DNA from: Cellulomonas flavigena DSM 20109
Lineage (GTDB): Bacteria > Actinomycetota > Actinomycetes > Actinomycetales > Cellulomonadaceae
Direction of reading: 5' to 3'
Length of the DNA stretch: 64,000 nucleotides
Assembly: GCF_000092865.1 (NCBI RefSeq)
Contig: NC_014151.1
Span: forward strand, 1,922,001-1,986,000
Shown here: piece after piece, positions 1 to 64,000 of the stretch
Numbering within the stretch: position 1 is the first letter of the stretch
Layout of the letters: the number at the start of each line of letters is the position of its first letter
Notes under the pieces: model-generated
Told to the model about the DNA's origin: nothing
Seen by the model: the letters and a program-made list of their open reading frames with translations, nothing else
Databases searched by the model: none
Translations under genes and position numbers: made by a program

Positions 1-168
1 CGCGACCGGGCCCGTGCCCGCTGCGAACGCCGCTACGGTCGCGGCGAGGGCCTCCGGTGTCGCGACGACCTCGGGGATCCCGTCGGCCGGCTCGAGCAGG
101 GGGACGACGGCCGGCGCCTCGGGCTGCTCGTCCGCGCCCGGGCCGCCCTGCGACGCCTCGACCTCCAT
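1..168 (-). CDS. rnd: Ribonuclease D, N-terminal part (cut by window edge)
   Basis: Only the first 56 codons are present; the gene continues beyond the left edge. The translation begins MEVEASQGG and then carries PLLEPADGIPEVV...LAAGTGPVA, which I recognise as the N-terminus of actinobacterial ribonuclease D, a 3'-5' exonuclease (DnaQ-like fold with HRDC domain) acting on tRNA and other structured RNAs. The exonuclease acid residues lie just beyond the edge and cannot be checked. The hexamer TACGGT ends 7 bases before the ATG, fitting a leaderless transcript. The neighbouring DUF3000 gene commonly accompanies rnd in actinobacteria, which supports the call. The assignment rests on a short stretch of sequence. 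Confidence 0.72.
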   Translation of the reverse strand, partial: MEVEASQGGPGADEQPEAPAVVPLLEPADGIPEVVATPEALAATVAAFAAGTGPVA

Positions 169-255
169 GGGCTCCACCGTAGGCGACGGTGGCAGCGCGT
201 CCGTGCAGGCGGGGCGCGCGTCGCGCGTGACGCGCCGCACGTGCGACGGCGCGTG

Positions 256-834
256 TCAGTCGATCATGCGGTTGCGGATCGCGATCGCCACGAGCTCGGC
301 GCGGTCGCCCGTGCCCAGCTTGCGCGAGATCCGTGCCAGGTGGCTCTTGACCGTGAGCGCGGACAGGCCGAGCTCCTCGCCGATGAGGCGGTTGGTCCGG
401 CCCTCCGCGACGCGTGCGAGGACGCTGAGCTCGCGCGCGCTGAGGTCGGCGGCGGGCTGCACGGGCGCGGGGGCGACGCGGGCGGGAGCCGCCGAGGTCT
501 CGGTGGTGCTGGCCACACCACCGCGCAGACCCCCGGAGAGCAGCGTGCGCAGCTCCTCGCGCCCGGCGCGGCGCGCCAGGACGACCACACGGTGGGCGCC
601 GCGCCGGCGCAGGGCGCGCACCAGCTGGTCGCCCTCGCCGTCGGAGATCTGGGTGACGACCACGCACATCGGGTGCCGGGCCGGGGGAGTCGCCGGCGGT
701 ACCCGCCGCGACGTGGGCAGGCCGGTGACGCCCGGCGCCCGACGGGCCGGGATGTCGCGGACGTCGCGTCGAAGAGGCTCGATGGTCACGTCCGGTGCAT
801 CGGCAGCGGCGGTCGCGGACTTGAGCCGGGGCAC
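256..834 (-). CDS. LuxR-type HTH transcriptional regulator
   Basis: A 192-residue protein whose last about 62 residues form a LuxR/GerE helix-turn-helix: LSARELSVLARVAEGRTN, then IGEELGLSALTVKSHLARI and SRKLGTGDRAEL. The N-terminal 120 residues are Ala/Pro/Arg-rich and show no convincing receiver domain (no clear acidic pocket or phospho-Asp), so it is a stand-alone DNA-binding protein or a degenerate response regulator. The start is GTG, nine bases after the DUF3000 stop, so the two genes are probably co-transcribed. The N-terminus is uncertain because it has no good ribosome binding site; a shorter protein starting further in is possible. The target genes are unknown. Confidence 0.7.
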   Translation of the reverse strand: MPRLKSATAAADAPDVTIEPLRRDVRDIPARRAPGVTGLPTSRRVPPATPPARHPMCVVVTQISDGEGDQLVRALRRRGAHRVVVLARRAGREELRTLLSGGLRGGVASTTETSAAPARVAPAPVQPAADLSARELSVLARVAEGRTNRLIGEELGLSALTVKSHLARISRKLGTGDRAELVAIAIRNRMID

Positions 835-843
835 GGCGGGCCG

Positions 844-1470
844 TCAGCGACGGGGGAGCGGGACGACGCCCTCGGGCAGCGGCGGCAGGCCCGCGGCGGT
901 GCACATCAGGGTGGACCAGGCGGTCAGGTGCGGTCCGAGGTTCTCGTCCCAGGAGGTCCAGGACGCGCGGATCTCGAGCTCGGTCTGCTCGTCGCGGCGC
1001 TCGAGCGCGCCGAAGCTCTGGGAGAGCACGCGCGTCACCGTGCCGCCCGTGGCGTGCGCGTCGACCCCCGCCGACGCGAGCGCGTCGTGGAACCACGACC
1101 ACGCGACCTCGGCCAGCAGCGGGTCGGCGCCGACCTCGGACTCCAGGCTGGCGCGCACGAGCGTGACGAGCCGGAAGGAGCCCTCCCACGCCTCCTGCCC
1201 CTCGGGGTCGTAGAGCACCACGAACCGGCCCGATGCGAGGTCGTCGGCTGCGACCGAGCGGCGCGCCGTGCGGACCTCGGCGGTGAGCGCGGCGGAGAAG
1301 GGTGCGATCCGTGCCGGTCCCGGCACCTCGTCCAGCACCACCTCGGGGCGAACGGGCACGCCGCGCAGCGATCGCAGCGCGCGGACGAACTCGGCGGGGA
1401 CGTCCTCGGGTCCGGCTGGGCTCACGCGCCCGAGCGTACGGGCGCCACCGTGCGTCTCGGTCCCCGGCAC
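844..1470 (-). CDS. DUF3000 family protein
   Basis: A 208-residue protein that I recognise as the actinobacterial DUF3000 family: FVRALRSLRG near the start, then RIAPFSAALTAEV, the FVVLYDPEGQEAWEGSFRLV block, WSWFHDALASAG and the final SWTSWDENLGPHLTAW block. Its biochemical role is unknown. It is soluble, with no membrane segment or signal peptide. Family members lie beside ribonuclease D, as here (one gene apart), hinting at a shared RNA-related function, but that is only association. The GTG at 1470 is used; an in-frame GTG at 1425 is an alternative, because TACGCT lies 7 bases before it (leaderless pattern) and conserved sequence begins only after it. Confidence 0.85.
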   Translation of the reverse strand: MPGTETHGGARTLGRVSPAGPEDVPAEFVRALRSLRGVPVRPEVVLDEVPGPARIAPFSAALTAEVRTARRSVAADDLASGRFVVLYDPEGQEAWEGSFRLVTLVRASLESEVGADPLLAEVAWSWFHDALASAGVDAHATGGTVTRVLSQSFGALERRDEQTELEIRASWTSWDENLGPHLTAWSTLMCTAAGLPPLPEGVVPLPRR

Positions 1471-1478
1471 GCCGACGT

Positions 1479-1504
1479 GGTGCGGGCCCGCACCGCACTA
1501 GGCT
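1479..1504. promoter_or_regulatory. Divergent promoter with 16-bp palindrome
   Basis: Between DUF3000 (minus) and gndA (plus) lies a perfect palindrome GGTGCGGGCCCGCACC at 1479-1494, directly followed by TAGGCT at 1499-1504, a good -10 hexamer for the plus strand. A transcript from there would give gndA a leader of about 110 bases. The position just upstream of the -10 is where an operator or activator site would sit. GC-rich palindromes arise by chance in such DNA, so the operator role is inference. Confidence 0.4.
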
Positions 1505-1619
1505 CGAGGACGCATCCGCACGCGTCCCGCGTGCCGGAGCCGGTGCGTGGGCGTCGTCCGCCGCACGGTTCCGGACGACGCCCGCCGCGTGCCCACCCGG
1601 CATGAAGGAGCGCTCTGTG

Positions 1620-3074
1620 ATGTCTGTCCCGTCGTCGGCCGTCGGCACCGCGCAGATCGGGGTCACCGGGTTGGCCGTCATGGGCCGCAACCTGGCGCGC
1701 AACTTCGCGCGGCACGGGTTCACGGTGGCCGTCCACAACCGGACCTTCGCGCGCACGCAGTCGCTCGTCGCGGACCACGCGTCGGACGGGACGTTCGTGC
1801 CGTCCGAGTCGATGGCGGACTTCGTCGCGTCGCTGGAGCGTCCGCGCAAGGTCGTCGTCATGGTCCAGGCCGGCGCGCCCACGGACGCGGTCATCGACGA
1901 GCTCGTCCCGTTGCTCGAGCCGGGCGACATCGTCGTCGACGCGGGCAACGCGCACTTCCCGGACACGGTGCGCCGAGAGGCCGCGCTGCGCGAGAAGGGC
2001 CTGCACTTCGTCGGCACGGGCGTGTCGGGCGGCGAGGAGGGCGCGCTCAACGGTCCGTCGATCATGCCCGGCGGCACGAAGGAGTCGTACGAGTCCCTCG
2101 GCCCGATCCTCGAGGCGATCTCGGCCAAGGTCGACGGCGTGCCGTGCTGCACGCACGTCGGCCCCGACGGCGCCGGCCACTTCGTCAAGATGGTGCACAA
2201 CGGCATCGAGTACGCCGACATGCAGCTCATCGCCGAGGCGTACGACCTGCTGCGCAGCGGCCTCGGCGCGTCCGCGCCGGAGATCGGCGAGGTCTTCGCC
2301 GCGTGGAACACCGGTGACCTCGAGTCGTTCCTCATCGAGGTCACCGCCGAGGTGCTCGCGCACACCGATGCCGCCACGGGCCGCCCGTTCGTCGACGTCG
2401 TCGCCGACGCGGCCGAGCAGAAGGGCACGGGGCGCTGGACCGTGCAGAACGCGCTCGACCTGGGCGTGCCGATCACGGGCATCGCGGAGGCCACGTTCGC
2501 GCGTGCGCTGTCCGGCTCGGCGCCGCAGCGTGCCGCCGCCCGCGGCGTGCTCCCGGCCGACACGCTCGAGTGGAACGTGCCCGACCCGGGCGCGTTCATC
2601 GAGGACGTGCGCCTGGCGCTGTACGCGTCGAAGGTCGTCGCGTACTCGCAGGGCTTCGACCAGATCGCCGCCGCGAGCGCGCAGTTCGGCTGGGACATCG
2701 ACCGCGGCGCGATGGCGCGGATCTGGCGTGGCGGCTGCATCATCCGCGCCAAGTTCCTCGACCGCATCACGCAGGCGTACGAGCGTGACGCGAACCTCCC
2801 GCTGCTGCTGGCCGACCCGTACTTCACGGCGGCCGTCGCCAACGGCGTCGCCGCGTGGCGCCGGGTCGTCTCGGCCGCGGCCGCGCACGGCGTGCCGACG
2901 CCCGCGTTCTCGTCGTCGCTCGCGTACTACGACGGTGTGCGGGCCGAGCGACTGCCGGCGAACCTCATCCAGGCGCAGCGCGACTTCTTCGGAGCGCACA
3001 CCTACCGCCGCACCGACCGCGAGGGCACGTTCCACACGGACTGGTCGGGCGACCGCTCCGAGCAGACCTGGTGA
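1620..3074 (+). CDS. gndA: 6-phosphogluconate dehydrogenase, decarboxylating
   Basis: A 484-residue enzyme of the oxidative pentose phosphate pathway that converts 6-phosphogluconate to ribulose 5-phosphate and CO2 while making NADPH. The N-terminal Rossmann fold starts GVTGLAVMGRNLARN, the substrate-binding block is GTGVSGGEEGALNGPSIMPGG, followed by the catalytic FVKMVHNGIEY and the family signature EQKGTGRWT. The length is that of the long, dimeric NADP-type enzyme. The ATG at 1620 has an AAGGAG ribosome binding site nine bases upstream; the reading frame is open further upstream but without conserved sequence. The stop overlaps the GTG of the next gene (GTGA), so three genes form one translationally coupled operon. 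Confidence 0.97.
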   Translation: MSVPSSAVGTAQIGVTGLAVMGRNLARNFARHGFTVAVHNRTFARTQSLVADHASDGTFVPSESMADFVASLERPRKVVVMVQAGAPTDAVIDELVPLLEPGDIVVDAGNAHFPDTVRREAALREKGLHFVGTGVSGGEEGALNGPSIMPGGTKESYESLGPILEAISAKVDGVPCCTHVGPDGAGHFVKMVHNGIEYADMQLIAEAYDLLRSGLGASAPEIGEVFAAWNTGDLESFLIEVTAEVLAHTDAATGRPFVDVVADAAEQKGTGRWTVQNALDLGVPITGIAEATFARALSGSAPQRAAARGVLPADTLEWNVPDPGAFIEDVRLALYASKVVAYSQGFDQIAAASAQFGWDIDRGAMARIWRGGCIIRAKFLDRITQAYERDANLPLLLADPYFTAAVANGVAAWRRVVSAAAAHGVPTPAFSSSLAYYDGVRAERLPANLIQAQRDFFGAHTYRRTDREGTFHTDWSGDRSEQTW

Positions 3075-4327
3075 GGCGCCGCACGGGGGCCCAGGTGCCC
3101 GTCACGGGCCTGCAGCCGGTCATCCTCGGCGGGGACGTCGGCGCGTACAGCCTCGCGCGGACGTTCCACGAGGCGTACGGGGTGCGCTCGATCGTGGTCT
3201 CGTCGGTCTCGACGGGCCTCGTGCGGCACTCGCGCATCCTCGACAACGTCGTGGAGCCCGGCATCGACGACGGCCCCACGGTGGTGCGTCGCCTGCGGGC
3301 GATCGCCGAGCAGCACCCGGGCACGCACCGGGTGCTGCTGGGCAGCGCCGACTGGCTGGTGCGCACGATCGTCGAGAACCGTGCGGAGCTCGAGGACCTC
3401 TACACGATCCCGTACGTCGACGTGGAGACGCTCGACAAGGTCACCGACAAGGTGCTGTTCGGTGAGCTGTGCGCACAGCTCGGCATCGACCACCCGGCCA
3501 CGGTCGTGCACGACGTGCAGGCCGGGGGCACGCCGGACACGTCCGCGCTGCGGTTCCCGGTGATCGCGAAGGCCGCGGACACCGCCGCGTACCATCTGGT
3601 CGAGTTCCCGGGGAAGAAGAAGGTCTTCACGGTCGCCACCCCGGAGCAGCTCACCGACCTGCTCGCGCGCGTGCAGGGGGCGGGCTACCAGGGTCGCTTC
3701 GTCGTGCAGGACCTCATCCCCGGCGACGACTCGGGCATGCGGATCCTCACGTGCTACTCCGACGCGTCCGGCACCGTCGTGTTCTCGGCCTTCGGTCACG
3801 TGCTGCTGGAGGAGCACACGCCCGGTGCGCTCGGCAACCCCGCGGGGATCGTCACCGGGCACGACGAGGAGATCGTCGCGCAGGCCGTGCGGCTCCTGGA
3901 GCACCTCGGCTGGACCGGGTACGCCAACTTCGACCTGAAGTACGACCCGCGCGACGGGCGCACGGTGTTCTTCGAGCTCAACCCGCGCCTCGGACGGTCC
4001 AACTTCTACATCACGGCCGGTGGGCGGAACACGGCCGAGCTGTACGTGCGCGAGCACGTCCAGGGTCTCGCGCCACTGCCCGACGGCGCGCCGAGGCACC
4101 TCGTCGAGCCGCACCTGTACACGGTCCTGCCGCGGTGGCTGCTGCGCCGGTACGTCGCCGACCCGGCGCTGCGCGCGCGCACGCGGGCGCTGGGCCGGGC
4201 CCGTCGGGTGACGAACCCGCTGTGGTACCGCGCCGAGACGAACCCCCGGCGCCTGGCGTACCTCGCGGTCGCCCAGCTCAACCAGGTGCGCAAGTACCAG
4301 CGGTACTACCCGAAGGGCGGCGCGTGA
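3071..4327 (+). CDS. ATP-grasp carboxylate-amine ligase, D-aspartate-ligase-like
   Basis: A 418-residue cytoplasmic protein of the ATP-grasp superfamily. The N-terminal part has PVILGGDVGAYSLARTFHEAYG; the ATP-grasp core includes IPYVDVETLDKVTDKVLF, FPVIAKAAD, GRFVVQDLIPGDDSGM and the metal-binding VFFELNPRLGRSNFY. Such ligases activate a carboxylate as acyl phosphate and join it to an amine. The GTG start overlaps the gndA stop, and the stop overlaps the start of an aspartate/glutamate racemase. In Enterococcus faecium a D-aspartate ligase of this superfamily and a racemase together build the D-Asp crossbridge of peptidoglycan; I infer the same role here (D-Asp or D-Glu onto an ornithine/lysine side chain). 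The substrate cannot be read from sequence. Confidence 0.75.
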   Translation: MRRRTGAQVPVTGLQPVILGGDVGAYSLARTFHEAYGVRSIVVSSVSTGLVRHSRILDNVVEPGIDDGPTVVRRLRAIAEQHPGTHRVLLGSADWLVRTIVENRAELEDLYTIPYVDVETLDKVTDKVLFGELCAQLGIDHPATVVHDVQAGGTPDTSALRFPVIAKAADTAAYHLVEFPGKKKVFTVATPEQLTDLLARVQGAGYQGRFVVQDLIPGDDSGMRILTCYSDASGTVVFSAFGHVLLEEHTPGALGNPAGIVTGHDEEIVAQAVRLLEHLGWTGYANFDLKYDPRDGRTVFFELNPRLGRSNFYITAGGRNTAELYVREHVQGLAPLPDGAPRHLVEPHLYTVLPRWLLRRYVADPALRARTRALGRARRVTNPLWYRAETNPRRLAYLAVAQLNQVRKYQRYYPKGGA

Positions 4328-5058
4328 GCGACGTCCCGCAGGAGCGCTCGAGGTCACGGGCCGAGGTCGGCGTCATCGGTGGCGTCGGCCCGGCCGCGAC
4401 CGTCTGCTTCCTCGACCTCGTCGTGCGGCACACGGCCGCCGAGCGGGACCAGGACCACGTCGACCTCGTCGTGCTGCAGCACGCGACGATCCCCGACCGC
4501 ACCGCGTACATCCTCGGCACCTCGGGCGAGGACCCGGGGCCGGTCATGGCTGCCGACGCCCGGCGCCTGGAGCGTCTGGGCGTCGGTTTCGTCGTCGTCC
4601 CGTGCAACACGGCGCACCACTTCACCGACGAGGTCGCCGCGGCCGTCGACGTGCCCGTGCTGAGCATCGTCGACGAGACGGTGGACGAGGTCGCGGCACG
4701 TCCGGGTGTCGCGCGCGTGGGCGTGCTGGCGACGAGCGGCACGCTCGCCGCGCGGGTCTACCAGCGTGCGATCGAGGCGCGGGGCCTGGAGGCCGTCGTG
4801 CCCGACGACGCCGACCAGGACGTCGTCATGGGCATCATCTACGACCAGGTGAAGGCCGGCCGGCCCGCCGACGTCGCGGCCCTGCACGCGGTCGCCGACC
4901 GGCTGCGGGAGCGGGGCGCCGACGTCGTCGTGCTGGGGTGCACCGAGCTGTCGGTCGTCGCGGCCGAGCACCGCCTGCTCGACGACGCGCGCTACGTCGA
5001 CTCGCTCGACGTGCTCGCACGCCGCACCGTCGAGCGCGCGGGGCACGCGCTGCGCTGA
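4324..5058 (+). CDS. Aspartate/glutamate racemase family protein
   Basis: A 244-residue PLP-independent racemase. Both catalytic cysteine motifs are visible: VVPCNTAHHF in the N-terminal half and VLGCTELSVV in the C-terminal half, with the family opening VGVIGGVGPAAT. It interconverts L- and D-aspartate or glutamate by a two-cysteine deprotonation mechanism. The GTG start sits in a GTGA overlap with the upstream ATP-grasp ligase, strongly suggesting that it supplies that ligase with its D-amino acid. Family members are typically 230-240 residues, matching this start. Aspartate is more likely than glutamate from the general look of the family, but I cannot decide substrate preference. Confidence 0.88.
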   Translation: MSDVPQERSRSRAEVGVIGGVGPAATVCFLDLVVRHTAAERDQDHVDLVVLQHATIPDRTAYILGTSGEDPGPVMAADARRLERLGVGFVVVPCNTAHHFTDEVAAAVDVPVLSIVDETVDEVAARPGVARVGVLATSGTLAARVYQRAIEARGLEAVVPDDADQDVVMGIIYDQVKAGRPADVAALHAVADRLRERGADVVVLGCTELSVVAAEHRLLDDARYVDSLDVLARRTVERAGHALR

Positions 5059-5095
5059 GCAGCGCCTCCCCGCGGCCCGGACGGCCGAGCCGGGC

Positions 5096-5581
5096 TCAGC
5101 CGAGCTCGCTGGTCCCCGAGTACAGGTGCAGCACCGGCACGTGGAGCTCGTCACGCGCCCGCGAGGCCCAGTCCGTGTGGAAGGTGTCCTCGACGACGTG
5201 CGGGTAGGTCACGACGACGACCTCGCGGACGCCCCCGCCGGCGACCGCGCTGCGCAGCGCCGGCAGCGGGTCGTCCTCGGTGATCTCGCCCGCCGCGCTG
5301 CGCCCGGCGGCCGCGAACGCCGCGACGCTGCCGGCGATCTGCTCGGCGGCGGTCTGGCGCGCCTCCGTGCGGCTCGGCTCGTGGCCGGTCGCCCGGTCCC
5401 ACGCCTCACGCAGCTCGCCCATGCTCAGGGCGTCCACGATCCACGGGACGAGGGGCCGCTCGGTGTCGGCGGGCACGAGCACCCGGTAGACGACGTCGTC
5501 GTCGGGGTGCAGGCCCACGATGTGGCGGACGTCGGACTCGGCGAGGGTGTCCTCGGTGAGGACGAGGATGGTGTCGGTCAC
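5096..5581 (-). CDS. Hypothetical protein, UspA-like fold possible
   Basis: A 161-residue acidic protein beginning VTDTILVLTEDTLAESDVRHI and containing VVVVTYPHVVEDTFHTDWASRARDELHVPVLHLY. The alternating beta strands and helices, and a C-terminal strand resembling a nucleotide-fold strand, recall universal-stress-like proteins, but the G-2x-G-9x-G(S/T) ATP motif of UspA is not evident. I do not recognise a firm family. It has no signal peptide or membrane segment. Its GTG start overlaps the stop of the upstream RibD-like reductase in a GTGA junction, so both are made from one transcript. It converges with the racemase gene, from which it is separated by 37 bases. Confidence 0.7.
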   Translation of the reverse strand: MTDTILVLTEDTLAESDVRHIVGLHPDDDVVYRVLVPADTERPLVPWIVDALSMGELREAWDRATGHEPSRTEARQTAAEQIAGSVAAFAAAGRSAAGEITEDDPLPALRSAVAGGGVREVVVVTYPHVVEDTFHTDWASRARDELHVPVLHLYSGTSELG

Positions 5582-6366
5582 GAGCCCGAGCCTATTGCCG
5601 AGCGGACCTCCCAGCAGGTCAGCAGCGTGTCGTCGGTCGCGCGCAGCAGGTGGCGCAGGCGCGCGCCGCGCGGTGCGGCGAGCGGCACGCCGGTCGCGGG
5701 GCGGCGTGCGTCCCCCGCGAGCAGCAGCGCGCTGGTCGTCAGGTGGAGCTCGTCGACGACGTCGGCCGCGAGCAGGTCCGCGAGCAGGCGCGGGCCGCCC
5801 TCGGCGAGCACGTGCGGCAGCCCCCGGGTGACGAGCGCGTCGACCGCGACGCGCAGGTCGGGGGAGTCGGGGTCGTCGTCCTGCGGGACCTCGAGCACGC
5901 GGTCGGTGCCGACCGTGGCACGGGCGCGGGCGGCGCCGGCGCGTCCGGTGACGACGAGCGGGCGGACCCCGTCCGGTGCCAGGTCGCCCGGCACGTCGCC
6001 CGACCGTGTGACGACGGCGAGCTCGATCCGGGCGTCGAACCCGGCGGCGGCCCGCGCGGCCCGCAGCCCGGCCGCGACCGGCAGCTCGCGGTACCCCTCG
6101 GCGCGCACCGTGCCGGCGCCGACGAGCACGACGTCGGCCAGCGCCCGCAGCACGGCGAACACGCGCCGGTCGGCCGCGGTCCCGAGGGACCCCGAGCGGC
6201 CGTCCGGGCCGGTCGCGGCACCGTCGATGCTCGCCACCATGTTGGCGCGCACGAGGGGGACGTCACGGTCGCGCGCCTGCAGCGCGAGCAGGTCCGGCTC
6301 GTGCGGGTCCTCGGGCAGCGCCCGTGTCGCGGGAACCAGCAGGTCGAGGTGCGGAGCGGTGGGCAC
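5578..6366 (-). CDS. Pyrimidine reductase family protein (RibD C-terminal domain)
   Basis: A 262-residue stand-alone RibD_C/dihydrofolate-reductase-fold protein. Recognisable blocks are PLVRANMVASIDGAATGPDGRSG, FAVLRALADVVLVGAGTVRAEGY and HVLAEGGPRLLADLLAADVVDELHLT, the NADPH and substrate regions of the riboflavin-pathway reductase. Stand-alone members are widespread in actinobacteria, often of unknown substrate; a role in riboflavin synthesis is possible but no other rib gene is here. The GTG start has TAGCCT 7 bases upstream (minus strand), suggesting its own leaderless promoter although the cys operon ends only 26 bases upstream. Confidence 0.85.
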   Translation of the reverse strand: MPTAPHLDLLVPATRALPEDPHEPDLLALQARDRDVPLVRANMVASIDGAATGPDGRSGSLGTAADRRVFAVLRALADVVLVGAGTVRAEGYRELPVAAGLRAARAAAGFDARIELAVVTRSGDVPGDLAPDGVRPLVVTGRAGAARARATVGTDRVLEVPQDDDPDSPDLRVAVDALVTRGLPHVLAEGGPRLLADLLAADVVDELHLTTSALLLAGDARRPATGVPLAAPRGARLRHLLRATDDTLLTCWEVRSAIGSGS

Positions 6367-6392
6367 GGACCCCAGGCTAGGGCGGGACGGCG

Positions 6393-7613
6393 TCAGGCGC
6401 GGGTCGAGCCTGCGGCCGGGCCGAGCGCCGCGGCCAGCGCCGCGACGTGCCCCACGACGATCACCGCGGGGTTGCGCACACCGCCCTCGGCCGCGCGTGC
6501 GGCGATGTCGGCGACGGTCCCCAGCGTCGTGCGCTGCGTCGGCAGCGTGCCCTTCTCGACGACCGCGACGGGCGTCGCCGGGTCCAGTCCGTGCGACACG
6601 AGCAGTGCCATGTGCTCGTCGAGCCGGCTGACGCCCATGAGCAGCACCAGCGTGCCGCGCAGGCGCGCCAGGGTCTCCCAGTCCGTGTCCGCGTCGTGCG
6701 CCGAGACGATCGTCACCTGCCGTGCGACGTCCCGGTGCGTCACCGGCACGCCTGCGGCGCCGGGCACGGCGATCGCGCTGGTCACCCCGGGGACGACCGC
6801 GACGTCGACGCCGGCCTCGAGGCACGCGGCGAGCTCCTCGCTGCCACGGCCGAGGACGAACGGGTCGCCGCCCTTGAGCCGCACGACGCGCTGACCGGCG
6901 CGCGCCCGCTCGACGAGCAGGGCGTTGATCTCGGCCTGCGTGAGGGTGTGCGCGTGGGGCGCCTTGCCGGCCTCGACCACCTCGACGTCGGGCTCGAGCT
7001 CGTCGAGCAGCGCGCGCGGGGCGAGGCGGTCGACGACGACGACGTCCGCCTCGGCGAGCGCGCGCCGCCCGCGCGTCGTGATCAGGCCGGGGTCGCCCGG
7101 CCCGCCGCCGACCAGGGTGACGTGCCCCGGCCCCGGCCGGCGGTGCCGCAGCGGCAGCGCACCGGTGTCGAGCTGCACCTGCAGCGCCGAGCGCAGCGCG
7201 ACCGCGCGGCGCGGGTCGCCGCCCGCGTTGACGGCGACCGTGACGTCGCCGGCGCGCGCGACCGCGGGCGTCCAGGCGGTCGACGCCGACGCGTCGTCGG
7301 CCCGCACGCACCAGGTGCGCGCCGCCTCGGCGTCGGCCGCGACCGCGTCGTCCGCGCGGCGCTCACCGGTGGCCGTGTGCACGAGCCACGCGCCGTCGAG
7401 GTCCCCGCGCACGTACTGCCTCGCGTGCCACGTGAGCGCACCGGTCGCGGCGAGGTCCGCGAGGTCCTCGCACAGCGCGGGCGCGACCACGTGCACGTCG
7501 CCACCGTCGGCGAGCATCCCGCGGGCGCGCCGTGCCGCGACCGGCCCGCCGCCGACCACCACGACCCGGCGCCCGGTCAGGTCGAGCAGCAGCGGGTGCT
7601 GCGGGCTGCTCAT
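6393..7613 (-). CDS. cysG: Sirohaem synthase: precorrin-2 dehydrogenase/ferrochelatase fused to uroporphyrin-III methyltransferase (copy 1)
   Basis: A 406-residue fusion. Residues about 1-160 form the NAD-binding Met8/CysG_N domain (RRVVVVGGGPVAARRARGML); residues about 170-400 form the SAM-dependent methyltransferase with VTLVGGGPGDPGLIT, GKAPHAHTLTQAEIN, RLKGGDPFVLGRGSEE and VVPGVTSAIAVPG. It turns uroporphyrinogen III into precorrin-2 and on towards sirohaem, the prosthetic group of the sulfite reductase at the head of this operon. The start overlaps the cysN stop (ATGA). A second, divergent copy lies in the nirBD operon (55746-57026), so each sirohaem enzyme has its own cofactor gene. Confidence 0.93.
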   Translation of the reverse strand: MSSPQHPLLLDLTGRRVVVVGGGPVAARRARGMLADGGDVHVVAPALCEDLADLAATGALTWHARQYVRGDLDGAWLVHTATGERRADDAVAADAEAARTWCVRADDASASTAWTPAVARAGDVTVAVNAGGDPRRAVALRSALQVQLDTGALPLRHRRPGPGHVTLVGGGPGDPGLITTRGRRALAEADVVVVDRLAPRALLDELEPDVEVVEAGKAPHAHTLTQAEINALLVERARAGQRVVRLKGGDPFVLGRGSEELAACLEAGVDVAVVPGVTSAIAVPGAAGVPVTHRDVARQVTIVSAHDADTDWETLARLRGTLVLLMGVSRLDEHMALLVSHGLDPATPVAVVEKGTLPTQRTTLGTVADIAARAAEGGVRNPAVIVVGHVAALAAALGPAAGSTRA

Positions 7614-9040
7614 ATCCCGGCCCCGGCGAGCCAGTCGTCGTCGCGCTCGTCGGCGCGCACCGGCACCAGGCGGTCGAGCAGCGTGGGACCGATCAGCCCG
7701 GCCGCGAGCGTGCTGCCGTCCGCCGGGTCGACGACGAGGAAACCGCCCGTGCGCCGGTGCGTCGCGTAGTCGTCGAGGACGACCGGCTCGGCGAGCCGCA
7801 GCCGCAGCCGTCCGATCGCGTTGAGGCCGAGCGAGCGCGGCGCGGCCTCCGTCGAGGTGTCCGTCGCGTCGATCGTCTGCACCGTGTCGACCGGGTCCCA
7901 CTGCTCGACGGTCAGCGTGTCGACGTCGAGGCGCGCGTCGACCTCCCGCAGCAGGCCGCGCACCGTGCGGGTCCCCACGCGCACGAGCACGCGGGCCCCG
8001 CTGACCGATCGCCGCTCGGTGAGCCAGCAGACCGTGCCGACGAGGTCCTGGCCCGTCGTGACCTGCTCGCCCGCAGGCACGAGCACGTCGCCGCGCGCCA
8101 CGTCGAGGTCGTCCGCGAGCCGCACCGTCACCGAGCGCGGGGCCTCGGCCGCGGCGAGCGGGCCGTCGAACGTGTCGATGCCGACCACGCGGCTGGAGCG
8201 CCCCGACGGCAGGACGCGCACCTCGTCGCCGACGCGCACGACACCCGAGGCGACCTTGCCCGCGTACCCGCGGTAGTCGGGGTGCTCCGGTGTGCGCGGG
8301 CGGATGACGTACTGCACGGGCAGGCGCAGCGGCTCGGCCGTGGCGTCGCGGGCGACGGGCACGGCCTCGAGGAGCTCGAGCAGCGTCGGCCCGTCGTACC
8401 AGGGTGCGCGCGGGGAGCGGTCGACGACGTTGTCGCCGTCGAGCGCCGACAGCGGCACGCACGTCACGTCCGGCAGGCCCAGGACGCGTGCGTAGTCGGT
8501 GAACTCGGCGGCGATCGACCGGAAGGTGGCCTCGTCGAAGCCGACGAGGTCCATCTTGTTGACCGCCAGCACGACGTGCGGCACGCCGAGCAGCGCGGTC
8601 AGGGCCGCGTGCCGGCGCGTCTGCTCGAGCACGCCCTTGCGTGCGTCGACCAGCACGATCGCGAGCTCGGCCGTGGACGCGCCGGTGACCATGTTGCGCG
8701 TGTACTGCACGTGGCCGGGCGTGTCCGCGAGCACGAACGCCCGGCGGGCGGTCGAGAAGTAGCGGTAGGCGACGTCGATGGTGATGCCCTGCTCGCGCTC
8801 GGCGCGCAGGCCGTCGGTGAGCAGCGCCAGGTCGACGCCCGTGCCGTCGCCGCCGCGTGCCGCGGTCGCGCGCTCCACGGCCGAGAGCTGGTCCGCGAGC
8901 ACCGACTTCGTGTCGTACAGCAGACGGCCGATGAGCGTGCTCTTGCCGTCGTCGACCGACCCGGCGGTCGCCAGACGCAGCAGGTCGCGCTGCGTGTGGT
9001 CGTCGGTCGGTGCGACGAGCTCGGGTGCGTGCGTGCTCAT
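7610..9040 (-). CDS. cysN: Sulfate adenylyltransferase subunit 1 (GTPase)
   Basis: A 476-residue translational-GTPase-family subunit of ATP sulfurylase. GTP-binding motifs are clear: G1 GSVDDGKSTLIGRL, G3 DTPGH, G4 NKMD, plus the EF-Tu-like beta-barrel domains after about residue 240. With CysD it makes adenosine 5'-phosphosulfate from sulfate and ATP, driven by GTP hydrolysis. The length indicates CysN alone, without the C-terminal APS kinase (CysC) found in some fusions; since CysH here looks like an APS reductase, APS kinase would not be required. Its ATG shares a base with the cysD stop (TGATG). Confidence 0.96.
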   Translation of the reverse strand: MSTHAPELVAPTDDHTQRDLLRLATAGSVDDGKSTLIGRLLYDTKSVLADQLSAVERATAARGGDGTGVDLALLTDGLRAEREQGITIDVAYRYFSTARRAFVLADTPGHVQYTRNMVTGASTAELAIVLVDARKGVLEQTRRHAALTALLGVPHVVLAVNKMDLVGFDEATFRSIAAEFTDYARVLGLPDVTCVPLSALDGDNVVDRSPRAPWYDGPTLLELLEAVPVARDATAEPLRLPVQYVIRPRTPEHPDYRGYAGKVASGVVRVGDEVRVLPSGRSSRVVGIDTFDGPLAAAEAPRSVTVRLADDLDVARGDVLVPAGEQVTTGQDLVGTVCWLTERRSVSGARVLVRVGTRTVRGLLREVDARLDVDTLTVEQWDPVDTVQTIDATDTSTEAAPRSLGLNAIGRLRLRLAEPVVLDDYATHRRTGGFLVVDPADGSTLAAGLIGPTLLDRLVPVRADERDDDWLAGAGI

Positions 9041-9993
9041 CAGAAGTACCCCTCGCGCTTGCGGTCCTCCATGGCGGCCTCCGAGGCCCGGTCGTCCGCG
9101 CGGGTAGCTCCGCGCTCGGTGAGCCGGCTGGCGGCCACCTCGGCGATGACGTCCGCGACGGTCGCGGCCGTCGAGTCGACGGCGCCCGTGCAGCTCATGT
9201 CGCCCACCGTGCGGTACCGGACGCGGCGGCGCTCGACCTGCTCGTCCGGGCGCGGCCCGCCCCAGTCGCCGGCGGTCAGCCACATGCCGTCGCGCGCGAA
9301 CACGTCGCGCTCGTGCGTGAAGTAGATCGAGGGGAGCTCGATGCGCTCGCGCTCGATGTACCGCCACACGTCGAGCTCGGTCCAGTTCGACAGCGGGAAC
9401 ACGCGCACGTGCTCGCCAGGCTTGTGGCGCCCGTTGTACAGGTCCCACAGCTCCGGGCGCTGCCGCCGCGGGTCCCACTGCCCGAACTCGTCGCGCAGCG
9501 AGAACATCCGCTCCTTGGCGCGCGCCTTCTCCTCGTCGCGGCGCCCGCCGCCGAACACGGCGTCGAAGCGGTGCGCGGTGATCGCGTCGAGCAGGGGCAC
9601 GGTCTGCAGCGGGTTGCGCGAGCCGCCCGGACGCTCGACCACGCGGCCGTCGTCGATGGCCTCCTGCACGCTCGCCACGACGAGCCGCAGGCCCAGCTCG
9701 GCGACGACGCGGTCGCGGTACTCGATGACCTCGGGGAAGTTGTGCCCGGTGTCGACGTGCATGACCGGGAACGGCACCGGGGCGGGCCAGAACGCCTTGC
9801 GCGCCAGGTGCAGCATGACGATCGAGTCCTTGCCGCCCGAGAAGAGCAGCACGGGGCGCTCGAACTCGCCGGCGACCTCGCGCATCACGTGGATGCCCTC
9901 GGACTCCAGTGCGTCGAGCTGGGTGAGTCGCCCCGGGGCGGGTGTGAGGTCCGCGTCGTCCGTGCCGGTGGAGGAGGGGAGGGTCGTCGTCAT
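9040..9993 (-). CDS. cysD: Sulfate adenylyltransferase subunit 2
   Basis: A 317-residue PP-loop ATP pyrophosphatase family subunit. The ATP-binding SGGKDS motif is in PVLLFSGGKDSIVMLHLA; other family blocks are HVDTGHNFPEVIEYRD, GGGRRDEEKARAKER, FPLSNWTELDVWRYI and the C-terminal RYRTVGDMSCTG...RASEAAMEDRKREGYF. It catalyses adenylation of sulfate with CysN. The ATG overlaps the cysH stop (ATGA), and its own stop overlaps cysN, so cysH-cysD-cysN are translationally coupled. Confidence 0.97.
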   Translation of the reverse strand: MTTTLPSSTGTDDADLTPAPGRLTQLDALESEGIHVMREVAGEFERPVLLFSGGKDSIVMLHLARKAFWPAPVPFPVMHVDTGHNFPEVIEYRDRVVAELGLRLVVASVQEAIDDGRVVERPGGSRNPLQTVPLLDAITAHRFDAVFGGGRRDEEKARAKERMFSLRDEFGQWDPRRQRPELWDLYNGRHKPGEHVRVFPLSNWTELDVWRYIERERIELPSIYFTHERDVFARDGMWLTAGDWGGPRPDEQVERRRVRYRTVGDMSCTGAVDSTAATVADVIAEVAASRLTERGATRADDRASEAAMEDRKREGYF

Positions 9994-10709
9994 GTGTGCA
10001 GCCCGCATTCCGTCTTGTTCGTGCCTGCCCAGCGCCCTGCGCGGGGGTCCTCGCCCGGTGCCACCGCGCGTGTGCACGGGGCGCAACCGATCGAGGCGTA
10101 CCCGAGCTCGCGCAGGGGGTTGAGGACCACGTGGTGCTCCGCGACGTACGCGTTGACGTCGTCCCACGTCCACGCAGCCAGGGGGTTGAGCTTGACCTTG
10201 GAGCGTCGGGCGTCCCACCCGACGACCGTGATGTCGGTCCGTGTCGGGGCGTCCTCGCGGCGCATGCCGGTGACCCATGCCGTGTACGGCGCCAGCGCAC
10301 GCTCGAGCGGTTCGACCTTGCGCAGCGCGCAGCACAGGTTCGGGTCGCGCTCGTGCAGCCGTGGTCCGTGCTCGGCGTCCTGCTCGGCGACCGTGCGCAG
10401 CGGCAGGACCGTCCGCAGGTTCACGTCCGTGAACTCGGCGTAGTAGTCCCGCGTGCCGATCGTCTCCGCGAAGTGGTAGCCGGTGTCGAGGAAGACGACG
10501 TCGATGCCGGGAGCAGCCGTGGCGGCGATGTCGACGAGCACCTCGTCACCCATCGACGACGCGAGCACGAGGTCGGAGCCGAAGACGTCGCGCGCCCAGC
10601 GCAGCACGTCCGCGGGGTGCGCGCCCTCGAGGTCGCGCCCCGCCTGCTCGGCGAGCGCGCGGAGCTCGTCGGGGGACAGCGCGGACACGGGTCCGGTGGT
10701 CGTGGTCAT
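9990..10709 (-). CDS. cysH: Assimilatory adenylyl-sulfate (APS) reductase
   Basis: A 239-residue reductase producing sulfite from activated sulfate with electrons from thioredoxin. The PP-loop-derived region has VLASSMGDEVLVDI and FLDTGYHFAETIGTRDYY. Both cysteine pairs of the iron-sulfur type are present, CC in DPNLCCALRKVEPL and CxxC in GCAPCTR, and the catalytic cysteine lies in the C-terminal TECGLH. The two pairs bind a [4Fe-4S] cluster in APS reductases and are absent in cluster-free PAPS reductases, so APS is the likely substrate. The stop overlaps cysD; the start overlaps the stop of the upstream zinc-ribbon gene (ATGA). Confidence 0.95.
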   Translation of the reverse strand: MTTTTGPVSALSPDELRALAEQAGRDLEGAHPADVLRWARDVFGSDLVLASSMGDEVLVDIAATAAPGIDVVFLDTGYHFAETIGTRDYYAEFTDVNLRTVLPLRTVAEQDAEHGPRLHERDPNLCCALRKVEPLERALAPYTAWVTGMRREDAPTRTDITVVGWDARRSKVKLNPLAAWTWDDVNAYVAEHHVVLNPLRELGYASIGCAPCTRAVAPGEDPRAGRWAGTNKTECGLHT

Positions 10710-10867
10710 CGCGTCGCCACCAGCCCGACGAACCGCAGCGCGAACGCACGCGTGCAGCCGCGGCACTCCCACTGCCCGTGCGTCTCGCCGGCGGGCCACA
10801 GGTCCTCGCCGCCGCAGAACGGGCAGTAGTAGGGCACGGCGCGCTGTGCGGAGCCGCCCTCGCTCAT
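10706..10867 (-). CDS. Small zinc-ribbon protein of the sulfate-reduction operon
   Basis: A 53-residue protein dominated by two CxxC pairs (YYCPFCGGEDLW and WECRGCTRAFAL), the layout of a single zinc ribbon. It is translationally coupled on both sides: ATGA with the sulfite reductase gene upstream and ATGA with cysH downstream. A small cysteine-rich ORF at this place is common in actinobacterial sulfite-reductase operons, which argues that it is a real gene. Its function is unknown; the cysteines might carry Zn or Fe-S and serve as an electron or cluster partner for sulfite or APS reductase, but this is speculation. Confidence 0.8.
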   Translation of the reverse strand: MSEGGSAQRAVPYYCPFCGGEDLWPAGETHGQWECRGCTRAFALRFVGLVATR

Positions 10868-12534
10868 CGCAGGTCCTCCTCGTCGGCGCGCTGCACCCAC
10901 TGGGCGAACAGCTCGCCCGGCTCACGCTGCTCGTCGAACCGGCGCGTGACCCGCTCGACGTAGTCGGGCAGCTCGGAGGACGGCACGCGCAGGCCGCGCA
11001 GCGTGCGGCCGAGGCCGCTGGTCGTGGCCAGCCCGCCGCCGAGGTGCACCTGGTAGCCCTCCTCGTCACCGGCCAGGACACCCTTGAGGCCGATGTCGGC
11101 GGTCTGGATGCGCGCGCACGAGTTGGGGCAGCCGTTGACGTTGATCGTGATCGGCTGGTCGAACGTCGGCAGCCGGCGCTCGAGCTCGCCGACCAGGCCG
11201 GTCGCGCGCCCCTTGGTCTCGACGATCGCGAGCTTGCAGAACTCGATGCCGGTGCAGGCCATCGTGCCCCGGCGGAACGGCGAGGCGGTGCGCACCCGCA
11301 GGCCCAGCGACTCCAGCCCGTCGACCAGCGCGTCGACGCGGTCCGCCGCGACGTCCAGCACCACGAGCTTCTGCTCGGTGGTGAGCTGCACGCGGTCGGA
11401 CCCGGCCTCCTCGACGAGGTCCGCCAGTGCGGTGAGGACCGGGCCCGAGACGCGACCGACGGTGGGCGCCGCGCCCACGTAGAAGCGGCCGTCCTTCTGC
11501 GGGTGCACGCCCACGTGGTCCCGGTTGCCGTGCGGCGGGGGCGGCGGTGGGGGGCCGTCGGCGAGCGCGTAGCCCAGGTACTCCGTCTCCAGCACCTGGC
11601 GGAAGACCTCGGTGCCCCAGTCCGCGAGCAGGAACTTCAGGCGGGCCCGGGTGCGCAGCCGGCGGTAGCCGTAGTCCCGGAAGATGCCGACCACGCCGCA
11701 CCACACGTCGGGCACCTGCTCGAGGGTGACGAACGCACCGAGGCGCTTGCCCAGCATCGGGTTGGTGGACAGCGCGCCGCCGACCCACAGGTCGAAGCCG
11801 GGGCCGAGCTCGGGGTGGACGACGCCGACGAACGCGACGTCGTTGATCTCGTGCGCGACGTCCTGGTGGGGCGACCCGCTGATCGCCGTCTTGAACTTGC
11901 GCGGCAGGTTCGAGTAGGCGGGGTCGCCGATGTAGCGCTCGCGGATCGCCTCGATCGCGGGCGTGCCGTCGATGATCTCGTCGGCCGCCACGCCCGCGAC
12001 GGGCGACCCGAGGATGACGCGCGGCACGTCGCCGCACGCCTCCTGCGTGGTCAGGCCGACCGACTCCAGCCGGCGCCAGATCTCCGGGACGTCCTCGACG
12101 CGGACCCAGTGGAGCTGGATGTTCTGCCGGTCGGTGATGTCCGCGGTGCCGCGGCCGAACTCCTGCGAGATCCCCGCGACGGTGCGCAGCTGCCGCAGGT
12201 CCAGCGAGCCGCCGTCGCAGCGCACGCGCAGCATGAAGTACTCGTCCTCGAGCTCGTGCGGCTCGAGGGTGGCGGTGCGCCCGCCGTCGATACCGGGCTT
12301 GCGCTGGGTGTACAGGCCCCACCAGCGCATGCGGCCGCGCAGGTCGTCGCCGGGGATCGACGCGAAGCCCTCGCGGGCGTACACCGTCTCGATGCGCTCG
12401 CGGACGTTGAGCCCGTCGTCGGCCTGCTTGAGCGCCTCGTTGGCGTTGAGCGGCTCGCGCTGGTCGAAGGCCCACTGGCCCTCGGGGCGCTTGGCCGGCG
12501 GGGCGGTGGGGGGTCGGGACGTCGTCTGCGCCAT
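10864..12534 (-). CDS. sirA: Ferredoxin-dependent sulfite reductase (sirohaem, [4Fe-4S])
   Basis: A 556-residue haemoprotein of the nitrite/sulfite reductase family that reduces sulfite to sulfide by six electrons. The sirohaem-[4Fe-4S] cysteines are in TMACTGIEFCKLA and NVNGCPNSCARI; substrate-pocket blocks include GGRTATLEPHELEDEYFMLR and ITDRQNIQLHW. Tyr in WWGLYTQR and Cys in TQEACGDVPR correspond to the crosslinked pair known in mycobacterial SirA. A run of seven prolines (about residue 330) is an unusual loop. I choose sulfite over nitrite as substrate because the gene heads a cysH-cysD-cysN-cysG operon. The ATG has a GGAGGTG ribosome site; a cysteine-rich leader ORF precedes it. Confidence 0.92.
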   Translation of the reverse strand: MAQTTSRPPTAPPAKRPEGQWAFDQREPLNANEALKQADDGLNVRERIETVYAREGFASIPGDDLRGRMRWWGLYTQRKPGIDGGRTATLEPHELEDEYFMLRVRCDGGSLDLRQLRTVAGISQEFGRGTADITDRQNIQLHWVRVEDVPEIWRRLESVGLTTQEACGDVPRVILGSPVAGVAADEIIDGTPAIEAIRERYIGDPAYSNLPRKFKTAISGSPHQDVAHEINDVAFVGVVHPELGPGFDLWVGGALSTNPMLGKRLGAFVTLEQVPDVWCGVVGIFRDYGYRRLRTRARLKFLLADWGTEVFRQVLETEYLGYALADGPPPPPPPHGNRDHVGVHPQKDGRFYVGAAPTVGRVSGPVLTALADLVEEAGSDRVQLTTEQKLVVLDVAADRVDALVDGLESLGLRVRTASPFRRGTMACTGIEFCKLAIVETKGRATGLVGELERRLPTFDQPITINVNGCPNSCARIQTADIGLKGVLAGDEEGYQVHLGGGLATTSGLGRTLRGLRVPSSELPDYVERVTRRFDEQREPGELFAQWVQRADEEDLR

Positions 12535-12642
12535 GGGCGCCACCTCCGGGGGATGCTGGGGGCACGTGCTCACGCGGCCGCGCACGACGTCAGGTCGTGG
12601 TGACGGGCGCGGACCACGCGCCCGTGGGGGGAACGGGGCTGG
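12535..12642 (-). promoter_or_regulatory. Leader between poly-Cys uORF and sirA, with attenuator-like hairpin
   Basis: This 108-base stretch separates the uORF stop from the sirA ATG. It contains a perfect 9-bp GC stem with a 5-base loop (ACGGGCGCG...CGCGCCCGT, 12603-12625) starting 17 bases after the uORF stop, then the sirA ribosome site GGAGGT. The beginning of the uORF contains ACCTCC, complementary to that ribosome site. The layout fits an attenuator in which ribosome progress over Cys codons decides the fold. No T-run follows the stem, so control of translation or Rho access is more likely than an intrinsic terminator. The mechanism is inference. Confidence 0.5.
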
Positions 12643-12726
12643 TCAGCGGTTCCGCGGACAGCAGGCACACGGGACCGCGGCGGCGCGACAGCACCGACAC
12701 AGACGGCGGTTCCCGGGGAGGTTCAC
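12643..12726 (-). CDS. Cysteine-rich leader peptide upstream of sirA-cysHDN
   Basis: A 27-codon ORF starting GTG: VNLPGNRRLCRCC followed by RAAAVPCACCPRNR. Six of 27 residues are Cys, in two clusters (CRCC and CACC), extraordinary for this cysteine-poor genome. CAGGCT lies 6 bases before the GTG, the same spacing as the leaderless promoters of moaE and zapE in this window. In mycobacteria poly-cysteine leaderless short ORFs are known to act as cysteine-responsive attenuators upstream of sulfur genes; the position here, upstream of the sulfite reductase operon, matches. When Cys-tRNA is scarce, ribosomes would stall on the Cys codons and raise downstream expression. The peptide itself probably has no function. 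Confidence 0.65.
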   Translation of the reverse strand: MNLPGNRRLCRCCRAAAVPCACCPRNR

Positions 12727-12869
12727 GGGACGAGCCTGGCACGCGGACGGGTGAATCGGGAGTCCGTGTCCGGATCGCGAGACCTGTGTCCGATCGGTGG
12801 ACGCGCGTCCAGGTCCAGGTCAGCCGTCCGGACCGGGACCTCGGTCGCTGGATACCAGGTCGTGGGACG

Positions 12870-12875
12870 TATCGT
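12870..12875 (+). promoter_or_regulatory. -10 element of zapE (leaderless)
   Basis: TATCGT lies exactly 6 bases before the GTG at 12882, the spacing that puts the transcription start on the start codon. Together with the divergent sirA leader, it accounts for the 347-base gap 12535-12881, in which I see nothing else except the uORF and hairpin. Confidence 0.5.
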
Positions 12876-12881
12876 CTCCTC

Positions 12882-13973
12882 GTGACCCCGGACCCTGCCG
12901 CGCACGCGGCCGACCCCGCACGCACGCTGCCGTCGCTCACCGTCCGCCACCCGCGGGTCGCCCCCTCCCGACTGCTCGCCGAGCTCGTCCCGCCCCGGCA
13001 CTTCGCGCGCGAGTCGTTCGACACCTACCGCCCGGACCCCGCCCACCCCTCGCAGCAGCGGGCGCTCGAGCGGCTGCGCGAGGTCGCCACGACGCTGAGC
13101 GAGCCGGCGCGCGGCGGCGGCGCGTGGTGGCGTCGACGCGCGGCGTCCCGCACCCCCGCGGTCTACCTCGACGGCGGCTTCGGTGTCGGCAAGACCCACC
13201 TGCTGGCGTCGCTCGCGCACGCCGTCGGCCCCGCGCGCACCACCTACGGCACGTTCGTCGAGCTCACGCACCTCGTCGGTGCGCTCGGCTTCGCGGCCAC
13301 GGTCGACGCGCTCGGCGAGCGGCGTCTGCTGTGCATCGACGAGTTCGAGCTCGACGACCCCGGCGACACCGTGATGATGTCGCGCCTGCTGCGCGAGCTC
13401 ACCGACCGCGGCGTGGCGATCGCCGCGACGTCCAACACGCTGCCGGGGTCGCTGGGCGAGGGGCGGTTCGCCGCCGAGGACTTCCTGCGCGAGATCCAGG
13501 CGCTCGCGGCGCGCTTCGAGGTGCTGCGGATCGACGGCGAGGACCACCGGCACCGCGCGGTCACCACCCACGCCGCGAGCCTGACGCCGCACGACGTCCG
13601 GGCCGTGGTCGCCCGTCGCGACGGCGCCACGCTCGACGACCTCGACACGCTCCTCACGCACCTGTCGACCGTCCACCCGAGCCGGTACGGCGCGCTGCTC
13701 GACGGCATCGACCTCGTCGGGCTCACGGGCGTGCGCCAGGTCGACCGGCAGGACGTCGCGCTGCGTCTCGTCGTCCTCGTCGACCGGCTGTACGACCGCG
13801 ACGTGCCCGTCGTGCTGTCGACCGACGCGGGCGCCGCAGGCACGGCCGACCTCTTCACACCCGAGATGCTCCGGGGCGGCTACCGCAAGAAGTACTACCG
13901 GGCGCTGTCACGGCTCGGCGCGCTCGCGGCCGAGGGCGCCGCGCTCGCGCAGGACGACCGACGCACGACCTGA
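12882..13973 (+). CDS. zapE: Cell division protein ZapE / AFG1-like ATPase
   Basis: A 363-residue P-loop ATPase of the AFG1/ZapE family. Walker A is DGGFGVGKTHLLASL, Walker B is RLLCIDEFELDDPGD, sensor-1 lies in VAIAATSNTLPG, and the family ending TPEMLRGGYRKKYYRALSRL is present. In E. coli ZapE associates with the Z ring; in actinobacteria the role is less defined. The frame is open for 95 more codons upstream, but that part is low-complexity and unconserved; the GTG at 12882 with its leaderless -10 gives a typical family length. It converges with treZ, separated by 14 bases. Confidence 0.9.
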   Translation: MTPDPAAHAADPARTLPSLTVRHPRVAPSRLLAELVPPRHFARESFDTYRPDPAHPSQQRALERLREVATTLSEPARGGGAWWRRRAASRTPAVYLDGGFGVGKTHLLASLAHAVGPARTTYGTFVELTHLVGALGFAATVDALGERRLLCIDEFELDDPGDTVMMSRLLRELTDRGVAIAATSNTLPGSLGEGRFAAEDFLREIQALAARFEVLRIDGEDHRHRAVTTHAASLTPHDVRAVVARRDGATLDDLDTLLTHLSTVHPSRYGALLDGIDLVGLTGVRQVDRQDVALRLVVLVDRLYDRDVPVVLSTDAGAAGTADLFTPEMLRGGYRKKYYRALSRLGALAAEGAALAQDDRRTT

Positions 13974-13987
13974 GCCGCGCCACCGCC

Positions 13988-15865
13988 TCAGGCCAGTACC
14001 ACGACGCTGCGGGCGGGGACGTCGACGACCAGCGGCTCGTCCGCCCCGCCGGGCGCGTGCACCGTGCCCCCGTCCCACGCGGCGACCACCCGCACGGGGC
14101 GCGCCACCGGCACGGGCACCGCGACGGGCCGGTGCGCGAGGTTGAGCACGACACGTGCGTCACCGCGGTGCAGCACGAGCACGCCGTGCCACCCACCGGC
14201 GCCCGGTTCCTGCGTGCCGTGCGGGTCGACGTCCGGCGTGACCTCGTGGACGTCGAGCGACGTGCGGTGGCGGTCCCCGGACGCGAGGTCCGGCACCGCG
14301 CGCCGCAGCGCGACGAGCACACGGTGCCACTCCAGCAGGCGCGCGTGCTCCGGTCGTGCCGGCTCGTCCCAGTCCAGGACGCTCGCCGCGAACGTCCCGG
14401 GATCCTGCGGGTCCGGCACGTCGACCGGGCCGCCGTAGAGGTCGGTCCAGCCGTGCCCGCCGAACTCCCGCGTCCGACCCTCGCGCACCGCGGCGGCAAG
14501 CTCCGGCTCCGGATGGTCCGTGAAGAACCGCCACGGCGTGCGGGCGCCCCACTCCTCGCCCATGAACACCAGCGGCGTGAACGGCGAGAGCAGGACGAGC
14601 GCGGCCCGCACGGCGAGGCCGCCCGCGTCGTCGTGCGCGGCCGGCCGGTCGCCCAGTGCACGGTTGCCCACCTGGTCGTGGTTGGCGCCGAACACGACGA
14701 ACCGGTGCCCGTCGACGTCGTCCGGTACCGGCGCCCCCCACGGCTCCCCGCGGAAGGTCGACATCGACCCGTCGTGCACGAACACCCGCGTGAGGGCCGT
14801 GCGCAGCACCTCGGGCGTGCCGAAGTCGCAGTAGTAGCCGTGCCGCTCGCCCGACACCAGGGCGTGCACGGCGTGGTGCACGTCGTCGGCCCACTGGCCC
14901 GTCATGCCCCAGCCGCCGTCCTGCGTGGTGGTCAGGCTGACGACGTCGTTGAGGTCGGACTCCGCGACCAGGCCGATCGGCCGGCCCAGCTCGGCTGCCA
15001 GGTCGGCGACCTCGTCGGAGAGCTGGGCGAGCAGGTGGCGCGGGGAGTCGTCGCGCAGCGCGTGCACGGCGTCGAGCCGGAACGCGTCGACGTGGAAGTC
15101 GCGTGCCCAGCCCAGGACCGAGTCGCAGATCCACCGCCGCACGTGCTCCGAGCCCGGTCCGTCGAGGTTCACCGCGTCGCCCCACGGCGTGCGGTGCGCG
15201 TCCGTGAAGTACGGACCGAGCTCGCCCAGGTAGTTGCCCGACGGGCCGAGGTGGTTGTGCACGACGTCGAGGCACACCGCCAGGCCGTATGCGTGCGCGG
15301 CCTCGACGAACGCCTGCAGCGCCTCGGGACCGCCGTACGGCTCGTGCACGGCGTAGAGCGAGACGCCGTCGTAGCCCCAGCCGTGCCGACCGTTGAACGC
15401 GGCGAGCGGCATCAGCTCGACCACGTCGACACCGAGCCGCACGAGGTGCTCGAGGCGCTCCGCCGCCGCGGCCAGCGTCCCGGCGGGCGTGAACGTGCCG
15501 ACGTGCAGCTCGTACGTCACCGCGCCGCGGACGTCGACGCCGCTCCACCCCGCGTCCGTCCACGTGAAGCGCGAGGGGTCGAAGGTGCGCGCCGGCCCGT
15601 GCACGCCGTGGGGCAGCCACGCGGCGCGCGGGTCGGGACGTGGCGGCCCGCCGTCGAGCGAGAACCCGTAGTCCGTGCCGTGCGCCAGCGGGGCAGGCGC
15701 GGTCCACCACCCCTCGTCGTCACGCACCATCGCCGTGCGCTCGTCGCTGCCGGGCAGCACGAGCTCCACGCGCTGCGGGTACGGCGCCCACACGCGCGGC
15801 GTGAGCCGCCGTGCGCTGCCTGCCGTGCCCTCCGTCGTGCCCTTCGTCGCGTCCCCCCCGGTCAC
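13988..15865 (-). CDS. treZ: Malto-oligosyltrehalose trehalohydrolase
   Basis: A 625-residue GH13 hydrolase that releases trehalose from the maltooligosyl-trehalose made by TreY. After an N-terminal sandwich domain come the GH13 regions: CLDVVHNHLG (I), FRLDAVHAL with the nucleophile Asp (II), LVAESDLND with the acid Glu (III) and VFGANHDQVGN (IV). The GWGYDG and VFMGEEWG motifs are typical of TreZ. Last gene of glgX-treY-treZ; only one base separates it from treY. The start is GTG; the first 20 residues (TGGDATKGTTEG) are low-complexity and might not be translated. Confidence 0.95.
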   Translation of the reverse strand: MTGGDATKGTTEGTAGSARRLTPRVWAPYPQRVELVLPGSDERTAMVRDDEGWWTAPAPLAHGTDYGFSLDGGPPRPDPRAAWLPHGVHGPARTFDPSRFTWTDAGWSGVDVRGAVTYELHVGTFTPAGTLAAAAERLEHLVRLGVDVVELMPLAAFNGRHGWGYDGVSLYAVHEPYGGPEALQAFVEAAHAYGLAVCLDVVHNHLGPSGNYLGELGPYFTDAHRTPWGDAVNLDGPGSEHVRRWICDSVLGWARDFHVDAFRLDAVHALRDDSPRHLLAQLSDEVADLAAELGRPIGLVAESDLNDVVSLTTTQDGGWGMTGQWADDVHHAVHALVSGERHGYYCDFGTPEVLRTALTRVFVHDGSMSTFRGEPWGAPVPDDVDGHRFVVFGANHDQVGNRALGDRPAAHDDAGGLAVRAALVLLSPFTPLVFMGEEWGARTPWRFFTDHPEPELAAAVREGRTREFGGHGWTDLYGGPVDVPDPQDPGTFAASVLDWDEPARPEHARLLEWHRVLVALRRAVPDLASGDRHRTSLDVHEVTPDVDPHGTQEPGAGGWHGVLVLHRGDARVVLNLAHRPVAVPVPVARPVRVVAAWDGGTVHAPGGADEPLVVDVPARSVVVLA

Positions 15866-15866
15866 C

Positions 15867-18386
15867 TCAGACCCCTTCTCTCACCAGCAGCGCGACCGGT
15901 AGCCGGTCGAGGACGTCGGCCACACGCCGCACCCCGCCGGGCACGGCCCGGTCCGCGAGCACGTCGTGCCACGGGCCGTCCGGCAGCGCCACCGTGTGCT
16001 CGGTCCAGCCGCCGAGCCGCTCGACGGCGGCGGCCAGGCGGGTCGCGACGACGACCACGCGCGGCTCACCGCCCGCCGTGCGCGCGTACGTCATGGCGTG
16101 GCCCGACGAGTGGCCCAGCGGCACGAACCCGGCCTCCGGGCCGACGAAGGCCTCCCGCACGTCGCGCCGCACGCGCAGCGCCCGGGAGGTGACCAGCAGC
16201 TTCTCGTCGGCGAGGGTGCGCGGGCCGGCGCCCTCGTCGAGGCGTGCCAGGCGCGCGGCCAGCGCGTCGACGTCCACCGGGCGGCGGTTGTCGGGGTCGA
16301 CGAGCGTCGGGAACGGCACCTCGGTGCCCTGGTACACGTCGGCCACGCCCGGCAGCGTGAGCTGCACGAGCTTGGAGCCGAGCGTCGCGGCCCGCACCGC
16401 CTCGCGCGTGCGCAGGTCCCAGTCGCCCAGCAGACCCAGGACCTCGGGGTCCGTGCGGGCCCGCCGTGCGGTGGACAGCACGGCGTCCTCGTAGGCCGCG
16501 TCGGGCGCGGTCCACGTGGTCCGGCTCTTGGCCTCGCGCACCGCCTTCGTCACGTACTCGACGAGGCGGTCCTCCTCGATCGGACCGTCGTCGGTCCACG
16601 TGCCGGCGAGCGTCTGCCACAGCAGGTACTCGGTGCGACCGTCGAGCAGCGTGCCGCGGTAGGACGCGGACACCCGTCGCAGGTCCTCCACCAGGGCCGA
16701 CCACTCGTGCGGCAGCTCGGACAGCACCCCCAGGCGGGCGCGCGTGTCCTCGCCGCGCTTGGTGTCGTGCGTCGACAGGGTGGTCATGCCCAGCGGCGCG
16801 GAGGCCTGGGCCTGCGCGGCCCACGCCGCGAGATCGGTGGGTGTGGTGGCGAACCGCACGGGCTCGCCGCCGACCTCGCACAGCGCCACGAGGTGCGTCC
16901 ACCTGTAGAACGCGGTGTCCTCGACGCCCTTGGCCATGACGGCACCGCACGTCTGCTGGAACCGCACGACGAGCTCGTCACGGCGTGGGTCGCGGGTGCG
17001 TCCTGCCGAGCCGGCCTCGCGGCCGAGCAGCAGGTCGACCAGGACGTCCATCGTCGCCTCGCGCTCGGCACCGAGCCGCCGACGCGCTCGCTGCGCGGCG
17101 GTGGTGAGGACCGCGACCGACGTCGGCGGTGCGGGCTCGCCCGGCACGACGTACGCGCGGTAGCGGTCGAACGCGACGAGCAGCTCGACGAGGCACTCCT
17201 CGAGCGCGCGCCACGTGTGGTCGCGCAGGCGCAGGTCGTCGTGGCAGATCTCGGCCGCGAGGTTCGTCAGGCGGTGGACCTCGGCGTACAGCGGACCGTC
17301 GACGACCTCGCGCTTGGCGTCCTGCTCGAGCGCCTCGAACGCGTCCGACCCGTCGCCCGTCACACGGTGCAGGACCGAGCCGAGCAGCGCGGCCCCGCCG
17401 GGGTCGACGAACGCCTGCTGCACGCGCCACAGCGCCTCGTACCCGGTCGTCCCGGCGGTCGCCCAGTCGTCGGGGAGCTCCTCGGCACCCGCGAGGATCT
17501 TCTCGACCACGACCCACGCACCGTCGGTCACCTCGCGCAGCCGTGCGAGGTAGCCCGCCGGGTCCGCGAGCCCGTCCGGGTGGTCGATCCGCAGACCGTC
17601 GACCACGCCCTCGCGCAGCAGGCGCAGCACCAGCGCGTGCGTCGCGTCGAACACCTCGGGGTCCTCGACGCGGACCGCGACGAGCGTGCCGACGTCGAAG
17701 AACCGGCGGTAGTTCAGCTCCTCGTCGGCGACCTTCCAGTACGCCAGGCGGTAGTGCTGCCGCTCGACGAGCTCGGCGAGCGGCAGTGCCTCGGTGCCCG
17801 CTCGCACGGGGAAGACGTGGTCGTGGTACCGCAGCACGGTGCACGTTCCGACGCCGGGGACGTCCTGCTCGGCGAGCTGGAGCTCGTCGCGCGCGAGCAC
17901 GGCGCCGATGCGGTCGCCGAGGACGGGCATGAGCACCGCGCCGTCACCGGCGGACCAGTCGACGTCGAACCAGGCGGCGAACGGCGAGTCCGAGCCGTCC
18001 GCGAGCACGGACCACAGCGCCCGGTTGTGCCAGACGGGCGTGGGCACGGCCATGTGGTTGGGGACGATGTCGAGCACCAGGCCGAGCCCGGCGCCGTGCG
18101 CGACGTCCGCGAGCCGGCGCAGGCCGTCCTCGCCGCCCAGGACGGGCGAGACGGTGTCGTGGTCGACGACGTCGTACCCGTGGGTCGAGCCGGGCGCCGC
18201 GGCCAGCACGGGGGACAGGTACACGTGCGTGACGCCCAGCGACGCGTAGTACGGCACGCGCGCCGCGACGTCGTCGAACGTCAGGTCGGCACCCAGCTGC
18301 ACGCGGTACGTCGAGACGGGGACCGGGTGCCCCGGGCGCACCGAGCGGCGCTCGGGGAGCGACCGCTCGACGGTCGTGTCGCTCAC
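15867..18386 (-). CDS. treY: Maltooligosyl trehalose synthase
   Basis: An 839-residue GH13 isomerase that turns the reducing-end alpha-1,4 bond of maltodextrins into the alpha,alpha-1,1 bond of trehalose. Family features are PVSTYRVQLGADLTFDDVAARVPYYASLGVTHVYLSPV at the start, LDIVPNHMAV, VDGLRIDHPDGLADP with the nucleophile Asp, VVVEKILAGAEELP with the acid Glu, and STHDTKRGEDTRARL. Length is normal for the family. The GTG start overlaps the glgX stop (GTGA), giving tight coupling. Together with TreZ it converts glycogen-derived dextrins to trehalose for osmotic and desiccation protection. Confidence 0.96.
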   Translation of the reverse strand: MSDTTVERSLPERRSVRPGHPVPVSTYRVQLGADLTFDDVAARVPYYASLGVTHVYLSPVLAAAPGSTHGYDVVDHDTVSPVLGGEDGLRRLADVAHGAGLGLVLDIVPNHMAVPTPVWHNRALWSVLADGSDSPFAAWFDVDWSAGDGAVLMPVLGDRIGAVLARDELQLAEQDVPGVGTCTVLRYHDHVFPVRAGTEALPLAELVERQHYRLAYWKVADEELNYRRFFDVGTLVAVRVEDPEVFDATHALVLRLLREGVVDGLRIDHPDGLADPAGYLARLREVTDGAWVVVEKILAGAEELPDDWATAGTTGYEALWRVQQAFVDPGGAALLGSVLHRVTGDGSDAFEALEQDAKREVVDGPLYAEVHRLTNLAAEICHDDLRLRDHTWRALEECLVELLVAFDRYRAYVVPGEPAPPTSVAVLTTAAQRARRRLGAEREATMDVLVDLLLGREAGSAGRTRDPRRDELVVRFQQTCGAVMAKGVEDTAFYRWTHLVALCEVGGEPVRFATTPTDLAAWAAQAQASAPLGMTTLSTHDTKRGEDTRARLGVLSELPHEWSALVEDLRRVSASYRGTLLDGRTEYLLWQTLAGTWTDDGPIEEDRLVEYVTKAVREAKSRTTWTAPDAAYEDAVLSTARRARTDPEVLGLLGDWDLRTREAVRAATLGSKLVQLTLPGVADVYQGTEVPFPTLVDPDNRRPVDVDALAARLARLDEGAGPRTLADEKLLVTSRALRVRRDVREAFVGPEAGFVPLGHSSGHAMTYARTAGGEPRVVVVATRLAAAVERLGGWTEHTVALPDGPWHDVLADRAVPGGVRRVADVLDRLPVALLVREGV

Positions 18387-20575
18387 GCGCCGCGCCGCGA
18401 GACGCGGCTGGCCTCGGACGACGCGGCCACGGCGGCGCCGGTGCCGGACGCGGTCGGCAGCTCGCGCTCCGACGGGCGTGTCAGCAGCACCATCGACCGC
18501 GGCGCGAGCGTGACCCTCCCGCGCGAGCGCACCTTGCGGCCGGGGGCGACCTGCGAGTCGGTGTCGAGCACTGCGGTCCACTCCGCGCCGTACTCGGCGC
18601 CGGGCAGCTGGAACTGCTTCTTCTCCCAGTGGCTGTTGAACAGCAGCAGGAACGAGTCGTCGACGACCTCCTCGCCGCGCAGGTCGGGCTCGTCGATCGC
18701 GTCGCCGTTGAGGAACACCATGACCGCGAACGCGTGGTCCGAGCTCCACGCCTCGTCGGACATGTGCCCGCCGGTCGGCGTCATCCACGCGATGTCCCGC
18801 AGGTCCGACTCGCCGCCGTGCTCGGCGGCGCCCGCGAAGAACCGGCGCCGCCGGAACACGGGGTGGTCGCGGCGCAGGTGGATCACGCGGCGCGTGAACT
18901 CCAGGAGCGACTGCCGGTCCTCGTCGAGGTCCCAGTCGACCCAGGTGATCTCGTTGTCCTGGCAGTAGCCGTTGTTGTTGCCGCCCTGCGTGCGGCCGAG
19001 CTCGTCGCCGTGCGCGACCATCGGCACGCCCTGCGACAGCAGCAGGGTCGCGAGGAAGTTGCGCTGCTGACGCGCGCGCAGCTTGCGCACCTCCGGGTCG
19101 TCGGTCGGGCCCTCGACGCCGCAGTTCCACGAGCGGTTGTGGCTCTCGCCGTCGCGGTTGTCCTCGCCGTTGGCCTCGTTGCTCTTCTCGTTGTAGGTGA
19201 CGAGGTCGCGCAGCGTGAAGCCGTCGTGCGCGGTGACGAAGTTGATGCTGGCGATGGGCCGGCGGCCGGTGTGCTCGTACAGGTCGGAGGAGCCGGTCAG
19301 ACGGCTCGCGAACTCCCCGAGCGTCGAGGGCTCACCGCGCCAGAAGTCGCGCACGGTGTCGCGGTACTTGCCGTTCCACTCCGTCCACAGCGGGGGGAAC
19401 CCGCCGACCTGGTAACCGCCCTCGCCGAGGTCCCACGGCTCGGCGATGAGCTTGACCTGCGAGATCACCGGGTCCTGGTGGACGAGGTCGAAGAACGCCG
19501 ACAGCCGGTCGACCTCGTGGAACTGCCGGGCGAGCGTGGCTGCGAGGTCGAACCGGAAGCCGTCCACGTGCATCTCGGTCACCCAGTACCGCAGCGAGTC
19601 CATGATGAGCTGCAGGACGGCGGGCGAGCGCATGAGCAGCGAGTTGCCCGTGCCCGTGGTGTCGAAGTAGTGCGACGGGTCGTCGTCCACCAGACGGTAG
19701 TAGCTGGCGTTGTCGATGCCGCGGAAGCTCAGCGTCGGGCCCATGTGGTTGCCCTCGGCGGTGTGGTTGTAGACGACGTCGAGGATGACCTCGATGTCGG
19801 CCGCGTGCAGGGCCTTCACCATCTGCTTGAACTCCTGCACCTGCTGCCCGGAGCCCGCCAGCGAGGCGTAGGCGTTGTGCGGGGCGAAGAAGCCGATGGT
19901 GTTGTAGCCCCAGTAGTTCGACAGGCCCTTCTCCTGCAGGGAGGGGTCGTTGACGAACTGGTGGACCGGCATGAGCTCGATCGCGGTGACGCCGAGGCCC
20001 GACAGGTGCTCGACGACGGCGGGGTGCCCGAGCGCGGCGTAGGTGCCGCGCAGCTCCTCGGGGACCGCGGGGTGCAGCTGCGTCAGGCCCTTGACGTGCG
20101 CCTCGTAGATGACGGACTCGTGGTACTGGTGCTCCGGCGGGCGGTCGTGGCCCCAGTCGAAGAAGGGGTTGACGACGACGGACGTCATGGTGTGTCCCGC
20201 TGAGTCGTCCTGGTTGCGCGCGTCGGGGTCGCCGAACGTGTACGAGTACAGCGACGGGTGGCCGTCGACCTGCCCGTCGATCGCCTTGGCGTAGGGGTCG
20301 AGCAGCAGCTTGGAGGGGTCGCAACGGTGCCCCGCGGCCGGGTCGTACGGGCCGTGCACGCGGAACCCGTACCGCTGGCCGGGCGCGATCGCCGGCAGGT
20401 AGCCGTGCCACACGAACGCGTCGACCTCGGGGAGGTCGACGCGGGTCTCGGTGCCGTCGTCGTCCACGAGGCACAGCTCGACACGTTCCGCCACCGCGGA
20501 GAACAGCGCGAAGTTGGTTCCCGTGCCGTCGTAGGTGGCACCGAGGGGGTAGGGGCGTCCGGGCCAGATGTGCAT
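18383..20575 (-). CDS. glgX: Glycogen debranching enzyme GlgX/TreX
   Basis: A 730-residue GH13 isoamylase-type debranching enzyme, cutting alpha-1,6 bonds of glycogen to feed linear dextrins to TreY. It opens MHIWPGRPYPLGATYDGTGTNFALFS (CBM48 domain); catalytic regions are ILDVVYNHTAEG, VDGFRFDLAATLAR (nucleophile Asp), KLIAEPWDLGEGGY (acid Glu) and NFVTAHDGFTLRD. The ATG at 20575 matches the usual family start; the frame remains open 20 codons upstream without conservation. The last 30 residues are an Ala/Ser-rich tail. First gene of the trehalose operon. Confidence 0.96.
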   Translation of the reverse strand: MHIWPGRPYPLGATYDGTGTNFALFSAVAERVELCLVDDDGTETRVDLPEVDAFVWHGYLPAIAPGQRYGFRVHGPYDPAAGHRCDPSKLLLDPYAKAIDGQVDGHPSLYSYTFGDPDARNQDDSAGHTMTSVVVNPFFDWGHDRPPEHQYHESVIYEAHVKGLTQLHPAVPEELRGTYAALGHPAVVEHLSGLGVTAIELMPVHQFVNDPSLQEKGLSNYWGYNTIGFFAPHNAYASLAGSGQQVQEFKQMVKALHAADIEVILDVVYNHTAEGNHMGPTLSFRGIDNASYYRLVDDDPSHYFDTTGTGNSLLMRSPAVLQLIMDSLRYWVTEMHVDGFRFDLAATLARQFHEVDRLSAFFDLVHQDPVISQVKLIAEPWDLGEGGYQVGGFPPLWTEWNGKYRDTVRDFWRGEPSTLGEFASRLTGSSDLYEHTGRRPIASINFVTAHDGFTLRDLVTYNEKSNEANGEDNRDGESHNRSWNCGVEGPTDDPEVRKLRARQQRNFLATLLLSQGVPMVAHGDELGRTQGGNNNGYCQDNEITWVDWDLDEDRQSLLEFTRRVIHLRRDHPVFRRRRFFAGAAEHGGESDLRDIAWMTPTGGHMSDEAWSSDHAFAVMVFLNGDAIDEPDLRGEEVVDDSFLLLFNSHWEKKQFQLPGAEYGAEWTAVLDTDSQVAPGRKVRSRGRVTLAPRSMVLLTRPSERELPTASGTGAAVAASSEASRVSRRGA

Positions 20576-20674
20576 GGCCTCAGAGTGCCAGTGGCCTGTG
20601 ACGACCGCGCTTCGAGACGGTGTGCCCACCGTCACGTCGCGTGCGTGGCGCAGGGACGACGCCGCCGGACGAGG

Positions 20675-21466
20675 TCAGCCGATCGAGACGAGCTCGCGCA
20701 CGTCGTCGTCGGGGAGCTCGTCGGCCACCGCGGTGACGACCATCTCCTGCAGGCTCGCGGTCCCGCGGTGCACCGAGAGGAACGCGGTGTCGGACGCGTC
20801 GCGACCCGTGGCGATGCGCACGAGCGTCGAGCGCGGGGCGAGCGTGGTGGCGTCGACGACCCGCCAGCGTCCGTCGACCCACGCCTCGGCGACCGCGTGG
20901 AAGTCCATGGGGTCCAGGCCGGGGGCGTAGACCGACACGAGCCGGGCGGGCACGTCGACCGCGCGCAGCAGCGCCACCACGAGGTGGGCGAAGTCGCGGC
21001 ACACGCCCCGACGGGCCAGGAGCGTGTGGACCGCACCGTCGGTGGGCAGGCTCGCGCCGGGCACGTAGGCCAGGCGCGTGCCGACCCACGAGCTGACGGC
21101 CGCGAGCAGGTCGACGCCCGCCAGGCCGACGAACTCCGCGCGCGCCGTGGGTGCGAGCACGTCGGACTCGCAGTACCGGCTCGGTCGCAGGTACACGAGC
21201 TCGTCCGCGGGGCTCCCGGTGGGCTCGGCGCCGCGGCCGCGCACGGTGGCGCGGTACTCGACGGTCAGGGGGCCGGGGTCGACCTCGAGCACGTGCAGGC
21301 GCGTGCCGTGCGGGTCGACGACCTCGCGCGGCTCGATCCGGCGTCCGGCCGAGGTGACGGTGAGCTCCTCCTCGGGGGAGTGCGCGGCGGCGACCGCCAC
21401 CTCCAGCGCCAGCAGCGCGGGGGAGATGACGTCGATGGACAGGTGGGCGGTCGTCTCGCGCTGCAC
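20675..21466 (-). CDS. Transglutaminase-like domain protein
   Basis: A 263-residue protein with an N-terminal beta region (as in transglutaminase N domains) and a papain-like core. The catalytic triad can be read: Cys in ARRGVCRDFAHL, His in MDFHAVAEAWV and Asp in WRVVDATTLAP. Bacterial members are mostly predicted proteases or amidases; the substrate is unknown. No signal peptide is seen, so it should be cytoplasmic. The GTG start has CACGAT 6 bases before it, the leaderless arrangement. It lies about 100 bases downstream of the start of glgX on the same strand, with which it may be functionally unrelated. Confidence 0.88.
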   Translation of the reverse strand: MQRETTAHLSIDVISPALLALEVAVAAAHSPEEELTVTSAGRRIEPREVVDPHGTRLHVLEVDPGPLTVEYRATVRGRGAEPTGSPADELVYLRPSRYCESDVLAPTARAEFVGLAGVDLLAAVSSWVGTRLAYVPGASLPTDGAVHTLLARRGVCRDFAHLVVALLRAVDVPARLVSVYAPGLDPMDFHAVAEAWVDGRWRVVDATTLAPRSTLVRIATGRDASDTAFLSVHRGTASLQEMVVTAVADELPDDDVRELVSIG

Positions 21467-21645
21467 GGGCTCATCGTGACAGAGGGCGGGTGACGGCGCA
21501 CCGGCGGTGGCACGTGTCCGTGGACCGGGTGATTCGAACCGTTTAGGACGTCCGTCGCCTTCGTCTCGTCCGACCCGTCGGCTACCGTGGCAGCACTCCT
21601 CGCCAGAGTCGGCGAGGACGACGCAGGAGCGAAGCGAGGCCCGGC

Positions 21646-22821
21646 ATGACCGCAACGCCCGAACCGACGGGGGCGCTCGTCACCGTCATCGTCCCGACGT
21701 TCAACGAGGCCCCGAACGTGGCCGAGCTGGTGCGCCGCGTGGGTGCGGCGACGCGCGGCCTCGGGGTCGAGATGCTGTTCGTGGACGACTCGACGGACGA
21801 CACCGCCGACGTCGTGCGGGCCGTGGCCCCCACGGCTGAGCTGCCCGTACGCGTGATCCACCGTGACGACCCGGTCGGCGGCCTCGGCGGCGCCGTGCTC
21901 GAGGGTGTGCGGGCCTCGTCGACGCCGTACTTCCTCGTGATGGACGGTGACCTGCAGCACCCGCCCGAGCTCATCCCGAGCCTCGTCGCGCGGGTCCAGG
22001 AGGTCGACGTGGACGTCGTCGTCGCGTCGCGCTACATCGGTGACGGGTCCAGCGCGGGGCTCTCCGGCGCCGTGCGCCAGGCCGTCTCCTCGACGTCGAC
22101 CGCCGTGACCCGCGCCATGTTCCCCGTCCGGCTGCGTGACTGCTCCGACCCGATGACCGGGTTCTTCGCGGTGCGCAGGGCGGCCGTCGACCTCGACTCG
22201 CTGCGCCCGCGCGGCTTCAAGATCCTGCTCGAGATCCTCGCGCGCCACCCCATGCGCGTCGTCGAGGTCCCGTTCGTGTTCGGCTCGCGCTACGCCGGGG
22301 AGTCCAAGGCGAACCTCGCCCAGGGCATCCACTTCATGTGGCAGCTCGCCGGCCTGCGGTTCGGTCGCATGTCGCGGTTCGCGATCATCGGCGGCATGGG
22401 CGCGGTCGCGAACATCGCGATCGTGTGGCTGCTGACGAGGTTGGGGGCGCCCTGGCTCCTCGCCGCGATCGTCGCCGCCGAGCTCACCATCGTCGGGAAC
22501 TTCCTGCTGCAGGAGCGCTTCGTCTTCCGGGACCTCCGTCACGAGGGCAAGGGTGTCTGGGCGAGGTTCGGGCAGTCCTTCACGTTCAACAACGTGGAGA
22601 CGCTCGTCCGCATGCCGGTCATGGCGCTGCTCGTCGAGACGATGCACGTCGCCGCCGTCCTGGCCACGGCCATCACGATCGCGATCGCGTTCGTCGTCCG
22701 GTTCACGTTCCACTCGCGGATCGTCTACCGCCCGCGCCAGTCGAGCGTGCGGGCCCACCTCGTCGCGCGAGAGGCGGACAACGCCGAGCCACCGCCCCTG
22801 CCGCGCGCGGAGACCGTCTGA
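21646..22821 (+). CDS. Glycosyltransferase family 2 fused to GtrA-like membrane domain
   Basis: A 391-residue protein. Residues about 10-240 are a GT2 domain of the dolichol-phosphate-mannose-synthase type (VIVPTFNEAPNVAEL, VDDSTDD, DxD-type DGDLQHPP, and a GFKILLEIL/VEVPF block). From about residue 243 follows a GtrA domain with four membrane spans (FAIIGGMGAVANIAIVWLL, WLLAAIVAAELTIVGNFLL, and two near the C-terminus). Such fusions transfer a sugar from a nucleotide onto a polyprenyl phosphate at the inner face of the membrane; GtrA helps move the lipid-sugar. Target glycan is unknown; there is no other cell-envelope gene close by. Confidence 0.9.
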   Translation: MTATPEPTGALVTVIVPTFNEAPNVAELVRRVGAATRGLGVEMLFVDDSTDDTADVVRAVAPTAELPVRVIHRDDPVGGLGGAVLEGVRASSTPYFLVMDGDLQHPPELIPSLVARVQEVDVDVVVASRYIGDGSSAGLSGAVRQAVSSTSTAVTRAMFPVRLRDCSDPMTGFFAVRRAAVDLDSLRPRGFKILLEILARHPMRVVEVPFVFGSRYAGESKANLAQGIHFMWQLAGLRFGRMSRFAIIGGMGAVANIAIVWLLTRLGAPWLLAAIVAAELTIVGNFLLQERFVFRDLRHEGKGVWARFGQSFTFNNVETLVRMPVMALLVETMHVAAVLATAITIAIAFVVRFTFHSRIVYRPRQSSVRAHLVAREADNAEPPPLPRAETV

Positions 22822-22918
22822 CGTCCGACCTCCCCGCCCGTGCACGGGCGTGCTCCCGAGGTGCGACCGCGCGCCCGGCACGTCAGGATCGCGGTGACGC
22901 CGACACCGGGAGGCCGCC

Positions 22919-23455
22919 GTGGCGCAGCACGCTGACGAGCTCGACCTGACGCTCGTGCGGACGTACATCAACGACCACATCACCGGTGCGAGCGCGGTCG
23001 CCCAGCGCGTCGAGCGGATGAGCCGCAACCCCGACGCCGGGGACGACGCCCCCGCCCTCGCACGCCTGGCGGGCGAGCTGCGCGAGGAGCGCCGCGTCCA
23101 CGAGGCCACCGCCCGCGACCTCGGGCTCACGCTGTCGCGATGGAAGCACCTGGGCGCCGCGCTGGCCGAGCGGGTCGCGCGGCTCAAGCCCAACGGACGT
23201 GTCCTGCACCGCTCGCCGCTCTCGCTCGTGCTCGAGCTGGAGATCCTGCGCTCCGGCCTGGAGGGCAAGCGGCTGGGGTGGACGACCCTGCGCGAGCACG
23301 CCGACGCCCTCGGGCTGGACGCCGCGCGGCTCGACGCGCTCGTCGAGCGCTCGCGCACCCAGGCCGACCTGGTCGAGCAGATCTCGGCGCGCCACCGGGG
23401 GTCGGCGTTCGCCGCGCGGGACGAGGTGACGCGCGGCGCCGGGCCCGCGGCCTAG
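22919..23455 (+). CDS. Hypothetical alpha-helical protein
   Basis: A 178-residue protein with no family I can name. It is predicted mostly helical: DLTLVRTYINDHITGASAVAQRVERM, LARLAGELREERRVHEATARDLGL and LSLVLELEILRSGLEGKRLGWTTLREHAD look like amphipathic helices of a bundle. It has no signal peptide, cysteine or membrane span. The GTG start is preceded by GGGAGG at normal spacing. Similar small helical proteins of unknown function are frequent in actinobacteria. It may be co-transcribed with the small downstream gene. Confidence 0.7.
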   Translation: MAQHADELDLTLVRTYINDHITGASAVAQRVERMSRNPDAGDDAPALARLAGELREERRVHEATARDLGLTLSRWKHLGAALAERVARLKPNGRVLHRSPLSLVLELEILRSGLEGKRLGWTTLREHADALGLDAARLDALVERSRTQADLVEQISARHRGSAFAARDEVTRGAGPAA

Positions 23456-23475
23456 TCTCGGGGCCGGAGGTGGCG

Positions 23476-23745
23476 ATGGACGCGCTGCAGGAGTGGACGG
23501 GGCTGGTCGCGCCGGCGCTCGGGGTGGACCCGGGCCTGGTGGGCGCCACGCAGGACGACGTGCTCGACATGGTGCGTGACGTGGCGCACGGCGTGCTGCG
23601 CCCGGCGGCACCCCTCACGGCGTACGTCGTGGGCCTCGCCGCCGGCCGGGCGGGTGCCGAGGGCGGCGACGTCGCGGCGGCCGTGCGGGACGCGCTCGCG
23701 CAGGTCGAGGCCCTGCTCAGCGCGCGGGGCCCTGCGGGGGGCTGA
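23476..23745 (+). CDS. DUF6457-type small protein next to mobA
   Basis: An 89-residue helical protein (MDALQEWTGLVAPALGVDP...LDMVRDVAHGVLRPAAPLTAYVVGLAAGRAG) matching what I recall as DUF6457, small actinobacterial proteins linked with molybdenum cofactor genes; some occur fused to MobA. ATG is preceded by GGAGG with 5-base spacing; TAGTCT just upstream could be its -10. Its last 29 bases overlap the 3' end of mobA on the opposite strand. A role in molybdenum cofactor handling is inferred from neighbours only. Confidence 0.75.
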   Translation: MDALQEWTGLVAPALGVDPGLVGATQDDVLDMVRDVAHGVLRPAAPLTAYVVGLAAGRAGAEGGDVAAAVRDALAQVEALLSARGPAGG

Positions 23746-24367
23746 GCGGCAGGGTGGGCCGGTCCGCGGTCCGGGGTCGTCGGGCCGGGTCCTGCCGTGC
23801 CAGCCGACGGGCCGTCTCCAGGTCGGCCGCGTCGTCCACGTCGAGCGCGGTGCCCGGCGCGACGGGGACGGTCACGGTGCGCAGCCCGCGCACCAGGTCG
23901 CGCACGGGCCGTCCGTGCGTGTCGCCGACGAGACGCTCGCGCACGGCCGCCAGGCGGTAGGCGGCGAGCAGCGGCTGCGGCCGTCCGTCCGGCCCGGCGC
24001 CTAGGGCGGCGTCGACGTCCGGCCCGAGCGCCGTGCGCAACGACGCCACGGCCGTGCCCGCGAACGGCTGGTCACCGGCGACGAGGACGACCACCCGCGC
24101 GTCCGGGTGCTCCGAGAGTCCCGTCGCGACACCCGCGGCCGTGGCGGCGAGCGGCCCGCCCAGCGGCGGGTCCTCACGCGTCCAGAGCACGTCGCGGCCG
24201 ACGTCCTGGCGCGGCCCGACGACGACGAGCGGCAGACCGGCGAGGTCGTCGAGGAGCCGGACGAGCACGGGGCGCCCGCCGACGTCGAGCGCCGTCTTGT
24301 CGACGCCGCCCAGGCGCCGGGACGTGCCGCCGGCGAGCACGACGACGAACGCGGGTGCGAGGGCCAC
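23717..24367 (-). CDS. mobA: Molybdenum cofactor guanylyltransferase / NTP transferase
   Basis: A 216-residue nucleotidyltransferase of the MobA family, which attaches GMP to molybdopterin to give the MGD form used by NarG and NasC type enzymes. Motifs are VVVLAGGTSRRLGGVDKTALDVGG (the LAGGxSxRxGxDK signature), VAGDQPFAG and GGPLAATAAGV. I choose the GTG at 24367 because TAGCGT lies 7 bases before it; an upstream GTG (24376) would overlap that hexamer. The modC stop codon TAG is part of the same hexamer. It converges with and overlaps the DUF6457 gene. Confidence 0.9.
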   Translation of the reverse strand: MALAPAFVVVLAGGTSRRLGGVDKTALDVGGRPVLVRLLDDLAGLPLVVVGPRQDVGRDVLWTREDPPLGGPLAATAAGVATGLSEHPDARVVVLVAGDQPFAGTAVASLRTALGPDVDAALGAGPDGRPQPLLAAYRLAAVRERLVGDTHGRPVRDLVRGLRTVTVPVAPGTALDVDDAADLETARRLARQDPARRPRTADRPTLPLSPPQGPAR

Positions 24368-24377
24368 GACGGCCACG

Positions 24378-25130
24378 CTACGTCGCGCCGGGCGACGCCG
24401 GGTCCGTGGGCGGCGGCCGAGCCCCCACGACGCGCGCGACCTCGGGTGTCGCCGGCGCCGACACGAGCTCGGCCGCCCGACCGCGCTGCGCCACGCGTCC
24501 GTCGAGCAGGACGACGAGCTCGTCGGCGAGGTCGAGGGCGTCGCGCACGTCGTGCGTCACCAGCACCGCCGGCAGGCCGCGCGCGACGCGCCGACGGACG
24601 ACCTCGCGCACGAGCGGTCGCGTGGCGGGGTCGAGGGCGCCGAACGGCTCGTCGAGCAGCAGCGCCCGGGGGCGCGCCGCGAGCGCACGAGCGACCGCGA
24701 CGCGCTGCGCCTGGCCGCCCGAGAGCCTCTCGGCGTGCGTACGTGCGTGCTCGCCGAGGTCGAGCTCGGCGAGCAGGGAGTCGGCCACGGCGCGTGCGTC
24801 GCGGGCCCGCACGCCCTGCGCCCGAGGGCCGAACGCGACGTTCTCGCGCGCCGACAGGTGCCCGAACAGCGCGCCGTCCTGCAGGCAGACGCCCAGCCCG
24901 CGCTCGCGCGGAGGCAGGTGCACGCCACGCGCCGCGTCGGCGAGCGACCGTTCGTCGAGCGTGATGTGGCCGGCCGTGAGCGCGACCGCCCCGGCGAGCG
25001 ACTCGACGAGCGTCGTCTTGCCGCTGCCGTTGGGCCCCATGACGGCGAGCACGGCTCCTGCCGGGACGTGCAGCGCGACGTCGAGCGTGAACTGCCCGCG
25101 CGTCACCTGCAGGTGCGCGTCGAGCGTCAC
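24378..25130 (-). CDS. modC: Molybdate ABC transporter ATP-binding protein
   Basis: A 250-residue ABC ATPase: Walker A MGPNGSGKTTL, Q-loop LGVCLQDGALFGHLSARENVAFG, signature LSGGQAQRVAVARAL, Walker B LLLDEPFGALD and H-loop VLVTHDVRDAL. At 250 residues it lacks the C-terminal MOP domains of E. coli ModC (about 350 residues); the separate Mop-type regulator gene nearby may sense molybdate instead. It energises uptake of molybdate through ModB. The GTG start overlaps the modB stop (GTGA). Confidence 0.9.
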   Translation of the reverse strand: MTLDAHLQVTRGQFTLDVALHVPAGAVLAVMGPNGSGKTTLVESLAGAVALTAGHITLDERSLADAARGVHLPPRERGLGVCLQDGALFGHLSARENVAFGPRAQGVRARDARAVADSLLAELDLGEHARTHAERLSGGQAQRVAVARALAARPRALLLDEPFGALDPATRPLVREVVRRRVARGLPAVLVTHDVRDALDLADELVVLLDGRVAQRGRAAELVSAPATPEVARVVGARPPPTDPASPGAT

Positions 25131-25963
25131 GACGCGACCCGCCGGCTGCGAGCGGCGCGTGCACCGGGCAGGCCGGCGACCCAGCGTCCGCGCAGTGCCA
25201 CGAGCACGACCACGGACAGCGCGAGCAGCACCACCGACATCGCCACGGCCTGCTCGGGCGCGGTGTCCATCGCGAGCGACACCGCGAGCGGCACGGTGCG
25301 CGTGGTCCCGGGGAAGCTGCCCGCGAAGGTCACGGTCGCGCCGAACTCGCCGAGCGCCCGCGTGAAGCACAGCGCCGCGCCGGCCGCGACGCCCGGCGCG
25401 ACGGCGGGCAGCGTCACGCGGCGCAGCACGTACGCGGGCGATGCGCCCAGGGTCTGCGCGGCCAGGGCGCGACGTCGGTCGGCGCCGCGCAGCGCGCCCT
25501 CGACGGCCAGCACGAGGAACGGCATCGCGACGAACACCTGCGCGAGCACGACGGCGGCGGACGTGAAAGGCACGGTGACGCCGAACCACGCCTCGAGCCG
25601 CGCGCCCACCAGGCCGCGCCGCCCCAGCAGCAGGAGCAGCGCGACGCCCCCGACGACGGGCGGCAGCACGAGCGGCACGGTGACCAGGGACCGCAGCAGG
25701 CCCGTGCCGCGCAGGCCGTCGTGGGCGAGCACCCAGGCCAGCGGCACCCCGAGGACGAGGCACAGGGCGGTCGCGCACGCCGCCGTCCCGAGCGACAGGC
25801 GCAGCGCCTGCACGACGGCGGGATCGGCCACGAGGTCCACGAGCCGCTCCCACGGTGTCGCCGCCAGCAGCGCGACGAGCGGCAGGACGAGCACCGCGAC
25901 GCCGGCCGCCGCGACCGCGCCGAGCAGCGCGGTCCCGACGGTCACGCGCGGGCGGGCGGTCAT
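25127..25963 (-). CDS. modB: Molybdate ABC transporter permease
   Basis: A 278-residue inner-membrane permease with about six membrane spans and the conserved cytoplasmic EAA loop near RRALAAQTLGASPAYVLRRVTLPAVAPG. The spans can be seen as LLGAVAAAGVAVLVLPLVALLAA, SLGTAACATALCLVLGVPLAWVLA, SLVTVPLVLPPVVGGVALLLLLG and further ones. It forms the membrane channel for molybdate, receiving substrate from ModA. ATG overlaps the modA stop (ATGA) and its stop overlaps modC, so modABC is a coupled operon. Confidence 0.92.
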   Translation of the reverse strand: MTARPRVTVGTALLGAVAAAGVAVLVLPLVALLAATPWERLVDLVADPAVVQALRLSLGTAACATALCLVLGVPLAWVLAHDGLRGTGLLRSLVTVPLVLPPVVGGVALLLLLGRRGLVGARLEAWFGVTVPFTSAAVVLAQVFVAMPFLVLAVEGALRGADRRRALAAQTLGASPAYVLRRVTLPAVAPGVAAGAALCFTRALGEFGATVTFAGSFPGTTRTVPLAVSLAMDTAPEQAVAMSVVLLALSVVVLVALRGRWVAGLPGARAARSRRVAS

Positions 25964-26772
25964 GGCAGGTCGAAGCCGGAGTCGGCGAGCAGCGCGCGCC
26001 CGTCCGGGCCGGTGAGCAGCGCGACGAACGCCGCGGCGGCCGCGGGGTGCGGCGCGTCGGGCAGGACGAGTGCCGGGTAGTCGGTGGTCGCCTGGACGTG
26101 GGCCGGAAGGTCGAGGCCCTCGACGAGCCCGTCCGCGGCGAGCACGTCCGTGCGGTAGACGAGCCCGGCGTCCGCCTCGTCGAGCCGCAGCCGCGTGAGC
26201 ACGGCGCGCGCGTCCGGCTCGAGGGTGTCGGGCGCGGGGGTGACGCCCGCGCGGGCGAGCACGGTGGCGGCGACGGCGCCGCAGGGCACCTCGGGCGCAC
26301 ACAGCGCCACGGTGAGCGCGGGGTCGGCGAGGTCCGCGAGCGACGTGACGTCGCCAGGGTTGCCCGCGGGCACGGCGAGCTGCAGCCGGTTGGCGGCGAC
26401 GACGACGGCCGTGCCCCCGAGCGCGTCGGTGACCCGCGCGATCGTGGCGGGGCTCGCGGTCACGAGCACGTCGGCGGGCGCGCCGCCGAGCACCTGGGCG
26501 GCCAGGGCGGGGCTCGCGCCGAAGCCGGTCTCGACGGTCAGGCGCGGGTGCTCCTGCTCGAGGGCTGTCGCCAGGTCGGTGACGACGTCCGTGAGGGACG
26601 CGGCCGCGAGGACGACGAGGGTGCCCTCGAGCGGCGACCCGGGGCCCGTGGGCGCAGGTGCGCCGCGTGCGTCGGTGGCGGCGCCGCAGCCGCCGAGAGC
26701 GAGGGCGCCTGCGAGGCACCCGACGAGCGCGGCGAGGCGGGCCCGGGCGGTACCCGTCGCGCGTGGCGTCAC
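25960..26772 (-). CDS. modA: Molybdate-binding lipoprotein
   Basis: A 270-residue extracellular substrate-binding protein. The N-terminus has basic residues, a hydrophobic stretch (LAALVGCLAGALALGGC) and a lipobox ending at Cys, so it is lipid-anchored outside the membrane. The mature protein has the ModA pattern: LVVLAAASLTDVVTDLATALEQEHP, FGASPALAAQVLGGAPADVLVTAS, AGLVYRTDVLAA. It hands molybdate (or tungstate) to ModB. The GTG start overlaps the stop of the upstream Mop-type regulator by four bases. Confidence 0.92.
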   Translation of the reverse strand: MTPRATGTARARLAALVGCLAGALALGGCGAATDARGAPAPTGPGSPLEGTLVVLAAASLTDVVTDLATALEQEHPRLTVETGFGASPALAAQVLGGAPADVLVTASPATIARVTDALGGTAVVVAANRLQLAVPAGNPGDVTSLADLADPALTVALCAPEVPCGAVAATVLARAGVTPAPDTLEPDARAVLTRLRLDEADAGLVYRTDVLAADGLVEGLDLPAHVQATTDYPALVLPDAPHPAAAAAFVALLTGPDGRALLADSGFDLP

Positions 26773-27170
26773 GCGTGCTCCACGTGCTCGACGGCGACGT
26801 CGGTCGCCTTCACCGACGCGACGGCGACGACGCCGGGCTCGAGGCCGAGCTCGTCGGCCGCCTCGCGGCTCACGAGGGACACGATCCGGTACGGCCCGGC
26901 CTGCATCTCGACCTGCGCCATGACTGTGTCGCGCACGACGCGAGTGACGATGCCGCGCAGCCGGTTGCGCGTCGAGCGGTGCGCGCCGCCCGGTGCGGGT
27001 TCGGTGCTGAGCTCCTGCGCGAGGCCGGCGAGGGAGACGCCGTCGACCTCGTGGTACCGGCCGGACGTGTCCCGCGCCGCGGCCAGCCGTCCCTGCTCGA
27101 TCCAGCGACGCACGGTGTCGTCGCTGACGCCCAGCAGGGCCGCCGCCTCGGGCACGCGGTAGGTGGGCAC
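26769..27170 (-). CDS. HTH plus TOBE (Mop) molybdate-binding protein, likely regulator
   Basis: A 133-residue two-domain protein. Residues 1-60 form an excisionase/MerR-like helix-turn-helix (YRVPEAAALLGVSDDTVRRWIEQGRL); residues 66-133 form a TOBE/Mop domain (RNRLRGIVTRVVRDTVMAQVEMQAGPYRIVSLVSREAADELGLEPG), which binds molybdate in ModE and Mop proteins. First gene of the modABC operon, so it probably senses molybdate and controls the operon, analogous to ModE with domains shortened. TACGAT is 6 bases before the GTG, a leaderless promoter back-to-back with that of moaE. Confidence 0.88.
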   Translation of the reverse strand: MPTYRVPEAAALLGVSDDTVRRWIEQGRLAAARDTSGRYHEVDGVSLAGLAQELSTEPAPGGAHRSTRNRLRGIVTRVVRDTVMAQVEMQAGPYRIVSLVSREAADELGLEPGVVAVASVKATDVAVEHVEHA

Positions 27171-27271
27171 GCGTCGATCGTAGCGACAGGGCCGCAGATT
27201 CGGCGAAGAAGAGCCGATCCAGCCGCACCTGCGGTCGAGAGCGCGCTCGTCCCGACCTCTAGGCTGGCACC
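27171..27271. promoter_or_regulatory. Divergent leaderless promoters of modABC regulator and moaE
   Basis: The 101-base gap carries TACGAT (minus strand, 27177-27182) 6 bases from the regulator GTG and TAGGCT (plus strand, 27260-27265) 6 bases from the moaE GTG. This is the expected place for control by the Mop-type regulator. I see no obvious long inverted repeat in it. Confidence 0.5.
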
Positions 27272-27727
27272 GTGACGACCGACGACTCGCGACTGCACGC
27301 CCCGGCCCGGCGGGTCGCCGCCGCTCACGTCACCACCGACCCCGTCGACGTCGACGCGCTCGCGCGCGCGGTCGCGGACGACGCCGCCGGCGCGGTCGTC
27401 ACCTTCGCGGGCGTCGTGCGGGACCACGACCGCGGCCGGGCTGTGACGGCGCTCGAGTATGTCGCCCACCCCGACGCGTCGGACGTCGTCGCGCGCGTCG
27501 TCGCGGACGTCGTCGCGGCGCACCCCGTCGACGCGGTCGCCTGCGTCCACCGCGTCGGCGCGCTGGCCGTGGGGGACTGCGCGCTCGGCGTCGCGGTCGC
27601 GGCCGCCCACCGGCACGAGGCGTTCGCGGTCGCGGCGCTGCTCGTCGACGCCGTCAAGGAGCACCTGCCCGTGTGGAAGCGCCAGGACCTGGCCGCCGGC
27701 GGCCACGAGTGGGTCAACAGCGCCTGA
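27272..27727 (+). CDS. moaE: Molybdopterin synthase catalytic subunit
   Basis: A 151-residue subunit that inserts two sulfurs from MoaD into cyclic pyranopterin monophosphate to give molybdopterin. Family blocks are GAVVTFAGVVRDHDRGRAVTALEYVAHPDA, VHRVGALAVGD and the active-site region LLVDAVKEHLPVWKRQ with the catalytic lysines. GTG start with TAGGCT 6 bases upstream suggests a leaderless mRNA. It converges with moaD, leaving four bases between the genes; the two subunits of the same enzyme are thus encoded on opposite strands and driven from different promoters. Confidence 0.95.
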   Translation: MTTDDSRLHAPARRVAAAHVTTDPVDVDALARAVADDAAGAVVTFAGVVRDHDRGRAVTALEYVAHPDASDVVARVVADVVAAHPVDAVACVHRVGALAVGDCALGVAVAAAHRHEAFAVAALLVDAVKEHLPVWKRQDLAAGGHEWVNSA

Positions 27728-27731
27728 CCGG

Positions 27732-28022
27732 TCAGCCCCCGGCGAAGGGCGGCAGCACGTCGACACGACCGGGCTCGCCCAGCGCCGCCGTACGGTCGCG
27801 GTGCAGCACGCCGTCGACGAGGAGCGCGCAGCGCGCCGCGACGTCGGCCAGCCCGGCACCGTGCCGCGCGCCGAGTGCGTCGAGCAGCTCGCCCACCGTG
27901 GTGCCGGGAACCAGATGCACCTGCTCGGTGTCGCACCCCGCGGCCTCGGCCGCGGCCGCGAAGTAGCGGACCTCGACGGTCACCGCACCCGCCGTCGTCC
28001 CGTCCGTCGTCGTCACCCTCAC
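27732..28022 (-). CDS. moaD: Molybdopterin synthase sulfur carrier subunit
   Basis: A 96-residue ubiquitin-fold (ThiS/MoaD) protein: VTVEVRYFAAAAEAAGCDTEQVHLVPGTTVGELLDALG and the obligatory C-terminal Gly-Gly (PPFAGG), which is thiocarboxylated and donates sulfur to MoaE. The GTG chosen overlaps the moaA stop (GTGA); another GTG two codons in is possible. The enzyme that activates the C-terminus (MoeB/MoeZ) is not in this window. Confidence 0.92.
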   Translation of the reverse strand: MRVTTTDGTTAGAVTVEVRYFAAAAEAAGCDTEQVHLVPGTTVGELLDALGARHGAGLADVAARCALLVDGVLHRDRTAALGEPGRVDVLPPFAGG

Positions 28023-29068
28023 CCTCCGATCGCGCTCATCGTCCGTGCCGGCTGCAGGAACGCCGGGTCGTCGATCCCGTGCCCGGCGGCCTTGCCCCAC
28101 ATCGCCGTGCGCCACGCGCCCGCGATCGCAGCGTCGTCCGCCCCGGCGCGCAGCAGTCCGCGCAGGTCGTCCTCCTCGCGCGCGAACAGGCACGAGCGCA
28201 CCTGCCCGTCCGCCGTCAGACGTGTACGGTCGCACGCGCCGCAGAACGGGCGTGTGACCGAGCCGATGACGCCGACCGTCGCACCGGGGTACCCGCGCAC
28301 GTGCCACGTCTCGGCCGGCGCGGCACCGCGCGCCCCGTCCGGCTCGGCCTCGAGGTCGAACGCGGCGGCGAGCGCGTCGAGGATCTCGCGGGCCGTCACC
28401 AGGTCGTCACGCTTCCAGGACCCGTGCGGCCCGAGCGGCATCTGCTCGATGAACCGCAGGTGGTAGCCGTGCGTGAGCGACCACCGCAGCAGCGGTACGG
28501 CCTCGTCGTCGTTGACGCCGCGCACGAGCACGGCGTTCACCTTCACGGGCGCGAGGCCCGTGGCCGACGCGGCCGCCAGCCCGGCGAGCACGTCGGCGAG
28601 CCGGTCACGCCGAGTGATCGTTGCGAAGCGCACGGGGTCCAGGGAGTCGAGCGACACGTTCACGCGGTCCAGCCCCGCCTCGGCCAACGACCGTGCGCGC
28701 TTGTCGAGCCCCAGGCCGTTGGTCGTCAGCGACGTGCGCACGTGCGCGCCGTCGGCGGTGCGCAGCGCGTGCGTCCCCGCCACGATGCTCTCCAGGCCCC
28801 GGCGCAGGAGCGGCTCACCGCCGGTGAACCGGACCTCGCGGATGCCGAGGTGCTCGACGCCGATCCGCACCAGGCGCACCACCTCGGCGTCGGTCAGCAC
28901 GGTGTCGTCGGGCGCCCAGGGCAGGCCCTCGGCGGGCATGCAGTACGTGCAGCGCAGGTTGCAGCGGTCCGTCAAGGACACTCGCAGGTCGGTCGCGACC
29001 CGGCCGTACCGGTCGACCAGACCCCCCTCGCGCGGCGCCCCGGCGCCCGCGGCGCTCACGGCTGCCAT
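28019..29068 (-). CDS. moaA: GTP 3',8-cyclase (radical SAM)
   Basis: A 349-residue radical-SAM enzyme for the first step of molybdenum cofactor synthesis, turning GTP into 3',8-cyclo-7,8-dihydro-GTP with MoaC acting next. The N-terminal cluster motif is Cys36-x3-Cys40-x2-Cys43 (RCNLRCTYC); the C-terminal second cluster cysteines are in PFCGACDRTRLTADGQVRSCLF; the protein ends in GG (AIGG) as MoaA does. FTGGEPLLR binds SAM. The ATG is preceded, 6 bases away, by TATCAT, a leaderless promoter. Confidence 0.96.
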   Translation of the reverse strand: MAAVSAAGAGAPREGGLVDRYGRVATDLRVSLTDRCNLRCTYCMPAEGLPWAPDDTVLTDAEVVRLVRIGVEHLGIREVRFTGGEPLLRRGLESIVAGTHALRTADGAHVRTSLTTNGLGLDKRARSLAEAGLDRVNVSLDSLDPVRFATITRRDRLADVLAGLAAASATGLAPVKVNAVLVRGVNDDEAVPLLRWSLTHGYHLRFIEQMPLGPHGSWKRDDLVTAREILDALAAAFDLEAEPDGARGAAPAETWHVRGYPGATVGVIGSVTRPFCGACDRTRLTADGQVRSCLFAREEDDLRGLLRAGADDAAIAGAWRTAMWGKAAGHGIDDPAFLQPARTMSAIGG

Positions 29069-29155
29069 CCCGCGATGATACGGACGTGCGGCGCCGGCCC
29101 CGCGCACCGCCCGCGGCTGCGTCCACCACCGTGGGGGCAGCAGTAGGTTGGGCGC
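29069..29155. promoter_or_regulatory. Divergent leaderless promoters of moaA and moeA
   Basis: In this 87-base gap TATCAT (minus strand, 29075-29080) is 6 bases before the moaA ATG and TAGGTT (plus strand, 29144-29149) is 6 bases before the moeA ATG. No ribosome binding site precedes either gene. No molybdenum cofactor riboswitch could be recognised; the gap is too short for one. Confidence 0.5.
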
Positions 29156-30400
29156 ATGGTCGACGCCCCCGCCGGAGGAGTACTGCCCGTGCGCACCGTC
29201 CGGTCGGTCGACGAGCACGTCGCCGCCGTCATCGCGCTGGGCGGCCCGCTGCCCGCCGAACGCGTCGTGCTCGCCGCGGCCGCCGGGCGCGCGCTGGCCG
29301 CGGACGTGCGCAGCACGGTCGACCTGCCGCCGTGGGACAGCTCGGCGATGGACGGGTACGCCGTGCGCGTCGCCGACCTGGGGCCCGGGGCCGTGCTCGA
29401 CGTGGTCGACGACGTGCCGGCGGGTGACACGCGCGCGGTCGAGGTGCCCGCCGGGGCGGTGGTCCGTGTCATGACCGGCGCGCCCGTGCCGGCCGGTGCC
29501 GACGCGGTGCTGCCCGTCGAGCTCACCGACGGTGGCACCGTGCGCGTCCGCGTGGACGACGTGGTCGCCGGGGGCGCGAACGTCCGGCGCCGCGGCGAGG
29601 ACGTGCGCGCGGGCGACGTCGTGCTGCACGCGGGCGACGTCGTCGGCGCCGGGGCGGTCGGCCTGCTCGCGGCCACGGGGCACCCGGACGTCGAGGTGCA
29701 CCGACGTCCGCGCGTCGCGGTGCTGTCGACCGGCTCGGAGCTCGTCGCACCCGGCGACCGGCTGCGCCACGGGCAGATCCACGAGTCCAACGGCCCGCAG
29801 CTCGCTGCCGCGGCCGAGGCAGCGGGCGCCGACGTGGTGGCCGTCGAGGTCGTGCGCGACGACGTCGACGGCGTACGGGCCGCACTGCACGCGCTCGCCG
29901 CGCGCGCGGACGTCGTCGTCACCACCGGCGGTGTGTCCGTGGGTGCGTACGACGTCGTCCGCGACGCGCTGCTCGCCGAGGGCGACGGGTACCTCGTGCA
30001 CGTGCGCATGCAGCCGGGCAAGCCGCAGGCCGTCGGCGTGCTCGCCGACGGCACCCCCGTGCTCGGGCTGCCCGGCAACCCCGTGAGCTCGTTCGTGTCC
30101 TTCGAGATGTTCGTGCGCCCGCTGCTGCGCCGCATGCTCGGGGCTCGCCACGTGCACCGACGCAGGCTCACCGCCACGCTCGCGGACGACCTGCGCTCGC
30201 CCGCGGGGCGACGCCAGCTGCTGCGGGCGCGCCTGGACTGGTCGACCGGGACGCCCGTCGCCGCCACCGTCGGGGGACCCGGCTCGCACCTGCTCGGTGC
30301 GCTCGCGCGGGCCGTCGCGCTCGTCGACGTCCCCGAGGACGTCACGCACGTGGCCGCGGGCTCGCCCGTGGCCGTCATCGACCTGAGGGAGCACTGGTGA
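29156..30400 (+). CDS. moeA: Molybdopterin molybdenumtransferase
   Basis: A 414-residue enzyme that inserts molybdate into adenylylated molybdopterin. Family motifs are PPWDSSAMDGYAVR, VMTGAPVPAGADAVLPVE, VLSTGSELVAPG, VVTTGGVSVGAYD and VLGLPGNPVSSFVSFEMFV. Length is normal, with all four MoeA domains. The stop overlaps the moaC GTG (GTGA), and moaC in turn overlaps mogA: a three-gene coupled operon for late cofactor steps, divergent from moaA-moaD. Confidence 0.96.
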   Translation: MVDAPAGGVLPVRTVRSVDEHVAAVIALGGPLPAERVVLAAAAGRALAADVRSTVDLPPWDSSAMDGYAVRVADLGPGAVLDVVDDVPAGDTRAVEVPAGAVVRVMTGAPVPAGADAVLPVELTDGGTVRVRVDDVVAGGANVRRRGEDVRAGDVVLHAGDVVGAGAVGLLAATGHPDVEVHRRPRVAVLSTGSELVAPGDRLRHGQIHESNGPQLAAAAEAAGADVVAVEVVRDDVDGVRAALHALAARADVVVTTGGVSVGAYDVVRDALLAEGDGYLVHVRMQPGKPQAVGVLADGTPVLGLPGNPVSSFVSFEMFVRPLLRRMLGARHVHRRRLTATLADDLRSPAGRRQLLRARLDWSTGTPVAATVGGPGSHLLGALARAVALVDVPEDVTHVAAGSPVAVIDLREHW

Positions 30401-30876
30401 CCCAGCACGACCGCCTCACCCACGTCGATGCGCAGGGCGCGGCCCGCATGGTCGACGTCGCCGACAAGGACGTCACCGTGCGCAGCGCCCGCGCGTCGGG
30501 CCGGTGCGTCACCACGCCCGAGGTCGTCGCGCTGCTGCGCGGTGAGGGTGTGCCGAAGGGCGACGCGCTCGCGGTCGCGCGCATCGCCGGCATCCAGGCG
30601 GCCAAGCGCACGCCCGACCTCGTGCCACTGTGCCACCCGATCGCGATCCACGGCGTGACGGTCGACCTCGAGGTCGTCGACGACGGCGTGACCATCGAGG
30701 CGCGCGTGCGGACGGCCGACCGCACGGGTGTCGAGATGGAGGCGCTCACCTGCGTGGCGGCTGCCGGTCTCACGCTCGTCGACATGGTCAAGGCCGTCGA
30801 CCGCGGCGCACACCTCACCGACCTGCGGGTCGAGGAGAAGAGCGGCGGGCGCAGCGGGACGTGGACGCGTGGCTGA
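30397..30876 (+). CDS. moaC: Cyclic pyranopterin monophosphate synthase
   Basis: A 159-residue enzyme acting after MoaA to form cyclic pyranopterin monophosphate. Conserved parts are THVDAQGAARMVDVADKDVTVRSARASG, KGDALAVARIAGIQAAKRTPDLVPLCHP and GVEMEALTCVAAAGLTLVDMVKAVD. GTG start in a GTGA overlap with moeA; eight bases of its end overlap mogA. All residues I know to be conserved around the active site (the LCHP His, the EMEALT block and KAVD) are intact. Confidence 0.96.
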   Translation: MTQHDRLTHVDAQGAARMVDVADKDVTVRSARASGRCVTTPEVVALLRGEGVPKGDALAVARIAGIQAAKRTPDLVPLCHPIAIHGVTVDLEVVDDGVTIEARVRTADRTGVEMEALTCVAAAGLTLVDMVKAVDRGAHLTDLRVEEKSGGRSGTWTRG

Positions 30877-31369
30877 GGTCGCCGACGGCGCTCCGACCCC
30901 GTCCGCGGTCGTCGTGACGGCCTCCGACCGTGCGGCGGCCGGGCAGTACGACGACGTCTCGGGTGCGCTGCTCGTCGAGGGTCTGCGCGCGTTCGGGCTG
31001 CGCGTCCCCGATCCGGTCGTCGTGCCCGACGGCATGCCGGTCGAGCGCGCGCTGCGCGCCGCCGTCGCCGACGGGGCGGCGCTGGTCGTCACGACGGGCG
31101 GCACCGGCCTGGGCCCGCGGGACCTCACGCCCGAGGCGACGCTCGCCGTCGTCGACCGCGTCGTCCCCGGGATCGCCGAGGCGCTGCGCGCCGACGCGGT
31201 GCGCCGCGGCGTGACCGCCGGCGTGCTCTCCCGAGGTGTCGCCGGTGTCGCCGGGCGCACGCTCGTCGTCAACGTCGCGGGCTCGACGGGCGCGGTACGC
31301 GACGCGCTCGAGGTGCTCGCGGACGTGGTGCCGCACGCGTTGGCGCAGCTCGCGGGCGGCGACCACTGA
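30869..31369 (+). CDS. mogA: Molybdopterin adenylyltransferase
   Basis: A 166-residue MogA/MoaB-fold protein that adenylylates molybdopterin before metal insertion by MoeA. Signature: VVVTASDRAAAGQYDDVSG, VVTTGGTGLGPRDLTPEAT and VVNVAGSTGAVRDALEVLADVVPHAL. The GTG start lies inside the end of moaC (8-base overlap). MogA and MoaB cannot be told apart with certainty; the function is expected to be the same in bacteria with a single copy. Confidence 0.92.
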   Translation: MAEVADGAPTPSAVVVTASDRAAAGQYDDVSGALLVEGLRAFGLRVPDPVVVPDGMPVERALRAAVADGAALVVTTGGTGLGPRDLTPEATLAVVDRVVPGIAEALRADAVRRGVTAGVLSRGVAGVAGRTLVVNVAGSTGAVRDALEVLADVVPHALAQLAGGDH

Positions 31370-31391
31370 GCGTCGCGCCTGCGGGGCCCGT

Positions 31392-31733
31392 TCACCGGTG
31401 CGGGCGCGTCTCCACGCCCGTGACCGTGGTGAGCAGCACGACGCTGTCCTCGAGCGCGACCACCGCGTGCCGCTCGTGCGTCAGCTCCCACAGCTCGCCC
31501 GCGGCGACCTCCTGCTGCACCTCGTCGCCCACCTCGACGCGCACGTGACCGCGCAGCGCCTGCAGGCTCGCGGCGGGCGGTGACGAGTGCTCGCCGAGCC
31601 GCGCGCCGGCGACCAGCGCGAGCACGGTCTGGCGCAGCTCGCCGTCGTGCACGACGAGCTGGGCGCTGCGGCCGTGCGGGTCGGCGCGTGCGGACGTCAG
31701 CAGGTCCTCGGCCAGGGCGTGGAGGTCAGGCAT
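31392..31733 (-). CDS. Cupin domain protein
   Basis: A 113-residue single-domain cupin: LGEHSSPPAASLQALRGHVRVEVGDEVQQEVAAGELWELTHERHAVVALEDSVVLLTTV. The metal-binding His pattern is reduced (one His in the first motif, one or two in the second), so metal binding is uncertain. It follows narI on the same strand after a 46-base gap and may be the last gene of the nar operon. Proteins of this kind are commonly small sensors or enzymes; no specific function can be given. Confidence 0.8.
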   Translation of the reverse strand: MPDLHALAEDLLTSARADPHGRSAQLVVHDGELRQTVLALVAGARLGEHSSPPAASLQALRGHVRVEVGDEVQQEVAAGELWELTHERHAVVALEDSVVLLTTVTGVETRPHR

Positions 31734-31779
31734 GGCAACGATCCTCGCAGGGGTCGGTGGCGGTCGCGTGTCGGGGGAC

Positions 31780-32535
31780 TCACAGCCGGGGCCGCGCGCC
31801 CGGGCGCTCGACCCCCTCCCAGCCGGGCCGCACGGCGCGCGACCCGCTGCCCGCCGCGTCGCGCGAGCGGTAGACGATGTACGGGCGGAACAGGTACCCG
31901 ACGGGTGCCGAGAACACGTGCACGAGCCGCGTGAACGGCCAGATCGCGAACAGCAGCGTCGCGGACAGCACGTGCACCTGGAACATCGCCGGCACGCCGG
32001 ACATGAGCTCGGGCTGCGGCTGGAAGGTCAGCAGGCTGCGCACCCACGGCGAGATGCTGCCGCGGTAGTCGTACGCGTCGCCGAGGACCTGGTACTGCAC
32101 GGTGGCGAGGGTGCCGAACCCGAGCGTGGCCGCGAGCACGACGTACATGAGCTTGTCCGAGCGTGTGGTGGCCAGGAACACCGGGCCGACCATGCGCCGG
32201 CGGTAGACCAGGATCGCCAGCCCCGCGAGCGTGAGCGCGGCGGCCGCGGTGCCCATCCACGTCGCGCCCAGGTGGTACGCGTGCTCGTCGACGCCGACCG
32301 CCTCGAGCCACGTCCGGGGGATCAGCAGCCCGACGACGTGCCCGGCGATCACCAGGAGGATGCCCAGGTGGAACATCGGCGAGCCCCAGCGCAGCAGCCG
32401 GTTCTCGTAGACCTGCGACGAGCGGGTCGTCCAGCCGAACTGGTCGTAGCGGTAGCGCCAGACGTGGCCCACGACGAACACGGCCGCCGCCGCGTAGGGC
32501 AGCGCGACCCACAGCAGGGTGTCGGTGGGGCTCAT
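31780..32535 (-). CDS. narI: Respiratory nitrate reductase gamma subunit (cytochrome b)
   Basis: A 251-residue membrane subunit with five spans that takes electrons from menaquinol and passes them by two b haems to NarH. Haem-ligand histidines lie in FHLGILLVIAGHVVGL and in the C-terminal FQVHVLSATLLFAIWPFTRLVHVFSAP. Other blocks are RYDQFGWTTRSSQVYENRLLRWGSPM and RRMVGPVFLATTRSDK. The ATG overlaps the narJ stop (ATGA). Its C-terminal tail (about 25 residues) is polar and cytoplasmic. Confidence 0.96.
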   Translation of the reverse strand: MSPTDTLLWVALPYAAAAVFVVGHVWRYRYDQFGWTTRSSQVYENRLLRWGSPMFHLGILLVIAGHVVGLLIPRTWLEAVGVDEHAYHLGATWMGTAAAALTLAGLAILVYRRRMVGPVFLATTRSDKLMYVVLAATLGFGTLATVQYQVLGDAYDYRGSISPWVRSLLTFQPQPELMSGVPAMFQVHVLSATLLFAIWPFTRLVHVFSAPVGYLFRPYIVYRSRDAAGSGSRAVRPGWEGVERPGARPRL

Positions 32536-33212
32536 GCCGGGACCTCCGTGGGCCGGGTCGTCGGGAAGGGCAGCAGCGGGCGGTCGAGCCCGACGGTCTC
32601 CTGCGGCGGGCCCTGTGCGAGCAGCGCGGCGAACCGCTCGGCGGTGCCCGCGTCCACGGCGGGCAGCGTGAGGCACACGGCGTCGAGCAGGTGCGCGTAC
32701 GGCGTGCCGTACCCGTGCAGCGCCGAGCGCAGCACCTCCAGGCCGTCGCGGTGGCTCGCGAGCAGCAGGTCCGGGACGGGACCGCGGTCGCGTGCCGACA
32801 GCTCGAGGACCCCGGGCAGGTGGTCCGGCAGCTCGTCGTCGCGCGGCGTCCAGCCGCACGCGCGGAACGCCTCGACGAACCGCACGAGCGCCATGCCGCG
32901 CCGTCGGGTGTCGCCCGCCGCGTAGTACGTGAGGTACAGCGCGCAGCGGCGTCGCAGGTCGAACGTCTGCACGTAGTGCGCCTGCCGGTCGACGAGGTCC
33001 CACGGCTCGACCGCGTCGACGTGCCGCAGGAGCGCGTCACGCACCTGCGGCGGGAGCGTCGGTGCGGCCTGCCGCACGGCCGCGAGACGTGCCCCGTGCT
33101 CGGCACCGGGGTGGTCGAGCAGCAGCGCGACCGCCATGTGCGCGGTGGCGCGCTGCTCGCCGTCGACCGGCACGGGGGTGAGGAACGGCAGCGCCGGTGT
33201 GCGCGGGCTCAT
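32532..33212 (-). CDS. narJ: Nitrate reductase assembly chaperone
   Basis: A 226-residue helical chaperone (NarJ/TorD-like) needed to load the molybdenum cofactor into NarG before membrane docking. Typical features are VALLLDHPGAEHGARLAAVRQAAPTLP, WDLVDRQAHYVQTFDLRRRCALYLTYYAAGDTRRRGMALVRF and the DELPDHLPGVLEL block. ATGA overlaps on both sides couple it to narH and narI. It is not part of the final enzyme. Confidence 0.94.
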   Translation of the reverse strand: MSPRTPALPFLTPVPVDGEQRATAHMAVALLLDHPGAEHGARLAAVRQAAPTLPPQVRDALLRHVDAVEPWDLVDRQAHYVQTFDLRRRCALYLTYYAAGDTRRRGMALVRFVEAFRACGWTPRDDELPDHLPGVLELSARDRGPVPDLLLASHRDGLEVLRSALHGYGTPYAHLLDAVCLTLPAVDAGTAERFAALLAQGPPQETVGLDRPLLPFPTTRPTEVPA

Positions 33213-34909
33213 CGCTCGACCTCGCTCGGGCCGTCGGGTCCCTGGCCGTAGCCCGGTTCGTCGGGGGCGGGCGGGAAGAGCCCCGCCGGGGCGCCGTTGC
33301 CGTCCCAGTTGAGCAGGTTGACGCGTTCGGGCGTGGCGTCGCCCGCAGGTGCCTGGTCCGCGAGCTGCCGGTGGCGCAGCGCGTGGAAGGTCTCGGTGGA
33401 CGCCCGCATGGGACGACCGCTCGACGAGCCGAACGGCCCGGCGCCGCCCATGCCCGGGCCGCCCTCGGTCTCCAGCGAGCACCCGGTGGCGAGCTCCTCG
33501 AGGTCGCGCGCCGACTCGGCGTGGGCGGCGGGGATGACGTACCGGTCCTCGTACTTCGCGATCGCGAGCAGGCGGTACATCGCCTCCATCTCCTCGGCGT
33601 CCAGTCCGACGGACGCAGCGATGCGGGGGTCCTGCTCGACCCCGAGGTTGACGTTGCGCATGTGTGCGCGCATCGCGGCCAGCCGCTGCAGCACGTCCTG
33701 CACCGGGCCCACGTCGCCGGCGGTGAACAACCCGGCGAGGTACTCGATCGGGATCCGCAGCCGGTCGATCGCCGCGAACAGCGTCGGCGCGTCCTCGGCG
33801 TCCGCGCCGGTGCCGGCGACCACGTCGACGACCGGAGACAGCGGCGGGATGTACCAGACCATCGGCATCGTCCGGTACTCCGGGTGCAGGGGCAGCGCCA
33901 CCTGGTACTCGCTGATGAGCTTCCACACCGGCGAGCGCTGCGCGGCCTCGATCCAGTCGTCCGGAATGCCGGCGGCACGGGCGCCCGCGACCACCTCGGG
34001 GTCGTCGGGGTCGAGGAAGACGGCCCGCTGGGAGTCGAGGAGGTCGTGCTCGTCCTCGACCGACGCGGCCGCCAGGACTTTCTCCTCGTCGTAGAGCACG
34101 AGGCCGAGGTACCGCAGCCGTCCGACGCACGTCTCCGAGCAGACCGTGGGCAGCCCCACCTCGAGACGCGGGTAGCACAGCGTGCACTTCTCGGCCTTGC
34201 CGGTCTTGTGGTTGAAGTAGACCTTCTTGTACGGGCACCCGGTGACGCACATGCGCCAGCCGCGGCACTTGTCCTGGTCGACCAGGACAATGCCGTCCTC
34301 GACCCGCTTGTACATCGCGCCCGACGGGCACGACGCCACGCAGGACGGGTTGAGGCAGTGCTCACAGATGCGCGGCAGGTAGAACATGAACGTCTGCTCG
34401 AACTCCGCGGCGACCTGGTGGCTCATCGTCGCCAGGATCGGGTCGTCCGCCATGGTCTCGCCCGCGCCGCCGAGGTTGTCGTCCCAGTTGGCCGACCACC
34501 TGATCTGCATGTCGTCACCCGTGAGCAGCGACTTGGGCCGCGCCACGGGCGTGTGCTCACCCTGCGGTGACGACAGCAGCACGTCGTAGTCGTAGGTCCA
34601 CGGCTCGTAGTAGTCGTGGATCTCCGGCAGCGTCGGGTTGGAGAAGATGCGCGCGAGCTTGCTGAACCGGCCGCCGGCGCGCAGCTTGAGGCGGCCGCGG
34701 CGGGTGCGGACCCAGCCGCCGCGCCACCGGTCCTGGTCCTCGTAGGTGCGCGGGTACCCGATGCCGGGCCGGGTCTCGACGTTGTTGAACCACACGTACT
34801 CGACGCCGGTGCGGTTGGTCCACGCCTGCTTGCAGGTCACCGAGCACGTGTGGCACCCGATGCACTTGTCGAGGTTCATGACCATCGCCATCTGGGCCAT
34901 CACACGCAT
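33209..34909 (-). CDS. narH: Respiratory nitrate reductase beta subunit (Fe-S)
   Basis: A 566-residue iron-sulfur electron-transfer subunit between NarI and NarG, carrying three [4Fe-4S] clusters and one [3Fe-4S]. Cysteine groups are visible: CIGCHTCSVTC at the N-terminus, CEHCLNPSCVASC, CRGWRMCVTGC (with Trp in the second ligand position, the mark of the 3Fe cluster) and CTLCYPR...CSETCVGR. The segment after about residue 490 is Gly/Pro-rich and variable. Its start and stop overlap narG and narJ. Confidence 0.96.
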   Translation of the reverse strand: MRVMAQMAMVMNLDKCIGCHTCSVTCKQAWTNRTGVEYVWFNNVETRPGIGYPRTYEDQDRWRGGWVRTRRGRLKLRAGGRFSKLARIFSNPTLPEIHDYYEPWTYDYDVLLSSPQGEHTPVARPKSLLTGDDMQIRWSANWDDNLGGAGETMADDPILATMSHQVAAEFEQTFMFYLPRICEHCLNPSCVASCPSGAMYKRVEDGIVLVDQDKCRGWRMCVTGCPYKKVYFNHKTGKAEKCTLCYPRLEVGLPTVCSETCVGRLRYLGLVLYDEEKVLAAASVEDEHDLLDSQRAVFLDPDDPEVVAGARAAGIPDDWIEAAQRSPVWKLISEYQVALPLHPEYRTMPMVWYIPPLSPVVDVVAGTGADAEDAPTLFAAIDRLRIPIEYLAGLFTAGDVGPVQDVLQRLAAMRAHMRNVNLGVEQDPRIAASVGLDAEEMEAMYRLLAIAKYEDRYVIPAAHAESARDLEELATGCSLETEGGPGMGGAGPFGSSSGRPMRASTETFHALRHRQLADQAPAGDATPERVNLLNWDGNGAPAGLFPPAPDEPGYGQGPDGPSEVER

Positions 34910-37900
34910 CAGTACTGCACCTCCTGCGAACGTCGGCGGATGGTCGTGACCTCGTCGCGCTGGTTGCCCGTGGGGCCCAGGTAGTTGAAGGCGAACGACA
35001 GCTGCGCGTACCCGCCGACCAGGTGGCTGGGCTTGAGCAGCACCCGCGTGAGGGAGTTGTGGATGCCGCCGCGCAGGCCCGAGGTCTCCGAGCGGGGCAC
35101 GTCCACCGTGCGGTCCTTCGCGTGGTACATGTACACCGTCCCGGCGGGCATGCGGTGCGAGACGATCGCGCGGGCGACGACGACGCCGTTGCGGTTGTAC
35201 GCCTCGACCCAGTCGTTGTCCTTGACGTCGATCGCGGCGGCGTCCTGCGGGGACATCCAGATGGTCGGCCCGCCCCGCGACAGCGACAGCATGAAGAGGT
35301 TGTCCTGGTACTCCGAGTGGATCGACCACTTCGAGTGCGGCGTCAGGTAGCGGACCGTCACGGCCGCATTGCCGCCCGCGGGCTCGGCCGCCCCGAGCTG
35401 GGAGTCGCCGAACAGCCGGTGCAGGTCCAGCGGCGGCCGGTACACGGGCAGGGACTCGCCCAGCTCTGTCATCCAGTCGTGGTCGAGGTAGAAGTGCTGG
35501 CGGCCGGTCAGCGTGTGCCAGGGCTTGTGGTGCTCGACGTTGATCGTGAACGCGGAGTACCGGCGCCCGCCGTGCTCCGAGCCGGACCACTCGGGCGACG
35601 TGATGACCGGGACGGGACGTGCCTGCACGTCGGCGAACCGGATGCGCTCGCCCTCGTGGTCCCGGGCGAGCTCGGCGAGCGTCGTGCCCGTGCGCGCCTC
35701 GACGTGCTCGAACCCCTGCACCGCGAGCCGACCGTTGGTCGTCCCCGACAGGGCGAGGATCGCCTCGCAGACGTGGCGTGCGTCCGTCAGCCGCGGGCGC
35801 CCGGCGGCGGGCCCCGAGGGCACCGTGCCGTTCGTGCGGGCGAGCGCGGCGACCTCCTGGTCGGGGAGGAACGACACGCCCTTGGTGACCATGCCGGCGG
35901 TGGCCGTCAGCGGTCCGAGAGCGGCCCAGCGGTCGCCGATCGTCGTGTAGTCCCGTTCGACCACGACCAGCTTGGGCATCGTGACCCCGGGACGCAGGTC
36001 CGACTCCGGGACCGTGCCGTGCGGCGTCGCGAGCTCGTCCGGCGTGTCGTGCAGGAGGGGCACGGCGACGACGTCCTGGCGCACCCCCAGGCGCTCACCG
36101 CCGATGCGCTGCACCTCGGCGGCGAGCGTCGCGTAGATGTCGAAGTCGGTGCGCGTCTGCCACGGCGGGTTGATCGCCGGGTTGAACGAGTGGACGAAGG
36201 GGTGCATGTCGGTGGTCGACAGGTCGTGCTTCTCGTACCAGGTGGCTGCCGGCAGCACGACGTCGGAGAACAGCGTCGTGGACGTCATGCGGAAGTCGCT
36301 CGTCACCAGCAGGTCGAGCTTGCCGCGCGGCGCCTCGTCGTGCCACGTCATCGTCGCCGGACGGCGGTCCGGTCCGGCCTCGTCAGCGCGCACGGCCGAG
36401 TCGGTGCCGAGCAGGTGCCGCAGGAAGTACTCGTTGCCCTTGCCGGACGAGCCGAGGATGTTGGCGCGCCACACGTTGAGCACGCGCGGGAAGTTGCGGG
36501 GGTCGTCGGGGTCCTGGCACGCCCAGCCCAGGCGACCGGCGCGCAGCTCGTCGACGACGTGCTGCGCGGGCTCGACACCGGCCGCGGCGGCCTCGTCGGC
36601 GAGGTCCAGCGGGTTGCGGTCGAACGTCGGATAGCTCGGCATCCAGCCGCGCTGCGCGGACTCGACCAGGCAGTCGGCGGTCGTCCGGCCCGCGAAGATG
36701 CCTGTCGCCAGCGGGCTCGCCAGCTCGTCGGCCGGCAGGCCGTCGTACCGCCACTGGTCGGTGGCCAGGTACCAGAAGGCCGTCCCGATCATCTGCCGTG
36801 GCGGACGCGCCCAGTCCAGGCCGAACGCGTACTGCGCCCACCCGGTGACGGGGCGGCACTTCTCCTGGCCCACGTAGTGCGCCCAGCCGCCGCCGTTCAC
36901 GCCCTGGCAGCCGGTCATGTGCACCAGCGCGAGGAACGTGCGGTAGATCGTGTCGGAGTGGAACCAGTGGTTGGTCCCCGCGCCCATGAGGATCATCGAG
37001 CGCCCGCCGGACGCCTCGGCGTTGGCGGCGAACTCGCGTCCGATGCGCGCCGCCGACGAGGCGGGGACCGACGTGATCTCCTCCTGCCAGGCCGGCGTGC
37101 CCGGGCTCGACGCGTCGTCGTAGCCGGTCGGCCACGTGCCGGGCAGGCCGTCGCGCCCGACGCCGTACTGCGCGAGCAGCAGGTCGAAGACCGTCGTCAC
37201 GAGGTGCTCGCCCACACGGTGCACGGGGACGCCGCGGCGCACGACGCCCGCACCCCCCGCGTGCTCCTGGCCCGCCTGCGGCGCGACGTCGAACCGCGGC
37301 AGGTCGATCGCGACCGCCGCGCCGTCCCACGAGCCGAGGTCGGCGACCGACAGCTGCGGCTCGACGTCCCCGAGCAGCAGGTTCCACGTCCCGGCCTTCG
37401 CGGGGTCGAACCGGTGCCCCAGCGACCCGTTGGGGATCGTCGGTGTGCCGTCGGCGTCGAGGACGACGGTCTGGAAGGCGCCGTCGCGGTCGGCCGTGGG
37501 GTCGGGGAGTTGGTCGCCGGTGAGGAACTTGTCCGGCACGTACGCGTCGCCGCGCGCCTGCAGCCGCACGAGGTGCGGCGCGTCGGTGAAGCGTCGCAGG
37601 TAGTCGACGAACCGCGGCGTGCGCCGCTCGACGAGGAACTCGCGTAGCACGACGTGGCCCATCGCCATCGCCAGCGCGCCGTCGGTGCCCGGGTGCGGCG
37701 CCAGCCACTCGTCGGCGAACTTCGTGTTGTCCGCGTAGTCGGGGCTGACGGTCACGACCTTCTGCCCGCGGTAGCGCGCCTCCGTCATGAAGTGCGCGTC
37801 GGGCGTGCGGGTCACCGGGACGTTGGAGCCCCACATCACGAGGTAGGACGCGTTCCACCAGTCCGCCGACTCGGGGACGTCCGTCTGGTCGCCGAAGACC

Positions 37901-38622
37901 TGGGGCGAAGCGACCGGCAGGTCGGCGTACCAGTCGTAGAACGACAGCATCGTGCCGCCGAGCATCGAGACGAACCGCGCGCCCGCGCCGTGCGACACCA
38001 TCGACATCGCGGGGATGGGGGAGAACCCCGCGACGCGGTCGGGCCCGTACTCCTCGATCGTGTGCACGTGCGCCGCGGCGACGATCTCGGCGGCCTCGTC
38101 CCACGTGGCGCGCACCAGACCACCCTTGCCACGCGCCTTCTTGTAGGGCGCGTCGGGGTCGGCGGTCACCGCCCTCCAGGCGTCCACGGGGTCGCCGCCC
38201 GTACGGGCCTTGGCCTCCCGGTAGGCGCGCAGCAGCGCACCGCGCACGTACGGGTAGCGGATGCGTGTGGGCGAGTACGTGTACCAGGAGAACGCGGCGC
38301 CCCGGGGGCAGCCGCGCGGCTCGTACTCGGGGGAGTCCGCACCGACCGACGGGTAGTCGGTCTGCTGCGTCTCCCACGTGATGATGCCGTCCTTGACGTA
38401 CACCTTCCACGAGCACGAGCCCGTGCAGTTCACGCCGTGGGTCGAGCGCACGACCTTGTCGTGGCTCCACCTGTCCCGGTAGAAGGCGTCGCCCTGGCGT
38501 CCGCCCTCCAGGAACACGGACCGCAGGTCGTCGGACACCTCGCCGGGCCGCAGCCGTGAGCCGAGCCGGACGAGCGCGTCGGCGGGTCCGCCGGTGGAGG
38601 GACGGGGGTCGGTCGTCGTCAT
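34909..38622 (-). CDS. narG: Respiratory nitrate reductase alpha subunit (Mo-bisMGD)
   Basis: A 1237-residue catalytic subunit reducing nitrate to nitrite on the cytoplasmic side. The FS0 cluster ligands His62, Cys66, Cys70 (HGVNCTGSC) and Cys105 match NarG. The molybdenum-ligand aspartate sits in WYADLPVASPQVFGDQTDVPESADWW, nearly identical to E. coli around Asp222. QTDYPSVGADSPEYEPRGCPRGAAFSWY is the family N-terminal signature. No Tat signal, as expected for the inward-facing enzyme. It begins an operon narG-narH-narJ-narI and lies 35 bases after narK. Confidence 0.98.
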   Translation of the reverse strand: MTTTDPRPSTGGPADALVRLGSRLRPGEVSDDLRSVFLEGGRQGDAFYRDRWSHDKVVRSTHGVNCTGSCSWKVYVKDGIITWETQQTDYPSVGADSPEYEPRGCPRGAAFSWYTYSPTRIRYPYVRGALLRAYREAKARTGGDPVDAWRAVTADPDAPYKKARGKGGLVRATWDEAAEIVAAAHVHTIEEYGPDRVAGFSPIPAMSMVSHGAGARFVSMLGGTMLSFYDWYADLPVASPQVFGDQTDVPESADWWNASYLVMWGSNVPVTRTPDAHFMTEARYRGQKVVTVSPDYADNTKFADEWLAPHPGTDGALAMAMGHVVLREFLVERRTPRFVDYLRRFTDAPHLVRLQARGDAYVPDKFLTGDQLPDPTADRDGAFQTVVLDADGTPTIPNGSLGHRFDPAKAGTWNLLLGDVEPQLSVADLGSWDGAAVAIDLPRFDVAPQAGQEHAGGAGVVRRGVPVHRVGEHLVTTVFDLLLAQYGVGRDGLPGTWPTGYDDASSPGTPAWQEEITSVPASSAARIGREFAANAEASGGRSMILMGAGTNHWFHSDTIYRTFLALVHMTGCQGVNGGGWAHYVGQEKCRPVTGWAQYAFGLDWARPPRQMIGTAFWYLATDQWRYDGLPADELASPLATGIFAGRTTADCLVESAQRGWMPSYPTFDRNPLDLADEAAAAGVEPAQHVVDELRAGRLGWACQDPDDPRNFPRVLNVWRANILGSSGKGNEYFLRHLLGTDSAVRADEAGPDRRPATMTWHDEAPRGKLDLLVTSDFRMTSTTLFSDVVLPAATWYEKHDLSTTDMHPFVHSFNPAINPPWQTRTDFDIYATLAAEVQRIGGERLGVRQDVVAVPLLHDTPDELATPHGTVPESDLRPGVTMPKLVVVERDYTTIGDRWAALGPLTATAGMVTKGVSFLPDQEVAALARTNGTVPSGPAAGRPRLTDARHVCEAILALSGTTNGRLAVQGFEHVEARTGTTLAELARDHEGERIRFADVQARPVPVITSPEWSGSEHGGRRYSAFTINVEHHKPWHTLTGRQHFYLDHDWMTELGESLPVYRPPLDLHRLFGDSQLGAAEPAGGNAAVTVRYLTPHSKWSIHSEYQDNLFMLSLSRGGPTIWMSPQDAAAIDVKDNDWVEAYNRNGVVVARAIVSHRMPAGTVYMYHAKDRTVDVPRSETSGLRGGIHNSLTRVLLKPSHLVGGYAQLSFAFNYLGPTGNQRDEVTTIRRRSQEVQY

Positions 38623-38657
38623 CGCATCTCCCGGGTGGTCGGGTGACTACAGGGTCG

Positions 38658-39962
38658 TCAGCTGGGGCGCGGCGCCCCGGGGCGGGCGTAGTACACCCAC
38701 GTCAGGCCGGTGCACAGCGCGAAGTACGCGGCCGCCCCGACGAAGAAGGCCACGGGTGCCCACACGGACAGGGCCATGCCGACGAGGAACGGCCCGAACG
38801 CGGCGACCGCGGACGTGAAGCCGATGACGCCACCGGCCTGGCGCCGCGGGAAGATCATCGGCATCTGCTTGAAGGTCCCCGCGTTGCCGATGCCGGCGAA
38901 GGTGAACACCGCGAGCATCGCGACGAGGAACCAGGTGAACTGCCCGACGTCGGAGGGCGTGAGGAAGATCGTCGCGACGACCGTCGACGCCGTCATGCCG
39001 ATGCCGGCGACGAACGTCCACACCGCCCCGCCGTACCTGTCGCACAGCGGCCCCCACGCGGCACGCGTGATCGATCCGAGCAGCGGCCCGAGGAACGCGT
39101 AGCGCAGCGGGTCGGGCGCGTTCTCGAACCCGCCGTAGACCTGGTTGATGAGCAGGCCGAGCTGGGCGGCGAAGCCCGAGAAGGCGCCGAACGTCATGGT
39201 GTAGACGGCCGTCATCACCCACGTGTGCTTCTCGCGGAAGATGTCGAGCTGCTGGCGGAAGTTCGCCTGCACGGGCACGCGTCGCAGGAACGCCGCGGAC
39301 AGGAAGATGCCGAGCCCGACCCAGGGGATGAGCACGAGTGCCGCGTTGTGCAGCCAGATGTGCCCGCCCTCGACCGTCTGCTGCGGTGTCAGCGCCGTGG
39401 TGCCCAGCAGGCCGAAGCCGACGACCCAGGGCACCAGGAACTGGATGAGGCTCACGCCGAAGTTGCCGATCCCCGCCTGCAGGCCCAGTGCCGTGCCGGA
39501 CATGCGGCGCGGGAAGAAGTAGCTCGTCGAGGGCATGAAGCCCGCGAACGCGCCGCCGCCGATCCCGGTCGCGAACGCCAGCACGAGGAGCGTGGCGTAG
39601 GGCGTGGAGGCGTCCCGCACGGCCATCGTCCAGCCGACCATCGGCAGCAGCAGGAGCGTCGCGGAGCCGCCCACGAGCGTCTTCGTGCCGACCACGGGGG
39701 GCAGGAACATGAAGACGAGCCGCATGAGCCCGCCGGCGAGCCCGGGCAGCGCCACGAGCCAGTAGAGCTGGCCGGTGGTGAGGTCGAACCCGACGAGGTT
39801 GAGCCGTGGTGCGATCGCGCTGACGAGGTACCACACCGCGAACGCGAGGGTGAGGTTGTACGTCGTGATCCACAGCGTGCGCCAGGCGAGGCGCTCGTCC
39901 CAGGTCGCCTCGTCCTCGGGGTCCCAGTTGGACAGGTCCGCGGCGAGCGTGGCGTTCGTCAT
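38658..39962 (-). CDS. narK: Nitrate/nitrite MFS transporter (narG-linked)
   Basis: A 434-residue major-facilitator protein with 12 spans. It has the nitrate-porter signature in span 5, here GIGGGAFAGFMPSTSYFFPRRMSG, and a second copy-like glycine-rich motif in span 11 (AGIGNAGTFKQMPMIFPRR). The usual Asn after the GGG is Ala, unlike in the other transporter of this window. It supplies nitrate to NarG and/or exports nitrite. ATG with AAAGG ribosome site; it is the first gene before narG and probably co-transcribed. Confidence 0.93.
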   Translation of the reverse strand: MTNATLAADLSNWDPEDEATWDERLAWRTLWITTYNLTLAFAVWYLVSAIAPRLNLVGFDLTTGQLYWLVALPGLAGGLMRLVFMFLPPVVGTKTLVGGSATLLLLPMVGWTMAVRDASTPYATLLVLAFATGIGGGAFAGFMPSTSYFFPRRMSGTALGLQAGIGNFGVSLIQFLVPWVVGFGLLGTTALTPQQTVEGGHIWLHNAALVLIPWVGLGIFLSAAFLRRVPVQANFRQQLDIFREKHTWVMTAVYTMTFGAFSGFAAQLGLLINQVYGGFENAPDPLRYAFLGPLLGSITRAAWGPLCDRYGGAVWTFVAGIGMTASTVVATIFLTPSDVGQFTWFLVAMLAVFTFAGIGNAGTFKQMPMIFPRRQAGGVIGFTSAVAAFGPFLVGMALSVWAPVAFFVGAAAYFALCTGLTWVYYARPGAPRPS

Positions 39963-40134
39963 CGAAGGCCTTTCGTAGCGAGGGGCCGGGCGACCTACGC
40001 CGTCCACTATGTCGAAACCCGTGGACCACGGCCATCGGACGCACCGTGAAAAATCGGATCGCGTCGACAGGGCTGCGACCTGCACCGACGGGGACGGGCG
40101 TCCGGTTCGGCGTGCCGGACGCCCGTCGGCGAGG
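39963..40134 (-). promoter_or_regulatory. narK: narK-narGHJI promoter region with inverted repeat
   Basis: The 172-base gap before narK contains a perfect inverted repeat CCGTGG-A-CCACGG (40019-40031) and, just downstream in the direction of narK, CATAGT and TAGGTC hexamers that could be -10 elements, followed by the AAAGG ribosome site. An anaerobiosis or nitrate/NO regulator would be expected here. No Fnr box (TTGAT-N4-ATCAA) is seen. Confidence 0.4.
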
Positions 40135-40449
40135 TCAGTCGACGGTGCGTCGCGTGATCCGCACGTGCCAGGCGTCAGGTCCCTCGACGAGGTACTCGAC
40201 GTCGACGGGTGCGCGCTCGGCGAGCTGCGCGAGCAGGGGTCGAGGCGCGTGCGGCGCCACGATCACGAGCGATCCGCCGGGCGCGATCGCGTCGAACGCG
40301 CCGAAGACCGTGGCGTGCCGGATCGCGTGCGGGATCGTGCGCACGTCGAGCACCGGATCGGCGTCGTCGTGGCCGCCGCAGCCGCACGCGTGCCCGGCGG
40401 GCTCGGCGGGCTGCGGTGCGGTCGGAAGGATCTCGACGGGCTGGTTCAT
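40135..40449 (-). CDS. DUF2249 domain protein
   Basis: A 104-residue protein with a Cys/His-rich N-terminus (GHACGCGGHDDAD) and a DUF2249 fold related to SirA/TusA (VLDVRTIPHAIRHATVFGAFDAIAPGGSLVIVAPHAPRPLLAQL). DUF2249 proteins are regularly found with nitric-oxide and denitrification genes, but their function is not established; the Cys/His cluster may bind a metal. Its start overlaps the stop of the upstream SufR-like regulator (ATGA), so the pair is co-expressed. Confidence 0.85.
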   Translation of the reverse strand: MNQPVEILPTAPQPAEPAGHACGCGGHDDADPVLDVRTIPHAIRHATVFGAFDAIAPGGSLVIVAPHAPRPLLAQLAERAPVDVEYLVEGPDAWHVRITRRTVD

Positions 40450-41225
40450 GGTTCTCCCTGGGTGGTCGCACGCCGGTCGGTGTGCGGGGTGGGTGGGGTC
40501 GTGGGGTGCGCGGCGGCGGGGCGGGCGCCCGGGGCGTCGACGCCCGACAGGTGCAGCTCGCAGCGGCGCGGGCCGGCGAACGGGACGAGACGCTCGGCAC
40601 GCACCGGTCCGCCGACCTGCTCGAGGACGCCGCGTGCGAGACCGAGGTGCACGCTGCACACGACCTCGGGGCGCTGACGCGCGAGGTCGAGGAACGGGCA
40701 CCGCCACAGGTCGAAGGTGGCGCGCTCGCGGTCGAGCACCGGGTCGAAGCCGAGCTGGTCGAGGTGCGCCTCCAGCGCGACGAGCTGGTCGAGCGACCCC
40801 GCGGGCCGGGGGAGGTCGTCGACCATCGCACGGCCCGCTGCGCGCGCGGACGCCGCGACGTCGCCGACGTCGGCGCCGTAGCCCTGCAGGAGCAGGCTGG
40901 TCAGCCGGGCGCGGGCGACCGACTCGGCCAGCTGCCGTGCGGCCCCGGGGTCGCGGCGCACGTCGTCGTGCGAGACCGCCCGGTAGACGGTCCGTGGCCG
41001 GCCTCGCGTGGTGCGGTGCTCGCGCTCGCGCACGACGTACCGCGCGTCGACGAGACGCTCGAGGTGCTCGCGGACGGTGTTCTCGTGCAGACCGGTGCGC
41101 GCGGCGAGCGCGGCGGTCGTCGACGGCCCGTCGTCCTGCAGCGCATGGAGCAGGTCGACGCGGCTCGCGGACGCCATGACGCGGGCGGCCGGCGTGCGCC
41201 GGGTGTCGCGGTCGTCGTCGTCCAT
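40446..41225 (-). CDS. SufR/ArsR-like HTH regulator with three conserved cysteines
   Basis: A 259-residue regulator. Residues about 12-85 form a winged helix (ASRVDLLHALQDDGPSTTAALAARTGLHENTVREHLERL, wing TTRGRPRTVYRA). The C-terminal domain has Cys176 (WRCPFLDL), Cys190 (PEVVCSVHLGLARG) and Cys222 (RRCELHL), the three-cysteine layout of SufR-type (COG2345) proteins that hold an Fe-S cluster; spacings are similar but not identical. I infer a cluster-based sensor of NO, oxygen or nitrite controlling the flanking genes. The ATG has an AGGAGG site. It is divergent from the nirK cluster and coupled to DUF2249. Confidence 0.85.
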   Translation of the reverse strand: MDDDDRDTRRTPAARVMASASRVDLLHALQDDGPSTTAALAARTGLHENTVREHLERLVDARYVVREREHRTTRGRPRTVYRAVSHDDVRRDPGAARQLAESVARARLTSLLLQGYGADVGDVAASARAAGRAMVDDLPRPAGSLDQLVALEAHLDQLGFDPVLDRERATFDLWRCPFLDLARQRPEVVCSVHLGLARGVLEQVGGPVRAERLVPFAGPRRCELHLSGVDAPGARPAAAHPTTPPTPHTDRRATTQGEP

Positions 41226-41255
41226 GGGACCTCCTGGGCTGCACGGGTCGTGGTC

Positions 41256-41269
41256 GGGACCCAGGTCCC
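41256..41269. promoter_or_regulatory. Candidate operator, inverted repeat 1
   Basis: GGGACC-CA-GGTCCC, a perfect 6-bp inverted repeat with 2-base spacer, between the SufR-like regulator start and the AT-rich block at 41287-41294. A second copy with the same arms lies 61 bp away at 41317-41330. Confidence 0.5.
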
Positions 41270-41285
41270 GGGCCCGTCCGGACGT

Positions 41286-41296
41286 CATTAAATACC
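41286..41296. promoter_or_regulatory. AT-rich bidirectional promoter core
   Basis: CATTAAATACC is the most AT-rich stretch for kilobases around. It can serve as -10 for the plus strand (TAAATA) and for the minus strand (TATTTA, towards the regulator). It sits midway between the two inverted repeats. Confidence 0.45.
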
Positions 41297-41304
41297 GTCG
41301 TGCC

Positions 41305-42453
41305 GTGGAAAAGACCGGGACCAGGGTCCCGCGGCACGTGGTGCTGCTCGTCCCCGCAGGGATCGCGATGCTCGCCGGCCTCGATGCGGCGCTGCTGCTG
41401 CTGGGACTACCCGCACCCGTGCGGCTCGACCGCTGGGCGCAGGTGCACGGACCCCTCATGGTCCTCGGGTTCGTCGGCACGCTCGTGGTGCTCGAGCGTG
41501 CTGTCGCCGTGCGTCGCCGCGCGGCCCTCGCCGCACCGGCGGCCCTCGGCCTCGGGGGCCTGGCGCTGCTGACGCCGCTGCCGCTCGTCGTCGGGCAGGC
41601 GGCACTCGTCGTCGGTGCGCTCGGCCTCGGTGCCGTCTACGTCGCGGTGTGGCGGCGCCAGCCCGCCACCGCGCTCGCGGTGCAGACGCTCGGCGCCGCG
41701 CACGGCGTCGCGGCGGCCGTCCTGTGGCTCGCGGGTACGGCCGTCCCGCACCTCGTGCCGTGCCTCGCGGGCTTCCTCGTCCTGACGATCGCGGGGGAGC
41801 GGCTCGAGCTGCTGCGCGTCGGCGGGCACGGGGAGCACGTCGAGGACACCGTGTGGGCGCTCGCGTGCGGCTGGGCGCTCGCCGCGACGCTCGCGCTGCT
41901 GTGGCCGGCCGTCGGCTGGCACCTGCTCGGCGCCGTCCTCGTGTCGCTCGTGGTGGTGCTCGTGCGCCACGACGTGGCGCGACGTACCGTGCGGGCGACG
42001 GGCCTGCCACGGTTCATGGCGTGCGCGATGCTCGCGGGGTACGCGTGGCTCGCGGCAGCCGGCGCCGTGTGGCTCGTCGCCGGTCCCGTGCTCGCGGGGC
42101 GCGCGTACGACGCCGTGCTGCACGCCGTGTTCCTCGGGTTCGTGCTGTCGATGGTCATGGCGCACGCACCGGTCATCCTGCCGGCCGTGCTGCGCCGCCC
42201 CCTGCCGTACCGGCCGCTGATGTACGTGCCCCTCGCGCTGCTCCACGTCACGCTCGCGGTCCGGGTGCTGGTCGGCGACGTGCGCGGGCTCGACGTCGTC
42301 GTGCAGGCGGGAGGTGTCGGCAACGTCGCCGCGCTGCTGCTGTTCGTGCTCGTCGCGGCGGGATCGGCGCTGCGCGGACCCGCGCCCCGCCCACGCACCG
42401 AACGCCGTCCCGTGCCGGACGCCGCGGCGCTCGAGGTCGGAGCCGTCCGGTGA
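41305..42453 (+). CDS. Polytopic membrane protein, NnrS-like, preceding nirK
   Basis: A 382-residue protein with about 12 hydrophobic segments. Notable is a histidine-containing span AVLHAVFLGFVLSMVMAHAPVILPAVL and an early HGPLMVLGFVGTLVVLERA, reminiscent of NnrS-type haem/copper membrane proteins linked with nitric oxide metabolism; I am not sure of the family. It is immediately upstream of, and overlapping (GTGA) with, the membrane-fused copper nitrite reductase, so a role in NirK maturation, electron supply or NO handling is likely. GTG at 41305 is used; GTG at 41338, which would leave the second inverted repeat upstream of the gene, is an alternative start. Confidence 0.75.
   Translation: MEKTGTRVPRHVVLLVPAGIAMLAGLDAALLLLGLPAPVRLDRWAQVHGPLMVLGFVGTLVVLERAVAVRRRAALAAPAALGLGGLALLTPLPLVVGQAALVVGALGLGAVYVAVWRRQPATALAVQTLGAAHGVAAAVLWLAGTAVPHLVPCLAGFLVLTIAGERLELLRVGGHGEHVEDTVWALACGWALAATLALLWPAVGWHLLGAVLVSLVVVLVRHDVARRTVRATGLPRFMACAMLAGYAWLAAAGAVWLVAGPVLAGRAYDAVLHAVFLGFVLSMVMAHAPVILPAVLRRPLPYRPLMYVPLALLHVTLAVRVLVGDVRGLDVVVQAGGVGNVAALLLFVLVAAGSALRGPAPRPRTERRPVPDAAALEVGAVR
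41317..41330. promoter_or_regulatory. Candidate operator, inverted repeat 2
   Basis: GGGACC-AG-GGTCCC, same arms and spacer length as the repeat at 41256-41269. It overlaps codons 5-9 of the membrane protein if that starts at 41305, or lies in its leader if it starts at 41338. Confidence 0.5.
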
Positions 42454-45080
42454 GCCGCGCCGCGCACCACCTGCGGGCCAACGGGCTCGTCCTCGGGTGG
42501 CTCGTCGTCGCCGCGGTCGTCGCGGTCGTGCACCGCTGGCTGCCCGAGGCCGGGTGGCTGCTCGTGCACGTGGCGCTGCTCGGTGCGGTGACCACCGCGA
42601 TCCTCGTGTGGAGCCAGCACTTCGCCGACACGCTGCTGCGGCACCCCGCCCCGCGGCGCGCGCTGGCCGTGCGCCTCGCGCTGCACACGCTCGGCACGCT
42701 GGGCGTCCTGGCAGGGCGGCTGGGTGGGTGGCCCGTGGTCGTCGTCGCCGGAGGGGCACTCGTCGCCGGTGTCGGACTCGCGCAGGCCGTCGGTATCGTC
42801 CGGCAGCGCCGCGGTGCCCTGCCGTCGCGGTTCGGGCACCTCGTCCGCGCCTACGTCGCCGCCGGTCTGCTGCTCGCACCCGGCGTCGCGTGCGGCGTCG
42901 TGATGGCCACCGCGTCACCCGATCCGGAGCCGTACGCGCAGTGGTACGTCGCGCACGTGGCACTCACGCTCGTCGGCTGGGTCGGTGTCACCGTCGTCGG
43001 CACGCTCGTGGTGCTGTGGCCGACGATCCTGCACGCGCGCATCGACGAGGTCGCCGAGCGGTCCGCCGGTCGTTCGCTCGTGCTCCTCGTCGTCGGCACC
43101 CTCGTCGCGGCCGTCGGCCCGGCGACCGGCCGGCGCGCCGTCACGGTCGCCGGGCTGCTCGTCGTGCTCGCCGGCATCGGGCTCGTCGCGCGCGTCGTCG
43201 TACGGCAGGGGCGCACCGCACCGCCCGTGACGTTCGCCGCGCTGGCCGTCGGCGCCGCGCTCGTCTGGTGGGGTGTGTCCGTGGTCGGGTTCGCGGTGGT
43301 CGTGGCGACGGCCGGCTCCTGGTCGCAGGCCGTCCCGCGCCTGTCCGGGCTCGTCCCCGCGACCGTCGCCGGGTTCGCCGCACAGGTCCTCGTCGGGGCG
43401 CTGTCGTACCTGCTGCCCGTCGTGCTGGGCGGTGGACCCGCCGTCTCGCGCACCGTGGCCGCCGAGCTCGACCGCTGCGCCGTCGTACGGGCCGTCCTCC
43501 TCAACGGCGGGCTCGTCCTCTTCGTCCTGCCGACCCCGAGCCTCGTGCGCGTCCTCGGCTCGATGCTCGCGCTCGGCGTCGCGGGGTGGTTCCTCGTGCT
43601 CGTCGTGCGGGCCGTCCGCGTCGCGGGACGCGACCCCGGGGACCGGGCCCCCGCACCCGTCGTGCCCGCGCGGGCGGCCGCGCCCGACCCCGTCGCGTCG
43701 GCCCTGGTGCGTGCCCGCCGCCGGGGGGCCGGCAGCCTCGCCGCCGGCGTGCTGCTCGTCGTCACGGCCGTCGCGCTCGCGGGCGACCCCACCGCGGCGG
43801 GCCTCACGCAGGTGACCGCGGCCGGCGCCGACACCGGTGCGGCCGCCGCGACCGGTCGCACCACGACCGTCATCGTCGAGGCGCACGACATGCGGTTCGT
43901 CCCGGACCGCATCGAGGTGCCCGCGGGCGACCGGCTCGTCCTCGAGGTCGTCAACGTCGACGACACGGTGCACGACCTGGTCCTCGACGGCGGGGCGACG
44001 TCCGGGCGGCTCGCGCCGGGCGCCCGCGCCACCGTCGACGTCGGCGTCGTCGGCGGTGCGCTCGCCGGGTGGTGCTCGGTCGCCGGCCACCGGCTCATGG
44101 GCATGACGCTCGACGTCGTCGTCACGGGCGCCGCCCCCGGTGCCGCCGCACCGGAGGACCACGCCCACCACGCCGCCGCCGGAAGCCCGGCGGCAGCCGA
44201 CCTGCTCGAGCTCATGGCGGCCCCGGACGACGCGTTCGTGGCCCACGACCCGTCCCTGCCGTCGGTCGGCGCCGGCACCACCCACCACGTGCGGCTCGAG
44301 GTCACCGAGCTGGTCCAGGAGGTCGCCCCGGGAGTGACGCGCACCGCATGGACCTTCGGCGGGACCGCACCCGGACCCGTCCTGCACGGGAGGGTCGGCG
44401 ACACGTTCGTCGTCACGCTCGTCAACGACGGCACCCTGGGGCACTCGATCGACTTCCACGCCGGGGCGCTCGCCCCCGACGACGTCATGCGGACCATCGA
44501 GCCCGGCGAGACGCTCACCTACACGTTCACGGCGACGCGCAGCGGCATCTGGATGTACCACTGCTCGACCATGCCGATGAGCCTGCACATCGCGAACGGC
44601 ATGTTCGGCGCGGTCGTCATCGACCCGCCCGGCCTGCCGCCCGTCGACCACGAGTACGTGCTGGTGCAGTCCGAGCTCTACCTGGGCGCGCAGGGCGGCC
44701 TTGCCGACGAGGACGCGCTCATGGCGCAGACCCCCACGCTCGTGACCTTCAACGGGTACGCGCACCAGTACCGTGACCGCCCCCTGCAGGCCCGGACGGG
44801 CGAGCGCGTGCGCGTCTGGGTGCTCGACGCCGGCCCGAACCAGCCCTCGTCGTTCCACGTCGTCGGCGGGCAGTTCGACACCGTGTACCGCGAGGGCGAC
44901 TGGACCCTGCGCGACGGGGGCTCGACGGGTACCGGGGGAGCGCAGGTGCTCGCGCTGCAGCCCGCCGAGGGCGGGTTCGTCGAGCTGACGTTCCCCGAGG
45001 CCGGCACGTACCCGTTCGTCACGCACGTCATGGGCGACGCCGAGCGCGGGGCGTCGGGACGGTTCGTCGTCGGCGACTGA
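42450..45080 (+). CDS. nirK: Membrane-fused cupredoxin / copper nitrite reductase
   Basis: An 876-residue three-part protein. Residues 1-430: about 12 membrane spans. Then one more span (LAAGVLLVVTAVALAG) and, outside the membrane, a cupredoxin (about 468-560) with type-1 copper ligands His508, Cys542, His547 and a Met at 550/552. Residues 590-876: two-domain copper nitrite reductase with type-1 ligands His665, Cys705, His713, Met718, type-2 ligands His670, His704, His859, and catalytic Asp668 and His803. All known active-site residues are thus present: it should reduce nitrite to NO. The cupredoxin probably delivers electrons in the same chain. The GTG start overlaps the upstream membrane-protein gene. 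Confidence 0.9.
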   Translation: MSRAAHHLRANGLVLGWLVVAAVVAVVHRWLPEAGWLLVHVALLGAVTTAILVWSQHFADTLLRHPAPRRALAVRLALHTLGTLGVLAGRLGGWPVVVVAGGALVAGVGLAQAVGIVRQRRGALPSRFGHLVRAYVAAGLLLAPGVACGVVMATASPDPEPYAQWYVAHVALTLVGWVGVTVVGTLVVLWPTILHARIDEVAERSAGRSLVLLVVGTLVAAVGPATGRRAVTVAGLLVVLAGIGLVARVVVRQGRTAPPVTFAALAVGAALVWWGVSVVGFAVVVATAGSWSQAVPRLSGLVPATVAGFAAQVLVGALSYLLPVVLGGGPAVSRTVAAELDRCAVVRAVLLNGGLVLFVLPTPSLVRVLGSMLALGVAGWFLVLVVRAVRVAGRDPGDRAPAPVVPARAAAPDPVASALVRARRRGAGSLAAGVLLVVTAVALAGDPTAAGLTQVTAAGADTGAAAATGRTTTVIVEAHDMRFVPDRIEVPAGDRLVLEVVNVDDTVHDLVLDGGATSGRLAPGARATVDVGVVGGALAGWCSVAGHRLMGMTLDVVVTGAAPGAAAPEDHAHHAAAGSPAAADLLELMAAPDDAFVAHDPSLPSVGAGTTHHVRLEVTELVQEVAPGVTRTAWTFGGTAPGPVLHGRVGDTFVVTLVNDGTLGHSIDFHAGALAPDDVMRTIEPGETLTYTFTATRSGIWMYHCSTMPMSLHIANGMFGAVVIDPPGLPPVDHEYVLVQSELYLGAQGGLADEDALMAQTPTLVTFNGYAHQYRDRPLQARTGERVRVWVLDAGPNQPSSFHVVGGQFDTVYREGDWTLRDGGSTGTGGAQVLALQPAEGGFVELTFPEAGTYPFVTHVMGDAERGASGRFVVGD

Positions 45081-45150
45081 GGCACCCGCGGCACCGCGCC
45101 GCGCGGACGATCCTTCCTCACACCCCGGCACGCGGGCGTGTGCGATGAAC

Positions 45151-45205
45151 GTTCGCGGCGGGTTACGCGAGCACGCGACCGGGCGAAACACGACGTCCCT
45201 AGCCT
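45151..45205 (+). promoter_or_regulatory. narK2-nasC promoter with GlnR/NnaR-like boxes
   Basis: Boxes at 11-bp intervals: GTTCG (45151), GTTAC (45162), ACGCG (45173) and CGAAAC (45184), followed after exactly 10 bases by TAGCCT (45200-45205), a good -10. The same layout occurs before nirB. GlnR operators are built of GTnAC/GAAAC half-sites about 11 bp apart, so this is a candidate GlnR site. The mRNA leader would be about 100 bases. Confidence 0.55.
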
Positions 45206-45311
45206 CGACCACGACGCCGGCACCACGCGGCGACGCCCGCCGGGCCACCCCCCGGCCCCGACGCCCGACCCCGCGTGCCCTGCGCCGCGGCCCGACGCCC
45301 GGAGGCTCCCC

Positions 45312-46739
45312 GTGACACAGACCCCGACGACCCCCGCACCGCCCGAGGACGCGCCCTCACCGACCACCACCACGACCACCGCCGATCTCGGCCCGGGCGC
45401 GGCGCTGCTGACCCCGCCCGGCACGACGCCCGCGCTCGTCCGTCACCACGGGCGCTGGCTGCACGGCTGGAACCCCGAGTCCGCCGACCAGTGGGAGACG
45501 GTCGGGCGCGGCGTCGCACGCCGCAACCTCGTCCTGTCGATCTTCGCCGAGTTCCTCGGCTTCGCCGTGTGGGCGCTGTGGAGCATCGTCGTGCCGCGCC
45601 TGCCCGAGGCGGGCTTCGCGTTCACGACCGACCAGCTGTTCTGGTTGATCGCCGTACCGTCGCTCGTCGGCGCCACGCTGCGCATCCCCTACACGTTCGC
45701 CGTGCCGATCTTCGGCGGGCGCAACTGGACGATCGTGTCCGCGCTGCTGCTGCTCGCACCTGCGGGTGCGCTCGCGTGGGCGGTGCAGCGCCCCGAGCTC
45801 TCGTTCGGCGCGATGCTCGCGATCGCGGCGCTCGCCGGCGTCGGCGGCGGCAACTTCGCGTCGTCGATGGCGAACATCTCGTTCTTCTACCCGGAGAAGG
45901 AGAAGGGTCGCGCGCTGGGCCTCAACGCCGCGGGCGGCAACATCGGCACGGCCGCGGTGCAGTTCGCGGTGCCGATCGTCATCGTCATCGGCACCGGGGT
46001 GCACCTCGAGCGCGCCGGCCTGATGTTCGTGCCCCTCGCCGTCCTCGCCGCCGTCCTGGCCTGGCGCTACATGGACAACGTCAAGGACGCCGCGACCGAC
46101 CCGCGGGCCTACGGCTCGGCCGCCCGCCAGAAGCACACGTGGATCATCTCGTTCGTCTACATCGGCACCTTCGGCTCGTTCATCGGCTTCTCCGGTGCGT
46201 TCCCCACGCTGCTGAAGAACGAGTTCCCCGCGGTGATGCTCGAGATCGCGTTCCTCGGGGCGCTCGTGGGCTCGATCGCCCGGCCCGCCGGCGGGATCCT
46301 CGCCGACCGGCTCGGCGGCGCCCGCGTCACGGTCTGGTCCTTCGCGGTCATGGCCGCCGGGACGGTGTCGGCGATCTTCGCGCTGCGCTCGGGGTCGTTC
46401 GGACTCTTCTTCGCCTCGTTCCTCGTCCTGTTCCTCGCGACGGGTGCCGGCAACGGCTCGGTCTACCGGATGATCCCGGCGGTCTTCCGCCACGGCGCGA
46501 CCGACGACACCGACCGCACACGGCGCGCCAAGGTGGCCGCGGGCTGCATCGGGATCGCCGGCGCGGTGGGAGCGATCGGTGGGTTCCTCATCCCGCGCGG
46601 GTTCGCGATGTCGACCACCGCCACCGGCGGCATCGAGGCCGCCCTGTGGGTGATCGTCGGGATGTACGGCGTCATGGCCGCCACCACGTGGGCCGTGTAC
46701 GGCCGCCGCGGCTCGGCGTTCGGCGACACGCTCATCTGA
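45312..46739 (+). CDS. narK: Nitrate/nitrite MFS transporter (assimilatory, NarK2 type)
   Basis: A 475-residue MFS transporter with 12 spans after an unusual N-terminal extension of about 75 residues rich in Thr, Pro and Ala. The canonical nitrate signature GVGGGNFASSMANISFFYPEKEKG with Asn is present, and the second motif is GAGNGSVYRMIPAVF. Because its ATG partner gene (nasC) begins in the stop codon (TGATG), it most probably imports nitrate for assimilation, in contrast to the narG-linked transporter. GTG start with GGAGG five bases upstream. Confidence 0.93.
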   Translation: MTQTPTTPAPPEDAPSPTTTTTTADLGPGAALLTPPGTTPALVRHHGRWLHGWNPESADQWETVGRGVARRNLVLSIFAEFLGFAVWALWSIVVPRLPEAGFAFTTDQLFWLIAVPSLVGATLRIPYTFAVPIFGGRNWTIVSALLLLAPAGALAWAVQRPELSFGAMLAIAALAGVGGGNFASSMANISFFYPEKEKGRALGLNAAGGNIGTAAVQFAVPIVIVIGTGVHLERAGLMFVPLAVLAAVLAWRYMDNVKDAATDPRAYGSAARQKHTWIISFVYIGTFGSFIGFSGAFPTLLKNEFPAVMLEIAFLGALVGSIARPAGGILADRLGGARVTVWSFAVMAAGTVSAIFALRSGSFGLFFASFLVLFLATGAGNGSVYRMIPAVFRHGATDDTDRTRRAKVAAGCIGIAGAVGAIGGFLIPRGFAMSTTATGGIEAALWVIVGMYGVMAATTWAVYGRRGSAFGDTLI

Positions 46740-49700
46740 TGACGCTCACGACGACCGCGCAGTCCGAGCGCACGGCCGCGACGCAGGTCGCGACCGTGTG
46801 CTCGTACTGCGGCGTGGGCTGCGGCATCGTGCTGGACGTCGGCGACGACGGCACCGTGCGGCGCGCCAGCGGCGACCGCGCCCACCCCTCGAACGCCGGG
46901 CGCCTGTGCACCAAGGGAGCGACGAGCGCGACCATGCTGGCCGCGGGCGGGCGCGTGACGACCGCGCTCGTGCGTACCGAGCGGGGCACCGAGCCCGTCC
47001 CGGTGGACGTCGACACCGCGATCGCCGACGTCGCCCGGCGGCTGCGCGAGATCCTCGACCGCCACGGCCCCGACGCGCTCGCCCTGTACGTCTCGGGGCA
47101 GATGAGCATCGAGGCGCAGTACCTGGCCAACAAGCTCGCGAAGGGGTTCTGGCGCACCAACCAGATCGAGTCGAACTCGCGGCTGTGCATGGCCAGCGCC
47201 GGCACCGGCTACAAGCTCTCGCTCGGGTCGGACGGCCCGCCGGGGTCCTACGACGACCTCGACCACGCCGACGTCTTCCTGGTCGTCGGTGCCAACATGG
47301 CCGACTGCCACCCGGTGCTGTTCCTGCGGCTGCTCGACCGGCTCAAGGCGGGCGCGAAGCTGATCGTCGTCGACCCGCGCCGCACGGCCACGGCCGACAA
47401 GGCCGACCTGTTCCTGCAGGTGCGTCCCGGGGCCGACCTCGCGCTGCTCAACGGTCTCCTGCACCTCCTGGTGGAGGCCGGTGCCGTCGACGAGCAGTTC
47501 GTCGCCGAGCACACGCAGGGCTGGGAGCAGATGCCCGCGTTCCTCGCGAACTACCCCCCGGACGTCGTCGAGCGGCTCACGGGTGTGCCCGCGGCCGACC
47601 TGCGAGCCGCCGCCGCGCTGCTCGCCGGCGCCGAGAACTGGGTGTCCTGCTGGACGATGGGCCTCAACCAGTCGACGCACGGCACGTGGAACACCAACGC
47701 ACTGGTCAACCTGCACCTCGCGACCGGTGCGATCGGCCGGCGCGGCAGCGGACCGTTCTCCCTGACCGGCCAGCCCAACGCCATGGGCGGGCGCGAGATG
47801 GGCTACATGGGCCCCGGCCTGCCCGGCCAGCGCAGCGTGCTCGACCCCGACGACCGGGCCTTCTGCGAGGACCTGTGGGGCCTGCCACGCGGCACGATCC
47901 GTGCCGACGGCGTCGGCACCGGCACGGTCGACATGTTCCGCCGCATGGCCGACGGCGAGATCCGTGCGTGCTGGGTGATCTGCACCAACCCCGTGGCGTC
48001 GGTCGGCAACCGGCGCACCGTCATCGAGGGCCTCGAGCGCGCCGAGCTCGTCGTCACGCAGGACGCGTTCGCGGAGACCGAGACCAACGCGTACGCGGAC
48101 GTCGTGCTGCCCGCCGCGATGTGGTCCGAGGCCGACGGCGTCATGGTGAACTCCGAGCGGACGCTGACGCTCGCGCGCCGCGCGCTGGCCGCGCCCGGGC
48201 AGGCGCTGCCGGACTGGCAGCTGATCGCGCGCGTCGCCACCGCGATGGGCTACGACGGGTTCGCGTACACCTCGCCGCAGGAGGTCTTCGACGAGCTGCG
48301 GCAGGCGTCGAACCCCCGCACCGGCTACGACCTGCGCGGTGTCACCTACGAGCGGCTGCGGCGCGAGCCCGTGCAGTGGCCCTGCTCGTCGCCCGACGCG
48401 CCCGCGCGCAACCCGCTGCGCTACCTCAACGACGGTGAGCACCAGCCGCTGCTCACGCACCCCGACGGCACGCGTCCCCGCCTGGCCTTCGCGACACCGT
48501 CCGGGCGTGCCGTCTTCCACGCGCGCCCGCACACCGACCCGGCCGAGATGCCCGACGACGACCACCCGTTCTGGTTCACCACGGGCCGCGTGCAGCACCA
48601 GTGGCACACCATGACGAAGACCGGCAAGGTCCCTGCGCTCAACAAGCTCGAGCCCGGACCCTACGTCGAGGTCAACCCGCAGGACGCCGAGCGACTCGGG
48701 CTCACCGACCGCGCGCCCGTCGAGGTCGCCTCGCGTCGCGGCCGTGCCGTGCTGCCCGTCGTCGTCACCGACCGCGTGCCGCCGGGCACGTGCTTCGCGC
48801 CCTTCCACTGGAACGACGTGTTCGGGGAGTACCTCGCGGTGAACGCCGTGACGCACGACGCCGTCGACCCGTTGTCGTTCCAGCCCGAGCTCAAGGCGTG
48901 CGCGGTCGCGCTGACGCCCGTCACGACGGTCGCGCTCGCGCCCGACGCGAGCAGGGCGGCCGTCACGGTGCCGACCGAGGTGCCTCCCGAGCTCTCGGCC
49001 GACGCCCCGGTGCTCGACGGCGCCGCGACGATGCGTGCGCTCGCCGCGGCCCTCGGGGTCGACGACGTCACGCCCCCGGCGCTCGGTGACGACGAGCGCC
49101 GCTACCTCGCGGGGTTCCTCGCCGGCCTCGGCCGGGGCGCGGCGGGCACACCCGTGCTGCCGCCGTCCGCGCCGCTGAGCGAGGACCACGCGCTGTGGGT
49201 GGACGGCGTCCTCGCCGGCATGTTCTCGCGGGCGCCCGGCGCGTCCGCGGCCCGCCCGCGGACCCGCACCGTGACCGTGCTGTGGGCGTCCCAGACCGGC
49301 ACCGCCGAGGAGCTCGCGGGTCTCGTCGCACAGCGTCTCGCCGCCACCGGCCGCACGCCGCGCGTCGTCGCCATGGACGAGGCGCTCGACGACCTGCCGC
49401 GCTCCGGCGACGTGGTGCTCGTCACCAGCACGTTCGGCGACGGCGACGCACCCGACAACGGGACGGCGCTGTGGGAGGCGCTCGCCGACCCGCAGGCGCC
49501 GTCGTTCGCCGGCGCGCGGTTCGCGGTGCTCGCGCTCGGCGACCCCACGTACGACCGGTTCTGCGGTCACGGGCGCCGCCTCGACCACCGCCTCGCCGAG
49601 CTCGGCGGGCAGCGGCTCGTCGAGCGCCTCGACCGCGAGCCCGGCGACGACGACGCGGTCGAGCGCTGGGTCGCGACGCTGCTCACGGCGCTCGCGGGCG

Positions 49701-50923
49701 ACGAGGACGCCGCCGGCGGCACCGGCGCGGCCGCGAGCGACCGCGCCCCCGTCACCACGGCACCCGTCACGCCGCCGCAGGCCCCGACCCGGGCGACGCG
49801 CGCGACCCCGGGCACCGCGCGGCTGGTCGGGCGGCGCCGCCTCGGCGAGCCCGGCTCGGCGAAGGAGGTCCGCGAGATCCTCCTCGACACGTCCGGCAGC
49901 CCTCTGCCGGTGACGTACCAGGCGGGCGACGCGCTCGCGGTGCGACCGGTCACGCCACCGGCGCTCGTCGAGGAGTGGCTCGCGGCGACCGGTCTGGACG
50001 GCGACGCGACCGTCGTGCTCGACGGCACCGAGCGGCGCCTGCACGACGCGCTGCGCACCGCGCTCGACCTGGGTCGGCCCACGCCGCCCTTCCTGCGGTT
50101 CGTGGCCGACCACGCCGCGGGCACCGCGGGCGTCGAGCTGCGGCGCCTGCTGCGCGGCGAGAACAGGCAGGACCTCGCGGCGTGGACGTGGGACCGCGGC
50201 GTGGTCGACGTGGTCGCCGAGCACCGGGTCGAGGCGAGCGCGCAGGAGTGGGTCGAGGCGCTGCGCGCGCTGCAACCGCGCGCGTACTCGATCTCCTCGA
50301 GCCCGCTGGTCGACCCCGAGCGCGTGCGGCTGACGGTGTCGGTCGTGCGCTACCAGGGCCCGTCGGGGCGCCCGCGCGGCGGCACGTGCTCGACGTTCCT
50401 CGCGGACGCCGCGCCGGACGCCGAGGTGGCGGTGCACGTGCAGCCGAGCGCGCACTTCCACCCGCCGGCCGACCCGGCGGCGCCTGCCGTGATGGTCGGC
50501 CCGGGCACCGGTGTCGCGCCGTTCGTCGGCTTCCTCGCCGAGCGCGAGGCGCTGGGGCACACCGGGCGCAGCTGGCTGGTGTTCGGGGAGCAGCACGCCG
50601 CCACCGACTTCTGGTACCGCGAGGAGCTCGACGCGTGGCGCGAGCGCGGTGTGCTCACACGGCTCGACACCGCGTTCTCCCGCGACCAGCGGCAGAAGGT
50701 GTACGTGCAGGACCGCCTGCGTGAGCACGGCGCGGCGCTGTGGTCGTGGCTCGAGGAAGGGGCCCACCTGTACGTCTGCGGCGACGCGTCGCGGATGGCG
50801 CCGGACGTCGACGCCGCGCTGCGGGACGTGGTGGCGCGGCACGGCGGGCTCGACCCGCAGGACGCCGCGGCGTACGTGAAGCGTCTCGCAGCCGAGCGGC
50901 GCTACGCGCGCGACGTGTACTGA
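46739..50923 (+). CDS. nasC: Single-chain NADPH assimilatory nitrate reductase (NasC-CysJ fusion)
   Basis: A 1394-residue fusion. Residues 1-about 780 are a molybdopterin (bis-MGD) nitrate reductase: [4Fe-4S] ligands Cys21, Cys24, Cys28, Cys56 and the molybdenum ligand Cys150 in SRLCMASAG. Residues about 842-985 are a flavodoxin domain (VLWASQTGTAEELA, STFGDGDAPDN). Residues about 1010-1394 are a sulfite-reductase-flavoprotein-like FAD/NADPH module (PRAYSISSSP, GPGTGVAPFVGFLAER, and the YVKRLAAERRYARDVY end). Electrons can thus run NADPH-FAD-FMN-Fe/S-Mo in one chain, without separate ferredoxin. Coupled to the transporter gene. Such fusions are known and annotated in actinobacteria. Confidence 0.95.
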   Translation: MTLTTTAQSERTAATQVATVCSYCGVGCGIVLDVGDDGTVRRASGDRAHPSNAGRLCTKGATSATMLAAGGRVTTALVRTERGTEPVPVDVDTAIADVARRLREILDRHGPDALALYVSGQMSIEAQYLANKLAKGFWRTNQIESNSRLCMASAGTGYKLSLGSDGPPGSYDDLDHADVFLVVGANMADCHPVLFLRLLDRLKAGAKLIVVDPRRTATADKADLFLQVRPGADLALLNGLLHLLVEAGAVDEQFVAEHTQGWEQMPAFLANYPPDVVERLTGVPAADLRAAAALLAGAENWVSCWTMGLNQSTHGTWNTNALVNLHLATGAIGRRGSGPFSLTGQPNAMGGREMGYMGPGLPGQRSVLDPDDRAFCEDLWGLPRGTIRADGVGTGTVDMFRRMADGEIRACWVICTNPVASVGNRRTVIEGLERAELVVTQDAFAETETNAYADVVLPAAMWSEADGVMVNSERTLTLARRALAAPGQALPDWQLIARVATAMGYDGFAYTSPQEVFDELRQASNPRTGYDLRGVTYERLRREPVQWPCSSPDAPARNPLRYLNDGEHQPLLTHPDGTRPRLAFATPSGRAVFHARPHTDPAEMPDDDHPFWFTTGRVQHQWHTMTKTGKVPALNKLEPGPYVEVNPQDAERLGLTDRAPVEVASRRGRAVLPVVVTDRVPPGTCFAPFHWNDVFGEYLAVNAVTHDAVDPLSFQPELKACAVALTPVTTVALAPDASRAAVTVPTEVPPELSADAPVLDGAATMRALAAALGVDDVTPPALGDDERRYLAGFLAGLGRGAAGTPVLPPSAPLSEDHALWVDGVLAGMFSRAPGASAARPRTRTVTVLWASQTGTAEELAGLVAQRLAATGRTPRVVAMDEALDDLPRSGDVVLVTSTFGDGDAPDNGTALWEALADPQAPSFAGARFAVLALGDPTYDRFCGHGRRLDHRLAELGGQRLVERLDREPGDDDAVERWVATLLTALAGDEDAAGGTGAAASDRAPVTTAPVTPPQAPTRATRATPGTARLVGRRRLGEPGSAKEVREILLDTSGSPLPVTYQAGDALAVRPVTPPALVEEWLAATGLDGDATVVLDGTERRLHDALRTALDLGRPTPPFLRFVADHAAGTAGVELRRLLRGENRQDLAAWTWDRGVVDVVAEHRVEASAQEWVEALRALQPRAYSISSSPLVDPERVRLTVSVVRYQGPSGRPRGGTCSTFLADAAPDAEVAVHVQPSAHFHPPADPAAPAVMVGPGTGVAPFVGFLAEREALGHTGRSWLVFGEQHAATDFWYREELDAWRERGVLTRLDTAFSRDQRQKVYVQDRLREHGAALWSWLEEGAHLYVCGDASRMAPDVDAALRDVVARHGGLDPQDAAAYVKRLAAERRYARDVY

Positions 50924-50962
50924 CGTGAGGGCGCTCGACGGCCTGGGGCGCCGCCGGCCGCG

Positions 50963-52561
50963 TCAGGCGACCTCCACGACGAGCGTGTCGTACCCGCTCG
51001 CGCCGTCCGGCACCGCGCCGGCAGGCACGGCGGTCTGCGGGCCGTCGGGGTCCCACGCGCGGACGGACAGCACGTGCCGGCCGGCCGGTGCGTCCGGCCA
51101 GCGCCACCGCCACTGCCGCCACGTGTCGACCCCGCCGTCGGCGGCGAGGTCCGCGTCCTGCCACGGCCCGTCGTCGACCCGCACCTGCACCTGCGTCACG
51201 CCGCGGTGCTGCGCCCACGCCGTACCCGCGACCACGACGTCGCCCGCGCGCACGTCGGCGCCCGGACGTGGCACCTCGATGCGCGACTGCGTCTTGACCG
51301 GCCCGCGGGGGGACCAGCCGCGGACCGTCCAGTACGCGTCGGCGCGGTCGAAGCGCGTCACCTCCAGCTCGGTCACCCACTTGGTGGCGGAGACGTACCC
51401 GTAGAGGCCGGGGACGACGAGCCGCACCGGGAACCCGTGCTCCGGGGGCAGCGGGGCGCCGTCCATCGCGACCGCGAGCAGCGCGTCGCGCCCGTCGGTG
51501 AGCGCCTCGAGCGGCGTCGACGCCGTGAACCCGTCGACGCTGCGCGAGAGCACCATGTCGGCCTCGGTCGTCGGCATGGCGCGGGCCAGGACCTCGCGTA
51601 CGGGCAGCCCCAGCCACCGCTGGTTGCCCACGAGGTCACCGCCGACGGGGTTGGAGACGCACGCGAGCGTCACCCAGGCCTCGACGAGGTCGGCAGCGAG
51701 CAGCTCGTCCCAGCCGATCTCGACCTCGCGCTCGACCAGGCCGTGCACGCGCAACCGCCACGTCGCCGGGTCGACCTGCGGCACGACCAGCGCGGTGTCG
51801 ATCCGGTAGAAGTCGGCCACGGGCGTCGCCCACGGTTCGACGCCGGCGACGCCCACGTCGACCCCGGACGGCGGCGGGGGAGCCGGGCGCGCGGGCGGGG
51901 GCAGGCGCAGGGAGGCGCGTGCGGCAGCCGCGCCGCGGGCACCGCTCGCCACGGCGCGACCGACGACCGTCGCGACGACGCCCGCCGCCGTCACCAGCGC
52001 GGTCGCCCGCAGGAACGTGCGACGGTCCGGGACGACCCGGCCGCCGGCGGTGTCCGAGCGGTCCGGACCGCTCGCCTCGGGCCCACCGGCCGGTGCCCGG
52101 CGTGCGGGCGCCGGGAGACGCGCGAGCAGCGTCCGCAGCGCGAGCAGCCCACCACCGGCGCCGAGCAGCGCGGGTGCGGGGGCGAGCACCCCGGCGTCGG
52201 GGCGGGTCGTCGCGGCCAGCGCCGCGAGCCCGCCGAGCGCGACGACCAGCACGGCACCCGACGCCCAGCGGCGCCGCGCCAGGACACCGGCGGCCGCGGC
52301 CAGGACGGCGAGCACCACCACCTCGCCGATGCCGAGCACGAGCTTGTCGGCGGTGCCGAAGGTCGCCACCGCCCAGTCCTTGAGCCACGGTGGCGTGGCG
52401 TCGACGAACGCGCCCCCGACCGCGACGAGCGGGTCGCCCGTCGGGCCCGTGAGCACTGCGGCGAGCGCCCCGACGCCCACCGTCGCCGTGCCGGCGGCCA
52501 GACCGGCGGCGGCCGCGCGCGCGTCGTCGCCGCGCGGCGGCCGGGCGGCGAGGGCTCTCAC
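50963..52561 (-). CDS. Sulfite-oxidase-like molybdoenzyme with membrane domain
   Basis: A 532-residue protein: about four hydrophobic spans in residues 15-145, a linker, an internal twin-arginine-like motif (RRTFLRAT, Arg180-181) plus a span, then an extracellular oxidoreductase_molyb domain and a C-terminal Mo-co dimerisation domain. The molybdenum ligand is Cys301 in VTLACVSNPVGGDLVGNQRWLG. Family members oxidise sulfite or reduce sulfoxides; the substrate is unknown. Twin-arginine motif after spans suggests dual Sec/Tat insertion, as known for Rieske proteins. It lies alone, divergent from nirB and convergent with nasC. Confidence 0.88.
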   Translation of the reverse strand: MRALAARPPRGDDARAAAAGLAAGTATVGVGALAAVLTGPTGDPLVAVGGAFVDATPPWLKDWAVATFGTADKLVLGIGEVVVLAVLAAAAGVLARRRWASGAVLVVALGGLAALAATTRPDAGVLAPAPALLGAGGGLLALRTLLARLPAPARRAPAGGPEASGPDRSDTAGGRVVPDRRTFLRATALVTAAGVVATVVGRAVASGARGAAAARASLRLPPPARPAPPPPSGVDVGVAGVEPWATPVADFYRIDTALVVPQVDPATWRLRVHGLVEREVEIGWDELLAADLVEAWVTLACVSNPVGGDLVGNQRWLGLPVREVLARAMPTTEADMVLSRSVDGFTASTPLEALTDGRDALLAVAMDGAPLPPEHGFPVRLVVPGLYGYVSATKWVTELEVTRFDRADAYWTVRGWSPRGPVKTQSRIEVPRPGADVRAGDVVVAGTAWAQHRGVTQVQVRVDDGPWQDADLAADGGVDTWRQWRWRWPDAPAGRHVLSVRAWDPDGPQTAVPAGAVPDGASGYDTLVVEVA

Positions 52562-52651
52562 GGCGCCACGGTAGGTGCCCGGGGTGCCGCCCGCCAGGGT
52601 GCCTGCCCGGACCTCGCCTCACACCAGGCGACGGCGCAGTGAGAGAGAAAC

Positions 52652-52706
52652 GTTCCGGGGCCGAAACGGCTCGGTGCGTCTGCCCGAAACCACCGCTTCG
52701 TAGCGT
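52652..52706 (+). promoter_or_regulatory. nirBD promoter with GlnR/NnaR-like boxes
   Basis: GTTCC (52652), GAAAC (52663), GTGCG (52674) and CGAAAC (52685), at 11-bp steps, then exactly 10 bases and TAGCGT (52701-52706) as -10. GTTCC-N6-GAAAC is close to the GTnAC-N6-GAAAC GlnR half-site pair. Same geometry as at 45151-45205. The leader to the nirB ATG is about 60 bases and has GGAGG. Confidence 0.6.
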
Positions 52707-52774
52707 CATGGCACGCGGTCACGCACCGCACGTCACCGCCCGCAGCACGCGCACGGACCGCACCTGGAGGCCTC

Positions 52775-55333
52775 ATGGACCCCCGTCACCTCGTCGTCGT
52801 CGGCGGCGGCATGGTGGCGCAACGCCTCGTCGAGGCGCTGCGCGACCGCGACACCGCAGGCACGTGGCGGGTCACGGTGCTCGCCGAGGAGCCTCGCCGC
52901 CCGTACGACCGCGTGGCCCTCACCAGCTACTTCTCCGGCCGTACGCCCGAGGAGCTCGGGCTGGGCGACCCCGCGCTGTGGGACGACCCGCTCGTCTCGC
53001 TGGTGCGCGGCGACAAGGCCGTCGCGGTCGACCGCGAGGCGCGCGTCGTCACCACGGAGTCGGGACGCACGTTCGCCTACGACCACCTCGTGCTGGCGAC
53101 CGGCTCGTACGCCTGGGTGCCGCCCATGGAGGGTGCCGACCTCGACGGCGTCTTCGTCTACCGCACGCTCGACGACGTCGCGGCCCTGCGCGGCTACGTC
53201 ACGCACCTGTCCGACCAGCGCCAGGTGCGTGGGGTGGTGCTCGGCGGGGGGCTGCTCGGGCTGGAGGCGGCCGGCGCGCTCGACGCGCTGGGTGCCCGCG
53301 CGACCGTCCTGCAGGTCGACACGCACCTCATGTCGGCGCAGGTCGACCTGGGCGGCGGCGAGGCGCTGCGCCGCCTGGTCAACCGTCTCGGCATCGGCGT
53401 GCGCACGCAGTCGATGACGACGCGCGTCGTACCCCACCGTCGCGGCGGGGTCGGGCGCGTCGAGCTGGCCGACGGCACGCGGCTCGACGCCGACGTCGTC
53501 GTCGTGGCCGCCGGCGTGCGCCCCCGTGACGAGCTCGGGCGCGAGTGCGGCCTGCCGATCGGCGAGCGCGGCGGCGTGGTCGTCGACGACACGTGCCTCA
53601 CCGAGGACCCGCACGTCTCGGCAGTCGGCGAGGTGGCCTGCATCCAGGGCGCCTGCATCGGCCTGGTCGCGCCCGGCTACACGATGGCCGAGGTCACGGT
53701 CGACCGGCTGCTCGGCGGCGGCGCCGTCTACCCGGGCGCCGACACGGCGACCAAGCTCAAGCTCGCCGGCGTCGACGTCGCGAGCTTCGGTGACGCGTTC
53801 GCCCGCACGCCCGGAGCGCTCGAGGTCGTCTGGGCCGACCCGGTGGCCGGCGTCTACAAGAAGCTCGTCATGTCCGACGACGCCCGCACCCTGCTCGGCG
53901 GCGTGCTCGTCGGCGACGCCTCCGCGTACGCCAGCCTGCGCCCGATGGTCGGCCGCGAGCTGCCCGGCGACCCCGCCGCGTTCCTGCTCCCGGAGGGCGG
54001 AGCGGGGGCCCCGGACCTCGAGCTGCCGGACGACGCGGGCGTCTGCTCCTGCAACAACGTGTCCGCCGGCACCATCCGGCACGCCGTGGCGGAGGAGGGC
54101 TGCCACGACCTGGGCGCCGTCAAGGCGTGCACGCGCGCCGGCACCAGCTGCGGCTCCTGCCTCCCGCTGGTCAAGAAGCTCATGTCGACCGAGCTGTCCA
54201 AGCTCGGGGTGACGGTCAGCAACGCGTTGTGCGAGCACTTCGCGCTCTCGCGGGCCCAGCTGTACGACGCCGTCCGGGTCGCCGGACTGCGCACGTTCAC
54301 CGAGGTCGTCGAGCGGTTCGGCACGCACGGCCGCGGCTGTGACATCTGCCGGCCGGCGGTCGCGTCGATCCTGGCGACCACCGCTCCCGCGCACGTCCTG
54401 GACGGTGAGCGCGCCGCGCTGCAGGACACCAACGACCACGTGATGGCCAACCTGCAGAAGGACGGCTCGTACTCGGTCGTCCCGCGCATGCCGGGCGGTG
54501 AGGTGACCCCCGACGGGCTCATCGCCGTCGGTGAGGTCGCCCGCGACTTCGGGCTCTACACCAAGATCACCGGCGGGCAGCGGATCGACATGTTCGGCGC
54601 CCGGATCGACCAGCTCCCGCAGATCTGGCAGCGCCTCGTCGACGCCGGGTTCGAGTCGGGTCACGCGTACGGCAAGTCGCTGCGCACCGTGAAGTCGTGC
54701 GTCGGGTCCACGTGGTGCCGGTTCGGCGTCCAGGACTCCGTGGCCCTGGCCGTCATGCTGGAGCTGCGCTACCGCGGTCTGCGCTCGCCCCACAAGATCA
54801 AGCTCGGCGTGTCCGGCTGCGCGCGCGAGTGCGCCGAGGCGCGCGGCAAGGACGTCGGGGTCATCGCGACCGACAAGGGGTGGAACGTCTACGTCGGCGG
54901 CAACGGCGGCTTCACGCCGCGGCACGCCAAGCTGCTCGCGGAGGACCTCGACACCGAGACCCTCGTGCGCACCATCGACCGCTTCCTGCTCTACTACGTC
55001 CGCACCGCGGACCGGCTGCAGCGCACCGCGCCGTGGGTCGAGGAGGTCGAGGGCGGCCTCGAGGGTGTCCGCGCGGTCGTCATGGACGACTCGCTGGGCA
55101 TCTGCGCGGACCTCGACGAGCAGATGGCACGTCATGTCGCCGAGTACGAGGACGAGTGGCGCGCGACCCTCGAGGACCCCGAGAAGCTCAAGCGGTTCGC
55201 GTCGTTCGTCAACGCCCCCGACGTGCCCGACCCCTCGCTGGCGTACGTGCCCGAGCGCGGCCAGGTGCGCCCTGCCACCGCCGACGAGCGCGCCGTGCTC
55301 GTCGCCGGCACCACCCTGGAGGTCCGGTCATGA
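52775..55333 (+). CDS. nirB: NAD(P)H nitrite reductase large subunit
   Basis: An 852-residue assimilatory nitrite reductase (nitrite to ammonium). Residues 1-about 400: FAD/NAD(P)H pyridine-nucleotide oxidoreductase (VVVGGGMVAQRLVEAL, VVLGGGLLGLEAAGAL). About 415-480: BFD-like [2Fe-2S] motifs (CSCNNVSAG, CGSCLPLVKK), with a second Cys-rich part HGRGCDICRPAV. C-terminal half: sirohaem and [4Fe-4S] ligands Cys642, Cys648 (SCVGSTWC) and Cys682, Cys686 (GCARECAE). Stop overlaps nirD (ATGA). First gene of nirB-nirD-cysG-nnaR-cbiX. Confidence 0.97.
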   Translation: MDPRHLVVVGGGMVAQRLVEALRDRDTAGTWRVTVLAEEPRRPYDRVALTSYFSGRTPEELGLGDPALWDDPLVSLVRGDKAVAVDREARVVTTESGRTFAYDHLVLATGSYAWVPPMEGADLDGVFVYRTLDDVAALRGYVTHLSDQRQVRGVVLGGGLLGLEAAGALDALGARATVLQVDTHLMSAQVDLGGGEALRRLVNRLGIGVRTQSMTTRVVPHRRGGVGRVELADGTRLDADVVVVAAGVRPRDELGRECGLPIGERGGVVVDDTCLTEDPHVSAVGEVACIQGACIGLVAPGYTMAEVTVDRLLGGGAVYPGADTATKLKLAGVDVASFGDAFARTPGALEVVWADPVAGVYKKLVMSDDARTLLGGVLVGDASAYASLRPMVGRELPGDPAAFLLPEGGAGAPDLELPDDAGVCSCNNVSAGTIRHAVAEEGCHDLGAVKACTRAGTSCGSCLPLVKKLMSTELSKLGVTVSNALCEHFALSRAQLYDAVRVAGLRTFTEVVERFGTHGRGCDICRPAVASILATTAPAHVLDGERAALQDTNDHVMANLQKDGSYSVVPRMPGGEVTPDGLIAVGEVARDFGLYTKITGGQRIDMFGARIDQLPQIWQRLVDAGFESGHAYGKSLRTVKSCVGSTWCRFGVQDSVALAVMLELRYRGLRSPHKIKLGVSGCARECAEARGKDVGVIATDKGWNVYVGGNGGFTPRHAKLLAEDLDTETLVRTIDRFLLYYVRTADRLQRTAPWVEEVEGGLEGVRAVVMDDSLGICADLDEQMARHVAEYEDEWRATLEDPEKLKRFASFVNAPDVPDPSLAYVPERGQVRPATADERAVLVAGTTLEVRS

Positions 55334-55749
55334 CGACGCTCGACGAACGCGCCACCACGTGGCTCACGGTGTGCCGCCTCGCCGACCTCGCGCCCGAGCG
55401 CGGGGCCGCGGCCCTCGTCCCCGACGAGGTCGACGGCGCACCGGTGCTCACCCAGGTCGCGTTGTTCCGGCTGCTCGACGGCACCGTCCGGGCCGTGCAG
55501 CAGCACGACCCCTTCAGCGACGCCCACGTGCTCGCGCGCGGCATCGTCGGCACCCGTCGGATCGACGGCGAGGACGTGCCGACCGTCGCGTCGCCGATGC
55601 ACAAGCAGGTGTTCGACCTGCGCACCGGCACGTGCCTGGACCCGGCCGGCAAGACGCCCGCCGAGGGCCGGTCGCCGGACCTGCGCACGTGGCCCGTGCA
55701 GGTCGTCGACGGCGAGGTGCGCGTCGCGGTCCCCGGGAGCGGCACGTGA
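55330..55749 (+). CDS. nirD: Nitrite reductase small subunit
   Basis: A 139-residue Rieske-fold subunit of NirBD. As usual for NirD, the Rieske Cys/His cluster ligands are missing: the positions read QQHDPFSDAHVLARGIVG and SPMHKQVFDLRTGTCLDP, so it plays a structural rather than redox role. It is coupled by ATGA to nirB and by GTGA to cysG. Length and sequence are typical of actinobacterial NirD. Confidence 0.95.
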   Translation: MTTLDERATTWLTVCRLADLAPERGAAALVPDEVDGAPVLTQVALFRLLDGTVRAVQQHDPFSDAHVLARGIVGTRRIDGEDVPTVASPMHKQVFDLRTGTCLDPAGKTPAEGRSPDLRTWPVQVVDGEVRVAVPGSGT

Positions 55750-57026
55750 CCGCCCTGCTCGGTGTCGAGCTGGCCGACCGTCCCGTCGTCGTGGTCGGCG
55801 GCGGTCCGGTCGCGGCGCGACGGGCCGAGGCGCTCGCGGACGAGGGCGCGCGCGTGCACGTCGTGGCGCCGCACGTGTGCGAGCCGCTCGCGGAGCTCGT
55901 GGTGGCGGGCCGTGCCCGCTGGTCCGACCGCGAGGTGCAGGAGTCCGACCTCGACGGCGCGTGGCTCGTGCACACGGCCACGGGGGAGCGGTCCACCGAC
56001 GCCGCGGTCGTCGCGTGGGCCACCGCGCGGCGGGTCTTCTGCGTCGACGCGGGCGGGCCACGACGCCCCGCGTCCGGCACCGCGCGCACGCCTGCGACGA
56101 CGCGGGCGGGCGACGTGCTCGTCGGCGTCGTCTCGACCACGGGTGCCGACCCGCGCCGCAGCGTCCAGGTGCGCGACCGCCTCGCGGCCCACCTGCGTGC
56201 CGGTGAGGTGGACCTGCGCCGCCGGCGGGCCACGGCCGACCGCGGTCGCGTCGTGCTCGTGGGCGGCGGCCCGGGCGACGTGGGGCTGCTGACGGTCGCG
56301 GGACGCCGCGCGCTCGCGGAGGCCGACGTCGTCGTCGCCGACCGTCTCGGACCGACCGACGTGCTGGACGAGCTGCCCGCCGACGTCGAGGTGATCGACG
56401 TCGGCAAGGCCCCCGGCCACCACCCGGTGCCGCAGGACGAGATCAACCGGATCCTGGTCGAGCAGGCGCAGCGCGGCCGGCTCGTCGTGCGCCTCAAGGG
56501 CGGTGACCCGTTCGTCTACGGCCGGGGGGGCGAGGAGGTCCTCGCGTGCCGTGCGGCCGGTGTCCCCGTCACGGTGGTCCCCGGCGTCAGCAGCGCGTTC
56601 GCGGCCGCGGCGTCGGCCGGCATCCCGCTGACGCACCGCGGCGTGGTCGGTGCCGTGCACGTCATGAACGGCACCGACGGCTGGTCGCAGGCCGCGCTGA
56701 CCGGGCTGCGCGAGCGCTCGTGCACCGTCGTCGTCCTCATGGGCGTCGCAGCGCTGCCCGGTCTCGTGCGGGACGCGCTCGCGCAGGGCGTCGATCCGGA
56801 CCTCCCCGTCGCCGTCGTCGAGCAGGCGACGCTCGAGGACCAGCGGGTCACACGCGCCGCGCTGCACGAGGTCGCGGCGGTCGCGGTGGCCCGCGGCCTG
56901 CGCGCGCCGGCGGTCGTCGTGCTCGGGGCCGTGGCCGCGCCGGGACTGCTCGACGCCCCGCAGGAGGCCCCGCCGGACGGACCGGTGCCACACGATGCCG
57001 CCGATCCGGCGAGAATGGGCGCGTGA
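55746..57026 (+). CDS. cysG: Sirohaem synthase: Met8-like domain fused to uroporphyrin-III methyltransferase (copy 2)
   Basis: A 426-residue fusion with the same domain order as the copy in the sulfur operon: VVVVGGGPVAARRAEAL then VVLVGGGPGDVGLLT, RLKGGDPFVYGRGGEE and VVPGVSSAFAAAAS. It provides sirohaem for NirB. The two copies differ throughout, including the dehydrogenase C-terminal part, so they are not a recent duplication. GTGA junctions with nirD and with the following regulator gene. The last 25 residues are a Pro/Asp-rich tail without known role. Confidence 0.93.
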   Translation: MTALLGVELADRPVVVVGGGPVAARRAEALADEGARVHVVAPHVCEPLAELVVAGRARWSDREVQESDLDGAWLVHTATGERSTDAAVVAWATARRVFCVDAGGPRRPASGTARTPATTRAGDVLVGVVSTTGADPRRSVQVRDRLAAHLRAGEVDLRRRRATADRGRVVLVGGGPGDVGLLTVAGRRALAEADVVVADRLGPTDVLDELPADVEVIDVGKAPGHHPVPQDEINRILVEQAQRGRLVVRLKGGDPFVYGRGGEEVLACRAAGVPVTVVPGVSSAFAAAASAGIPLTHRGVVGAVHVMNGTDGWSQAALTGLRERSCTVVVLMGVAALPGLVRDALAQGVDPDLPVAVVEQATLEDQRVTRAALHEVAAVAVARGLRAPAVVVLGAVAAPGLLDAPQEAPPDGPVPHDAADPARMGA

Positions 57027-58144
57027 CGGGGGAGATGATCGACCAGACGCTGGCCGGGTGCGTCGTGCTCGTCACGGCGGACCGGCGGGCTGCCGAGCTG
57101 CGCGCTGCGCTCGAGCGGCGTGGCGCGACGGTGCGTCACGCGCCCGCGCTCGGGATGGTGCCGCACACCGACGACGCCCTGCTGCTCGCCCGCACGCGCG
57201 ACCTGCTCGCGGACCCGCCGGACACCGTGGTCGTCACCACGGGCATCGGCTTCCGCGGGTGGGTCGAGGCAGCCGACGCCGCCGGGATCGCGGACCGTCT
57301 GCTCGAGGTGCTGGCCACGACCCGCATCGTGGCCCGCGGCCCGAAGGCGCGCGGCGCCATCCAGGCCGCCGGGCTGAGCGCCGACTGGGTGGCGGAGTCC
57401 GAGACGAGCGCCGAGATCGCCGAGGTGCTGCTCGACGAGGGCGTCGCCGGCCGCGACGTCGTCATCCAGCACCACGGCGCCGGCGCGGACGGCCTCGACG
57501 AGGCGTTCGCCGCGGCCGGGGCGCGCGTGCGCAGCCTCGTCGTCTACCGGTGGGGTCCGCCGCCCGACCCGGACCTCGTCCGCGACTCCGCCCGCGCGGT
57601 GGCCGACGGCGAGATCGACACCGTCGTGTTCACGTCGGCGCCCGGCGCCGCGGCGTGGGTCGCGGCGGCACGCGACGCGGACGCGCTCGACGGCGTGCTG
57701 CGCCGCCACACGTCCGGGGCGGTGGTGTTCGCGGCCGTCGGACCGGTCACCGCCAAGCCGCTGGTCGACGTCGGCATCGACCCGCTCGTGCCGGACCGGG
57801 GGCGGCTCGGCTCGCTCGTGCGCGCCGTCGTGACGCACTACGGCGGCCTCGAGGCACTCGACACCGTCGCGGGCCAGCTGCGCGTGCGCCGCGGCGCCGC
57901 CGTCCTCGACGGGCGCGTGCTGCCGCTGTCGCGCACCGGGCTCGAGGTGCTGCGGCTGCTCGCGCACGCGCGCGGCTCGGTCGTCCCGCGTGACCGCGTC
58001 CTCGACGTGCTGCCGGGGGTATCGTCCGACCCGCACGCGGCCGAGGTCGCGATCGCGCGGCTGCGGGACGCCACCGGCAGCCGTGCGCTCATCCGCACGG
58101 TGGTCAAGCGCGGCTACCGGCTCGAGCTCCAGGAGCAGGCATGA
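57023..58144 (+). CDS. nnaR: HemD-like domain fused to winged helix, NnaR-type nitrogen regulator
   Basis: A 373-residue protein: residues about 10-260 are a uroporphyrinogen-III-synthase fold (VLVTADRRAAELRAALERRG, TSAPGAAAWVAAARD), and about 275-373 an OmpR-like winged helix (RTGLEVLRLLAHARGSVVPRDRVLDVL...VEVAIARLRDATGSRALIRTVVKRGYRLE). In Streptomyces and mycobacteria NnaR has this architecture and co-activates nitrate/nitrite assimilation genes with GlnR. Its place within the nirBD operon supports the same role. Residual HemD activity is possible, but the HemD domain may instead sense a tetrapyrrole. GTG at 57023 overlaps cysG; ATG at 57035 is an alternative. Confidence 0.85.
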   Translation: MTGEMIDQTLAGCVVLVTADRRAAELRAALERRGATVRHAPALGMVPHTDDALLLARTRDLLADPPDTVVVTTGIGFRGWVEAADAAGIADRLLEVLATTRIVARGPKARGAIQAAGLSADWVAESETSAEIAEVLLDEGVAGRDVVIQHHGAGADGLDEAFAAAGARVRSLVVYRWGPPPDPDLVRDSARAVADGEIDTVVFTSAPGAAAWVAAARDADALDGVLRRHTSGAVVFAAVGPVTAKPLVDVGIDPLVPDRGRLGSLVRAVVTHYGGLEALDTVAGQLRVRRGAAVLDGRVLPLSRTGLEVLRLLAHARGSVVPRDRVLDVLPGVSSDPHAAEVAIARLRDATGSRALIRTVVKRGYRLELQEQA

Positions 58145-58878
58145 CCGCGACCCCTGTGCCCGTCCTCGTGGGCTGCTCGCACGGCACCGACAACCTCGAG
58201 GGTCGTGCCGCCATCGCGACGATCCTCGCGGACGTCGCCCGCACCCGACCGGACCTCGACGTGCGCGAGGCGTTCGTCGACGTCCAGCAGCCCGAGCTCC
58301 CCGACGTGGTCACCGGTGCCCTGCGCGATGCTCCCGCCGTCGTCGTGCCGCTGCTGCTCTCGACAGGTTTCCACGTCAAGACCGACGTCGCCGAGGCGGT
58401 CGACCGGCCCGGTGCGGCGGCCGGCAGGCCGATGGGCCCGGACCTGCGCCTGGTGGAGATCCTCGCCGAGCGGCTCGCGGCCGCAGGGTTGCGCCCTGAC
58501 GACGCCGTCGTCGTCGCCGCAGCCGGGTCGAGCGACCCCGACGCCGCGACCGCGGTCCGTGAGGTCGTCGCAGGGCTCGCCGCACGGCTCGGGCGTCCCG
58601 TGACCGTCGGGTACGGCTCCGGGGCGCACCCTCGTGTGCCGGTGGCGGTCGCGGACGCGCGCGCGGGGCTCGGCGCGGCGGGTCGCGTCGTCGTCGCCTC
58701 GTACCTGCTCGCGCCCGGTTTCTTCCTCGACCGGGTGCGCGAGGCGGGCGCCGACGTCGTCGCGGCTCCGCTGGCGCCGGACCCCAGGCTCGCGCAGATC
58801 GCGCTCGACAGGTACGACGAGGTGTCCGCCGAGGCCGCGGCGACGTGGTCCTCGACCGTCGCGTCGGCGGGCGCCTGA
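58141..58878 (+). CDS. Sirohydrochlorin chelatase (CbiX type)
   Basis: A 245-residue two-domain chelatase that inserts Fe2+ into sirohydrochlorin (or Co2+ in B12 routes). The metal-site His is in VGCSHGTDNLEGRAAI; the second half has GYGSGAHPRVPVAVAD and ASYLLAPGFFLDRV. ATGA overlap with nnaR. In combination with the CysG copies it completes sirohaem for NirB and SirA; because CysG_N may itself chelate iron, its presence suggests that the Met8-like domains act mainly as dehydrogenases. Confidence 0.9.
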   Translation: MTATPVPVLVGCSHGTDNLEGRAAIATILADVARTRPDLDVREAFVDVQQPELPDVVTGALRDAPAVVVPLLLSTGFHVKTDVAEAVDRPGAAAGRPMGPDLRLVEILAERLAAAGLRPDDAVVVAAAGSSDPDAATAVREVVAGLAARLGRPVTVGYGSGAHPRVPVAVADARAGLGAAGRVVVASYLLAPGFFLDRVREAGADVVAAPLAPDPRLAQIALDRYDEVSAEAAATWSSTVASAGA

Positions 58879-58970
58879 CGCGACCTCGTCGGCGACGCCC
58901 GGCGGCCGTGCGGACGACTCACCCGGCCACCCGCTGGCCCTGCGGCCCCGCGCCCGTGAGGATCGACCCC

Positions 58971-59786
58971 ATGAGCACGCACGCCACCGGTGAACCGGTG
59001 ACCAGGGTCGACGCCGACGAGCCCGTCGTCGCACGGACCACCCAGCCGCGGCCGCCGGCTCCTGCCGTGGGCCCGACCGTCTCGGTCGTGATCCCCGTCC
59101 GCGACGACGCCGACCATCTCGACGCGTGCCTCACGCTGCTGGGACGCCAGACGCGACGCCCCGACGAGGTCGTCGTCGTCGACAACGGCTCGACCGACGC
59201 GAGCGCGCTCGTCGCGCGACAGCACGGAGCACGGGTGGTCCTCGAGCCGCGCCCCGGTATCCCTGCCGCCGCGGCGGCCGGGTACGACGCCGCCCGCGGC
59301 GAGCTCATCCTCCGGCTCGACGCGGACACGCGCCCGGGGCCCGAGTGGGTCGCCCACGCGGCGCGCGTCCTCGCCGACGCGGACGTCGACGCGGTCAGCG
59401 GCGTGGGGCGCTTCGACCTGCGTGGACCGGGCGGGGCCCTGCTGGCCCACGCGTACCTCGGCGCCTACTACGGCCTCGGCCACCTCGCCGCCGGCCACCC
59501 CGTGCTGTGGGGCTCCTCGGCAGCGTTCCGCGCCGACGACTGGCGGCGTGTGCGCGACCAGGTCACGCGGTCCGCCGACGTGCACGACGACCTGGACCTC
59601 GCCCTGGCCCTCGGCCCCGACCTGCGCGTCGTCGTGGACCGCACGTGGCGCGTCGAGGTCTCCGCCCGTTCGCTGCGACCTGGACGCCAGTGGGTGCAGC
59701 GCTTCGGGCGCGCGTTCCGCACGCTGCGTCGCCAGTGGGACGTCATGCCTCCCTGGGAGCGCTGGGAGCCCCGACTGCGCCGGTGA
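58971..59786 (+). CDS. Family 2 glycosyltransferase
   Basis: A 271-residue cytoplasmic GT2: after a 40-residue Pro/Ala-rich start comes VSVVIPVRDDADHLDACLTLLGRQTRRPDEVVVVDNGSTDAS, PGIPAAAAAGYDAARGELILRLDADTRPGPEW (DAD metal motif) and SSAAFRADDWRRVR. No membrane span, so it may act with a membrane partner or on a soluble acceptor. GAGG lies about 10 bases before the ATG. Acceptor and sugar unknown; the following gene, a wall-anchored secreted protein, could be a target but nothing shows it. Confidence 0.88.
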   Translation: MSTHATGEPVTRVDADEPVVARTTQPRPPAPAVGPTVSVVIPVRDDADHLDACLTLLGRQTRRPDEVVVVDNGSTDASALVARQHGARVVLEPRPGIPAAAAAGYDAARGELILRLDADTRPGPEWVAHAARVLADADVDAVSGVGRFDLRGPGGALLAHAYLGAYYGLGHLAAGHPVLWGSSAAFRADDWRRVRDQVTRSADVHDDLDLALALGPDLRVVVDRTWRVEVSARSLRPGRQWVQRFGRAFRTLRRQWDVMPPWERWEPRLRR

Positions 59787-59897
59787 GTCGCCGTGCGACC
59801 CGGCACCCGGACCGGGGCGGAGCACCTTCGCGGACCACCCATGGGGCTGCCGAGGGCGCAGGCCCTACGTCCCTTCCGCCGTCGCCGCGGCGCGATC

Positions 59898-59903
59898 TAG
59901 CGT
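59898..59903 (+). promoter_or_regulatory. -10 element of the LAXTG protein gene (leaderless)
   Basis: TAGCGT 6 bases before the ATG at 59910, with no ribosome binding site between. Confidence 0.45.
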
Positions 59904-59909
59904 CGAGAG

Positions 59910-61541
59910 ATGGACACGCGCTCGCGGGTCGTCCTCCACGCCGCCGTCGCTGCAGCGGCCGTGTCGGCCCTCGTCGCGCTCATGTCCGCCCCGGTCGCCG
60001 CAGCAGCGGTCACGCCGTACTGCGGGCAGCCCTTCCCCGTGGCGACCGACGGCACGCTGACCCTGGACACCCCGACGGTGCAGCAGGGCACGCAGGCGCT
60101 CGCCGTGCTGTCCGACTTCGACGAGTGGCCCACGTACCCGATCGGCGGCGGCTCGGGCGAGACGTTCGTGAGCTGCACGCCGTGGGCCCCGAACGGCAAG
60201 GTCGAGCTGATGCCCGTCGACACCGGCGTCGGTCTGTTCCTCGTCGACGTCCCACCGGGAACGCCGCCGGGGACCTACCCGGTGAGCGTCCTGTTCCACG
60301 ACCCGGCCGGGCCGCTCCCGCCGGCGGGCACCCGGCGGCTGAGCACGACGCTCACGGTGACCACCGAGCGCTGGCCGGTGCCGTCCACCGGTGTCGCGTG
60401 CGCGCTGCCGGGAGACCCGGCGGCCGGCGAGCTGGTGGGCGACGAGCAGGTCGTCGCCGGCCGGCCGGCCCACTTCTCGCTCACCGGTCACGACACCAGC
60501 GGCTACCACCTCAACTGGGTCGACCGGTTGTGGTTCGTCGCCTGCGTCGACGGCCGGGCAGTCCCGATCCGGAGCGACGTCGCCGACATGCCGAGCGACG
60601 TCGAGGTCGCCCTCCCCGTGAGCCTCGCCCCGGGACCCCATACCGTGCGGCTGTGGGCCGGCGGGGACGGTCGGCTGCGGTGGTGGGAGCGGACCGTCAC
60701 CGTCGTCGAGGACGACCGGCCCTCCTGCGAGCGGCCGTTCCCGGCGGCGACCGACGGGACGCTGGTCCTCGACACGCCGACCGTCGAGGCGGGATCGTCC
60801 GTGCTCGGCGTGCTCACCGGGTTCGACCAGTGGCCGCAGGCGCTCATCGGTGGCGGCTCGGGGGAGACCTTCGTCAGCTGCGCCCCCTGGCAGCCGGACG
60901 GGGACGCCGAGGCGATGGTGGTCGCCGACGACGTCGCACTGTTCCTCCTGCACGTTCCCCCGGGGACGTCTCCAGGGACGTACCCGGTCGGGGTGCTCTT
61001 CTACGAGGGCTCCGAGGACGCGTTCGGCCGCGACCCCGCACGCCTCAGCACGACGGTGACGGTCACGGCCGAACCGGTGGAGCCCCGGTCGAACGGTGCG
61101 GCCTGCAGCGCGCTGTCCGGTGACCCTGCAGGCGTACGGGAGCTCCGCGGCGGCGACGGCGCGGTGCCCGGCGGCGTCGCCCGCCTGACGCTGACCGAGC
61201 CGAGCGACGTCGGGACCTCCTTCAACGAGTACGACCGGCTGTGGTTCGTCGCCTGCATCGACGGCCTGGCGTCGCCCGTCGTGCACGAGGGCGGCAGACC
61301 CGTCGACATCGACGTCCGCATGCCGGCGCCGCTCGCGCCCGGGCCGCACCTCCTGCGCCTGTGGGGGATCGTCGACGGGGTGGTCTGGTGGGAGCGGACG
61401 ATCACGGTGGCTGCGCCTGCGGACTCCTCCCAGCTCGCCGTCACCGGGACCACGTGGCCGCCGGTGGCCGCCGGTGCTGTCCTGCTCCTGCTCGGCGGTC
61501 TCGCGGGCGTCGCCGCGCGACGGAGGCACCGGGCCGCCTGA
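59910..61541 (+). CDS. Secreted two-repeat protein with LAXTG wall anchor
   Basis: A 543-residue protein. Residues 1-33 are a signal peptide (VVLHAAVAAAAVSALVALMSAPVAAAA). The mature part is an internal tandem duplication: unit 1 about 36-262, unit 2 about 271-496, aligned with an offset of 235 residues (CGQPFPVATDGTL against CERPFPAATDGTL; GGGSGETFVSC in both; DRLWFVAC in both; VWWERT/RWWERT ends). Each unit keeps paired cysteines, likely disulfides. The C-terminus is LAVTG (509-513), a hydrophobic span and RRRHR, a sortase sorting signal of the LAXTG type used by class E sortases. Ig-like beta folds are likely; function unknown. Confidence 0.85.
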   Translation: MDTRSRVVLHAAVAAAAVSALVALMSAPVAAAAVTPYCGQPFPVATDGTLTLDTPTVQQGTQALAVLSDFDEWPTYPIGGGSGETFVSCTPWAPNGKVELMPVDTGVGLFLVDVPPGTPPGTYPVSVLFHDPAGPLPPAGTRRLSTTLTVTTERWPVPSTGVACALPGDPAAGELVGDEQVVAGRPAHFSLTGHDTSGYHLNWVDRLWFVACVDGRAVPIRSDVADMPSDVEVALPVSLAPGPHTVRLWAGGDGRLRWWERTVTVVEDDRPSCERPFPAATDGTLVLDTPTVEAGSSVLGVLTGFDQWPQALIGGGSGETFVSCAPWQPDGDAEAMVVADDVALFLLHVPPGTSPGTYPVGVLFYEGSEDAFGRDPARLSTTVTVTAEPVEPRSNGAACSALSGDPAGVRELRGGDGAVPGGVARLTLTEPSDVGTSFNEYDRLWFVACIDGLASPVVHEGGRPVDIDVRMPAPLAPGPHLLRLWGIVDGVVWWERTITVAAPADSSQLAVTGTTWPPVAAGAVLLLLGGLAGVAARRRHRAA

Positions 61542-61609
61542 CAGGGACCCCGAGCCCCGGCGGGGCGGGTGCGTCGCCCGCCGCGCCGCGTCCTCCGTCG
61601 CGCACGACG

Positions 61610-61638
61610 AAGGCCCCAGGTCGATGACCTGGGGCCTT
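61610..61638 (-). terminator. Terminator hairpin of the tRNA cluster
   Basis: A perfect 13-bp stem with a 3-base loop (AAGGCCCCAGGTC / GACCTGGGGCCTT) two bases after the CCA of tRNA-Val on the minus strand. The stem is symmetric and may also stop transcription of the LAXTG gene from the other side. There is no long T-run, as usual in this GC-rich group. Confidence 0.8.
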
Positions 61639-61640
61639 GC

Positions 61641-61715
61641 TGGTGGGCGATACTGGGATCGAACCAGTGACCTCTTCCGTGTCAGGGAAGCGCGCTACCG
61701 CTGCGCCAATCGCCC
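61641..61715 (-). tRNA. tRNA-Val (GAC)
   Basis: Minus-strand cloverleaf: 7-bp acceptor GGGCGAT/ATCGCCC, anticodon stem CTTCC/GGAAG with loop CTGACAC (anticodon GAC), T arm ACTGG-TTCGATC-CCAGT. The 3' CCA is encoded (61641-61643). Last of three tRNA genes read leftwards. Confidence 0.95.
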
Positions 61716-61733
61716 ATGAGGGAGTGCACTACG

Positions 61734-61804
61734 AGGTGGAGACGGGATTCGAACCCGTGTATACGGCTTTGCAGGCCGCTGCCTCGCCTCTCGGCCACTC
61801 CACC
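61734..61804 (-). tRNA. tRNA-Cys (GCA)
   Basis: Minus-strand cloverleaf: acceptor GGTGGAG/CTCCACC, discriminator U (characteristic of tRNA-Cys), anticodon stem CGGCC/GGCCG-type pairing with loop containing GCA, T arm with GGTTCGAATCC. CCA is not encoded. Its charging level is what the poly-Cys leader at 12643-12726 would sense. Confidence 0.95.
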
Positions 61805-61853
61805 GCTGAGACCGCAGTCCACAACGGCTGGGAGCCGAAGGGGATAGCCTCCG

Positions 61854-61925
61854 AGCGGACGACGGGATTCGAACCCGCGACCCTCACCTTGGCAAGGTGA
61901 TGCTCTACCACTGAGCCACGTCCGC
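61854..61925 (-). tRNA. tRNA-Gly (GCC)
   Basis: Minus-strand cloverleaf: acceptor GCGGACG/CGTCCGC, D arm GGCTCAGTGGTAGAGC, anticodon stem CACCT/AGGTG with loop TGCCA (anticodon GCC), T arm CGGGTTCGAATCCCG. CCA not encoded. First gene of the Gly-Cys-Val cluster. Confidence 0.95.
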
Positions 61926-61969
61926 AACGTCAGTCCCGCCGTTTCACCGGCGTTCCTGGTGCGTCGAAG

Positions 61970-62000
61970 ACTCTAGACGACAACATCGGCGAGAGTCCAA
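61970..62000 (-). promoter_or_regulatory. Promoter of the tRNA-Gly-Cys-Val cluster
   Basis: On the minus strand TTGGAC (61995-62000) and TAGAGT (61970-61975) with a 19-base spacer (17 if TCTAGA is the -10) lie about 45 bases upstream of tRNA-Gly. These are the best -35/-10 pair I can find in the window. Confidence 0.5.
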
Positions 62001-62108
62001 CTGGCACCCGTTCGCGTGTCGTCGGACGACTCCGGAGACACCGTGGACGCTGTCCGGCGAGCGGACCGCGGCAGCGTCCGGCACGTACGGGTCAGTACGT
62101 TGGGCGTC

Positions 62109-63197
62109 GTGCCGACCGCCTCGACGCCCCCCGGCCGTGCCGTGCCCGGCACCGCGTGGTTCGCCGGGCGGCGCGCTCGTGACGTGGTCGAGCACGCGGA
62201 GCTCGGTGCGCGCCCCGACGCGCTGGCCACGCCGGGCTGGTGGGCCCTGGTCGGCGACTTCGAAGGGCGTGTCGACGCCTGGCGGTTCGCGCACGTCGAG
62301 GACGACGTCCCCGACGCCACCCCGGCCGCGCCCTGGCGGGGCCCCGCGCGGGACGCATGGACGTCGTCGCTCGACCGCGACGCCTACGTGGCGGCCGTCG
62401 AGCGGGTGCGTGCGCACGTCCGCGAGGGCGTCGTCTACCAGGCCAACCTCTGCCGGGTGCTGGCCGCGCCGCTCGCGCCGGACGGGGCCGACGAGCCCGA
62501 CGCACGTGCCCTGGCGGCCCGGCTCGTCGCCGGGAACCCGGCGCCCTACGCCGGCGGCGTGCACGTGCCGGTCGGTACGGACGTGCCCGGCGCCTGGGTC
62601 GTGACGGCGTCCCCCGAGCTGTTCCTGCGGGTCGGCGACGGCGTCGTCACCTCCGGCCCCATCAAGGGCACCGCGCCCACGGCAGCGGGCCTGACGGCGA
62701 AGGACCGGGCCGAGAACGTCATGATCACCGACCTCGTGCGCAACGACCTCCAGCAGGTCTGCCTGCCGGGGACGGTGCGCGTGACGGACCTCCTGGGCGT
62801 CGAGGAGCACCCCGGTCTCGTGCACCTCGTCTCGACCGTCGCGGGCGACCTCGACCCGCGCGTGCGCGACGCCCCCGACGCGCTCGCGCGGGTCCTGGCG
62901 GCGACCTACCCCCCGGGTTCGGTGTCCGGCGCCCCCAAGAGCTCCGCGCTGCGGGTGATCGACGAGCTGGAGCCCGTGCCGCGCGGCCCCTACTGCGGCC
63001 TGGTGGGCTGGGCGCACGTGGCGCCGGACCGGCGCCTCGTCGCGGAGCTCGCCGTCGGCATCCGGACGTTCTGGTGGCGTGACGGCGTGCTGCGCTTCGG
63101 TACGGGCGCGGGGATCACGTGGGGGAGCGACGCGGCGCAGGAGTGGGCCGAGACGGAGCTCAAGGCCGCCCGCCTCGTCGCCCTCGCGAGCCGGTGA
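62109..63197 (+). CDS. pabB: Aminodeoxychorismate synthase component I / chorismate-binding enzyme
   Basis: A 362-residue chorismate-utilising enzyme for p-aminobenzoate and folate. Core motifs: VRAHVREGVVYQANLCRVL, VTSGPIKGTAPTAAG, ENVMITDLVRNDLQQVC, LVSTVAGDL, YPPGSVSGAPKSSALRVIDELE and the final FGTGAGITWGSDAAQEWAETELKA. Start: GTG at 62109 with TACGTT 7 bases before it; in-frame GTGs at 62016 and 62043 would add 31 or 22 unconserved residues. It is followed after 27 bases by an aminodeoxychorismate-lyase-like gene; the glutamine amidotransferase partner (pabA) is not in the window. Confidence 0.93.
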   Translation: MPTASTPPGRAVPGTAWFAGRRARDVVEHAELGARPDALATPGWWALVGDFEGRVDAWRFAHVEDDVPDATPAAPWRGPARDAWTSSLDRDAYVAAVERVRAHVREGVVYQANLCRVLAAPLAPDGADEPDARALAARLVAGNPAPYAGGVHVPVGTDVPGAWVVTASPELFLRVGDGVVTSGPIKGTAPTAAGLTAKDRAENVMITDLVRNDLQQVCLPGTVRVTDLLGVEEHPGLVHLVSTVAGDLDPRVRDAPDALARVLAATYPPGSVSGAPKSSALRVIDELEPVPRGPYCGLVGWAHVAPDRRLVAELAVGIRTFWWRDGVLRFGTGAGITWGSDAAQEWAETELKAARLVALASR

Positions 63198-63224
63198 CGG
63201 GCACGACGGTGGAAGGATGAGCGC

Positions 63225-64000
63225 GTGGACCTGACGATCTGGGCCGGTGGCCGGCTGCGCGCACCCGAGGACCCCGTGCTCACGGCGGTCGACCACGGCG
63301 TGACCGTCGGCGACGGCGTCTTCGAGACCTGCTCCGTCCAGGGGGGCGTCGCCTTCGCGCTCACCCGGCACCTCGCGCGGCTCGAGCGGTCCGCGCGCGG
63401 CATGGGCATGCCGCCGCTGCCGCTCGACGAGGTCCGCGAGGGCGTCGCCGCGGTGCTGGCCGCGGCCGGCGATCACGCCGGGCGCCTACGGATCACCGTC
63501 ACCGGCGGCCCCGGGCCGATGGGCTCGCACCGGTACGCGCCCGCCGAGCAGCGACCGACCGTGGTCGTCGTCGCCGGGCCGGCGGCGACCATGGACGTCT
63601 CCCGCGCCGTGCGCTCCCCGTGGGTGCGCAACGAGCGGTCGCCGCTCGCCGGCCTGAAGACCACGTCGTACGGCGAGAACGTCGTCGCGCTCGCGCACGC
63701 GCGCGCCCGGGGCGCCGACGAGGCCCTGCTGGCCGACACGCGCGGGCGCCTGTGCGAGGGGACCGGCTCCAACGTCCTCGTCGAGGTCGGCGGCGAGCTG
63801 CTCACGCCGTCCCTGGAGACGGGTGCCCTGGCGGGCGTCACGCGCGAGCTGCTGCTGCTGTGGGGCGGTGAGGCGGGCCTGCCGGTGCGGGAGGCCGCCG
63901 CGGGCGAGCTGCCCTGGGAGGTGCTCGACGAGGTCACGGCCGGACGCGCGCACCTCGCGCTCACGGGGTCGATCCGCAACGTCACGCCCGTCGTACGGCT
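63225..64000 (+). CDS. pabC: Aminotransferase class IV, probable aminodeoxychorismate lyase (cut by window edge)
   Basis: The first 258 codons of a PLP-dependent class IV enzyme; the frame is open to the right edge. It reads VDLTIWAGGRLRAPEDPVLTAVDHGVTVGDGVFETCSVQGG, later SPLAGLKTTSYGENVVALAHARARGADEALLADTRGRLCEGTGSNVLVEVGG. The PLP lysine is Lys145 (GLKTTSYGEN), and the phosphate-binding part is TGALAGVTRELLL. GTG at 63225 has GGAAGGA 7 bases upstream; the ATG at 63217 is in another frame that stops after five codons. Position after pabB argues for 4-amino-4-deoxychorismate lyase rather than branched-chain or D-amino-acid aminotransferase. Confidence 0.9.
   Translation, partial: MDLTIWAGGRLRAPEDPVLTAVDHGVTVGDGVFETCSVQGGVAFALTRHLARLERSARGMGMPPLPLDEVREGVAAVLAAAGDHAGRLRITVTGGPGPMGSHRYAPAEQRPTVVVVAGPAATMDVSRAVRSPWVRNERSPLAGLKTTSYGENVVALAHARARGADEALLADTRGRLCEGTGSNVLVEVGGELLTPSLETGALAGVTRELLLLWGGEAGLPVREAAAGELPWEVLDEVTAGRAHLALTGSIRNVTPVVR

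Follow-up and report, generated by a model that had tools for sequence, protein, structure and literature searches.

A conserved cysteine-rich leader ORF and a putative ribosome-sensed attenuator upstream of the sulfite reductase gene row in Cellulomonas

The 64-kb window analyzed in this work (the whole stretch of DNA presented above) carries on its minus strand a row of genes headed by sirA (10864..12534), which encodes a nitrite/sulfite reductase family protein and is the first gene of a presumed operon; its product matched the NCBIfam nitrite/sulfite reductase models, all under the curated cut-offs. The sirA ATG at 12534 is preceded by the Shine-Dalgarno (SD) sequence GGAGGT (12542..12547, minus strand). 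The genes cysH, cysD, cysN and a siroheme synthase gene (6393..10703, minus strand) were recognized by NCBIfam matches, with the listed ORFs extending ahead of the matched part. As a nitrite/sulfite reductase is encoded here together with CysH, CysD, CysN and a siroheme synthase, this row makes sulfide for cysteine, and we infer that its genes are co-transcribed. Between sirA and cysH there is also a 64-codon ORF (10706-10900, minus strand) with CPFC and CRGC motifs, for which no NCBIfam match was obtained.

Upstream of sirA lies a short ORF, MNLPGNRRLCRCCRAAAVPCACCPRNR (12643..12726, minus strand), with a GTG start, 27 codons and a TGA stop. Its six Cys codons, starting at 12699, 12693, 12690, 12669, 12663 and 12660, form the clusters CRCC (12688..12699), variable in number and position among the relatives, and CACC (12658..12669), the final Cys codon of which is placed five codons before the stop. 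This is the ORF that the earlier note had described, and the other elements named there, i.e., a hairpin 17 bases after the ORF, the sirA SD, and an ACCTCC within the ORF start that is complementary to this SD (12717..12722, minus strand), were all found in their places. A -10-like hexamer, CAGGCT (12733..12738, minus strand), is located 6 nt before the GTG and, by eye, has TGN ahead, as in an extended -10. Further upstream of this promoter, a conserved operator-like motif, GTCTCGCGATCCGGAC (12768..12783, minus strand), was distinguished, with the consensus TCTC-N3/4-AT-N-CGGAC read by eye. The leader ORF is overlapped by a plus-strand ORF (12597-13973, zapE, opposite strand); as the ZapE match starts only at residue 140, near 13014, the leader ORF probably sits in the gap separating two divergent genes. 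The leader peptide of the window matched no Pfam or NCBIfam family, and no Rfam covariance model matched within 12500-12800 up to an E of 5, while at gathering scores three tRNAs were the only Rfam matches in the whole window.

For the comparative analysis, 60 Cellulomonas genomes (including the one that holds the window) were searched for SirA; 48 of them gave some match and 42 a full-length one, and the sirA upstream regions were inspected at all 42 full-length loci. Of these 42 genomes, 38 have ahead of sirA a Cys-rich ORF that starts with GTG or ATG, is 24-35 codons long and contains 4-8 Cys codons. A further locus (L040) has a leader of the RRHVDL type with three Cys, and at the remaining three among the 42 genus loci (L041-L043) no leader ORF was recognized as Cys-rich. 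SirA of these three loci is 72-73% identical, and sirA may represent a separate lineage there; at the ten loci of the nearest named Cellulomonas relatives SirA is 79-93% identical. An automatic criterion was also applied (12-60 codons, a final stretch of 14 residues that contains at least three Cys and a CC or CxC, and NANNNT 5-8 nt before the start), which selected 38/42 genus loci, against 2/840 dinucleotide shuffles; this count of 38 omits L039 and L041-L043 and takes in L040. Two ORFs of the 64-kb window pass the same criterion, the leader ORF and MSAACRAFTICLNSCTCCPEPASEA at 19793 on the plus strand, the Cys tail and -10 of which may be due to chance.

The check for conserved Cys codons that the earlier note had proposed came out in its favor, as Cys codons upstream of sirA persist and the remaining part of the ORF diverges. 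A Cys codon occupies position -5 from the stop in all 38 genus leaders, position -6 in 37 and position -7 in 24, and the C-terminal peptide is well preserved across the genus. In the nucleotide alignment of the genus, the gap runs inside the ORF are without exception multiples of three (89/89, against 25/432 behind the ORF), these runs not being independent events since related rows share gaps. The promoter spacing is equally regular, as a NANNCT hexamer is separated from the start by 6 nt in 36/38 leaders and by 7 nt in 2/38, where no start other than the one taken was available in 26 leaders, the choice between several starts relied in part on the hexamer spacing itself in 11, and one start (L013) was set by hand. 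This -10/start spacing agrees with the distances given for Streptomyces lividans in excerpts of PMC8079986. The core of the operator-like motif, AT.CGGA, occurs in 28/38 genus leaders and 25/41 leaders of the wider family (8/1580 shuffles), and in 26/38 genus leaders it is found at -49 from the start of the leader ORF.

Within the family, SirA was found in 93/121 genomes, genus members counted in, and the comparison covered 63 loci (L048-L110) of 62 genomes that do not belong to the genus. The automatic criterion revealed a leader at 41 of these 63 loci, against 1/1260 shuffles, and none at the other 22. The peptides of the family leaders differ (e.g., MTTAARTLLVTSRHGMPACAHTCLSCCR, ...STCCCCC and ...NSCRCC, with ends such as CCCC, CRCC or SCCR), and a perfect TANNNT is placed 6-8 nt before the start in 30/41 of them. 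Divergent peptides with retained Cys codons and leaderless spacing are the strongest sign that selection keeps the Cys codons and a leaderless-type start. The sequences thus support the supposition that another actinobacterial family has leader ORFs resembling the mycobacterial ones, Cys-rich and of the leaderless type but with a different peptide.

Several strands able to pair with one another follow the Cys codons, all on the minus strand. Segment 2 (GACCAGCCCCGT, 12633..12644), the proposed anti-hairpin strand, begins inside the stop codon and is complementary to the 5' arm and loop of the hairpin. This hairpin (12625-12603) is a perfect 9-bp stem with a 5-nt loop (ACGGGCGCG / TGGTC / CGCGCCCGT), of which segment 3 (12617..12625) is the 5' arm and segment 4 (12603..12611) the 3' arm, with segment 5 as its alternative partner. 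A variable stem, P3 (CACGACCTGACGTCGTG, 12583..12599), and segment 5 (GCGCGGCC, 12576..12583), which pairs with segment 4 in the full-length fold, come next, and the strand just before the sirA SD, another possible partner of segment 3, is referred to as segment 6.

The perfect hairpin of the earlier note was confirmed and it is conserved, albeit the full-length fold of the window leader favors another partner of segment 3, i.e., the strand next to the ribosome-binding site rather than segment 4. Among the genus leaders (39, in 38 distinct rows), 99.2% of the 265 cells of the 3:4 helix are paired; five of its seven pairs vary and, except for two unpaired cells, they do so by one-sided G-U exchange. 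The 2:3 helix is paired at GACC/GGUC in every genus leader with letters on both sides, and at 91.7% of its cells overall (25-53% in slid controls). The 2:3 duplex energy is -17.9, against -12.9 in composition shuffles, for 15 genus representatives, and -13.7 against -10.2 for 33 family leaders, where a median of 10% of the shuffles are equally strong. No double compensatory change was found in the genus alignment, because segments 2, 3 and 4 hardly vary, and the swap test was weak (p of 0.04 for 2:3, 0.02 for 3:4 and 0.16 for 4:5). The P3 region gave a best stem of at least 6 bp between segments 4 and 5 in 29/39 leaders (19% of shuffles), with 26 different stem sequences across the 39 leaders. 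The 4:5 pairs lie in different registers in two clades, and the MAFFT alignment is therefore unusable for counting them. As a whole, the fold of the window leader is barely more stable than its shuffles (z of -2.0, with 6/200 shuffles as good).

In the other genera of the family, the strand behind the stop often reads UGAyyCGCGCC and the hairpin contains GGCGCG(CG); 25/41 family leaders combine a hairpin motif with a segment-2 motif placed no more than 16 nt from the stop. In the family alignment, 61% of the 3:4 cells and 67% of the 2:3 cells are paired, the latter including one misplaced pair (30/96). Covariation is modest, as its score was reached by 19/500 shuffles for 3:4 and by 114/500 for 2:3, again with pair 30/96 misplaced. 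By eye, segments 2, 3 and 4 change together at L080 (CUCAG/CUGAG/CUCAG to CUCGG/CCGAG/CUCGG) and segments 2 and 3 at L094, which makes one or two events. Taken together, the complementarity and position of the proposed, mutually exclusive hairpin and anti-hairpin fit a switch set by a ribosome, and the covariation is weak.

Two further pairings were considered and rejected. Segment 4 is complementary to sirA codons 2-4 (GGCGCAGACC; -14.8, against -8.1 when shuffled), yet this site is nearly invariant, an own-versus-cross preference is absent and only 0.4-0.7 pairs form in the folds. Pairing of the Cys codons with segment 5 was likewise discarded for want of an own-versus-cross preference. As a separate observation, these sirA codons, GCG CAG ACC, are nearly invariant nucleotide by nucleotide in the genus alignment and are complementary to the sequence ahead of the ATG as well as to segment 4.

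The influence of ribosome position was modeled by equilibrium folding, with a mask that was placed at every codon and reached from 15 nt ahead of the start of the A-site codon to 12 nt past it. For RNAs ending behind the hairpin, the 3:4 helix of the 38 genus leaders comprised 2.8 pairs when the A site held the last Cys codon and 6.3 pairs when it held the stop codon, and 2:3 decreased from 5.5 pairs to 0; 3:4 was higher at the stop in 34/38 leaders and the switch was absent in 4/38. As 2:3 cannot form in this model once segment 2 is masked, these pair counts show a feasible geometry and not its occurrence. In full-length genus leaders 2:3 responded to ribosome position likewise, and in the window leader a longer arm (3:6, 4:5 and P3) replaced the hairpin. 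For the full-length leaders of other genera, 2:3 decreased from 4.6 pairs with the ribosome at the first Cys codon of the last cluster to 2.5 at the final Cys codon and 1.0 at the stop, values that refer to the 22/29 leaders in which the hairpin motif was found; 3:4 hardly changed (1.8 to 1.9 pairs) and never formed in several of them.

Based on these data, we propose for this region a cysteine-responsive leader-peptide attenuator acting on the sirA-cysH-cysD-cysN-siroheme synthase row, a reading to which we assign a probability of roughly 0.8. The ORF with its frame, Cys codons, promoter and stop spacing, as well as the hairpin and the complementarity, are conserved, and from these features we deduce how the row would depend on cysteine, in which direction it would respond and how 2:3 and 3:4 would switch. 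Judging from the promoter spacing, RNA polymerase would initiate at or beside the GTG, and with a transcript starting there a ribosome would load directly onto the 5' end and translate the poly-Cys ORF. When Cys-tRNA is ample, it would reach the stop codon and cover segment 2, which begins there, leaving segment 3 free for the 3:4 hairpin; in the finished leader, segment 3 might alternatively enter the longer arm formed by 3:6 and 4:5, the end of which directly precedes the sirA SD. With either structure formed, expression would fall. When Cys-tRNA is short, the ribosome would stall on the Cys codons, the last of which is always five codons before the stop, so that segment 2 could pair with segment 3, the repressive structures would be lost and expression would rise. 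The detailed course of the switch between 2:3 and 3:4, as predicted by folding, has in our opinion even odds of being correct, and its output may be transcription (by Rho or a terminator devoid of a U-tract) or translation.

A variant with the same cysteine sensor and a purely translational output, in which the stalled ribosome melts a structure hiding the sirA ribosome-binding site, appears to us somewhat less probable than even. Such an output is reported for the M. smegmatis polycysteine ORFs in excerpts of PMC9031893 and PMC13236596, and the leaders themselves offer several features consistent with it. The 3:4 helix lacks a U-tract in 39/39 leaders (UUU within 15 nt in 0/39), the start codon lies in a hairpin with a mean pair probability of 0.56, and 3:6, beside the SD, is lost in the window leader once a ribosome occupies the last Cys codon (from 8.7 to 0.6 pairs, with 2:3 at 6.9 pairs); over the 38 genus leaders the value for 3:6 is 3.3 pairs for a ribosome at the stop, against 1.7 for one at the last Cys codon. 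However, the predicted exposure of the SD is constant across ribosome positions (0.25-0.28 in the 38 genus leaders and 0.31-0.34 in 29 leaders of other genera), and unmasking of the SD through stalling gave no signal in these 38 + 29 leaders. Moreover, with a ribosome placed on the last Cys codon, pairing of the ORF start with the SD region grows from 1.1 to 2.1 pairs, and this pairing is not conserved. The pairing of ACCTCC with the SD, to which the earlier note had drawn attention, is present in one fold of the leader and absent from the longer one. The complementarity of the ORF start to the SD amounts to -13.7, against -10.8 in composition shuffles (sd 2.7), but CCTCC within 24 nt of the start occurs in only 13/38 leaders and there is no own-versus-cross preference (permutation 0.39), which argues against this pairing as a general mechanism.

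More tentatively, the output could be Rho-dependent: Rho would be loaded on the naked C-rich and G-poor stretch after the stop of the leader ORF, and a ribosome stalled on the Cys codons, together with the 2:3 pairing, would hide this stretch. It contains 73% C and 11% G from the stop to the hairpin (48% C and 30% G in the leader behind the ORF, the ORF itself being balanced), and excerpts of PMC1262725 suggest Rho for actinobacterial cys leaders. Nevertheless, this short stretch extends over only about 20 nt ahead of the hairpin, and its richness in C could be compositional. Far less probable is a small Cys-rich protein with a function of its own, such as metal or thiol binding, and no role as a leader. 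Two Cys clusters and a C-terminal peptide well kept in the genus would suit it; the length of 24-35 codons within the genus, the lack of a Pfam or NCBIfam family, and peptides that differ outside the genus while the Cys codons, position and leaderless spacing stay speak against it. Finally, a chance ORF in GC-rich sequence, an idea to which the second ORF of the window that passes the automatic criterion (19793) lends something, is ruled out by genus and family conservation far over the shuffles and by gaps that keep the frame in 89/89 runs.

The Cys-rich leader ORF at sirA has a counterpart elsewhere in the same genome, which encodes six genes of the PALP family; we count this counterpart, like the sulfide-forming role of the genes behind the sirA leader, in favor of the attenuator. 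A poly-Cys ORF, MRVPTAAVAPVLRACVACCRCR, is placed 257 nt upstream of the ATG of one of them, cysK (L112, contig position of about 1,544,390); since it is preceded by the SD sequence GAGGAG, this leader is not of the leaderless type. No NCBIfam model matched its peptide. Among 30 chosen relatives (25 of the genus and five of the family, L197-L226), an SD-led poly-Cys ORF was found before cysK in 25, against 1/600 shuffles, and their peptides mostly end with CCRCR or CCRCL. At the other five PALP loci of this genome no candidate leader was recognized by eye. The Cys-rich short ORFs listed at the SulP and cysS loci were rejected by eye, being intragenic or on the other strand and thus not placed as leaders, and the sulfate-binding-protein family TIGR00971 gave no match in this genome. 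We put forward, rather speculatively, a wider picture in which Cellulomonas and related genera would keep cysteine synthesis under a ribosome-sensed set of operons, with a leaderless poly-Cys ORF at sirA and an SD-led one at cysK. The sirA leaders would then contain a U-tract-free switch anchored at the stop codon, in which segment 3 chooses the stop-codon strand, its hairpin partner or the strand at the ribosome-binding site, and the same stalled ribosome could control transcription and then translation.

At the loci L127-L196 (Streptomyces and a few others), a leader of the RRHVDL type lies upstream of sirA in 56/70 cases; 45 of these 56 leaders contain one Cys, ten contain two and one contains three. 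This type matches NCBIfam NF042934 (cut-off of 27 bits), with 32.6 bits for the genus locus L040 and 32.9 bits for the Streptomyces locus L128. As RRHVDL leaders occur before sirA of the Streptomyces group and also at L040, the Cellulomonas leader may have been derived from an old leader by enrichment in Cys.

Cys leader peptides were predicted in 2005 before cys operons of Mycobacterium and Propionibacterium acnes and before cbs of Bifidobacterium longum, as given in excerpts of PMC1262725, and conserved Cys-rich leaderless upstream ORFs in mycobacteria were described in 2015 (PMC4633059, excerpts). Cys-responsive attenuation has been shown in M. smegmatis according to excerpts of PMC9031893, PMC9094748 and PMC13236596. 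As a side observation, the S. lividans metL leader (upstream of metNIQ) has CMCRRMC near its end in the excerpts of PMC8079986 and may respond to Cys, not Met. In the titles and abstract beginnings of the open-licence literature, no such leaders were found for Cellulomonas or its family.

The leaders described here would add a second actinobacterial family, with different peptides, to the mycobacteria in which Cys-sensing leader ORFs have been demonstrated experimentally. The graded series at sirA, with mostly one Cys at the Streptomyces loci and several here, makes the evolution of an attenuator traceable, and the competing strands make the action of U-tract-free actinobacterial leaders (through the ribosome-binding site, Rho or a hairpin) testable in soil bacteria. 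Short ORFs of this type are easily missed in annotation.

Canestrari et al. (2020) reportedly described Cys-responsive attenuation by polycysteine leaderless short ORFs in M. smegmatis. The sirA leaders resemble these mycobacterial ORFs in being leaderless-type and short, with clustered Cys codons, and in preceding sulfur-assimilation genes, but here there are two Cys clusters and conserved competing strands starting from the stop codon, the predicted SD exposure is unchanged, and a further leader, that of cysK, is SD-led. The statement of the earlier note that this is the same idea in a different family holds for the family and the peptide and understates the part already known, as NCBIfam already contains NF042936, the Ms4527A Cys-rich leader, which we take to be the leader of the M. 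smegmatis sirA. The window peptide did not match the NF042936 profile (cut-off of 45 bits), below which L040 and a Streptomyces leader scored 26.4 and 28.2 bits. The 'putative leader peptide' family NF042934 (cis_reg_atten, LV.RRHVDL, Streptomyces) also stands before sirA and, by eye, has similar promoter spacing, but mostly a single Cys (45/56), and its profile (cut-off of 27 bits) gave no match to the window peptide either. In transcription attenuators of the trp/his type, regulatory codons, a stop codon and the competing 2:3 and 3:4 helices follow one another in this order. The same elements in the same order are found here, whereas a U-tract after the hairpin is absent from every one of the 39 leaders. 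The candidates in the excerpts of PMC1262725 share with the leaders analyzed here the runs of Cys near the stop codon and the absence of a U-tract terminator; a conserved hairpin was not seen there, as far as those excerpts go, and here both the hairpin and its competing strand are conserved. The kind of leader is thus known, and what the present analysis appears to add is the peptide itself, the family in which it occurs, the conservation of the competing strands and the leader before cysK.
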